This document shows, one piece after another, positions 1 to 37,280 of a stretch of DNA of 37,280 bases. The DNA comes from Anaerolineales bacterium (GTDB taxonomy: Bacteria; Chloroflexota; Anaerolineae; Anaerolineales; Villigracilaceae): assembly GCA_013140605.1 (NCBI GenBank), contig JABFSL010000132.1, positions 1 through 37,280 on the forward strand, read 5' to 3'. Every line of letters begins with the position of its first letter. Positions within the stretch are counted from its first letter, which is position 1. A program made the position numbers and the translations under genes. Below the pieces are notes generated by a model, which was not told where the DNA came from, made no database searches, and saw only the letters and a list, made by a program, of their open reading frames with translations.

Positions 1-2
1 TA

Positions 3-113
3 TGCACTCGCCTCTACACCAAACTCGCTGCACATACCTTGTGCGTTTACATTAATCGTTTACTCGGCAAGCCTGCCTTCCTCCAAATCAAGGCTTTGGC
101 TTTCCCGATTTAG
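3..113 (+). mobile_element. C-terminal fragment of a DDE transposase, cut by the window edge
   Basis: An open frame enters from the left edge and stops at a TAG at 111. The 36 residues contain KLAAHTLC, INRLLG and LQIKALAFP, which I recognise from memory as the C-terminal end of DDE transposases of the IS4/IS982 kind common in Chloroflexota. The rest of the element lies outside the window. The following 47 bases contain the short inverted pair CCACCGCTAAAAGTGG and probably include the element's right end, but without the left end I cannot define the terminal repeat or a target duplication. The family name is tentative. Confidence 0.55.
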
Positions 114-160
114 CATAAGCCCCTAATTAGCATTTTCCACCGCTAAAAGTGGACCACATC

Positions 161-1450
161 CTACAACAGTTTTCGCATCACCCTCACCGCAGCCTGAATC
201 CCATTTTCTGCATTCAATCTTGCGCTGACGGTTTTTGCCTTCGCGCGCATGTCGTTGTTGTGTAGAGATTCTTGAATTGCATTCGCCAGTTTTTCTGCGG
301 ACAACTCCCGCTGCGGAATCGGTTTGGGTCCAACTCCAATTTTATAAATCCGCTCACCCCAGAAGAATTGATCAATAGCCAAAGGCATCGTAATGCTGGG
401 AATCCCTGCATGAAGACTCGCGGATGTTGTCCCTGCCCCGCCGTGATGCGCCGCGACCTGCACGTGACGATACAGCCAGTCATGCGGCGCATACTCAATC
501 GGAAAAATATTTTTTGATCTAATTTCCCCGTGCCATTTGGCAGGGAGAGTCAACACCGCTTGAGCGTTGGCGATGTTCAAGGCTTCTTCGAGCATGGACA
601 AATACCCCTGCGTACCAGGACTGCCAAATCCGATGGCGATAGTGTTGGGGGATGAATCAATAAATCTCTGGAGTCGAACAGCTTGCTGTTCGGGAATTTC
701 GGCAGCAAGCTGCCTAACTCCAGAGTCTCGCCAATAACCTGTAATGACTTGCTTCTCATTCCAATCCTGCGGACGGGGGACAATCTGTTCACTGAATCCA
801 TTCAACGTGAGAGGCTGGCGGGAAAATGCCTGGAGCGAAGGATCTGTCCATTGGGCAGGTGGCAGGCCAAAGTCCGCGTGACGCGCGTGGTTGATCTCGG
901 AGCGCCATGAAAGCCAGAGGGCTTGAGTCACAGCCCAATGCGAGAACCAATTCCCGATCCCCAAAAGAGAAAAGCGAAAAGGTAAAAGTGTGGACGGAAA
1001 GCTGCGGGTGGGCGTGAGTGGCTGCAATACTGCGCGGACAGCAGGGATGCGCAAGCCATCGGCGATGTGCGCACCCCAAATCGTGGGCAGGCCGTGGATG
1101 AGAACGTCCGAACCGCGGCAGGCTTCGGCGGCGGTGTGTAACATGCGCGCATACAGCGGACGGGCCTTGCGCAGAAAGTTTTGTGTTGCGCGAATGGAAC
1201 GAATGGGATTCGTGCCGATGGTGAAGGGCGTGAAGTCGCCCTGCTCGATCATTAAGTCTGTGGGGTTGCCTTCGAAGGGTGCGAAAGTCAGGGGCGAGGA
1301 AACCTCACCCCTACCCTGAATGAGATTCGCAAATCCCGCTGGTGCGGCAATGCGGACGTTAAATCCCGCGTCACGCAAGCCGAGGCCAAGCGCAATGTAC
1401 GGAGTCACATCGCCGCGCGTGCCACTGGTGAGGAGTGTGATTGTTTTCAT
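161..1450 (-). CDS. MGT-type glycosyltransferase (GT-B fold, UGT/sterol-glucosyltransferase-like)
   Basis: This 429-residue protein is full length for the family. Residues 1-25 match the family opening (TLLTSGTRGDVTPYIALG), which forms the acceptor-side Rossmann entry. Residues 335-362 carry the nucleotide-sugar signature (HHGGAGTTSASLHAGIPS, then PLAIDQFFWGERI), placing it with UGT-like and sterol or macrolide glycosyltransferases. It would move a sugar from a nucleotide sugar to a lipophilic acceptor in the cytoplasm or at the membrane. It follows a methyltransferase on the same strand, 54 bp downstream, so the pair may modify one acceptor such as a sterol-like, carotenoid or polyketide lipid; that is inference. 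The linker between the two GT-B domains (about residues 242-262) is encoded by a nested palindromic repeat that keeps the frame. No signal peptide or membrane segment is evident. Confidence 0.85.
   Translation of the reverse strand: MKTITLLTSGTRGDVTPYIALGLGLRDAGFNVRIAAPAGFANLIQGRGEVSSPLTFAPFEGNPTDLMIEQGDFTPFTIGTNPIRSIRATQNFLRKARPLYARMLHTAAEACRGSDVLIHGLPTIWGAHIADGLRIPAVRAVLQPLTPTRSFPSTLLPFRFSLLGIGNWFSHWAVTQALWLSWRSEINHARHADFGLPPAQWTDPSLQAFSRQPLTLNGFSEQIVPRPQDWNEKQVITGYWRDSGVRQLAAEIPEQQAVRLQRFIDSSPNTIAIGFGSPGTQGYLSMLEEALNIANAQAVLTLPAKWHGEIRSKNIFPIEYAPHDWLYRHVQVAAHHGGAGTTSASLHAGIPSITMPLAIDQFFWGERIYKIGVGPKPIPQRELSAEKLANAIQESLHNNDMRAKAKTVSARLNAENGIQAAVRVMRKLL
666..725. repeat. Nested palindromic repeat inside the glycosyltransferase gene
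   Basis: Outer 9-bp arms CTCTGGAGT and ACTCCAGAG are perfectly complementary. They enclose two small hairpins, GAACAGC-TT-GCTGTTC and GGCAGC-AA-GCTGCC. The 60-bp unit is a multiple of three and is read through without a stop as residues 242-262. It resembles REP-like elements built around GGCAGCTTGCTGCC that I recall from other bacterial genomes (memory, not searched). Confidence 0.75.
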
Positions 1451-1458
1451 AAGTGCAT

Positions 1459-1522
1459 GACCGTGGACTGTTGACGATGAACGGTGGTTTCCACGGTCTA
1501 CGGTCTATTGTCCATCGTCCGT
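1459..1522. repeat. GACCGTGG/ACGGTC-type interspersed repeat between two genes
   Basis: The unit holds repeated GACCGTGG-, ACGATGRAC- and ACGGTCTA-like words arranged as an imperfect inverted repeat around a TGGTTTCCA centre. It fills the 54-bp gap between the methyltransferase and the glycosyltransferase. It also runs 18 bp into the methyltransferase gene, supplying its last codons and its stop. Confidence 0.6.
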
Positions 1523-2359
1523 TTTCTCAAACACCAAAAACCGATACTCAACAATTCCCATATGCAGACATTGCTGTAAAGCCATGCTTCCCAGCATGGA
1601 CGGCAGGATCGCGTGTTTGATCGGCAGAAGATTACCAATAAAAAGGATCATGCGCGCAAGAAGATCGGGTAGGTTGCGTAAACGTAAATGCGGTGTGAGT
1701 TCATCGTTTCTGACCAAACGCAAATTATATTTTTCAGCCCATGTGGTTACCTGCTCCACCGTCCGCACACCGGGGACGTACCAACCATCAATGTAGGCCT
1801 TTAGCCATTTGGTTTCATTTTGCGATAGAGAACGCGGCGTTTGATAATCATCCACAAGGATAAGTTTTCCTCCGCTGCGCAATAAACGGCTGGCTTCGCT
1901 AAAATATTTTTCAGGGTCCACCGCATGACAAACCGCTTCGACTGAATAAACAGCATCCAATTGATTCGCGAGCGGCACGGAGGTAAAGTCACCTTCGGCG
2001 AATAGGATTTTGTCTTGCAGGTTTAATTGTTCGGCTGAACCGCGCGCCAGTTTTGCCTGCACAGGGCTGAGAGTCAAACCGAGCGCGGGCGCGGGGTCTT
2101 GCAAACGCGGATAAATATAAAACAGACTCGCACCAACTCCGCATCCGAGGTCTGCGATGTGTGCTTGTGTTTGGGCAGCAGATTCTATTTCCCTGAAGAT
2201 ACGCGCATTGGATACATTGAGCGCATCGTCAAGAGTCTGCGCGCCGTCTGTCCATAAGGTGCGGTGGATGTTTTGCGCTTTAGTGGAACTACTAAATTTG
2301 AGAAACAGATTTGTGTTCTGGTCGTAATACGTGCGGACGGAATTTGTTGTTATGGGCAT
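1505..2359 (-). CDS. SAM-dependent methyltransferase (class I, SMT/ERG6-like)
   Basis: This class I methyltransferase has about 284 residues from the chosen start. Motif I is ADLGCGVGAS, followed by GLTLSPVQ and an acidic GDFTSVPL. The post-motif EAVCHAVDPEKYFSEASRLLRSGGKL resembles sterol and tocopherol C-methyltransferases and related small-molecule enzymes. The substrate is unknown. The frame is open upstream to an ATG at 2437, but that start would collide with the divergent Nudix gene. The ATG at 2359 (MPITTNSV) leaves a 77-bp divergent promoter region; it has no clear Shine-Dalgarno, so the start remains uncertain. The last residues (TDDGQ, stop) are encoded by an interspersed repeat, so the original C-terminus may have been replaced. 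It probably forms an operon with the glycosyltransferase. Confidence 0.8.
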   Translation of the reverse strand: MPITTNSVRTYYDQNTNLFLKFSSSTKAQNIHRTLWTDGAQTLDDALNVSNARIFREIESAAQTQAHIADLGCGVGASLFYIYPRLQDPAPALGLTLSPVQAKLARGSAEQLNLQDKILFAEGDFTSVPLANQLDAVYSVEAVCHAVDPEKYFSEASRLLRSGGKLILVDDYQTPRSLSQNETKWLKAYIDGWYVPGVRTVEQVTTWAEKYNLRLVRNDELTPHLRLRNLPDLLARMILFIGNLLPIKHAILPSMLGSMALQQCLHMGIVEYRFLVFEKTDDGQ

Positions 2360-2373
2360 GGGGAAATTATAAT
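2344..2373 (+). promoter_or_regulatory. Possible sigma70-type promoter for the Nudix-methyltransferase pair
   Basis: TTGTTG (2344-2349) is followed after 18 bp by a perfect TATAAT (2368-2373) facing the Nudix gene. The -35 overlaps the first codons of the divergent methyltransferase, which is plausible for a compact divergent region. The assignment is by eye. Confidence 0.35.
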
Positions 2374-2436
2374 GGAGGGGTTGGAGAATCTTTGCAGGAA
2401 AACGCGCAATCATGAAATGGAGAGGAAAAGTATACA

Positions 2437-2973
2437 ATGTCTATTAAACCCTGGAAAATTCTGGAATCAAATTATATCCGCCCGAGAATTCGCGTTGACC
2501 GGTGCGAACTGCCAAACGGAAAATTGTTCGAGCCAATGGTGATGGAATTCCGCACCTGGGCGGTTGTCCTTGCTCTGACCAAGGATCAGGAAGTTGTTTT
2601 GATCAGGCAATATCGTCACGGCGCACAAGATGTCTTCTGGGAATTCCCTGGCGGTGTGGTGGAAGATGGTGAAGATCCGTTGGAAGGAGTGCGGCGCGAA
2701 CTGTCTGAAGAAACGGGTTACACAACTTCCAATTTGATCAAGGTTGGAGAGTTTTATCCAAACCCTGCCAATCAAAGCAATATTATGTACGCGTTTTTGG
2801 CTTACGATGTCGAAAAAACAGACATCCAAAAATTCGATGAAGCCGAGGATATTGAAGTGCATCTTATCCCATTGGATGAATTGATTGCCATGACCAAGCG
2901 CGGAGAATTCCTGCACGGCTTGCAGGTTGCCGCGTTATTTCACGCTCTTGCCCATATGAACCGCATCCATTAA
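2437..2973 (+). CDS. Nudix hydrolase, ADP-ribose pyrophosphatase-like
   Basis: This 178-residue protein has a complete Nudix box: G, five residues, E, seven residues, RE, L, S, EE, T, GY (GGVVEDGE then RRELSEETGY, about residues 69-92). The box glutamates bind Mg2+ and catalyse cleavage of a nucleoside diphosphate linked to another moiety. VLIRQYRHGAQDVFWEFPGG just before the box, and the PNPANQSNIMYAFLA stretch after it, are typical of ADP-ribose or ADP-sugar pyrophosphatases. The exact substrate cannot be fixed from sequence. GGAGAGG about 11 bp before the ATG can serve as ribosome binding site. The next methyltransferase gene starts 5 bp after the stop, so the two are probably cotranscribed. 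Confidence 0.85.
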   Translation: MSIKPWKILESNYIRPRIRVDRCELPNGKLFEPMVMEFRTWAVVLALTKDQEVVLIRQYRHGAQDVFWEFPGGVVEDGEDPLEGVRRELSEETGYTTSNLIKVGEFYPNPANQSNIMYAFLAYDVEKTDIQKFDEAEDIEVHLIPLDELIAMTKRGEFLHGLQVAALFHALAHMNRIH

Positions 2974-2978
2974 AAATT

Positions 2979-3782
2979 ATGAATATAGATTTCGGTCTGA
3001 CAGCAAATGACTATGCCCAATATCGCGCGGGATTCCCAGATGCGTTCTTTGAACGGGTATTCGGGGAGGGAATCGTCGAGGCAGGCGATTCTCTCGTGGA
3101 CCTTGGCACGGGCACTGGCACATTGGCGCGCGGATTCGCTTCACGTGGATGTAAGGCGCTCGGCATGGATATTTCCGAGGCGATGCTTGAGCAGGCGCGT
3201 GAACTCAGCAGACAAGACGGGTTGAAGGTTGAATTCCGCGCCGCTCCAGCCGAAGAAACAGGCCTGCCCGATTCAATATTTGATGTTGTTTCGGCGGGAC
3301 AATGCTGGCACTGGTTTGACCGCCCACGCGCGGCGGCTGAGGTGATGAGAATTCTGAAACCCAATGGGCGAGTTTTGATTCCACATTTTGACTGGATTCC
3401 TCTCACTGGAAATGTGGCAGATATGACTGAAAAGCTGATTCAAAAATACAATCCCAAATGGTATGAAAGGTTTGGGAACAAAACAGGAATGCACCCAGAC
3501 TGGCTGCGTGATCTCAGCGAGGCGGGCTTTGCCGATATTAAAACTTTTTCCTTTGACGTGGACGTCCCCTACACAGCGGAAGCGTGGAGAAAACGCATCA
3601 GCGCAAGCGCGGGGGTGGGAGCAAGTCTGTCAGATGCGGAGGTGGATGGATTCGACTCGGAGTTAAAGTCACTGCTTGAAGCGCATGAACAGGCAGCGGC
3701 TGGGAAAGAGGCGGATTCACATCCCGTATTAAATATCCAACATCGGGTCTTTGTTGTCCACGCGCGCAAATCTGATTTTTAA
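2979..3782 (+). CDS. SAM-dependent methyltransferase (type 11, UbiE/SmtA-like)
   Basis: The protein has 267 residues. Motif I is VDLGTGTGTLARGF (about residues 41-54), followed by the acidic strand end MDISEAML and the post-motif VVSAGQCWHWFDRPRAAAEVMRILKPNGR. QCWHWFD is typical of the methyltransferase-11 subgroup related to trans-aconitate and small-molecule methyltransferases. The substrate is unknown. It begins 5 bp after the Nudix stop and is probably translated from the same message. It is not a close copy of the methyltransferase at 1505-2359, as the two share only general class I motifs. Confidence 0.8.
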   Translation: MNIDFGLTANDYAQYRAGFPDAFFERVFGEGIVEAGDSLVDLGTGTGTLARGFASRGCKALGMDISEAMLEQARELSRQDGLKVEFRAAPAEETGLPDSIFDVVSAGQCWHWFDRPRAAAEVMRILKPNGRVLIPHFDWIPLTGNVADMTEKLIQKYNPKWYERFGNKTGMHPDWLRDLSEAGFADIKTFSFDVDVPYTAEAWRKRISASAGVGASLSDAEVDGFDSELKSLLEAHEQAAAGKEADSHPVLNIQHRVFVVHARKSDF

Positions 3783-3788
3783 ATACGG

Positions 3789-3817
3789 TTGTGCAATTCA
3801 TTCAATGGGCGTAAAAT
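3789..3817 (+). promoter_or_regulatory. Predicted sigma70-type promoter of corA
   Basis: TTGTGC (3789-3794), a 17-bp spacer and TAAAAT (3812-3817) give a good promoter just after the methyltransferase stop. Transcription would start near 3824, giving corA an unusually long leader of about 165 nt. Confidence 0.5.
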
Positions 3818-3843
3818 ACTTAAGCCATATCGGCAAGGAAACC

Positions 3844-3942
3844 ATGTATACAACGGACGAGAGCGACCTTAGTTCTTCTGATAATAACCCGCCCAGTACG
3901 AGTGGGCGGCACATGTTTAATTTAATTTCAAACGTCACGTAA
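3844..3942 (+). CDS. Candidate 32-residue leader peptide upstream of corA
   Basis: An ATG 4 bp after AAGGAA (3835-3840) opens a 32-codon frame ending in TAA. The peptide is rich in acidic and Ser/Thr residues near the start (TTDESD) and has a Pro-Pro pair at codons 16-17, whose CCG CCC codons form the 5' arm of a 7-bp hairpin. The stop codon abuts one arm of a switching stem placed before the corA Shine-Dalgarno, so ribosome position could decide which stem forms. Enterobacterial corA and mgtA leaders carry the short regulatory peptides CorL and MgtL. The sequence here is unrelated, and the analogy is in layout only. It could also be a chance frame. Confidence 0.4.
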   Translation: MYTTDESDLSSSDNNPPSTSGRHMFNLISNVT

Positions 3943-3977
3943 GCGCGCCTGCGCCCCTGCGTGATGTCAATTCACGC
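3889..3977 (+). promoter_or_regulatory. Structured corA 5' leader with mutually exclusive stems
   Basis: Three stems are visible. The first is CCGCCCA (3889-3895) with TGGGCGG (3903-3909). The second is ACGTCACG (3932-3939) with CGTGATGT (3960-3967), 8 bp with one G-U. The third is GCGTGA (3959-3964) with TCACGC (3972-3977), a 6-bp perfect stem that touches the AAGGAGG Shine-Dalgarno at 3978. The second and third stems share bases 3960-3964 and cannot coexist. I could not match the region to the M-box (ykoK) consensus. Regulation by Mg2+, translation or a ligand is inference. Confidence 0.45.
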
Positions 3978-3989
3978 AAGGAGGCAGAC

Positions 3990-4919
3990 ATGCTAAGCAT
4001 TTACAAAACCACAGAGCAGGGGCTCGAAAAAATCGAACTGATCGCGAACGGCGCATGGGTCAATGTGGTGGACCCGACGCCTGAAGAGATGGAAAAACTG
4101 GTGAACTGGGGGATGGATATGGACTATATTAATTATTCCCTCGACCAGGATGAAATGGCACGCATGGAACGCGATGATGATTACACCTTCATCCTGCTTC
4201 GCATCCCCATGTATCAACCTGACAGCGATGTTCCCTATAATACCGTTCCGCTTGGCATCATGATCCTGGGGAATAAGATCATTACCGTTTGCCGTTATGA
4301 TAGCGATGTTTTCAAAGTACTGGCAAATGGAAAATACCGCTTGTTGAAAACCGGCAAGCGCTACCGCCTTGCTCTTTACATCTTCCTTGAAACTTCGGCA
4401 CGTTATTTGAATTTATTGCGTGAGATCAACCGTGCAACTGAAATCGTGGAAGATAAATTGCAAAAGTCCACGCACAACCGCGAAGTGCTGGAACTGCTCA
4501 AATATCAAAAATGCCTGACCTATTTTTCCACCGCGCTTACCTCCAATGAAGTGATGATGGAACGCGTCCAAAGAACACAGCTCTTCAATTATTACGAAGA
4601 AGATCAGGACCTGCTTGAAGATGTGCTCACCGAAAATCAGCAGGCCATCCAAATGACCAGCATCGCCACCGAAATTCTTTCAGGCATGATGGATGCCTTC
4701 GCGTCCATCATCTCCAACAATCTTAATGGCGTAATGAAGGCGCTGGCCGCGCTCACGATTGTCGTCAGTTTGCCAGGCACGGTCGCGGGGTTCTTCGGAA
4801 TGAACGTAATGTTACCTTTAACAGACAAAAATCCATACGCGTTCCTGGTTGTATTTGGAATTGCCCTGTCATCAACTATCATCGCTGCGTTTATCTTCTA
4901 CAAACGGGACTGGCTTTAA
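3990..4919 (+). CDS. corA: CorA-family Mg2+/divalent cation channel
   Basis: This 309-residue inner-membrane protein has the normal length for the family. A long acidic and helical cytoplasmic domain comes first (TPEEME, DQDEMARMERDDDYTFILLRIP), then a helical region with the QAIQMTSIATEILSGMMDAFAS segment. Two C-terminal membrane helices follow, the first ending in the diagnostic GMN motif (FFGMNVMLP, about residues 268-276). The protein closes with a basic FYKRDWL tail. CorA pentamers conduct Mg2+, and Co2+ or Ni2+ in some members, into the cell. The start is supported by AAGGAGG 5 bp upstream. The gene has its own predicted promoter and a long structured leader. An SMP-30 gene follows 1 bp after the stop and is probably translationally coupled. 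Confidence 0.93.
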   Translation: MLSIYKTTEQGLEKIELIANGAWVNVVDPTPEEMEKLVNWGMDMDYINYSLDQDEMARMERDDDYTFILLRIPMYQPDSDVPYNTVPLGIMILGNKIITVCRYDSDVFKVLANGKYRLLKTGKRYRLALYIFLETSARYLNLLREINRATEIVEDKLQKSTHNREVLELLKYQKCLTYFSTALTSNEVMMERVQRTQLFNYYEEDQDLLEDVLTENQQAIQMTSIATEILSGMMDAFASIISNNLNGVMKALAALTIVVSLPGTVAGFFGMNVMLPLTDKNPYAFLVVFGIALSSTIIAAFIFYKRDWL

Positions 4920-4920
4920 A

Positions 4921-5796
4921 GTGCAGGCTGAATTAATTCTCGATGCAAAAGCCATATTGGGTGAAGGCCCCGCATGGGATTCAAAAACACAAACGCTTTA
5001 CTGGCTGGATATTCTTGAAAAAAGGATTTATGCCGGTACTCGAATCCTTGCTCAACTGGATGATCTTGTCTGTTGCATTGCCCCGCGCAAAAATGGGAAT
5101 CTACTCGTGGGCACGCGCCTCAGCTTCGCGGACCTGAATCCCTTCGATCAAACTCAGGGCAGGCCTGATTCCGTCCAATTGACAGTTCTCGCCTCTTTGG
5201 ATTCTGAACTCCCCACCAACCGCCTCAACGACGGAAAATGTGATCCCGCTGGCCGTTTCCTGGCCGGCACAATGGACATCAACGAGAAGGACCCGAACGG
5301 CGCATTGTATTCATTTGATGGGAAAAACATCACACACTTGCTTGATGGTATCACCATCTCCAACGGCCTCGCGTGGAGCGTTGACCATAAAACTTTTTAC
5401 TACATTGACACACCCACGCGGGAAATCAAGGCATTTGATTATGACTTATCTTCGGGTCAAATCGCGAATCCGCGTGTTGCTATCCATATCCCCGAATCCC
5501 TTGGCTGGCCCGACGGCATGACCTCTGACACGGACGGCAATTTATGGATCGCGATCTGGGGCGGCGCTCAAGTGACAAAATGGAATCCCAATACTGGCGA
5601 ATTGCTGGAGCAGATTCCCGTACCCGCCTTGCATACATCATCCTGCGTGTTTGGCGGCAAAGACATGAACGAGCTATATATCACTTCTGCGCGAAAAAAT
5701 ATGAGCGAAGCGGACTTAAAAAAATATCCGCTCTCCGGCGGGTTGTTCAAGGTTGAGACAAATACAGCGGGTATGCCAACATTTGAGTTTGAATAG
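4921..5796 (+). CDS. SMP-30/gluconolactonase/LRE family protein (regucalcin-like)
   Basis: The protein has about 291 residues from a GTG one base after the corA stop. The first family residues (VQAELILDAKAILGEGPAWD) begin exactly there, so an upstream TTG start inside corA is unlikely. Hallmarks of the six-bladed beta-propeller metallo-lactonases are GEGPAW with its metal-binding Glu, NRLNDGKCDPAGRFLAGTMD, ISNGLAWS and WPDGMTSDTDGNLWIAIWGG. The family hydrolyses sugar lactones such as gluconolactone using Ca2+ or Zn2+; the substrate here is not known. No Shine-Dalgarno is visible, which suits coupling to corA. A loop (NPFDQTQGRPDS) is encoded by an interspersed repeat. Confidence 0.87.
   Translation: MQAELILDAKAILGEGPAWDSKTQTLYWLDILEKRIYAGTRILAQLDDLVCCIAPRKNGNLLVGTRLSFADLNPFDQTQGRPDSVQLTVLASLDSELPTNRLNDGKCDPAGRFLAGTMDINEKDPNGALYSFDGKNITHLLDGITISNGLAWSVDHKTFYYIDTPTREIKAFDYDLSSGQIANPRVAIHIPESLGWPDGMTSDTDGNLWIAIWGGAQVTKWNPNTGELLEQIPVPALHTSSCVFGGKDMNELYITSARKNMSEADLKKYPLSGGLFKVETNTAGMPTFEFE
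5140..5165. repeat. CCTTCGA...CTCAGGGCAGGC repeat inside the SMP-30 gene
   Basis: The 26-bp word CCCTTCGATCAAACTCAGGG plus CAGGCC closely resembles an intergenic repeat I know from memory in many bacterial genomes (CCTTCGACAAGCTCAGGGCAGGC). Here it is read in frame as a loop of the SMP-30 propeller. No second copy is in the window, so the call rests on recall. Confidence 0.5.
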
Positions 5797-5835
5797 GGTC
5801 AGTTTATTTTTTTAAACCAAAGTGTCAAAAATAAT

Positions 5836-5906
5836 CAGCCGCGGATTTCACGAATTGGCACGGATTTATTGAACTTATCCGTGAAAATCGGTGTAATCCG
5901 CGGCTG
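5836..5906. repeat. Large palindrome between SMP-30 and the HD-GYP gene
   Basis: The 16-bp arms CAGCCGCGGATTTCAC (5836-5851) and GTGTAATCCGCGGCTG (5891-5906) pair with one mismatch. Inside them CACGGAT (5859-5865) pairs with ATCCGTG (5877-5883). It is the only structured element in the 161-bp space between two convergent genes and could act as a bidirectional transcript end, although it has no T-run. It looks like a member of the dispersed CCGCGGATT-ATCCGTG repeats. Confidence 0.75.
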
Positions 5907-5957
5907 GCTTAAATTTGGGAGGAATTATGTTTCTTTTAACTCACCCATGCAAAAGGT

Positions 5958-6947
5958 TTATTCCTTCTCTGACATCAGCTGATTAAAAAGTTCCACGACA
6001 TGTGGGTCGAAATGTTTACCGGATTGTTCACGGATATACTCCAGCGCTTTCTGTTCATCCCACGCGGGACGGTAGGGGCGGTCAGATATAAGCGCATCCC
6101 ACACATCGGTGACGGCAAATATGCGCGCCGTTAGTGGAATCTCTTCGCCTTTCAATCCGCGCGGGTAGCCGGTGCCATCCCATTTTTCGTGGTGACAGTA
6201 GGGAATGTCCAGAGATGGGCGCAGATATTCGATTGGGTTGATCATGTCATGGGCATATTGCGGATGCTTGCGCATGATGACCCATTCTTTATCGGTTAAC
6301 TTATCGGGTTTGAGCAAAATGGAATCAGGCACGCCGAGTTTCCCGATATCATGTAAAAGCGCGCCGCGCCGCATAAAGACCAGGTCACTCTCGCTGATGC
6401 CTTCCATGCGGGCAAGTTTTTCCGCCAGATCAGTCACGCGCTGGGAATGACCCTCGGTTTCCTTATCGCGCAGGTCGAGGGCGTGCGACCAGCCTGCAAG
6501 CGTGGCATCATAGGCTTCCAATAACTGCACATGGGCCTGCTCGATATGGGCGCGTTCATCCAGCAATTTTTTATAACGGTTGAGGCGTGTGATGCCCAAC
6601 AGGCGGGCGCGCAGTTCGTAACGGTCATAGGGCTTGGTAATGTAATCATCCGCCCCGGATTCCAAACCGTGTAAAAAGGATTTTCGATCATCCAATGCTG
6701 TCAGCATGATAATGGGGATTTCAGCAAGAATTGGGTCTTTTCGAATATGCTGGCATACTTCAAACCCGTCCATGCCCGGCATCATCACATCCAACAGGAT
6801 CACATCCGGCAAAAATTGATGGGCTTTCTCAATCGCTTCCAGCCCGCTCTCCGCCATTTCTATTTGGTATCCCTGTTCCTCCAAAATGGATTCAAGGGTA
6901 TATCTCCCCCCGGGTTCATCATCTACGATCAAAATTGTACTGGACAT
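5958..6947 (-). CDS. Response regulator with HD-GYP c-di-GMP phosphodiesterase domain (REC-HD-GYP)
   Basis: The protein has 329 residues from an ATG preceded by AAGGAGCG; a longer frame to 6998 lacks a ribosome binding site. The receiver (1-120) has acidic DDE at 9-11, phosphoacceptor Asp53 (DVILLDVMMPGMDG), LTA and a KPYD lysine. A short coiled region leads to an HD-GYP domain (about 150-329) with the full set of metal and signature residues: EGHSQRV, LLHDIGKLGVPD, HHEKWDGTGYP and TDVWDALISDRPYR. HD-GYP enzymes hydrolyse c-di-GMP to pGpG or GMP, so this is probably the degradative output of the island, switched by phosphorylation. It is the last gene of the minus-strand run, 72 bp after the LuxR regulator. 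Confidence 0.92.
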   Translation of the reverse strand: MSSTILIVDDEPGGRYTLESILEEQGYQIEMAESGLEAIEKAHQFLPDVILLDVMMPGMDGFEVCQHIRKDPILAEIPIIMLTALDDRKSFLHGLESGADDYITKPYDRYELRARLLGITRLNRYKKLLDERAHIEQAHVQLLEAYDATLAGWSHALDLRDKETEGHSQRVTDLAEKLARMEGISESDLVFMRRGALLHDIGKLGVPDSILLKPDKLTDKEWVIMRKHPQYAHDMINPIEYLRPSLDIPYCHHEKWDGTGYPRGLKGEEIPLTARIFAVTDVWDALISDRPYRPAWDEQKALEYIREQSGKHFDPHVVELFNQLMSEKE

Positions 6948-7019
6948 AATCGCTCCTTGATCTTGAAAAGTATATTTCGATGCTGTGATAATTGCCATAC
7001 AGGGAACTCCCCATTCCCC

Positions 7020-7670
7020 TTACAGATCCTTATCGATTAATCCATACTTGATGGCCAGCCGCACCAGTCCCGCAAGATTGCGCACATGTAATTTATCCAT
7101 CAAGTTGGCGCGGTGTTTTTCAACTGTCTTTTCACTGATAACCAGGATCCTTCCGATCTCACCGCTGGTATGTTCTTCAGCGATCAACTGCATGATCTCC
7201 TTCTCGCGGGGGGAAAGGCTGTCAAGCGGATTATCGGTCTGCATGGCGCGTGGACGCGTGACACGATCCATTACGATGGAAGAGACCGATTTGCTTAGAA
7301 AAGTTTCACCCCGCGCAACTGCATGGATCGCCTGCAGCAATTCCTCGGAAACTGAAGTCTTCAACACAAAGCCTTTTACTCCGCTGTGCATGGCCTGATG
7401 GATCAAGCCTTCATCTGAATACATGGATAGCAACAGAATACTGGCCGGTAATTTCAAGGCGCGCAGTTGTTCAGCCGCCTGAATCCCATTCAGGCGCGGC
7501 ATCATGATATCCATAACGAGCATATCAGGCTTAAGCGCAAGGGACATCTCAATCGCCTCCTGCCCATTGGAGGCTTCGCCTATGATCTTAATATCCTCCG
7601 CACGCTCAAGCAAGGCGCGCAGGCCCGCGCGCACCATGGCATGATCTTCAACCAGCAGAATGCGAATCAT
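7020..7670 (-). CDS. NarL/FixJ-family response regulator (REC-LuxR HTH)
   Basis: This 216-residue transcription factor has a receiver (1-120) with acidic Glu8/Asp9 and phosphoacceptor Asp54 (MLVMDIMMPRLNG), plus the KT switch lysine region (GFVLKTSVSEEL). The C-terminal LuxR-type helix-turn-helix (about 148-216) reads LSPREKEIMQLIAE, GEIGRIL, SEKTVEKHRANLMDKL, which is complete. It starts 2 bp after the stop of the REC-HisKA_3 kinase. That kinase type normally pairs with NarL regulators, so the two are probably a cognate pair. The targets are unknown. Confidence 0.92.
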   Translation of the reverse strand: MIRILLVEDHAMVRAGLRALLERAEDIKIIGEASNGQEAIEMSLALKPDMLVMDIMMPRLNGIQAAEQLRALKLPASILLLSMYSDEGLIHQAMHSGVKGFVLKTSVSEELLQAIHAVARGETFLSKSVSSIVMDRVTRPRAMQTDNPLDSLSPREKEIMQLIAEEHTSGEIGRILVISEKTVEKHRANLMDKLHVRNLAGLVRLAIKYGLIDKDL

Positions 7671-7672
7671 AA

Positions 7673-8743
7673 CTACTCCCTAGTTTGTAAATATTCATCC
7701 AATGGCAAATGGGCAGAGATGATGGTCCCTTTCGACTGGGACGATTTTATCAATAATTGCCCGCCTACAAGGGTCATGCGTTCCTGCATGCCGATCATCC
7801 CGATGCCGTCATTGGGAAATTTCTGTCTGGACTCAGGCGGGAACCCAACTCCATTATCCTGTATGATCAGGACGAGGTTCCGTTCGTCGACGGTCAATTC
7901 CACCCACACCTGATTTGCCATTGAGTGTTTGTATACATTTGTAAGCGCCTCCTGCAATATACGATACAGTGTAATGGAATAGATATCAGATACTTCCGGG
8001 ATTTCCAGGTCAGACTCGAAAACCACCGGCAGACTTGTGCGTAAACTGAATTCGCGGCTGTATGTTTTCAACGCAGTGCATAAGCCAAGTGTATCCAGCA
8101 TTGCCGGACGAATATCCTGCGCGATCTGGCGCATTTTATTGATCGTCTCATTGGTGTCTGCAATCAGATCATCCAGCCTTTTTTTTAGCAATTCGTTCTG
8201 CAGGGGGATCTCCAATTGCAGGCTGCGTAAACTGAGAACGTGCGCGATCAAAGCCTGTCCAAGGTCATCATGTATTTCGCGTGAAAGCCGCCTGCGTTCA
8301 TCCTCCTGGGCGCGGATCACATGGCCGGCCATTTGACGCAGATTCTCCCGTTGGGTGTGCAGGGTGCGGTAACGATTCAAGCGCAGGATGGTATGTACTC
8401 GTAAACGAAGTTCCTGCCTGTCGGCCGGTTTTGAGATGAAATCATCGGCACCGGCTTCAATGCCAATCAGGCGTGAAGAGCGGTCATCCAAAGCGGTGAG
8501 AATGATGATCGGGACTTCGGCAAGTTTCGGCGTGGAACGGATGCGGCGGCAAATTTCAAAGCCATCCATGTCGGGCATCATCACATCCAGCAGGATCAGG
8601 TCAGGCATGATCTCGGTGGCTTTTTCCAGCGCAGCCGGGCCGTTTTGAGCGTGAATTAACTGGTACGGTTGGCCTTCAAAAATCGATTCCAATGCGATAA
8701 AGGCAAGCGGATCATCATCCACGATCAATATTTTACTGGTCAT
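7673..8743 (-). CDS. Soluble receiver-histidine kinase of the NarX/DegS class (REC-HisKA_3-HATPase)
   Basis: The protein has 356 residues. The receiver is N-terminal (DDD at 9-11, phosphoacceptor Asp53 in LILLDVMMPDMDG, Lys105 in SKPADR). A helix leads to a HisKA_3 dimerisation box with the phospho-accepting His158 (DERRRLSREIHDDLGQAL), then an HATPase_c domain with an N-box-like LQEALTNVYKHS and a G-box QDNGVGFPP. There are no membrane segments, so the input is the phosphorylation state of its own receiver rather than a ligand. It lies 6 bp after the giant hybrid kinase gene and 2 bp before the LuxR regulator gene, which suggests it relays between them. That order is inference. Confidence 0.9.
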   Translation of the reverse strand: MTSKILIVDDDPLAFIALESIFEGQPYQLIHAQNGPAALEKATEIMPDLILLDVMMPDMDGFEICRRIRSTPKLAEVPIIILTALDDRSSRLIGIEAGADDFISKPADRQELRLRVHTILRLNRYRTLHTQRENLRQMAGHVIRAQEDERRRLSREIHDDLGQALIAHVLSLRSLQLEIPLQNELLKKRLDDLIADTNETINKMRQIAQDIRPAMLDTLGLCTALKTYSREFSLRTSLPVVFESDLEIPEVSDIYSITLYRILQEALTNVYKHSMANQVWVELTVDERNLVLIIQDNGVGFPPESRQKFPNDGIGMIGMQERMTLVGGQLLIKSSQSKGTIISAHLPLDEYLQTRE

Positions 8744-8749
8744 GGGCGC

Positions 8750-11700
8750 TTAGCCTTTACTTATTAAATGCTTTTGGATCATATCAGCCAGTTCCTGAAT
8801 CCGAATGGGTTTGCTCAAATAGTCAGTCATGCCGGCGGCAAAACAACGCTCGCGGTCTCCGGGCATTGCAAGCGCTGTCAAGGCGACGATCGGGGTATTC
8901 TTCAAAAGGTCAATTTCACGGATAAGCCTGGTGGATTCCAGGCCATCCATGACAGGCATCATGACATCCATGAGGATAAGATCGGGGATTTCCTGTTTGG
9001 CAAGCAGGAAACCCTCCATGCCATTTCGCGCTATGAATACTTGATATCCCTTATATAGCAGATATTCATTCATGAGGGAGCTGATCACTTCCGTATCCTC
9101 GACAAGCAAGACCTTGCCGCTGCGCTTCTCATCGGACCTTAGCATGGGGCGCGGCAATTCGCTTGTGGATTTCGTCCGTAGATTTTGCTGTTCCGGCAGC
9201 CAGGGCAGTGTGATCGTAAACCGACTACCCTCTCCAACCTCGCTTTCCAAATCGATACGCCCGCCATGCAAACGCATCATCTGGGAAACAAGCGCAAGCC
9301 CAAGACCTGTTCCCTGATACTCACGCGTCAGGCCAGAATCCAATTGAACGAAAGGCTTGAACAGATATTGGATATCCTCTTTGGCGATGCCCACCCCTTT
9401 ATCCCAAACGGTGAAGGTGACTTCATTCTCCTGTGGATGGCCGCACACTTCCAGACCAATATGGCTTTCGGAAGGCGTGAATTTGACCGCGTTACTCAGC
9501 AGGTTCACAAGGGATTGCTTCAGCCGCCGCTCGTCGCCCAAGACAACTTCCACAGACCCTATAACTTCAAACGAAACTCTCAAGTTCTTTTTCTGCGCCA
9601 GTTCCTTGACCATGCGCAGGCTGGATTGGCAAAGTTTTTCAACAGAAACATTGTGAAGTTCAAGCTCCATTCTGCCGGCCTCGATCTTGGAAATATCAAG
9701 GATGTCGTTGATGAGTTCCAACAGATGGCGACCGCTTTCCTTGACGATGCCAATATAGCGGAGCTGTTTTTCATTGAGATTCCCAACGATCTGCTCTTCC
9801 AGACTTTCCGAAATACCAAGGATGGAGTTAAGCGGAGTCCGCAATTCATGGCTCATGTTTGCAAGGAATTCATCCTTGGTGCGCATGGCGCGTCCCATTT
9901 CAAGGTTGGCAAGGTGAATTTCATTTTCAGCGCGTTTCTGTTCTGTTATATCCATGTTGACGCCGATCATGCGCTCAGGAATATGCTCCCCATCATAAAG
10001 AACAATGGCGTTTGAGGAAATATAGCGCAGAGATCCGTCTGGATGAACAATGCGATGCTCGACATAGAATCTTCCCGTATTTTGCAGGGCAGCCTGAAAT
10101 TGTTCCTGTACATACGCCAGGTCTTCCGAGTAGATCATTTGCATCCAGGTACCGAGCGAGTTATCAAATTCTGCTGGTTCAATACCATGGATAACATACA
10201 TCCGGTCATCCCAAAAGACTCTAAATTCTTTTAAGCCGATCTCCCACACACCGATGCCGCCCGCGCTGGCGGCAAGGTCCAACCGCTGGCGTGTGGATTC
10301 GATCTCGGCAGTGCGTTCCAAAACGCGCTGCTCCAATCTCTCGGCGTAACGAATGGTATCTGCACGATGACGCGCCGAGTTGATGGCTCCCGCCGCCTGT
10401 GATGCAAAGAGCGAAAGCAGGTGTTCATCTGCCTCGGTAAATTTTCTACTTGAGTCACCGGTCTCGTCGGCAGTCAATACACCGATCAACTCACCCGCAT
10501 ACAGCATCGGGACTTCGAGCACCGCGTGAATGAGAAGATTATCGTATTTTGGCGAACGGCTTTCCCAGGTTGAATAATCCTCTATTCGCAATGGCTGGCG
10601 GGTTTGCGCCACTTTGCCCGCCACACCTTCGCCAAGTTGCAGACGTGTTCCAAGAGATATGGAAGGTTCGGTATCCATCTTTAATTCCAATTCCTGACTC
10701 TCCGCATGGTAAAGATACATACCACTCGTAGACGCATTCAGCATCTCCCTCGCGCTGTTTACGATCACCCCAAGCAGTGAATCCAGGTTGTATTCAGCAG
10801 AAAGCGCCTTGCTCGTCTGATAAAGGGATGCAAACTCCTCGGCGCGGTGCGCAGTTTCATTATATAAACGCATCCGATGCACAGCGGCGCCGGCCATTTC
10901 AACCAGTGACTCGAGTAACTTGATTTGCTGAGAGCTGATCTGACTGGGTAACTGGACAGAAACGAACAAGACGCCGATGATTTCTGTGGATGTGCGGATC
11001 GGAAGACAAACCCCGCCCCAACCAGCCGGGATTTTGCTCCGCGCGGAAGCATGGGGTAAAGCATCGCGGATAAACTCAACAGAATAGTATGCCTCTCCGC
11101 TTGCAAAAACTGTGCCTGCCACGCCCTCACCGACCTTGATCGGTGTCTGAGCCAATTCTGTAAACCAGCCTCTGGCAACGATATGACGTAATTCATTGCT
11201 GGGCGGGTCATAGAGCAGCATCGATCCCGCAGTTGTCTCCAATGTAACCAGAGCATTATCCAGTAAGGTTGAAAGCGCTTTATCAACCGTTTGAATGGTA
11301 CGCAGGGAAGTGGAAATGGTATGCAGGGTTTCCAATTCGTTGATGCGCGCTTGGGTCTGCTGATATAGCGTCGCATTATCCAGGGCGGAGGAAAGTTGGG
11401 CGGCAATGGTTTCCAACATCACCCGTTGAGGTTCGCCAAAAACGCGCGGCTGATAGGATTGAGTCGAAAGCATACCAATGATCTTATCTCCCCTGCGCAG
11501 GGGAACAGCCAGGATCGAGCGTGTCGATTCCATTGAACCAAAATGAGTTGCCTCCATCGGAGTTTCGACCGTATCATGTATAAAAAGTGTTTCACCAGAA
11601 GAGATGATGCGTCCGCTTAATCCTTTTCCGTGAGGAAGCCGCCGCACGGGGAAGCGTTCACCTTTATCGAAGAAATAAACAGCTTGATATTCGCCGCGCT

Positions 11701-14700
11701 CTTCATCATCCAGCACGATCACAAAAGCCTCGCAAGGCATCGTCTCTGCCACGGCCTTATGCACCGCGGCATAGATCTCTTCAGGGTTAAGGCGCGCGGC
11801 CAGTAAGGTTTGGCCGGTGCGATGCAGCGCAGTCAACTCCATAATGCGCTGGGTCGTTTCATCGAAAAGGCGCGCGTTTTCAAGCGCGCTGGCGGCCTGA
11901 TTTGCCAGTGTTTCTGTTAACCGCTCATCTGCCTCGTTGAAAGCATCCGGCTTCTCACTTTCAATGCTGATCGCGCCGATGACATGTTCACCCAGCTTGA
12001 TCGGCACATACAGGCCGGACTTCATACCAGGCATGGTTTCAAAATAACGTTCATCATTTGCCAGATCATCAGTGCGGACAGTCTGTCCATGCTGAATCAC
12101 CCAACCGCTTAAGCCCTGACCGGAGCGCTTCACACTTCCCTTTAGTTGTTCCTCCATCGCTGCAATCTCTTCGGCGCTGGTCAAATCTGGTTGATTGAAC
12201 GCCAGCAGTTGCATCGTTTTTGTTTGCGGGTCAAACAAGCGGATGGCGGTATGATGCCAGTCCATTTTTTGTTCGAGCAGATTTATGATCTTTTGAGCGA
12301 TCTCCTTTGGATGAAGCAATTGGATGAAGGCCAGGCCGCTTTCATATAACAATTCCAATTCCACCACACGCTGATGGATGGCTTCATCCGCCCACTTGCG
12401 CTGGGTGATATCGTACATGATGCCGTGGATGAAACGTGGTTTACCGCTTTCATCACCCAGCCTGACAGCCTGATCGCGGATCCACAAGCAGCGGCCATCC
12501 GCAGCGATCATACGATATTCCGAGTCTATCGGTTCCCCATCCTTGAAACAGCGCAAGTATTCAGCCAGTGTCTGCTGGGAGTCGTCCGGGTGAATGCGAG
12601 CAAGCCAACTGTCGAGGTCACCCTGCCGCCATTCATCCACTGTGAATCCCAAAATATTCTCGATCTGGGGGCTGATGTATATTGTCCGACCGGGTTCTGT
12701 TGCTGCATCATCAATATAGACAACGGCCGGGACCTGTTCGACCAGAGTGCGATATTGCTCTTCGCGGTCACGCAGAGATTCTTCCACCTGCCTGCGCTCG
12801 TTCAATTCAACCTGCATCTGAGTATAGAGCAGCGCATTTTTCTCGGCAGAGACAATGTGCAAGGCCAGTGATTCCAGCAGTTTCAATTGGTTTTCAGTGT
12901 AGGCATTCAGGCGGTAACTCACAACCTGGATCACTCCGATCACCGTATCCCCGTTCTTGAGCGGGACAATCAATGCCGAGCGCGTGACATCTTTATCTGG
13001 CGAAACTTCGTTGGCAAATTTATTCGTCTCACTGTCAACCTGGTAAATCTTTGAAGCTGTTTTCAGGAACTTCTGATAATCATTGATCAGCATGGATTGG
13101 CCTGAACGTATGACCCTGCTTTGCGTGCCTCTCCCTTCCTCTTCAAGCGGAATGGATGGGAAGGGGCTGACATCCAGCCATTTCCCTTCCATCCAGTAGG
13201 CGCGGCAGGTGATCAATTGCGATTCAGGGTCAAAACCTGAAATGAACAAACCATCGTTGGAAGCGACAGTGGACATGAAATCGCAGACCGCTTGATAGAT
13301 CTCATTCGGGTCCAGCGTGCGATTCAAACGCTGACTCGCTTCATACAACAACCGCAGCTGCTCGCCCTGCTGACGGGTGATCTCCTCTGCCTGTTTGCGC
13401 TCGGTGATGTCGTACATCACGCCATGAATTAAGTGCGGTTTGTCATTTTCATTGCGCAGCATGACTGCTTGATCGTAGAACCACAACATGCGTCCATCGG
13501 ATGCGCTAATTCGATATTCCGCGTTATAAGGTTCCCCATACTGAAAACAGCGCATGTATCCCGCATGGACCCGCTCAAGATCATCTGGATGGACTTGTTT
13601 GACCCAAAGGCCGGGCGATTCCTTCTGCCATTGCTGCGGTGTGAATCCCAATATTGTCTCGATCTGAGGGCTAATGTAGATCGTGCGGCCTTCATCGTTG
13701 ACATCGTCTATGAAAACGATGGCTGGTAGTTGTTCGACCAGCGTGCGATATTGTTCTTCACGTTCATGCAGGTTTTTTTCCGCCTGCTTGCGCTCGGAGA
13801 TATCCTGCTGGATGGCAATAAAGTGATTGATTACGCCAGCCGCGTCTTTGAGCGGAGTGATCGTCAATTCTTCGATGGAATAATTACCGTCTTTGTCGCG
13901 GTTGATGATCTCGCCATGCCAGACATTTCCAGACAGGATGGTATCCCACATCTGCTTATAAAAAGCCTGGTCCTGTTTGTCAGACTTGATCAGATCACGC
14001 GGATTTTTTTCAAGGGCTTCTTCCAAAGCGTATCCGGTAAGTTTACTGAATGCCGGGTTGACCCACTTGATTTTGCCAGTAATATCCGTGAGCATGATGG
14101 AATTAGCGGCCGCATTCAAGGCCGAACTTTGCAGACGTAATTGTTCCTCATTCTGTTTGCGCTCGGTAATATCTTCCAGGATGATCTGGATCAGAGTGAT
14201 CTGTCCGCTGGCATCCTTGATGGGAGTCATACGATACTGCGCGTAAACGATCTTCCCCCACTTGCTGGTATAAGCCTGCTCGGCGAAAACAGGAAGGCCA
14301 GTATCAAAGCATTGTTTGAATTTAGCGGAAAAGCCAGTATTCACAAGCAAAGGGAAAGTCAGAAGATTAATGGCTCTGGTCGCTTCAGAGGAAGGTGACC
14401 CTAATATCTGTAAGGCAACAGGGTTGATCTCAACGATCTGTCCCTGAGAAGTGGCAGATAAAATGCCCACCGGCGCGTTTTCAAACAGCAGACGATAACG
14501 CTCTTCATTCTCGCGCAGGGCCGCATCCGCCAGTTTACGCTCGGTAATATCCTCTTTGACGGCTAGAAAATTCGTGATCTCTCCCCGCTCATTCAGGATG
14601 GATGAAATCGTGGCAGATTCCCAATACAACTCGCCATTCTTTTTCTTGTTTTGAAACTCGCCGCGCCATTCCCTGCCAGCAGCGAGCACCTGCCACATCT

Positions 14701-17700
14701 GCTGATATTCTTCCGGCGGAGTATGCCCCGATTTTAAGAGACGTGGGTTCTGTCCCAGCGCTTCGGCAACGCTATAACCGGTGGTTTTGGTAAATTGGGA
14801 GTTGGCATACTCAATGTTGCCTGCCATATCGGTGATCACGATCGTTGAGGCACTTTGCTCCACCGCTCGCGACAGTTGACGCAATTGATCTTCCACCCGC
14901 TTGCGCTCGGTGATGTCTTGAACTGTCCCGAGGCCGTGTAGAACATTGCCCTCTGTATCAGCTTCCAGTTCGGCAAGTTCGCGCACCCATTTCACTTGTC
15001 CATCTACGAGGATGCGGTGCGCAACATCATAAGGGGCGCCTTGTAAAGCCGCCAGCCAGGATCGATTCACAAGCTCCACATCGTCTGGGTGAATGTATGC
15101 GAGGAAGGATTCGTAGGTGAGCGGCGTTTCAGGCGCAACGCCGAAAATACGGTAAGTTTCCGCGGACCAGGTGAGGATATTTCCCGGCACATCCATATTC
15201 CAACTACCGATATGGGCGACAGCCTGAGCATGGTTTAGGTTGGCTTCGCTTGCGCGTAGGGCCTCTTCGGCCAGCTTACGGGTTGAAATATTTTCAACGG
15301 TGCCTTCGTAGTAGTGAAGCACGCCATCCGCGCCTCGTACAGAACGCACATTCTCCGAAACCCAGATCACACTGCCATCCTTGCAATGGGCCTGGTATTC
15401 AAACCCGGATAAATTGCCGCCTTGTTCCTTTAATAAACGTATGTGTTCAGCGCGAGCATCAGGGGTAATGTAAACCTGATTTGCAATATCGGTAACACTG
15501 GTGATCATATCTTCAGGAGAGTCATAACCCCACATGCGGGCCAGGGCGGGGTTCACGGTGATGAATCGCCCGGCAGGCGTACTTTGAAATATTCCTTCCA
15601 GTGAATTTTCAAAGATGTTGCGATATTTTTCTTCGGCGAGGCGCAAATCATCTTCCATGTGCTTGCGCTCGGTGATATCGCGAAATGACCAGACTCTGCC
15701 CAGCAGATTTGTCCCTTGCAGCATAGGCTGAGACAACCGCTCAAATACTCTTCCGTCTTTGAAATACAGTGTATCGAAACTTTCCATATCCAACTTGTAT
15801 AATTCCTGAACCTTCTGAAGAAAACTTCGAGGATCAATCAGTTGATCAAGAATATATTGAAGAAGGATCGAGTCTTCCTTGCTGGCGAGAACTGATTGTG
15901 GAATCAACCACATCTCGGAAAAACGTTCATTGGCATAGAGCACCTTGTTTTCATTGGTGACAGCCAGAATACCGTCCGCGGTGGATTGTAGAACTGCTTG
16001 TAATGAAGACTCCCTATCCCTCAGCGCCTGTTCCGCATGTTTGCGTTCAGTAATATCGAGAGTTGTGACAATGACCTTGGAGAAATCATCCTCATACCCA
16101 GGAACAACAGACCAACTCAGGCTTATTTCAATCGGTTCACCCGCAAGGGTTGCATCTGATCCTTCCCAACTATTACTGGTTTTTCCTTCCGCGATGGCTA
16201 TGAAATCCTCGTGGTTATGTTCCGCCTCACCCTTGCTCTGGCCTGAATTGGTATGCTTAATTAGTACTTCCTTGCTTTCCGCCCCAAACATTTGCACTGC
16301 GGAGTTATTTACATCCAAAACTTTGATCTTTGCTGAACATTCAAATATGACATCAGGATGCAGCGCAAAATATTTTCGAAAATCTGTTATGCCCTGTTGT
16401 TTCAAAGAATCCAGATGTTCCTTGACTCCCGAAAAATCCTCCTCCCAAATCGCGATCGGAGTATCTTCAAACAGTCCGCGATAACGTTGTTCACTTTGAT
16501 GCAAATTATCTTCCGCATAATTACGTTCAGTGACATCGCGAATATTCATGACGATGCCATTGACGGATGGCTCGGCCAGTAAGTTCGTGCCCAGCACCTC
16601 GATCACGCGCCATGTGCCATTTTTATGCAGACTTCGCACCTCAATACTTCCTGCGGCTGTGCCGGGAATTTTCCTGCGGCTGAGAAGAGATTCAACAGCA
16701 AGCGGCAGATCTTCCGGATGCACCCATCCATTGAATTTCTTACCGAGGAATTCATGATCCTTGTAGCCCAAAATCCGCTCTGCGGATGGGCTGGCGTATT
16801 GGATGACGCCTTCAGAATCAATCACTATGATCAAATCTGCGGCGTTTTGGATCAGGGCATGAAAGCGCCCTTCGCTTTCTCTTAATGCCCTTTCCGCCCG
16901 CCTGCGCTCGGTAATATCAAAAGTAGTGACAATGACTTTGGAGTAATCATCCTCGCAACCCGGAGCAACAGACCAGCTCAAGTTGATTTCAATCGGTCTG
17001 CCATCCAGTGTTTCATCGAGACCTTCCCAGCTATTGCTGGTCCTTCCCTCGATTATGGCAATAAAATCCTCGTAAATATGTTCCTCTTCGCCCTTGCTCA
17101 GAATCTCATTGGAACTATTTATTAATGCTTGCTTGCTTTTCGCCCCATACAGCCGCATGGCGGCGCTGTTCACATCCACAATTTTGATCAGTAGCGCACA
17201 TTCAAGTACAACATCAGGATGCAGCGCAAAATATTCCCGAAAATCCGCTATTCCCTGTTTCTTCAAAGCATCCAGATGTTTTTTAAGTTCAGAAAAATCC
17301 TCCTGCCAAATAGCGACCGGAGTATCTTCAAACAACCCATGATAGCGTTCTTCACTTTTACGCAAAGCACCCGTCGCCGCGTGTTTTTCGATCGCGCGTT
17401 GAATGAACAATAACAACTGCTCCATATCAAATGGCTTCTGAAAAAAACCAAAGACCCCAAGCTGAATGGCTTCAATCGCCGAATTCTGTGACGCATGCCC
17501 GGTTAGCAGAATGCACTCGGTTTCAGGGGAGCGGGACTTTATCCCCTGCAGCACCACCAACCCAGACATATCCCCCAAACGCAGGTCGATCAACGCCACT
17601 TCAAAATGATATTGCTCAATGCTCTTCAGCGCTGACTCGCCCGTCATGGCGGTCACAGGCTCAAAACCTTTGACCTTGAGAATATCGCTGACAGACCCGA

Positions 17701-17749
17701 TCAAATTTGGGTCATCATCCACGATCAAGATATGTGGTATTTTTTCCAT
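8750..17749 (-). CDS. Giant cytoplasmic hybrid histidine kinase: REC, 12 PAS, 5 GAF, HisKA, HATPase, REC (2999 residues)
   Basis: One uninterrupted 9-kb frame. Domains in order are: REC 1-125 (Asp55, Lys105); PAS at about 133-285, 293-410, 420-570, 578-695, 705-825, 833-950, 955-1072, 1080-1198, 1203-1322 and 1330-1452; GAF 1465-1640; PAS 1660-1783; four GAF at 1795-1962, 1970-2130, 2135-2295 and 2305-2460; a coiled coil; PAS 2487-2605; HisKA with His2634 (NMSHELRTPLNS); HATPase_c with Asn2753, DKGVGI and GTGLGL; and REC 2877-2992 (Asp2928, Lys2980). Nearly every PAS ends in a DITER-type linker. All catalytic residues are present, so the enzyme should autophosphorylate and pass phosphate to its own receiver. 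There is no membrane segment or HPt domain. GGAG lies before the ATG. Ligands are unknown; GAF and PAS folds bind cyclic nucleotides, haem, flavin or small molecules, but no chromophore motif is obvious. No convincing promoter is seen upstream. Confidence 0.95.
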   Translation of the reverse strand: MEKIPHILIVDDDPNLIGSVSDILKVKGFEPVTAMTGESALKSIEQYHFEVALIDLRLGDMSGLVVLQGIKSRSPETECILLTGHASQNSAIEAIQLGVFGFFQKPFDMEQLLLFIQRAIEKHAATGALRKSEERYHGLFEDTPVAIWQEDFSELKKHLDALKKQGIADFREYFALHPDVVLECALLIKIVDVNSAAMRLYGAKSKQALINSSNEILSKGEEEHIYEDFIAIIEGRTSNSWEGLDETLDGRPIEINLSWSVAPGCEDDYSKVIVTTFDITERRRAERALRESEGRFHALIQNAADLIIVIDSEGVIQYASPSAERILGYKDHEFLGKKFNGWVHPEDLPLAVESLLSRRKIPGTAAGSIEVRSLHKNGTWRVIEVLGTNLLAEPSVNGIVMNIRDVTERNYAEDNLHQSEQRYRGLFEDTPIAIWEEDFSGVKEHLDSLKQQGITDFRKYFALHPDVIFECSAKIKVLDVNNSAVQMFGAESKEVLIKHTNSGQSKGEAEHNHEDFIAIAEGKTSNSWEGSDATLAGEPIEISLSWSVVPGYEDDFSKVIVTTLDITERKHAEQALRDRESSLQAVLQSTADGILAVTNENKVLYANERFSEMWLIPQSVLASKEDSILLQYILDQLIDPRSFLQKVQELYKLDMESFDTLYFKDGRVFERLSQPMLQGTNLLGRVWSFRDITERKHMEDDLRLAEEKYRNIFENSLEGIFQSTPAGRFITVNPALARMWGYDSPEDMITSVTDIANQVYITPDARAEHIRLLKEQGGNLSGFEYQAHCKDGSVIWVSENVRSVRGADGVLHYYEGTVENISTRKLAEEALRASEANLNHAQAVAHIGSWNMDVPGNILTWSAETYRIFGVAPETPLTYESFLAYIHPDDVELVNRSWLAALQGAPYDVAHRILVDGQVKWVRELAELEADTEGNVLHGLGTVQDITERKRVEDQLRQLSRAVEQSASTIVITDMAGNIEYANSQFTKTTGYSVAEALGQNPRLLKSGHTPPEEYQQMWQVLAAGREWRGEFQNKKKNGELYWESATISSILNERGEITNFLAVKEDITERKLADAALRENEERYRLLFENAPVGILSATSQGQIVEINPVALQILGSPSSEATRAINLLTFPLLVNTGFSAKFKQCFDTGLPVFAEQAYTSKWGKIVYAQYRMTPIKDASGQITLIQIILEDITERKQNEEQLRLQSSALNAAANSIMLTDITGKIKWVNPAFSKLTGYALEEALEKNPRDLIKSDKQDQAFYKQMWDTILSGNVWHGEIINRDKDGNYSIEELTITPLKDAAGVINHFIAIQQDISERKQAEKNLHEREEQYRTLVEQLPAIVFIDDVNDEGRTIYISPQIETILGFTPQQWQKESPGLWVKQVHPDDLERVHAGYMRCFQYGEPYNAEYRISASDGRMLWFYDQAVMLRNENDKPHLIHGVMYDITERKQAEEITRQQGEQLRLLYEASQRLNRTLDPNEIYQAVCDFMSTVASNDGLFISGFDPESQLITCRAYWMEGKWLDVSPFPSIPLEEEGRGTQSRVIRSGQSMLINDYQKFLKTASKIYQVDSETNKFANEVSPDKDVTRSALIVPLKNGDTVIGVIQVVSYRLNAYTENQLKLLESLALHIVSAEKNALLYTQMQVELNERRQVEESLRDREEQYRTLVEQVPAVVYIDDAATEPGRTIYISPQIENILGFTVDEWRQGDLDSWLARIHPDDSQQTLAEYLRCFKDGEPIDSEYRMIAADGRCLWIRDQAVRLGDESGKPRFIHGIMYDITQRKWADEAIHQRVVELELLYESGLAFIQLLHPKEIAQKIINLLEQKMDWHHTAIRLFDPQTKTMQLLAFNQPDLTSAEEIAAMEEQLKGSVKRSGQGLSGWVIQHGQTVRTDDLANDERYFETMPGMKSGLYVPIKLGEHVIGAISIESEKPDAFNEADERLTETLANQAASALENARLFDETTQRIMELTALHRTGQTLLAARLNPEEIYAAVHKAVAETMPCEAFVIVLDDEERGEYQAVYFFDKGERFPVRRLPHGKGLSGRIISSGETLFIHDTVETPMEATHFGSMESTRSILAVPLRRGDKIIGMLSTQSYQPRVFGEPQRVMLETIAAQLSSALDNATLYQQTQARINELETLHTISTSLRTIQTVDKALSTLLDNALVTLETTAGSMLLYDPPSNELRHIVARGWFTELAQTPIKVGEGVAGTVFASGEAYYSVEFIRDALPHASARSKIPAGWGGVCLPIRTSTEIIGVLFVSVQLPSQISSQQIKLLESLVEMAGAAVHRMRLYNETAHRAEEFASLYQTSKALSAEYNLDSLLGVIVNSAREMLNASTSGMYLYHAESQELELKMDTEPSISLGTRLQLGEGVAGKVAQTRQPLRIEDYSTWESRSPKYDNLLIHAVLEVPMLYAGELIGVLTADETGDSSRKFTEADEHLLSLFASQAAGAINSARHRADTIRYAERLEQRVLERTAEIESTRQRLDLAASAGGIGVWEIGLKEFRVFWDDRMYVIHGIEPAEFDNSLGTWMQMIYSEDLAYVQEQFQAALQNTGRFYVEHRIVHPDGSLRYISSNAIVLYDGEHIPERMIGVNMDITEQKRAENEIHLANLEMGRAMRTKDEFLANMSHELRTPLNSILGISESLEEQIVGNLNEKQLRYIGIVKESGRHLLELINDILDISKIEAGRMELELHNVSVEKLCQSSLRMVKELAQKKNLRVSFEVIGSVEVVLGDERRLKQSLVNLLSNAVKFTPSESHIGLEVCGHPQENEVTFTVWDKGVGIAKEDIQYLFKPFVQLDSGLTREYQGTGLGLALVSQMMRLHGGRIDLESEVGEGSRFTITLPWLPEQQNLRTKSTSELPRPMLRSDEKRSGKVLLVEDTEVISSLMNEYLLYKGYQVFIARNGMEGFLLAKQEIPDLILMDVMMPVMDGLESTRLIREIDLLKNTPIVALTALAMPGDRERCFAAGMTDYLSKPIRIQELADMIQKHLISKG

Positions 17750-17921
17750 AGTTACGACTCCGGAGCGAACATCCGAAATTACAGAAATGAATCAAGGTTT
17801 CTTATACAAAGCAGGCTCAAGACACCGCCTGCAGAAACTTCACATAAGGCAGGTTATAAAAACATCCCCATATCCATGCGCTTCCATGTCCCGCCCAAAC
17901 CGCAAACACTTTTATTTAATT

Positions 17922-18057
17922 GACTCTTGCGAAAGTCTTCTTTGCCACAGTCCCCTGACGGGGATAATAAAGACCACAGAGAAAATGAATTTTAGTGCCT
18001 TTTCTCAAAGGTCTCTGTGCACTCTGTGGCTGATTGTATTTACTTATGCAAGAGGTC
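17922..18057 (+). repeat. Terminal-inverted-repeat element, copy 1 (136 bp)
   Basis: The ends GACTCTTGC and GCAAGAGGTC are inverted repeats. Inside, CACAGAGAAAA and CTCTGTG..CTCTGTGG form a second inverted pair. It matches copy 2 (21429-21545) in the same orientation but carries extra bases near the left side, including the small hairpin CCCC-TGAC-GGGG. It ends 9 bp before the stop codon of the double-receiver gene. It occupies most of the 316-bp gap between that gene and the giant kinase; the remaining 172 bp show nothing else I can name. No transposase is encoded. Confidence 0.85.
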
Positions 18058-18065
18058 TAATGTTA

Positions 18066-18818
18066 TTACCTCTTAAGCAAACTTCTTAAATTTTCAAGCT
18101 GAACTTCCGACAACAACTGCAATAGTTTGGGTATCTCCAATGGCTTATATAAACAAGCATACGCATTGATCTCCAGCGCCGCCTGAATCGCATCAGACAT
18201 TTCCTGACGGTGAGCCGTAACGATGATCACTGGCAGGGTCGGATACTGCACCCGGATTCTTTTTAATACATCCAGTCCGTTGAACCCGTTCAACTTCATA
18301 TCCAGCAGGATCGTCTGCACACCGCTCGTCAACATGTCCGTATCCATATTGTGCGGGCTATTGATCTGCATAACTTTAAAACCGCGGCGGGAAAGAATGT
18401 CATCCAGAGTCTTGCAAAAGGCCGGGTCGTCATCCACAATGACAATGGTGCGATGCTTTACCAGCGAATTAAAGAAACCCAGTAAATAGTTAATATCCAA
18501 TGGCTTGTCAAAAACACCCGCCACGCCTTCGGTCAGCCCCTGTCGGATCAGTTCGTCCGCGGCATAAGCAGTCATCAGCAAAACAGGCAGCCCCGGCTGG
18601 ATATCCCGCAGGCGGCGGTGCAATTCAACTCCATTCATTTCGGGCATTTTTATGTCGGTCAATACACAATCGAAAGCAAACCCATTGGCTTTTTCAAGCG
18701 CTTCGGATCCCGATGAAGCTTCCGTTACGGTATGCCCGGACATCGTTAAGATATCGCCCAAAGTGCGGGTCATGCGGCGATCATCATCCACGATCAGGAT
18801 ATTCAAACCTTGATTCAT
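18066..18818 (-). CDS. Stand-alone double-receiver protein (REC-REC), no output domain
   Basis: The protein has 250 residues from the ATG at 18818, which has GAGGAG 6 bp upstream and starts 1 bp after the upstream kinase stop; a start at 18839 has no such site. Two receivers are in tandem. The first has DDD 11-13, Asp55 (CVLTDIKMPEMNG), MTA and Lys105 (DKPLD). The second has DDD 129-131, Asp173 (ILLDMKLNGFNG), VTA and a YKPLE lysine. Both phosphorylation sites look intact. No DNA-binding, enzymatic or HPt domain follows, so it may be a phosphate adapter or sink, or act by binding a partner. Its position implies partnership with the adjoining 864-residue kinase, which has no receiver. Confidence 0.9.
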   Translation of the reverse strand: MNQGLNILIVDDDRRMTRTLGDILTMSGHTVTEASSGSEALEKANGFAFDCVLTDIKMPEMNGVELHRRLRDIQPGLPVLLMTAYAADELIRQGLTEGVAGVFDKPLDINYLLGFFNSLVKHRTIVIVDDDPAFCKTLDDILSRRGFKVMQINSPHNMDTDMLTSGVQTILLDMKLNGFNGLDVLKRIRVQYPTLPVIIVTAHRQEMSDAIQAALEINAYACLYKPLEIPKLLQLLSEVQLENLRSLLKR

Positions 18819-18819
18819 T

Positions 18820-21414
18820 CTACTCCTCGTCCCGTGCAATAACCGGGACTACCTCGTAAATGGGTAAATAGACATGGAACGAAGTACCTTTGCCCGCTTC
18901 ACTCTCGACCTCGATCCTGCCCCCGTTTGCATCAACCAGTTTCTGGCTGACGGCAAGCCCCAACCCAATGCCTTTCGTTTTTGTAGTAAAAAGCGGCTCG
19001 AAAATTTTTTTCATATTCTCCGGCGAGATGCCAACGCCATTGTCCTGGACCGTAATATTTATCATATCATTTTGTATGCGACTGTATAGTGACAATTGTC
19101 TGTCATTCAGCATATCGGGGGTTGAGCCGCTCATGGCCTGGCAGGCGTTGACCGTCAGGTTGCCAAGAACCTGCGTGATCTGATGCACATCCACATAGAC
19201 CCGCGGCAGGTCATCTGGAATTTCAATACTCACATTTACCGATTCGGGCACGGGGAAGCGTTCCAGCGTTTGACGGATCAACTCGGAAGCAGAAACAGCT
19301 TCACGGTCCACAGATTTGACGCGCGCAAAGTCGAGCAGATCGGTGATGATCTTATCGGAGTTACGCACTTCCTGATCGACGACGCCAAGATATTGTTTCA
19401 CCTTATCATCCGCATTCGGTTGGATAAGTTTTAAATAGTAGATCGCGCTGGCAATCACGCTGAGCGGGTTACGCAGTTCGTGGCCGACACTGCTGGACAT
19501 TTGTCCCAACACGGCCAGCTTCTCATGGCGCACGAGCTGCTCTTGCGCAATACGCAGTTCATGTGTGCGTTCCTCCACGCGCTTTTCTAGCTCAAGATTA
19601 AGCTGGTGGACATTCTCTTCAGCCTGCCTGCGCTCGGTAATATCAATGAAAATGGTGGCAAAGCGTTTTCCTTCCGGCGGGGTGGTCGTGACGTGGAACC
19701 AGCGTTTGCTCGGCTCATGATACATTTCTGTATGGGCTGACGCAACGATCTGGGAATGATTTCTCCACCAATCGCGAATGTACTCGGGAGACATTTGATA
19801 AACTTCAGTGGCTGGTTTTCCAAGCACTTGTTCAGTTTTATAGATCGTATGTCTTTCGAAGGCGGGGTTTACGCTCAAAATAATATAATCCACCACATCC
19901 CCGTTTTCATCCAGAACGGCCTCATTGATCGCCAATCCCTCATCCATGATGTTGAAGAGACTGTGATAGCGTTCCTCGCTCTCCCGCAGCCTCTCTTCGG
20001 CCCGCTTGCGCTCGGTGATGTCATTGAAGGATGCCACCGACATATTCCCTATAAACCGCGCGACCATTTCAACATCGTGCTGAGTGCCATATTTCCCGGT
20101 AATTTTATATGCGCGCAGCGTAGTGGTGGTCCCATTTTGGAATGCCTGTGCGACATCCCGTTCCCATTGATCCAACACCGCCGCGCGATATTCCAAATTT
20201 GGATAAGCGCGCTCCAACCATACCTCCACGCTTGGAATATCATCAATGGTATATCCGAATTTTTCGGTAAATTTTCGGTTGACAACCAGCATATTTCCAT
20301 CATGATCCGCAATATTGAATGGCGTTGGGGCAAACTCAATGGCTTCGCGAAAGTGTGTTTCGCTTCTTCGCAGAGTCTCCTCCGCCAGCTTGTGCTCGGT
20401 AATGTCGCGAGTCACACTGATAATATGCGAGATGCCTTGCAAACTGATCAGCTTGGCTGATATGTTACCGATCAACTCACTTTTATCCTTGCGCTGGAAA
20501 ACGGCCTCCATATTTTCGCAATATCCTTTTTCATTCAGTGCCGCAACCATTCTTTGGCGTTCAGCGGCATCTTTCCAGAGATGGATTTCCAGGGCAGATT
20601 TGCCAAGCACATCTGCGCGGGAGTAACCGGTCATCGCTATAAACCCATCATTGATATCAACGAAATGCCCGTCTGCAATACGCGTGACCAGCATTGCATC
20701 AGGACTGGTATTAAAGATCAGTTCAAGATTTTCCTTATCCTGCTGGATTTCCTTATTCAAACGCTGGTTGACCATCAGGAACAGGGAGAATGTCAGGCTG
20801 ACTGTAAGCATCTGGTAGATCAGGATCACCAGTGTGTCAAACAGACCGGATTTGAACAGATCGTTTTCCGGCGGCACGATCAGATTCACAAAAATACGCA
20901 AGAGGCTTATGAGGCTGAAAGCGGCGAAAACCGCCCCCGCTCCCCATGTATCCCGCCGAACAGACGGTTCCACCCGCCGCAATAACAACCAGGCACCCTG
21001 CGAACAAAAGACGAATATCCCAAATGAATTGTTGGCAGTGCGAACCAATATGTTGGGCTGAATGTAGACAAAAAATATGTGGATGAAAGTAAACGCCGCC
21101 ATGTAGAGATGGTTATGCCATTGTCTGCCTGTCTTACGCAGATAGCGCTCCAACCCGATCAATAAAAGAAACGTCCCGCCAACAATCAGAATATTGGAAA
21201 GTATCATGGAGAAGAAATCCGGCAGGATGCCGCGCAAGGTAAGCAAGACCACGCCCGTGAACTGCATGATGAAATCTACCATCCAGAAGATCAGATCCGG
21301 TGAACGCCGGCGATTCTGCCACCACAGAGTAATCATCATACTGGCGCAGATGACATTGCTGATAATGTAACTGATCAATACAGTTCGAGTGTCAATAAAA
21401 ATCATGAAGTTCAC
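18820..21414 (-). CDS. Membrane histidine kinase: 7-helix sensor, 3 PAS, HisKA, HATPase (864 residues)
   Basis: The N-terminal 215 residues contain about seven hydrophobic helices joined by short loops, an integral-membrane sensor of the MASE/7TM kind that I cannot assign to a named family. PAS domains follow at about 225-340, 352-468 and 480-595, then a coiled coil and HisKA with His645 (SSVGHELRNPLSV). The HATPase has NLTVNACQAM (N-box), QDNGVGISPENM and GIGLGLAVSQKL. LFTTKTKGIGLGL places it with NtrB/AtoS-like class kinases. There is no receiver; the double-receiver protein encoded 1 bp downstream is the likely partner. The catalytic region is strongly similar to that of the neighbouring kinase at 21582-24143, so the two are paralogues with different sensors. 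MNFM or the Met at residue 4 could be the start. Confidence 0.9.
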   Translation of the reverse strand: MNFMIFIDTRTVLISYIISNVICASMMITLWWQNRRRSPDLIFWMVDFIMQFTGVVLLTLRGILPDFFSMILSNILIVGGTFLLLIGLERYLRKTGRQWHNHLYMAAFTFIHIFFVYIQPNILVRTANNSFGIFVFCSQGAWLLLRRVEPSVRRDTWGAGAVFAAFSLISLLRIFVNLIVPPENDLFKSGLFDTLVILIYQMLTVSLTFSLFLMVNQRLNKEIQQDKENLELIFNTSPDAMLVTRIADGHFVDINDGFIAMTGYSRADVLGKSALEIHLWKDAAERQRMVAALNEKGYCENMEAVFQRKDKSELIGNISAKLISLQGISHIISVTRDITEHKLAEETLRRSETHFREAIEFAPTPFNIADHDGNMLVVNRKFTEKFGYTIDDIPSVEVWLERAYPNLEYRAAVLDQWERDVAQAFQNGTTTTLRAYKITGKYGTQHDVEMVARFIGNMSVASFNDITERKRAEERLRESEERYHSLFNIMDEGLAINEAVLDENGDVVDYIILSVNPAFERHTIYKTEQVLGKPATEVYQMSPEYIRDWWRNHSQIVASAHTEMYHEPSKRWFHVTTTPPEGKRFATIFIDITERRQAEENVHQLNLELEKRVEERTHELRIAQEQLVRHEKLAVLGQMSSSVGHELRNPLSVIASAIYYLKLIQPNADDKVKQYLGVVDQEVRNSDKIITDLLDFARVKSVDREAVSASELIRQTLERFPVPESVNVSIEIPDDLPRVYVDVHQITQVLGNLTVNACQAMSGSTPDMLNDRQLSLYSRIQNDMINITVQDNGVGISPENMKKIFEPLFTTKTKGIGLGLAVSQKLVDANGGRIEVESEAGKGTSFHVYLPIYEVVPVIARDEE

Positions 21415-21428
21415 CTGGTTATTTATTT

Positions 21429-21545
21429 GACCTCTTGCAAAAGTCTTTTGCCACGGAGGTCACAGAGAAAAACAGAGTTTTAAAGGTTTTCTCAAAAGAC
21501 TCTGTGTACTCTGTGGCTACATTACACCTACTTATGCAAGAGGTC
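21429..21545 (+). repeat. Terminal-inverted-repeat element, copy 2 (117 bp)
   Basis: It begins GACCTCTTGCAAAAGTC and ends TATGCAAGAGGTC, with inner GGTCACAGAGAAAA and CTCTGTGTACTCTGTGGC. It sits between two histidine kinase genes, 14 bp before the ATG of one (so any upstream promoter must read through it) and 36 bp past the stop of the other. Copy 1 is in the same orientation and copy 3 is inverted. No coding content. Confidence 0.88.
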
Positions 21546-21581
21546 TATTATAAAAAAGATTACAAGGATGCAGGGGCAACT

Positions 21582-24143
21582 TTATTGCTCCCGGCTTTCC
21601 AGAGGCAGAAAAACTGTGAATGTACTGCCCTTCCCCGCTTCACTCTGGACCTCAATGCGGCCGCCGTTGGCTTCAATCAGTTTCCTGCTGACAGCCAGCC
21701 CCAACCCGATCCCTTTGATCTTGGTGGTGAAGAGCGGTTCGAAAAGTTTGTTCATATTCTCAGGCGAGATTCCCACGCCGTTATCGTGGACAGCAATGGA
21801 AACCATATCATTAAGTAAAGCCACGGAAATTTCCAACCTGCCGCCAGTTGCGGGCAAAGCCTGGCAGGCGTTAACGGTCAGGTTGCCAAGGACCTGAACC
21901 ACATGGTGAGGGTCCGCAAGTATTTGGAGCGGATCGGGCGGGATATTGAGCACCAACTCAATGGCTGGGGGGACGGGGAATCGATTCAGCGTTTGATGAA
22001 TCAATTCGGGAACAGAAACCAGTTGTCGGTCCACAGATTTGATGCGGGCAAAATCCAACAGATCGGTAATGATCTTGTCTGAAGTACGCGTCTCATTCTC
22101 GATGATGTTCAGGTATTCCTTGATCTTATCGTCGGCATCCGGCTGGGATATCTTTAGGAAATAGATCGCATTCGAGATGACACCCAGAGGGTTGCGCAAT
22201 TCATGTCCCATGCTGCCAGCCAGTTGACCGAGGATGGCGAGCCGTTCCTGACGCACGAGTTGTTCCTGGGCATCGCGCAATTCACGCGTGCGTTCGGCTA
22301 CATCAGTTTCAAGGCGGGTACTATATTCCTTCTGTGCATCCTCTGCACGCTTACGTTCTGTGATATCGGATATCGAGCCGATCCAATTTTTCGGTTCGTC
22401 ATGCTCGTCTCTGACTTCAGCGCCTCGCGCTGACCACCAGCGCCACTCATTGTTCCTATTCCTGACACGGTATTCAATGTTGTAAGGGATGGCCCTATTA
22501 AGTTGATCATCAATGGCTGCCATTACCCTTTCCTTATCATCTGGATGGAGCATTGCTGCCCATCCAGTCAGGGTTCTCGGAAATTCGCCGGATGGAAAGC
22601 CCATCATTCCGTCAATATCGCCATACCAATCCACCCTTTCCTTGAGGTCCCATTCATAAATAACGTCGGTCAGGCTTTCTGCCGCCAATCGGAACCTAAT
22701 TTCACTTGCCTGTAGCGTCTCTTCCGCCCGCTTGCGATCGGTAATTTCAAAGAATGTTACAACGATCTGCCTAACTGTACTGTCTGGCTCGCGGTCCTGA
22801 TGAGCATCATATTGCACCCAGATCGGCCCATCCCGGTCAGGCCGCAGAATACCAAGAACGATGTTTGAGATCGGAACATCCGAGGTCAACGCGCGATTTA
22901 CAGGATACTCTTCCAGCGGCGCCCGCGTTCCATCCTCCCGAATAAAACACCAGGATGGGTCGACCGCTGTTTTGCCGCGCATTTGTTCCTGAGTCAGGCC
23001 AAGCAGATGTGATGCCATTGGGTTTGAAAAAAGGATGCTGGTATCCGATCCATGTACCACAACACCAACCTGCATGTTCTCCACCAGAACGCGGTATCTT
23101 TTTTCACTTTCGCGCAAAGCCTCCGCCGCCTCAGCTTGCGTACGGTAGAAGAGAATGCGTTGTTGCCGCCAGGCCGTAACCAGCCCGGTGCCTGCCACAA
23201 AAATTGCCATGCCGGCCAAAAGGAAGGTCTGCCATAACCTTGTTCTCAAAGGCGCATAGACTTCGACATTATCCATTTTGGAAACCAGAAACCAGGGCGA
23301 ATCTGGCACGGAACGCAAATCAGCCAGAACTGGTTTACCGCGATAGTCTACCCCTTCCGCAACTCCGGTCTGTCCCAGCACAGCTTTGACCGCGGGAATC
23401 TCACTTTGAGTGAGCGGGAAATGCAGGGTCATGGCCGCTTCCGAATCAAAGCGAAGATCGTTCAGGAATAACGCTTCACTCCCTTCACGACGGATGAGCA
23501 GCGTTTCAGCAGAGGTACTGTCAATGGGCCACTCCTGGATAAAAGGATAAAGATAAACTTCAGGATCGATACTTAAGGCCGCCAATCCAAGTATTTGATC
23601 GCCATCCTTTGGATCCATAATGGGAATGAGAATGGAGAGGCGAATTCTTCGATCATTATCCCGCTGATAGAAATCCACCATTGTGACCTGTTTCGATTGC
23701 AATACCTCAGGGATACGGCTTGCGATCATGGATGAGACAGGCGGTAAGCCAGTAGAACTGGAAAAGCGCGTCTGTCCTTTTGTATCAAGCAGTTGTATAC
23801 GGTCATAATCAGTGTATATCTGATAGCTATTTAACCAAACCTGCACTTGCGACTGAATCAGAACATCCTGCGGATCTTCAAAGTAGGCTTGCGTGAGGGA
23901 TGCAAAAACAGGGTTTTGACAAAGCATTTCAGCATCTGAAAGCCGTTCCCTACGCCAATTAACCAGTTCTGATACTTTAAGTTTTGCAATGGCAGAGAGT
24001 TGATGTTCAGTTTGAAGGCGGAATTGATGTTCAAAATTACGATAGGATAAATAGGCGCTGACAGCAATACCAATAACCAACAAAATGAAAATGAGGATAA
24101 AAATGAACAACGTGCGTTTTTCCTTGTGATCGTAATGACCCAT
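21582..24143 (-). CDS. Membrane histidine kinase with Cache-like extracytoplasmic sensor, 2 PAS, HisKA, HATPase
   Basis: The protein has 853 residues from the ATG at 24143, which has AAGGAG 6 bp upstream; an ATG six codons earlier has no ribosome binding site. A membrane helix (about 11-34) is followed by an extracytoplasmic domain (35-302) whose layout and ILIPIMDP, ILGLAALSIDP segments fit a double Cache sensor. A second helix lies at 306-325. PAS domains follow at about 342-472 and 480-598, then a coiled coil, HisKA with His647 (GSMGHELRNPLGV) and HATPase_c (NLTVNACQAL, HDNGVGISPENM, GIGLGLAVSRKL). Cache domains bind small external ligands such as amino or organic acids; the ligand here is unknown. 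No receiver is present. It lies 21 bp after the REC-PAS-GGDEF gene. Confidence 0.9.
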   Translation of the reverse strand: MGHYDHKEKRTLFIFILIFILLVIGIAVSAYLSYRNFEHQFRLQTEHQLSAIAKLKVSELVNWRRERLSDAEMLCQNPVFASLTQAYFEDPQDVLIQSQVQVWLNSYQIYTDYDRIQLLDTKGQTRFSSSTGLPPVSSMIASRIPEVLQSKQVTMVDFYQRDNDRRIRLSILIPIMDPKDGDQILGLAALSIDPEVYLYPFIQEWPIDSTSAETLLIRREGSEALFLNDLRFDSEAAMTLHFPLTQSEIPAVKAVLGQTGVAEGVDYRGKPVLADLRSVPDSPWFLVSKMDNVEVYAPLRTRLWQTFLLAGMAIFVAGTGLVTAWRQQRILFYRTQAEAAEALRESEKRYRVLVENMQVGVVVHGSDTSILFSNPMASHLLGLTQEQMRGKTAVDPSWCFIREDGTRAPLEEYPVNRALTSDVPISNIVLGILRPDRDGPIWVQYDAHQDREPDSTVRQIVVTFFEITDRKRAEETLQASEIRFRLAAESLTDVIYEWDLKERVDWYGDIDGMMGFPSGEFPRTLTGWAAMLHPDDKERVMAAIDDQLNRAIPYNIEYRVRNRNNEWRWWSARGAEVRDEHDEPKNWIGSISDITERKRAEDAQKEYSTRLETDVAERTRELRDAQEQLVRQERLAILGQLAGSMGHELRNPLGVISNAIYFLKISQPDADDKIKEYLNIIENETRTSDKIITDLLDFARIKSVDRQLVSVPELIHQTLNRFPVPPAIELVLNIPPDPLQILADPHHVVQVLGNLTVNACQALPATGGRLEISVALLNDMVSIAVHDNGVGISPENMNKLFEPLFTTKIKGIGLGLAVSRKLIEANGGRIEVQSEAGKGSTFTVFLPLESREQ

Positions 24144-24164
24144 GAAAAACTCCTTCTGCATTTT

Positions 24165-25898
24165 CTATTCTGGAGAACTAAAGATCACGACACGGTTGCG
24201 CCCGGCTTGTTTGGCGGCGTACATCGCCTGGTCGGCACGGCGAAACACATCTTCCACCGCCTCCATTGATAATTCATGGTTTATTTCAACAATACCTATG
24301 CTGAGCGTGGCAGATGCATCCCCTTTTTCTGTCGGCACACGCAAGGCCGCCACGCCTGCGCGGATGCGCTCCGCCGACAGAATGGCTTGCTGCGCATTCG
24401 TCATCGGCAGTAAGATCACAAATTCCTCGCCGCCATATCTTCCAATCACATCAGCGCTCCGCAGTTTGGCACAGGCGATTTGAGTAACGCTCTTCAACAT
24501 CTGGTCGCCTACGGCATGTCCAAACGTGTCATTAACTTTCTTAAAATGATCAATATCCATCATCATGACAGCCAGTGGTTGCTGATAGCGCAAGGCAACG
24601 GCAAGTTTTTGTCCGGCGAGTTCGAACAGGTGACGGCGATTGTGAATGCCGGTTAATACATCAGTGTGAGATAACGTTTGTTCGCGGGCCAGGGCAGTTT
24701 GCAGTTCACGGTTGGCCTCTTCCAACGATTCCTTCAAGTTGAGCAATTCGTTTTCCGTTTGTTTACGGGCAGTGATATCCTGAATATGGGCAATAAAATA
24801 CAAGGGCACGCCCGCGGCATTCCTGACCAGTGAACTGGATACCAATCCCCAAACAAAGCTTCCGTTCTTATGGATATATAACTTTTCAAATTCGGAATGA
24901 TCCATCCGGCCTTCAATAGCTTGCTGCATAAATGAAAAACTCAAATTTTGATAATCAGGATGCGTAATTTCGTTGATGGATTTCCCTTCAAGCTCCCCTT
25001 GACTGTACCCAAACATCAAGCAGATTTGTGGGTTCATTTTCATGAATCGCCCTTGAAGATCCACAAGAGTCATGCCAACATGGGCATGTTCGAAAGCCAG
25101 GCGAAAACGCTCCTCGCTCTCTCTAAGAGTATCCTCCATCTGTTTACGCTGGGTGATATCCTCGATAATTCCCTCTATGCGGATCAGCCGTCCTTCAGAA
25201 TCCATGATCGGCATTGTGTTCAGATTACCGATAAATGAACTGCCATCCTTACGGCGGTACACATTCTCGAATATTCTTAGCTGCGGGTTTTCCTTCATGA
25301 TGTGGATAATTTCCGCGCGGCGGTTTGGGTCGACAAATATATCGGTGGAGACGTCCTTAATGCTTTGGAGGGCATCTTCAATCGAGTCATAACCGAACAT
25401 GCGCGCGAATGCCGGGTTGACCGAAATGGCTTTTCCCTGCGGTGATGATTGAAAGATCCCCAGGCTCGCACGGTCAAACAAACGACGATATTTTTCTTCA
25501 CTTTCACGCAGAGCCAGCGTAGAGCGGTATTTATCTGCCGCCCGTTGAGCAGATAACACAACCTGCTCCACTTCAAATGGCTTCTGAATGTAACCAAAAG
25601 CGCCCATCTGAATGGCCTGAATGGCAGAAGCCTGTGAGGCATTGCCAGTTAACAAAATACATTCGCTCTCAGGGGAAAATGCCTTGATGCCGCGCAAGAC
25701 ATCCAGGCCAGACATATCACCCAATTTAAGATCGATCAATGCCACATCCATGGGCTGCCGCTCAACATAAGCCAGCGCCGCCTCCCCCGTCTGTGAGCAG
25801 ATCACCTCAAAGCCTTTGACCTTAAAAATTTCACCCAAAGTCTCGAGCAGGTTCAGGTCGTCATCTACAAGCAGAAGGTGCGGAGTGTTATTATCCAT
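24165..25898 (-). CDS. Response regulator diguanylate cyclase (REC-PAS-PAS-GGDEF)
   Basis: The protein has 577 residues. The receiver (1-125; DDD 12-14, Asp56, Lys106) is close in sequence to the N-terminal receiver of the giant kinase, sharing VALIDLKLGDMSGL and SECILLTG, so the two may share a kinase or a common origin. PAS domains lie at about 133-252 and 260-378, a coiled coil at 380-405 and a GGDEF domain at 408-572. The active-site motif is GGEEF (489-493), and RSAD five residues before it is a complete inhibitory I-site. DIDHFKKVNDTFGH is the metal-binding strand. It should make c-di-GMP from two GTP with product inhibition. It is cytoplasmic, in the same run as the kinases. Confidence 0.92.
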   Translation of the reverse strand: MDNNTPHLLLVDDDLNLLETLGEIFKVKGFEVICSQTGEAALAYVERQPMDVALIDLKLGDMSGLDVLRGIKAFSPESECILLTGNASQASAIQAIQMGAFGYIQKPFEVEQVVLSAQRAADKYRSTLALRESEEKYRRLFDRASLGIFQSSPQGKAISVNPAFARMFGYDSIEDALQSIKDVSTDIFVDPNRRAEIIHIMKENPQLRIFENVYRRKDGSSFIGNLNTMPIMDSEGRLIRIEGIIEDITQRKQMEDTLRESEERFRLAFEHAHVGMTLVDLQGRFMKMNPQICLMFGYSQGELEGKSINEITHPDYQNLSFSFMQQAIEGRMDHSEFEKLYIHKNGSFVWGLVSSSLVRNAAGVPLYFIAHIQDITARKQTENELLNLKESLEEANRELQTALAREQTLSHTDVLTGIHNRRHLFELAGQKLAVALRYQQPLAVMMMDIDHFKKVNDTFGHAVGDQMLKSVTQIACAKLRSADVIGRYGGEEFVILLPMTNAQQAILSAERIRAGVAALRVPTEKGDASATLSIGIVEINHELSMEAVEDVFRRADQAMYAAKQAGRNRVVIFSSPE

Positions 25899-25992
25899 TT
25901 CTCACTACATAACTAGTTCCTGCATTTGTACAAGTCACAAACATCGGAAACTCTTTTGGAGGTTTTGCCTTTTAGAATCATCGAAATCAAAT

Positions 25993-28152
25993 TCACTCAG
26001 CATGAAAGATCTTTGTACAATTGCGCCCGGCCGCCTTGGCAGAGTAGAGGGCCTTATCTGCGCGTTGAACAATGCTTTCAAGATTTTGATCCCTGGGATC
26101 AATGCTTAACTCTGCAATACCAATACTAAGCGTAACAGCCAGCGGCCCTCTTTCCGTCTCGATCCGCAGAGCCGCCACGCTTGCGCGGATACGTTCAGCA
26201 ACAGGAAACGCCTGCTGTGCATTCGTCTGAGGCAGCAGGACTACAAACTCATCTCCTCCATAACGCGCCAGCGCATCCACGCTGCGAACCTGTAAGCTGG
26301 CGGCCTGCGCCACTTTCACCAACATTTTATCCCCAGTGACATGCCCAAGTGTATCGTTGACCTCTTTCAATTTATCAGTATCAAATATGATAATGGAAAG
26401 GGGACGTTGATAACGAATGGCCGCGGTAAATTCATAGGAAGCAAGTTCAAAAAAATAACGGAAGTTATACAACCCGGTCAACCCATCTGTGCGTGCCAGC
26501 AGCTGCGTATGCGCCAGCAGCTCCTGCAATTCGCGGTGAGTGGTTTCCAGCGAATCCTTGGCGCGGTACAGATCATCCTCTGAACGTTTACGCTCAGTAA
26601 TATCAGTTACAAACCCTTCATAATAAAGGATATTCCCCTGCTCATCCTTTACGGCGCGGGCATTTTCCTGGACCCAGATCTGCTCTCCATTTTTACGAAA
26701 ATTCTGACTGACAAATTCCCGCACCTCCCCCTGCTCGATCATCAAACGCTCAAATCTTTGACGGTCAACTGGATCAGCGTAATATTGATCTGTTATGCTG
26801 ACAATGCTCCTGGTCATATCCTGAGGCGAATCGTATCCAAAGGTCTGTGCCATTACTGGGTTAACACTCAAAAAAATTCCCTGCGGTATCGATTGATAAA
26901 TGCCAATTGTCGCATTTTCGTAAATGGAGCGGTAGTTTGCCTCCGCAATCCGCAAAGCCTCCTCCGACTTTTTCCGTTCAGTAACATCGCGCTGAACGCC
27001 CAGAAAACCGATAATAGTATGGACATCATCAAAAATCGGAGTGGCAGATCCTTCCACGGTAATAAATGTACCGTCCATTCTTTTATTAATCAACTCTCCG
27101 GTTACTTCCTGTCCACTGGTTAATTTCCGCCAAAACAATTCATAGACTTGTGGATCCGTCAGACCACTCTTGATCACCCGCGGAGTAACCTTGCCTATTA
27201 ATTCATCAGCTTGGAAGCCGTACAGAGCAATAAAAGCCGGGTTTACATATGTAAAAACGCCATGTATATCTGTAAGAAAGATCGCATCCTTTGACGAGTC
27301 GACGGCCTTCTGCAATTTAATAAGCGCGTCTTCCTTTTGTTTCCGTTCAGTAATGTCGCGTAATATTCCCTCGTGATATTTCAACCCGCCTTGTTCATCG
27401 TGCACATAAGCCCCATGGTCTTCCACCCATATTTCAGATCCGTCTTTTCGGCGCATGCGATAGGCTTCGATCTCCTCTTTGCCAGTATCCAGAACATGAC
27501 TCCCCCTTTCCTCAGGCGAGAAGTAGAGATCATGTTTGATATCCACCTCCATCATTTCCTCCCTGCTCGAATACCCAAACATTTTAACCATGGCGGGATT
27601 GATATCAACAAATCTCCCTTCATGCGTGCTGCGATAGACCCCATCCATCATGCGGTCAAACAATGAATGATAACGCTCTTCAGATTCGCGCTGGGCCGCC
27701 TCCGCCAGCTTCCGTTCAGTAATATCGCGCGCCACCCAGAGGGTATTGTATGAATTCATCGGCGAAATATATGTGGCAAACCATACCATGCGTTCACCGA
27801 TCTGCAATTCATACTCAATGCGTTCGGGTTGTTGCGTATCCAACACTCTGCGAATTGCAATAATAAAAGCGTCAGCCTGCTCGGCAGGGAAAATTTCTCG
27901 CAAATTTTTACCGAGTAATTCTTCCATTGGCTTGAATAGCAGGCTGGGATTGGTAGGGGCAATCTTGCGGTACAAACCATCACGGTCAATCACCATTACT
28001 GCATCGTGCATGGAAGCGAATAAGGCGCGAAGTTCAGCCTCAGATGAGACCAACCCTCCTTCAACAGAATGATTTTCATTCAGCAAACCAAAGGCTTGTT
28101 TGTCGGCTGAATGGGCTAATTTCGCTTTCGAAGAAGTTCTTCTTGAAGTCAT
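25993..28152 (-). CDS. PAS4-GGDEF diguanylate cyclase
   Basis: The protein has 719 residues with no membrane helix or receiver. PAS domains lie at about 38-148, 155-270, 278-393 and 400-520, each with a DITERK-type exit. A coiled coil at 525-550 leads to a GGDEF domain (555-715) with an intact GGDEF at 632-636, RSVD I-site at 623-626 and DTDKLKEVNDTLGH. It should be an active cyclase that senses cytoplasmic cues through PAS domains. Its last PAS resembles PAS5 of the giant kinase and the first PAS of the adjoining cyclase, which points to spread by duplication within the locus. It is the first intact gene of the minus-strand run, preceded by a predicted promoter, a repeat element and a truncated PAS gene. 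Confidence 0.92.
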   Translation of the reverse strand: MTSRRTSSKAKLAHSADKQAFGLLNENHSVEGGLVSSEAELRALFASMHDAVMVIDRDGLYRKIAPTNPSLLFKPMEELLGKNLREIFPAEQADAFIIAIRRVLDTQQPERIEYELQIGERMVWFATYISPMNSYNTLWVARDITERKLAEAAQRESEERYHSLFDRMMDGVYRSTHEGRFVDINPAMVKMFGYSSREEMMEVDIKHDLYFSPEERGSHVLDTGKEEIEAYRMRRKDGSEIWVEDHGAYVHDEQGGLKYHEGILRDITERKQKEDALIKLQKAVDSSKDAIFLTDIHGVFTYVNPAFIALYGFQADELIGKVTPRVIKSGLTDPQVYELFWRKLTSGQEVTGELINKRMDGTFITVEGSATPIFDDVHTIIGFLGVQRDVTERKKSEEALRIAEANYRSIYENATIGIYQSIPQGIFLSVNPVMAQTFGYDSPQDMTRSIVSITDQYYADPVDRQRFERLMIEQGEVREFVSQNFRKNGEQIWVQENARAVKDEQGNILYYEGFVTDITERKRSEDDLYRAKDSLETTHRELQELLAHTQLLARTDGLTGLYNFRYFFELASYEFTAAIRYQRPLSIIIFDTDKLKEVNDTLGHVTGDKMLVKVAQAASLQVRSVDALARYGGDEFVVLLPQTNAQQAFPVAERIRASVAALRIETERGPLAVTLSIGIAELSIDPRDQNLESIVQRADKALYSAKAAGRNCTKIFHAE

Positions 28153-28188
28153 TGAATGGTTCCTGTTTCATGCAAAATCTTCAGGCTA

Positions 28189-28236
28189 TACAATTTAGAT
28201 TGTACTCAATCATACTTTGCAGATGGAAATTTCCAA
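28189..28236 (-). promoter_or_regulatory. Predicted promoter and dyad upstream of the PAS4-GGDEF gene
   Basis: On the minus strand TTGGAA (28236-28231), a 16-bp spacer and TATGAT (28214-28209) form a plausible sigma70-type promoter. The predicted transcription start falls on a perfect dyad TACAAT-CTAA-ATTGTA (28204-28189), a possible operator. Found by eye only; this could drive the 22-kb minus-strand run. Confidence 0.4.
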
Positions 28237-28296
28237 CCACTTTAAAATACACCAAAGCGTACCTTATTTGTGGCTGAAGGATCAGACAAAGGGCGG

Positions 28297-28557
28297 CTAA
28301 AACCATGAAAAAGCGGCGGAATCTTTTTTGCTACACTTGACCTCTTGCATAAGTGAGAGCAGTAGCCACAGAGAGCACAGAGCTTTTTGAGGAAAGCACT
28401 TAAAACTCAGGGTTTTCTCTGTGACCTCTGTGGTAAAAAAGACTTTTGCAAGAGATCTACTAAACATCCATACAGGAAACGGGCATTTCTCGAAAAGCAG
28501 GCGCAAACTCTCTTCGCTAAAATTTATCTTTGATTTGGGGGCCGTCTTTTCTGCCAT
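28297..28557 (-). pseudogene. Truncated PAS-domain gene, ended by the repeat element
   Basis: An ATG with AAGGA 7 bp upstream opens a frame whose first 33 or so residues (ending SEESLRLLFEKCPFPVWMFS) look like the start of a PAS sensory domain of the type abundant in this island. The frame then enters the inverted repeat at 28457 and every further residue up to the stop is repeat-derived or beyond it. No PAS core, kinase or GGDEF remains on the far side. I read it as the 5' remnant of a former PAS signalling gene whose body was lost when the element arrived or recombined. Expression as an 86-residue peptide is possible but unlikely to be functional. Confidence 0.65.
28339..28457 (-). repeat. 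Terminal-inverted-repeat element, copy 3 (119 bp, inverted)
   Basis: Read on the minus strand it begins GATCTCTTGCAAAAGTC, contains GGTCACAGAGAAAACC and CTCTGTGCTCTCTGTGGC, and ends TATGCAAGAGGTC. This aligns along its length with copy 2. It cuts the PAS pseudogene and lies 186 bp upstream of the PAS4-GGDEF start codon. Confidence 0.88.
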
Positions 28558-28647
28558 CGAACCATCCTTCAAGTTAAACAAAATCTTTGAACCTTACCTC
28601 CCCCTGTCTGTTATGAAAGATCGATTGGAAACAAACTTTAAATCAAT

Positions 28648-28674
28648 AGTATACGGTTTCCAGTTTCAAGTCAA
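28648..28674 (-). promoter_or_regulatory. Predicted promoter of the truncated PAS gene
   Basis: TTGACT (28674-28669) is followed after 15 bp by TATACT, or after 17 bp by TACTAT, on the minus strand, about 90 bp before the pseudogene start codon. It may now read through the repeat element into the signalling island. Confidence 0.45.
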
Positions 28675-28717
28675 TTGTATTTCATCCTATATTCGACATA
28701 ATATATACAATAAATAA

Positions 28718-28899
28718 AATACCGCCACTGCTGACGGTATTAATGAGACCCCATGGGGCAGTCATATTTGACTGCCCCTTGCTAAAATGTTCCGAGGCGT
28801 TTTCCCCTCCAAAATGAGACAGGCGCACTCGGCTGCGTTGATTTGAAGGGCCTGTTGCAGTCACAAACAGGCCGACAATCCTGGAAATATTTGTTCCAG
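28718..28899. other. Hairpin-rich non-coding gap between the signalling island and the XRE gene
   Basis: The 484 bp between 28557 and 29042 hold no convincing gene, but four hairpins stand in a row. AATACCG/CGGTATT spans 28718-28741. GGGGCAGTCA-TATT-TGACTGCCCC (28755-28778) is a perfect 10-bp stem. GGCCTGTT/AACAGGCC spans 28849-28873. CTGGAA/TTCCAG spans 28881-28899. None is followed by a clear T-run. The region could be a structured RNA, a set of operators or repeat debris; I cannot choose. Confidence 0.4.
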
Positions 28900-28938
28900 A
28901 AAATCATCCATAAAATATATAAATCGTTATAATTATCT

Positions 28939-28956
28939 ACATTCCGCAGGGAATGT
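28939..28956. promoter_or_regulatory. Perfect dyad upstream of the XRE regulator, possible operator
   Basis: ACATTCC-GCAG-GGAATGT is a perfect 7-bp inverted repeat in AT-rich DNA about 85 bp before the regulator's start codon. XRE-type repressors often bind such sites upstream of their own gene. There is no direct evidence here. Confidence 0.35.
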
Positions 28957-29041
28957 CAAAATATTTATTTGTAGTTATCTCCATAAAAAATAAGAGCCGA
29001 CTCGAAGATTTTTTTGAGTATATTTATAGTCAGGAGCAGGT

Positions 29042-29929
29042 ATGAATCGCTATGAATTTGGAGCGCTTGTGGCATCATTGCGTGAAGATATGCGCTGGAC
29101 ACAACTGGAACTATCCGAGAGGTCAGGCGTGGATATATCCGCGATTAGCAATATTGAACGCGGGGAAAGGAAAACGCTGTTAAAAGATAATATGCTGGTA
29201 AAGCTGGCTGATGGTCTTCAATTAACCTCCATGGAGAGACAGGAATTCCTATTTGCAGCCAGCGGCGTGACTGAACTGGATACAGTTCGAAAGGAGCTGG
29301 CCCGCGTAAAGAAACATTTCGACCCCACAACTTTTCTCAAAGAAACAGGAGAACACATCGCCTGCATTACTTTACCAGTTCTGGTCACAGATGCGTTTTG
29401 CGATATTTTACTGGCCAACCATTGCCTAATCGATTTTTATGGTGTCTCCCCGGAATTATTGCAAAATGCAGACACCATTGTCGGCGGGTATAACACGATG
29501 CGTTATATATTTGATCCGCTTTCCAATTTTCCAGAAATCCTCGGTAACGACAGTTTTGAGAGACTGGCTTTGATCAATACCCGTTATTTTCGAAGGCGAA
29601 CATTGCGTGTTCGATCCAAACCATATTTCGCCAAATTACTAAAGGAGTTGCTTGATAATAAAAAATACCCATCATTCGAGAGATGCTGGCGAAAGATATT
29701 ATTTGAAGAGCATGATGATTTCTCCCTGCCCATCCAGAGATCGGACCCAGATAATGCGCACTCATTTGTAGCCGTTGATTCGCTATTGGCATTAACTCCT
29801 TTCGGTGAATTATATATACATCAGATATTGCCCTTAAATAGAAAGACTGCCGAGCGAATTGAAAAAATATCAAAAAAAGTGGGGGAAGGCTATGAGCAGT
29901 TTGCTCCATTTCCAGATAAAAGAAAATAA
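29042..29929 (+). CDS. XRE-family transcriptional regulator with a large C-terminal domain
   Basis: The protein has 295 residues. Residues 4-62 are a helix-turn-helix of the Cro/C1 type (LREDMRWTQLELSERSGVDISAISNIERGER). The remaining 210 residues form a domain with LPVLVTDAFCDILLANHCLIDFYGV near its start, reminiscent of the PAS-like MmyB ligand-binding domain fused to XRE heads in actinobacterial and chloroflexotal regulators, but I cannot prove that match. Ligand and targets are unknown. AGGAG precedes the ATG. It is divergent from the signalling island across a hairpin-rich gap with a perfect dyad, so it might control itself or the island. A strong bidirectional terminator follows the stop. 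Confidence 0.8.
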   Translation: MNRYEFGALVASLREDMRWTQLELSERSGVDISAISNIERGERKTLLKDNMLVKLADGLQLTSMERQEFLFAASGVTELDTVRKELARVKKHFDPTTFLKETGEHIACITLPVLVTDAFCDILLANHCLIDFYGVSPELLQNADTIVGGYNTMRYIFDPLSNFPEILGNDSFERLALINTRYFRRRTLRVRSKPYFAKLLKELLDNKKYPSFERCWRKILFEEHDDFSLPIQRSDPDNAHSFVAVDSLLALTPFGELYIHQILPLNRKTAERIEKISKKVGEGYEQFAPFPDKRK

Positions 29930-29932
29930 AAC

Positions 29933-29976
29933 AAAAAGAGCGTGTCCAGAGACAAGTTCCCAGGCACGCTCTTTTT
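29933..29976. terminator. Bidirectional intrinsic terminator between convergent genes
   Basis: A perfect 12-bp stem, AAAAAGAGCGTG (29933-29944) with CACGCTCTTTTT (29965-29976), has a 20-nt loop and A/T tails on both sides. It lies between the convergent XRE and metallopeptidase genes and can end both transcripts. Confidence 0.9.
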
Positions 29977-29986
29977 CTGTTCAAGG

Positions 29987-30655
29987 CTACAAACTTAATT
30001 TATCCCCGTTTTCCCGCAGCCATTTTCTCTTCTTTTTATATTCAGGATAAATGGACTCAACCAATTTCCAAAACTTGATGGAATGATTTTTTACACGCAG
30101 ATGCGAGAGTTCATGTACAACCACATAATCGATCACATCCAACGGAGACATGATCAGCTTCCAAGTGAAATTCAGCGTCCCGTCAGGACTGCACGAGCCC
30201 CAGCGTGTTCTTGCGGAACTGATCTTCACCTGCCTGGGTGTGAAATTGTATCGTTGAGCATATTCCCGCACTCGTTCAGAGATGATTTCGTAAGCGCGTT
30301 CCTTATACCATCTTGTAAAATACTGTTCGCTTTTTGGCTGCGCATTTTTACTGAGGGTGAATCCCTTGTCAAACTGAAGAGCAGGCCGTTGTGACTGCAC
30401 CAGTTTCAGGTCAAAGAAAGAACCGAGAAATAAAAAGGTCTCCCCGTCAACATATCTTCTGGCAGGAGTCGGCTCAATGGCTTTGAGTCTTTCCCGCGTG
30501 CGCACGATCCAATCCGCTTTTTGCTGGATGAAAGATTCGATCATCGCGTGAGATACGCGCATCGGCGCGCGGACTGTAAGCGTGCCGTCACGTTCGACGA
30601 TCAACGCAATAGTTCTGCGTTTGCTGCGGATGAGTTTGTCAATTTGGATTTGCAT
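29987..30655 (-). CDS. YgjP-type zinc metallopeptidase (DUF45/M48-like)
   Basis: The protein has 222 residues. The N-terminal part has LIRSKRRTIALIVERDGTLTVRAP, the usual opening of this family. The centre has KISSARTRWGSCSPDGTLNFTWKLIMSP, and the C-terminal catalytic part has VVHELSHLRVKNHSIKFWKLVE, where HELSH supplies two zinc ligands and the catalytic Glu, with a further HS. It resembles YgjP, a putative metallohydrolase often found beside type I restriction genes, though none is seen here. Substrates are unknown. The start codon lies only 7 bp after the hairpin that ends the upstream tRNA gene and has no visible Shine-Dalgarno, so its expression signal is unclear. Confidence 0.85.
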   Translation of the reverse strand: MQIQIDKLIRSKRRTIALIVERDGTLTVRAPMRVSHAMIESFIQQKADWIVRTRERLKAIEPTPARRYVDGETFLFLGSFFDLKLVQSQRPALQFDKGFTLSKNAQPKSEQYFTRWYKERAYEIISERVREYAQRYNFTPRQVKISSARTRWGSCSPDGTLNFTWKLIMSPLDVIDYVVVHELSHLRVKNHSIKFWKLVESIYPEYKKKRKWLRENGDKLSL

Positions 30656-30662
30656 GATAATA

Positions 30663-30686
30663 AAAAACCCGCTCGCGCGGGTTTTT
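30663..30686. terminator. Intrinsic terminator after the tRNA gene
   Basis: AAAAACCCGC (30663-30672) pairs perfectly with GCGGGTTTTT (30677-30686) across a TCGC tetraloop, with T-rich tails on both strands. It lies just 3' of the tRNA and directly before the metallopeptidase start codon. Confidence 0.88.
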
Positions 30687-30689
30687 GTG

Positions 30690-30761
30690 TGCCGAGGGAG
30701 AGATTTGAACTCTCGACCGAAGGCTTATGAGTCCTTTGCTCTGCCACTGAGCTACCTCGGC
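30690..30761 (-). tRNA. tRNA with anticodon CAU (probably elongator Met)
   Basis: The 72-nt cloverleaf has acceptor GCCGAGG with CCTCGGC and discriminator A, D-stem GCTC/GAGC, anticodon loop CTCATAA, and T-stem GAGAG/CTCTC with loop TTCAAAT. The 3' CCA is not encoded. The anticodon stem AAGGA/GCCTT has an A-G opposition at its loop-closing pair. CAU can be elongator Met or, after lysidine modification, Ile for AUA. The G1-C72 pair and three-pair rules do not suggest initiator, since the 30-40 stem lacks three consecutive G-C pairs. Confidence 0.93.
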
Positions 30762-30782
30762 AATTTAGGGAGAGCGCCGCAA

Positions 30783-30811
30783 ATATTACTATGGGAGGGG
30801 GCATTTGTCAA
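30783..30811 (-). promoter_or_regulatory. Predicted tRNA promoter
   Basis: On the minus strand a perfect TTGACA (30811-30806), 17 bp and TAATAT (30788-30783) lie 22 bp upstream of the mature tRNA 5' end. The -35 box overlaps a dyad shared with the divergent GGDEF promoter. Confidence 0.6.
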
Positions 30812-30834
30812 CGTGAAGCAAATACATTCACGTT
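30810..30834. promoter_or_regulatory. Perfect dyad between the tRNA and REC-GGDEF genes
   Basis: AACGTGAA (30810-30817) and TTCACGTT (30827-30834) form a perfect 8-bp inverted repeat with a 9-bp centre. A second palindrome, CGTTATAACG (30831-30840), overlaps its right end. It covers the -35 region of both divergent promoters and looks like an operator. The binding protein is unknown. Confidence 0.5.
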
Positions 30835-30858
30835 ATAACGTAAACACCCTGCTATAAT
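30830..30858 (+). promoter_or_regulatory. Predicted promoter of the REC-GGDEF gene
   Basis: A perfect TATAAT (30853-30858) lies 16 bp before the ATG. The -35 position (30830-30835, ACGTTA) is poor, which suits an activated or regulated promoter beside the dyad. Confidence 0.5.
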
Positions 30859-30874
30859 AGCCAAAAGGTGCCTC

Positions 30875-31780
30875 ATGAAAATACTGGTGCTTGAAAACGA
30901 TCCAAAAGAGTTGATAACCATTCGGCAATCCCTGAATATAAACGGGAACGAGTTGATTCCGCTTGTCCGCAGTGAGCAGATCTGGCCGTATCTTCAATCT
31001 GAAGAACCATATTTTCTCATCGCAAATTGGGATACCAGCGATATTCGCAGTACTCAATTTATTGCGCGTGTACGCGCCGCAAAACCAGCCGAGTCGTTTT
31101 ATATTATCTTAACCACTACAAAGAGTTCTGATGAAGATCTCGCTCCAAGCGGGGCGGACGATATCATCCAAAGACCGTTTGGTGCTCAAGAGCTAAAGAA
31201 CCGTATCGCATTAGCAGAGAGGATTGTTTCGCTTTCGAGCAATCTTGCTTCTGCGCGCGACCAATTGGAAAACCAGGCAGTATTTGACAGTTTGACAGGT
31301 TTTATGAATCGCCCGGCCTTCTTCAGGCAATCCACAGGGGAATTGGAGCGCGCGCGGCGGGCATCCATACCATTGAGTTTGATCGCATTGGATATTGACA
31401 ACTTTAAGATCATCAATGATACGTTCGGTATTGAAACCGGGGATGAGGTTTTGCGTGTTGTTGCGCAGGCTATTCGGGAAAAAAGCCGTCCTTATGACTG
31501 CATCGGTCGTTGGATGGGAGATGAATTTGTGATCCTGCTCTCAGGCGTGATCGGCGCGGATGCGGAAAAAGTCGCAGACAGGGTCATTGCCGGAGTACGC
31601 GGCACCAGGATCGAGGTCCCGAATGAAGCGCCGCTTATGGTAAAGGTCAGTGCTGGCATTGCATCCGCATCTCATATTAATTCATCCACTGAGATCGAGC
31701 CTTTGATCCAGAAGGCGCGTCAGGCAATGTCACATGCGAAGCAGGCTGGGGGCAATCAGGTATTTTTAGTTTTCGTTTAA
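30875..31780 (+). CDS. Receiver-like GGDEF protein with a degenerate MGDEF motif
   Basis: The protein has 301 residues. The N-terminal 125 residues are a divergent receiver: acidic END at 7-9 and a possible phosphoacceptor Asp53 (LIANWDTSD), but the conserved switch Lys is Arg (QRPFGAQEL). The GGDEF domain (about 135-298) has DSLTGFMNR and DIDNFKIINDTFG. The signature reads MGDEF (214-218) instead of GGDEF, with RPYD as an intact I-site. Loss of the first Gly often lowers or abolishes activity, so it may be a weak cyclase or a c-di-GMP receptor through the I-site; this is inference. It is divergent from the tRNA gene and ends 2 bp before azlD with no terminator between. Confidence 0.87.
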   Translation: MKILVLENDPKELITIRQSLNINGNELIPLVRSEQIWPYLQSEEPYFLIANWDTSDIRSTQFIARVRAAKPAESFYIILTTTKSSDEDLAPSGADDIIQRPFGAQELKNRIALAERIVSLSSNLASARDQLENQAVFDSLTGFMNRPAFFRQSTGELERARRASIPLSLIALDIDNFKIINDTFGIETGDEVLRVVAQAIREKSRPYDCIGRWMGDEFVILLSGVIGADAEKVADRVIAGVRGTRIEVPNEAPLMVKVSAGIASASHINSSTEIEPLIQKARQAMSHAKQAGGNQVFLVFV

Positions 31781-31782
31781 TT

Positions 31783-32094
31783 TTAGAGCAGTTGCAGAAT
31801 CACCAATGCGGCCATCCCAGCCAGGATGGTTAGCAAAGTATTTTTTGTATACCAGGCCACCAGTGTTGCGATGATGCCTGCCAACAATCGGGTATTACCC
31901 AAAGTTAGATCAAGATTGCCTGAGGGATAGATCAATTCAGGGAAGATGATGGCAGACAGCACTGCGGGTGGAACATAATGCAGCGCCTTGCGCATCGTTT
32001 GCGGGACCTCGAACCTGCCGAACAAATAAATGAGGGAGAATCTCATCCCGAAGGTAAGCAACCCGCCAATGAGCAAGACCAACCAGATATTCAT
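31783..32094 (-). CDS. azlD: AzlD-family small subunit of a branched-chain amino acid exporter
   Basis: This 103-residue protein is almost wholly hydrophobic, with about four membrane helices. It has the family opening (LVLLIGGLLTFGMRFSLIYLFG) and FEVPQTMRKALHYVPPAVLSAIIFPELI, typical of AzlD. AzlC and AzlD form a two-part inner-membrane exporter for branched-chain amino acids and analogues. Its ATG overlaps the azlC stop by 4 bp (translational coupling). It converges tail to tail with the REC-GGDEF gene. Confidence 0.88.
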   Translation of the reverse strand: MNIWLVLLIGGLLTFGMRFSLIYLFGRFEVPQTMRKALHYVPPAVLSAIIFPELIYPSGNLDLTLGNTRLLAGIIATLVAWYTKNTLLTILAGMAALVILQLL

Positions 32095-32810
32095 AGCATC
32101 CCCTTTGGGGACAGCGCCCCGCTTATGGATTTTCCACTCTCTAAAACTGTTCCGACAACAATGCCCGTCAACGCGGCGAGAATGATGCCAAGTTTAAAAG
32201 GCAGACTAAACGCGAGAAGCGCAACCAATCCTGCGGAAACGGAGGCGGCGATCATGGGGCGATTCTTAAGAATGGGAACCACCATTGCAATAAAAGTAAG
32301 GGGAAGCGCAAAATCGAGCGGCCATTCTTTTGGGATGGCCGCGCCAAGAAAAATCCCAAACGCGGTGCTGACCTGCCAATTAAACCAAAGTGAAAATCCC
32401 GCGCCCAATAAAAACCAATGACTCACAGGTGTGATGCCTTCTTTTTCATAGTTGAGAATAGTTGGCGCGTAGGCTTCGTCAGTAAGCAAATAGGAAAGCA
32501 GGGCTTTCCACTTTAACGAAAGATTTTTTAGATAAGGGGCAAGCGATGCACTATATAACATATGACGCAGGTTCACAACCGCGATGGTTAATATAATGAT
32601 AAATCCTGGCGCTCCATCATGCACGAGCTGCGCCGTGACAAATTGCGCTGAACCCGCAAACACAATGGACGACATCAATTGGGACGCTAAGGTTGATAAT
32701 CCCGCATCAAGCGCGAGCGCGCCATAGATCATGCCGAAAGGAAATACGCTGATCAAAAGTGGAATTTCAGCGCGAACGCCGTTTAAAAATGCTTTTCGTG
32801 ATTCACTCAT
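32091..32810 (-). CDS. azlC: AzlC-family branched-chain amino acid exporter large subunit
   Basis: This 239-residue membrane protein has about seven helices. FLNGVRAEIPLLISVFPFGMIYG, SSIVFAGSAQFVTAQLV and NLRHMLYSASLAPYLKNL are AzlC hallmarks, and LSYLLTDEAYA follows as expected. It acts with AzlD, the overlapping downstream gene. Nothing near it (no Lrp/AsnC gene) shows its regulation. A terminator separates it from the upstream oxidoreductase, so it has its own promoter, which I could not fix. Confidence 0.92.
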   Translation of the reverse strand: MSESRKAFLNGVRAEIPLLISVFPFGMIYGALALDAGLSTLASQLMSSIVFAGSAQFVTAQLVHDGAPGFIIILTIAVVNLRHMLYSASLAPYLKNLSLKWKALLSYLLTDEAYAPTILNYEKEGITPVSHWFLLGAGFSLWFNWQVSTAFGIFLGAAIPKEWPLDFALPLTFIAMVVPILKNRPMIAASVSAGLVALLAFSLPFKLGIILAALTGIVVGTVLESGKSISGALSPKGML

Positions 32811-32856
32811 AAAATCTCAGTGATATTTTCGGCCTATTGTACTGCTTCCTTTAAAG

Positions 32857-32892
32857 AAAAAGAGCGAACCGTTATCGAATTCGCCCTTTTTT
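32857..32892 (-). terminator. Intrinsic terminator of the fused oxidoreductase gene
   Basis: On the minus strand AAAAAGGGCGAA pairs with TTCGCTCTTTTT (one mismatch), followed by T-rich DNA, 22 bp after the oxidoreductase stop and before azlC. Confidence 0.8.
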
Positions 32893-32913
32893 GCACACTA
32901 GTCTTGCTTGAGA

Positions 32914-35064
32914 TTAAATTTCGATCACCTTTTTGTTTTGGATCGATTCGACTGCCGCAAATGTGGATTGGGTCACGCCGATGAGTTGGTCATACGGAAT
33001 CGGAGGATTCCCCCCCTCGCGGATCGCGCGCGCGAAAGCCTGCATCTCGTTTCTCCAGCCTTTATCCTGCGCTGATAGTTTTTCCACACTCCGCTTCCCA
33101 TCTTTTATGGTTGTCAGCGACCTGTAATCATCAAGCACAGAAATCTGCCCTTCGCAGAAAACCTCCACGCGTTCCTTGGGGAAGGATTTATCACCATTGG
33201 CAAGATAATCCACCACGCCGATGGAACCATCAGGAAATGTAAAGGTCATGGAGACACTATCCATGCGATATTTTCCATTATCGGGCAGGGCATACGCGGT
33301 CACTGAGATGGGAGCGGCGCCAACGAGGAAGGTGATCAAATCAATGAAATGACAGCCTTCGCCGATGATCCGCCCGCCGCCGAGGTTTGCGTCTTGAGTC
33401 CAATGATTGAGGGGAATATAACCCGCATTGACACGATAGTGAGCATGAAGAGGTTCGCTTCGATGTGAGAGGGAGGAAGAAAGTTTTAGGGCAAGAGGAG
33501 AGAAGCGACGATTAAAACCCACAGTAAGTAGCGATTGGCTATTAGCTTTTAGCTGTTTGCTAATTGCTAAAAGCTGGACGCTATTAATTGCCAGCGGCTT
33601 CTCTACAAAAACATGTTTGCCAGCTTTGAGCGCTTTGATAACCAGATCTGCATGTGTGTCGTGGCGGGTGAGAATGGCAACGGTATTGATGTTTGGGTCG
33701 TTGATGATCTCATCCTCGCTGGAGGTGGCATATTGAAAGCCATATTTCTTTCCTGAATGCTGGGCGTGAAGTCCGCCTGAAGATGCGATGCCTATTAATT
33801 CAAAATCTTTATTATTTTTTATAACAGGAAGCAATGTTGAGTTGGCATATAGACCCGCGCCCAATACACTAAGTTTTACATTGTTTGAAGGTTTGAAGGT
33901 TTGAGCGTTAAATCTGACAACCTTCGAATCTTCCAACTTTTCAAGTGTTTCTGAATACGTAAGTAAAACTCCAAGGAAGGTTTCTTTCTTTTTTCCTGTA
34001 ATCACATCATACGCTGTCGCGGCTTGTTCGATGGGAAAACGATGTGAAATGAGCGGAGCCACTTTCAATTTTCCGCCTGCCATTAAATCCACTACAGATT
34101 GGAGGTTCCTTCCTTCAGTCCAGCGGACATAACCGATGGGGTAATCATTTCCGTTTTCTTCGTAACTGGGGTCGTAACGTCCAGGTCCATAAGAACGGGA
34201 GTTGATCAACGAAATTTCTTTTTCGAAATAAATTTTTCTCGGAATGGTTAATCCAACCGCACCAGTGGCGACGACTTTGGCACGGTCTCTGGCAATGACG
34301 CCCGCGAGCTCTATCGGGTCATTGGAGGATGTATCCGCGCAGATGATGACCGAGTCAAAGCCGCGATTGGCGGTGAAAGCAACAGACGCTGATTCTGCAT
34401 TTTGGCGTGTAACAGCTTCAAATCCAAGCGATGAAGCGAGTTTGATTCTCTTTGGGTCAAGGTCAATGCCGAGAACGTTGCATCCTGCGGCAGCCGCCAG
34501 TTGAATCGTCAATAACCCCAAAAGACCCAGCCCAATAATGGCTACGTTTTCTCCAAGTTGAGGCTCTGCCAGACGAAATCCCTGCATTGCGATTGCGCCC
34601 AAGGTTGTGAATGCGGCGGATTCAAAATCCACATTCTTTGGCAGCGGCGTGATCAGATTGCGCGGCACGATATTGTATTCGGCGTGGACGGCATATCCCG
34701 CGCCCGCACAAGCCACGCGCTGACCAACCTTGAAGCCCTGCATGTTTTTTCCAAGCGCAACAATGGTTCCCGCAGATGAATAGCCAAGTGTCATCGGTTG
34801 ATCGAGACGATTAAAGGCGGCCTGCAAAGTTGGAACAACACCTTCGCGACGGGCTTTATCGAGAACCTGCTTGACAAGGTCAGGACGCGAGCGCGCCTTG
34901 CCAACCAAATTCTTTTCAGCGAACTCAACGATCATGCGTTCGGTGCCTGCGGAGACAAGAGAGGCCGCTATTTTAACGAGGGCCATGCCTTCGCGCGGTG
35001 TTGGCATGGGTACTTCTTCGATGGTTGTATTTCCGTTTTTAACGTTTTGGAGGAGTTGTTTCAT
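32914..35064 (-). CDS. Fused oxidoreductase: zinc-less MDR/ADH-like domain plus Gfo/Idh/MocA domain
   Basis: The protein has 716 residues. The first half (1-370) is a medium-chain dehydrogenase fold (SAGTERMIVEFAEKNLVGKARSRPDLVKQV, TLGYSSAG, Rossmann IIGLGLLGLLTIQLA) without the usual structural-zinc Cys cluster. The second half (about 395-716) is Gfo/Idh/MocA: VKLSVLGAGLYANSTLLPV nucleotide fold, HVFVEKPLAI with the EKP motif, GFNRRFSP and EGCHFIDLITFLVG. Such two-domain oxidoreductases are known and usually sit in surface-polysaccharide or sugar-modification clusters; the substrate is unknown. The join is a natural linker, not a frameshift. Two interspersed repeats lie in frame, one in the linker and one in the helix after EKP. 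The gene is monocistronic with a terminator behind it. Confidence 0.88.
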   Translation of the reverse strand: MKQLLQNVKNGNTTIEEVPMPTPREGMALVKIAASLVSAGTERMIVEFAEKNLVGKARSRPDLVKQVLDKARREGVVPTLQAAFNRLDQPMTLGYSSAGTIVALGKNMQGFKVGQRVACAGAGYAVHAEYNIVPRNLITPLPKNVDFESAAFTTLGAIAMQGFRLAEPQLGENVAIIGLGLLGLLTIQLAAAAGCNVLGIDLDPKRIKLASSLGFEAVTRQNAESASVAFTANRGFDSVIICADTSSNDPIELAGVIARDRAKVVATGAVGLTIPRKIYFEKEISLINSRSYGPGRYDPSYEENGNDYPIGYVRWTEGRNLQSVVDLMAGGKLKVAPLISHRFPIEQAATAYDVITGKKKETFLGVLLTYSETLEKLEDSKVVRFNAQTFKPSNNVKLSVLGAGLYANSTLLPVIKNNKDFELIGIASSGGLHAQHSGKKYGFQYATSSEDEIINDPNINTVAILTRHDTHADLVIKALKAGKHVFVEKPLAINSVQLLAISKQLKANSQSLLTVGFNRRFSPLALKLSSSLSHRSEPLHAHYRVNAGYIPLNHWTQDANLGGGRIIGEGCHFIDLITFLVGAAPISVTAYALPDNGKYRMDSVSMTFTFPDGSIGVVDYLANGDKSFPKERVEVFCEGQISVLDDYRSLTTIKDGKRSVEKLSAQDKGWRNEMQAFARAIREGGNPPIPYDQLIGVTQSTFAAVESIQNKKVIEI
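33531..33592. repeat. Palindromic TAGC/AGCT-type repeat inside the Gfo/Idh domain
   Basis: A run of related words (GCTATTAGCTTTTAGC, GCTAATTGCTAAAAGC, GCTATTAATTGCC) forms overlapping inverted repeats. It is read in frame as the helix following the EKP motif. It resembles dispersed AGCTATTAGCTTTTAGC-like repeats known from cyanobacterial and chloroflexotal genomes (memory). Confidence 0.55.
33883..33945. repeat. TTTGAAGG tandem and inverted repeat in the inter-domain linker
   Basis: TTTGAAGG occurs twice in tandem followed by TTTGA, then AACCTTC- and TTCCAAC-like inverted counterparts follow within 60 bp. The segment encodes the low-complexity linker EDSKVVRFNAQTFKPSNN between the two enzyme domains. 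Confidence 0.5.
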
Positions 35065-35207
35065 TATGATTTATAACCTTCAACCATGCTCAAGGCAGAT
35101 TTTTGATTTTTTTTGGACTGAGAAAGTATAACCCATATCAAAGAGCGAGCTGAAAATAAAAAGGGGATGACAAATATCACCTCTACGATTAAGTTTTTCC
35201 TTAATTA

Positions 35208-35236
35208 TTGACTTTGATAATTTCAAATGCTATTCT
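35208..35236 (+). promoter_or_regulatory. Predicted promoter of the aldehyde oxidoreductase gene
   Basis: TTGACT (35208-35213), 17 bp and TATTCT (35231-35236) lie 55 bp before the start codon. The remaining 140 bp back to the divergent oxidoreductase show no further element. Confidence 0.5.
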
Positions 35237-35291
35237 GAATTATCGAAACAGCGTTAGCTGTTTATTTTTGTTTGCAAAAAGGAGATTCATC

Positions 35292-37118
<1,827 letters not shown>

Positions 37119-37120
37119 GG

Positions 37121-37154
37121 TCAGCAATAAGTGACGAGTAATAAGTAATAAGAT
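37121..37154. repeat. GTAATAAGTAATAAG-type repeat tail after the AOR gene
   Basis: Short tandem words (AGCAATAAGTGACGAGTAAT, AAGTAATAAG) follow the stop codon immediately. They resemble dispersed intergenic repeats recalled from related genomes. No second copy is in the window. Confidence 0.35.
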
Positions 37155-37189
37155 AAAAGGCGACGTGTCCAATTGGGCGCGTCGCTTTT
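37155..37189 (+). terminator. Intrinsic terminator of the AOR gene
   Basis: AAAAG-GCGACG pairs with CGTCGC-TTTT around a loop that itself has TCC/GGG pairing, then TTTTGATTT. The last 91 bases of the window after it show no feature I can support. Confidence 0.75.
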
Positions 37190-37280
37190 GATTTAATTTC
37201 GCTTCTTCCTTAATCCGTAACCTGATTCTGTTTTCTCATGCATTTATCCTCGCTGACAAATCCATCATTCTGCCTTCTGC

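Follow-up and report, generated by a model that had tools for sequence, protein, structure and literature searches.

An acidic leader peptide gene and a putative RNA switch upstream of corA in Anaerolineales suggest that the ribosome senses low Mg2+

Upstream of corA in an Anaerolineales bacterium, a conserved gene for an acidic peptide is combined with an RNA switch, which suggests that the ribosome senses low Mg2+ in place of the usual Mg2+ riboswitch. The best explanation of this arrangement is a ribosome-based attenuator that acts on corA translation, to which we assign a probability of roughly 0.6, with Mg2+ as the presumed signal. Comparison with related genomes shows, at the level of sequence, that the acidic Ser/Asp/Pro-Pro N-terminal block of the peptide and the two mutually exclusive stems of the RNA are conserved, and both peptide and RNA are almost certainly functional.

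The window, by which we mean the whole 37,280-nucleotide stretch of DNA that was analyzed, contains the following features.

3789..3817, + strand: promoter-like pair, TTGTGC (3789-3794) and TAAAAT (3812-3817) separated by 17 nt, read from the sequence
3824..3989, + strand: putative corA leader RNA, its extent taken from the promoter position
3835..3839, + strand: Shine-Dalgarno sequence AAGGA of the leader frame, from the sequence
3844..3942, + strand: leader peptide frame, ATG 3844-3846, 32 codons and TAA 3940-3942, MYTTDESDLSSSDNNPPSTSGRHMFNLISNVT, from pN/pS and presence in relatives
3856..3894, + strand: block of acidic residues and Pro-Pro, DESDLSSSDNNPP, where ribosomes are proposed to abort or pause, from D/E and Pro column conservation
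3889..3909, + strand: hairpin A, 7 bp, holding the Pro-Pro codons (3889-3894), arms 3889-3895/3903-3909, read and found by mechanical stem search
3932..3967, + strand: stem B, anti-sequestering, 3932-3939/3960-3967, with two further inward pairs to 3941/3958, abutting the stop codon, from pair counts in a 57-row alignment
3954..3984, + strand: stem C, sequestering the Shine-Dalgarno sequence, 3959-3964/3972-3977, extendable to 3958/3978, plus 3954-3957 with 3981-3984, from pair counts
3978..3984, + strand: Shine-Dalgarno sequence AAGGAGG of corA, from the sequence
3990..4919, + strand: corA, Mg2+ transporter with GMN motif, 309 aa, PF01544 at E 1.4e-53

The frame, the Pro-Pro hairpin, the stop-codon stem, the competing stem and the corA Shine-Dalgarno sequence all lie where the preliminary description had placed them. 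Positions 3958-3964 of the window are common to stems B and C, and stem C ends beside the AAGGAGG of corA. The promoter-like pair places the transcript start at about 3824; such a pair, with a spacing of 17 nt every time, occurs in 40/91 leaders, the available upstream sequence often being too short to show one. Compared with shuffled sequences, 3824-4010 folds better (z -2.63), and 3/200 shuffles were equally good. The solved CorA chains 4cy4 and 4ev6 match the CorA of the window at E below 1e-30. The genome holds one more CorA, a distant one (L104), and no such frame is present in the approximately 100 nt before its likely start. No MgtE match was found in this genome, and the M-box covariance model (RF00380) has no match in the window or in its genome. 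Furthermore, the Rfam library, which presumably includes the enterobacterial mgtL, corL and mgtQ leaders, gave no hit at E<=1 when its 4227 families were scanned over 3780-4020, and thus no leader RNA homologous to these three by that search.

The proposed mechanism runs as follows. Translation of the leader frame would start at its own ribosome binding site. With ample Mg2+, ribosomes would read as far as the stop codon, placed on stem B's 5' arm, and block this stem; its 3' arm would then pair beside AAGGAGG as stem C, and corA translation would be low. At low Mg2+, ribosomes would drop off or stall approximately 40-75 nt before stem B, owing to the acidic residues early in the peptide and the Pro-Pro pause that follows them. 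With the ribosome aborted, stem B would form once transcribed and exclude stem C, and corA would be translated. In this scheme, the acidic start would be the sensor and Pro-Pro an aid, and the C-terminal half of the peptide would matter through the RNA only.

Within family f1 (Anaerolineales, Chloroflexota), this corA was found at E<=1e-40 in 97/152 genomes (98 loci), and the upstream regions were readable at 97 loci, the G014 locus being without its 5' end. The leader frame is present at 94 of these 97, the three exceptions being G012, G016 and G019, and the consensus of its N-terminal half is about MYxTDESDLGSSDNNPPS. In the 42 of 91 leaders of the same type as the window's, pN/pS for the block through PPS is 0.27 in the frame versus 1.2-1.5 in the two other frames, and 0.98 for the remaining, C-terminal part of the peptide. 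In a non-redundant subset (n=16), the values are 0.37 for the block (bootstrap 0.26-0.52) and about 1.1-1.5 for the other frames. Judged from these ratios, the N-terminal half is under purifying selection in the leader frame only, and the frame, whose conservation in related genomes had been put forward as a check, is indeed kept as a protein. Because frame selection favored acidic residues and Pro-Pro, counts of these are biased upward, and with this bias the four acidic columns hold D or E in 40, 41, 39, and 41 of 42 sequences and both prolines are present in 40/42. The acidic columns swap mainly between Asp and Glu, so that charge persists even where the residue changes. The acidic content is modest, with a mean of 3.7 D/E in codons 2-16, in contrast to the long stretches with which ribosome destabilization was demonstrated. 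Moreover, a profile built from 41 peptides was matched 50 times at E<=0.05 across 100 family genomes, training rows included; 44 lie just upstream of corA, and the other six lie elsewhere and are weak (E 0.005-0.045). Because of this conservation, with the matches tied to corA, a chance origin of the leader is excluded.

The stems were assessed by pair counts in 57 aligned leaders (55 distinct), taken from 70 with the stop 39-59 nt before corA, 13 divergent ones being omitted. Stem B is paired in 94.5% of cells with both-sided changes at 6/10 pairs, and 0/500 shuffles were as good on four of five measures and 6/500 on the fifth. Stem C is paired in 89.9% of cells with both-sided changes at 3/11 pairs, a value that 6/500 shuffles reach; its covariation score in the same alignment is not above shuffles, 94/500 of which reach it. 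RNAalifold predicted stem C from this alignment but missed stem B, for which the direct pair counts are the basis. Leader L076 (genus g28) has the unrelated CCTCCTGC/GCAGGAGG in place of stem C; this pairing still covers the Shine-Dalgarno sequence, and stem B matches. When 21 leaders were folded, a hairpin of the stem B type appeared in most with the 3' part omitted, and a fold of the stem C type appeared in 12 with it included. Across 91 family and four order-level loci, the 75 nt before corA gave a mean z of -2.85 against shuffles, with 68/95 below -2; for loci without the leader, the same test gave -0.89, with 2/6 below -2. Hairpin A was set aside as a conserved RNA element: the Pro-Pro codons do lie in a 7-bp hairpin in the window, as had been described, and in relatives such a hairpin is only weakly above chance (8/82 leaders at p<0.05).

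The placement of the stop codon was compared in the same way. Counted from the first base of stem B, the stop falls at -8 to +12 nt in 70/91 leaders, with frames of 10-40 codons, and a ribosome at the stop would therefore cover the 5' arm; this is a raw count, not set against shuffles, and among close relatives the conserved stem sequence itself includes the stop. The abutment of stop and stem first described for the window is thus kept across these 70 leaders. In the window, Pro-Pro and stem B are 38 nt apart, too far for a ribosome at Pro-Pro to touch the stem. The 21 leaders off this layout are 19 run-on frames together with L024 and L050, in which the stop is 45-47 nt away and yet the fold settled on a longer hairpin. 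In equilibrium folding, the predicted openness of the window's Shine-Dalgarno sequence falls from 0.47 in the free leader to 0.38 once a ribosome occupies the stop; among other leaders, it changes little in most, is lower in a few (L054, 0.38 to 0.02) and is higher in many run-on frames. Closure of the Shine-Dalgarno sequence by a ribosome at the stop is thus not reproduced at equilibrium, so the model needs co-transcriptional folding, and the switch, if it exists, would be kinetic. On average over 95 loci, openness is below that of shuffles (0.29 vs 0.41), individually significant in 15/95, and for the window itself the predicted value equals that of shuffles (0.45 vs 0.45). Collectively, the two-state stem proposed at the outset stands in part: stem B covaries, but stem C covaries weakly and equilibrium folding does not yield the switch.

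To consider Mg2+ as the signal, we turn to the distribution of the M-box, which occurs in 31/150 family genomes, one of them with a fragment below the cut-off. It is present in 4/93 genomes with the corA leader versus 27/59 others (p 7.6e-10, with species not being independent), and the exchange between leader and M-box is visible within genera g1, g25, g28, g41, and g43. Twenty-two M-box loci were read, and the first long frame was obtained at 21; judged by their starts and ends, 12 of these genes resemble MgtE_N/CBS proteins, five full MgtE, one a P-type ATPase and one CorA, the two others (L106, L120) being something else. Pfam, applied to four of the 21, agreed with the assignment. In G024, G112, and G119, which carry both leader and M-box, the M-box precedes another gene, and in G137 an M-box (C20:85568-85733), the leader frame and the orthologous corA stand in tandem (L117 / L089, C20:85568-85953). 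Among the genomes without the leader, G012 has an M-box before mgtE, and G019 has corA directly behind mgtE. This near-complementary distribution supports Mg2+ as the signal, and Mg2+ probably acts through ribosome destabilization. The suggestion of a ribosome-based Mg2+ sensor similar to those of Salmonella thus gains from the conserved peptide, stem B and the M-box exchange, and loses from the weak covariation of stem C, the 19/91 run-on frames and equilibrium folding. The three family loci lacking the leader and the four genomes that have both leader and M-box also count against the model.

Alternatively, a stall at Pro-Pro might report not Mg2+ but the activity of EF-P or a general stress on translation, with stem B forming thereafter. 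Pro-Pro lies within the first 24 codons of 78/91 leaders; moreover, among families outside f1, where 50 of the 64 corA loci found were read, the sister family f14 has a frame ending exactly Pro-Pro-stop at 10/16 loci (three with GTG starts), which speaks for such a stall sensor. But Pro-Pro is absent from 13/91 leaders in which the acidic residues stay, the profile matches lie at corA in 44/50 cases, and the M-box exchange is left unexplained, which makes this reading unlikely. The frames of L023, L025, L029, and L056 have 10-11 codons (MDDSSLRFLN, MEDSTLLSSIF), an acidic start and no Pro-Pro, and they stop 6-8 nt before stem B. The Pro-Pro-stop frames, of the type MDEDHLSQDEDPLSSSKKPP followed by a stop, were seen at L097, L128, L131-L135, L139, L141, and L152 (f14) and at L095, the one locus of family f7 that was read (1/1). 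These frames are perhaps a stalled-termination version of the leader, and their pN/pS of 0.72 (11 sequences, f14 and f7) is suggestive. At the other 33 loci outside f1, no leader frame was accepted; in f9, an acidic frame MEVDSSLDIDPLSSKR... is a possible candidate.

The frame might also merely couple or buffer corA translation as a constitutive gate and sense nothing. In 19/91 leaders (L049, L051, L057, L066-L068, L073, L074, L077, L078, L080-L085, L088, L092, and L094), the frame passes stem B to a stop 12-32 nt short of corA, an arrangement like that of reinitiation coupling; a ribosome finishing there would block stem C, so the simple form of the attenuator model fails for these leaders. 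A gate of this kind, however, gives no reason for an acidic start that is kept while the C-terminal half is near neutral, and none for the M-box exchange, and we regard it as quite improbable. The output of the same sensing might instead be Rho-dependent transcription termination, the route of enterobacterial mgtL and corL; this is very unlikely, as stem C sits on the corA Shine-Dalgarno sequence, and the + strand around the leader (2500-5500) has no intrinsic-terminator-like site. That the RNA itself binds Mg2+ as a riboswitch, the frame being incidental, would suit a structured leader before a Mg2+ transporter gene but is barely credible given the absence of an Rfam match even at E 1 in this leader and a conservation in the first half of the frame that is that of codons. 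Serine/aspartate attenuation, for which the Ser/Asp-rich block might speak, was set aside because corA is not an amino-acid gene.

Other leaders were observed before mgtE. MgtE is over the cut-off in 22 family genomes, and in ten of them mgtE is preceded by an acidic frame of another kind (MNDESVPSPSG and variants); none of these ten has an M-box, which likewise supports Mg2+ as the signal. The acidic mgtE leaders (MNDESVPSPSGREKRP and variants) are those of L268, L269, L270, L271, and L251-L256, with stable predicted stems before mgtE; the pN/pS of their frames, 0.73 (10 sequences), is suggestive. A common structured leader, TCTCCGAAATGCG ... CGCCACCTTCGGAGAATATCCAAGGTGG followed by a T run, was seen at L257, L258, and L259 (mgtE), L260 (mgtE-corA), and L008 (corA), the last being the corA of G016, a genome without the leader peptide. 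In it, TCTCCG could pair with CGGAGA inside a terminator-like hairpin. These structured leaders have no Rfam match and are a candidate metal-responsive RNA.

To our knowledge, acidic leader peptides through which the ribosome senses Mg2+ have been described in enterobacteria only. We tentatively propose, at slightly less than even odds, that in Anaerolineales acidic leaders of the corA and mgtE types make the translating ribosome a general, interchangeable Mg2+ sensor that has been repeatedly exchanged with the M-box within genera, independently of enterobacterial mgtL, mgtQ, and corL. If true, a leader peptide in Chloroflexota that follows this logic and has repeatedly changed places with a Mg2+ riboswitch would mark a convergent and general mechanism. 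In addition, the approximately 90 natural variants could then be used in a reporter assay to ask which features of the nascent chain make ribosomes fall apart at low Mg2+.

Acidic-leader Mg2+ attenuators are characterized by a short acidic/Pro frame before a Mg2+ transporter gene and a peptide sequence under selection, and both were found here. They also have two exclusive RNA states set by the extent of frame translation, for which the present stems are candidates, and a Mg2+-dependent drop-off that depends on bL31. The literature on leader peptides, corA leaders and acidic or aborting uORFs, in its openly accessible part, yielded no such Chloroflexota system. The earlier view of an unrelated sequence with similar logic fits the descriptions of mgtQ, corL, and MgtL, the peptides being set against these by description only. 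The M-box, like the present leader, sits before Mg2+ transporter genes, including the orthologous corA in G137, but senses by RNA. In M. tuberculosis, an M-box riboswitch is described as controlling a conserved uORF (PMC12810186); G137 likewise combines an M-box with a small upstream frame, and the difference is that in M. tuberculosis the riboswitch governs the frame. The corA RNA motif known earlier is described as limited to Gammaproteobacteria and metagenomic DNA (PMC6429828).

In mgtL, which precedes mgtA in E. coli and Salmonella, the acidic/Pro start EPDP is reported to cause ribosome drop-off at low Mg2+ (PMC11282234). The acidic/Pro start of the peptide is shared with our leader; unlike the control proposed here, the output of mgtL as described is Rho. 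The mgtL peptide is shorter than the Anaerolineales corA leader peptide. Acidic residues are described as acting early in the nascent chain (PMC9718836), and in the Anaerolineales leader they likewise stand early. For corL, before corA in E. coli and Salmonella, the source describes action through Rho and fewer Pro and acidic residues than in mgtL (PMC11552253). Both are short frames before corA, and corL is described as having an inverse relation to corA expression, two RNA states and a response to intracellular Mg2+; its Rho output differs from that proposed here. The 8-aa mgtQ frame of Salmonella, before mgtB, has the acidic residues Asp2 and Glu5 (PMC8092293). It differs, as far as described, in phylum, in transporter (MgtB, CorA here), in its intergenic position (an own leader here) and in length, the Anaerolineales frames usually having 25-35 codons and a Pro-Pro; both peptide and RNA were set against mgtQ by description only. 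By analogy with these descriptions, we infer that the present leader may work like mgtQ: both have early acidic residues in a short frame and mutually exclusive stems, and in both, efficient translation of the frame would hide the transporter ribosome binding site and abortion would free it, placing the control, here as a proposal, at translation.
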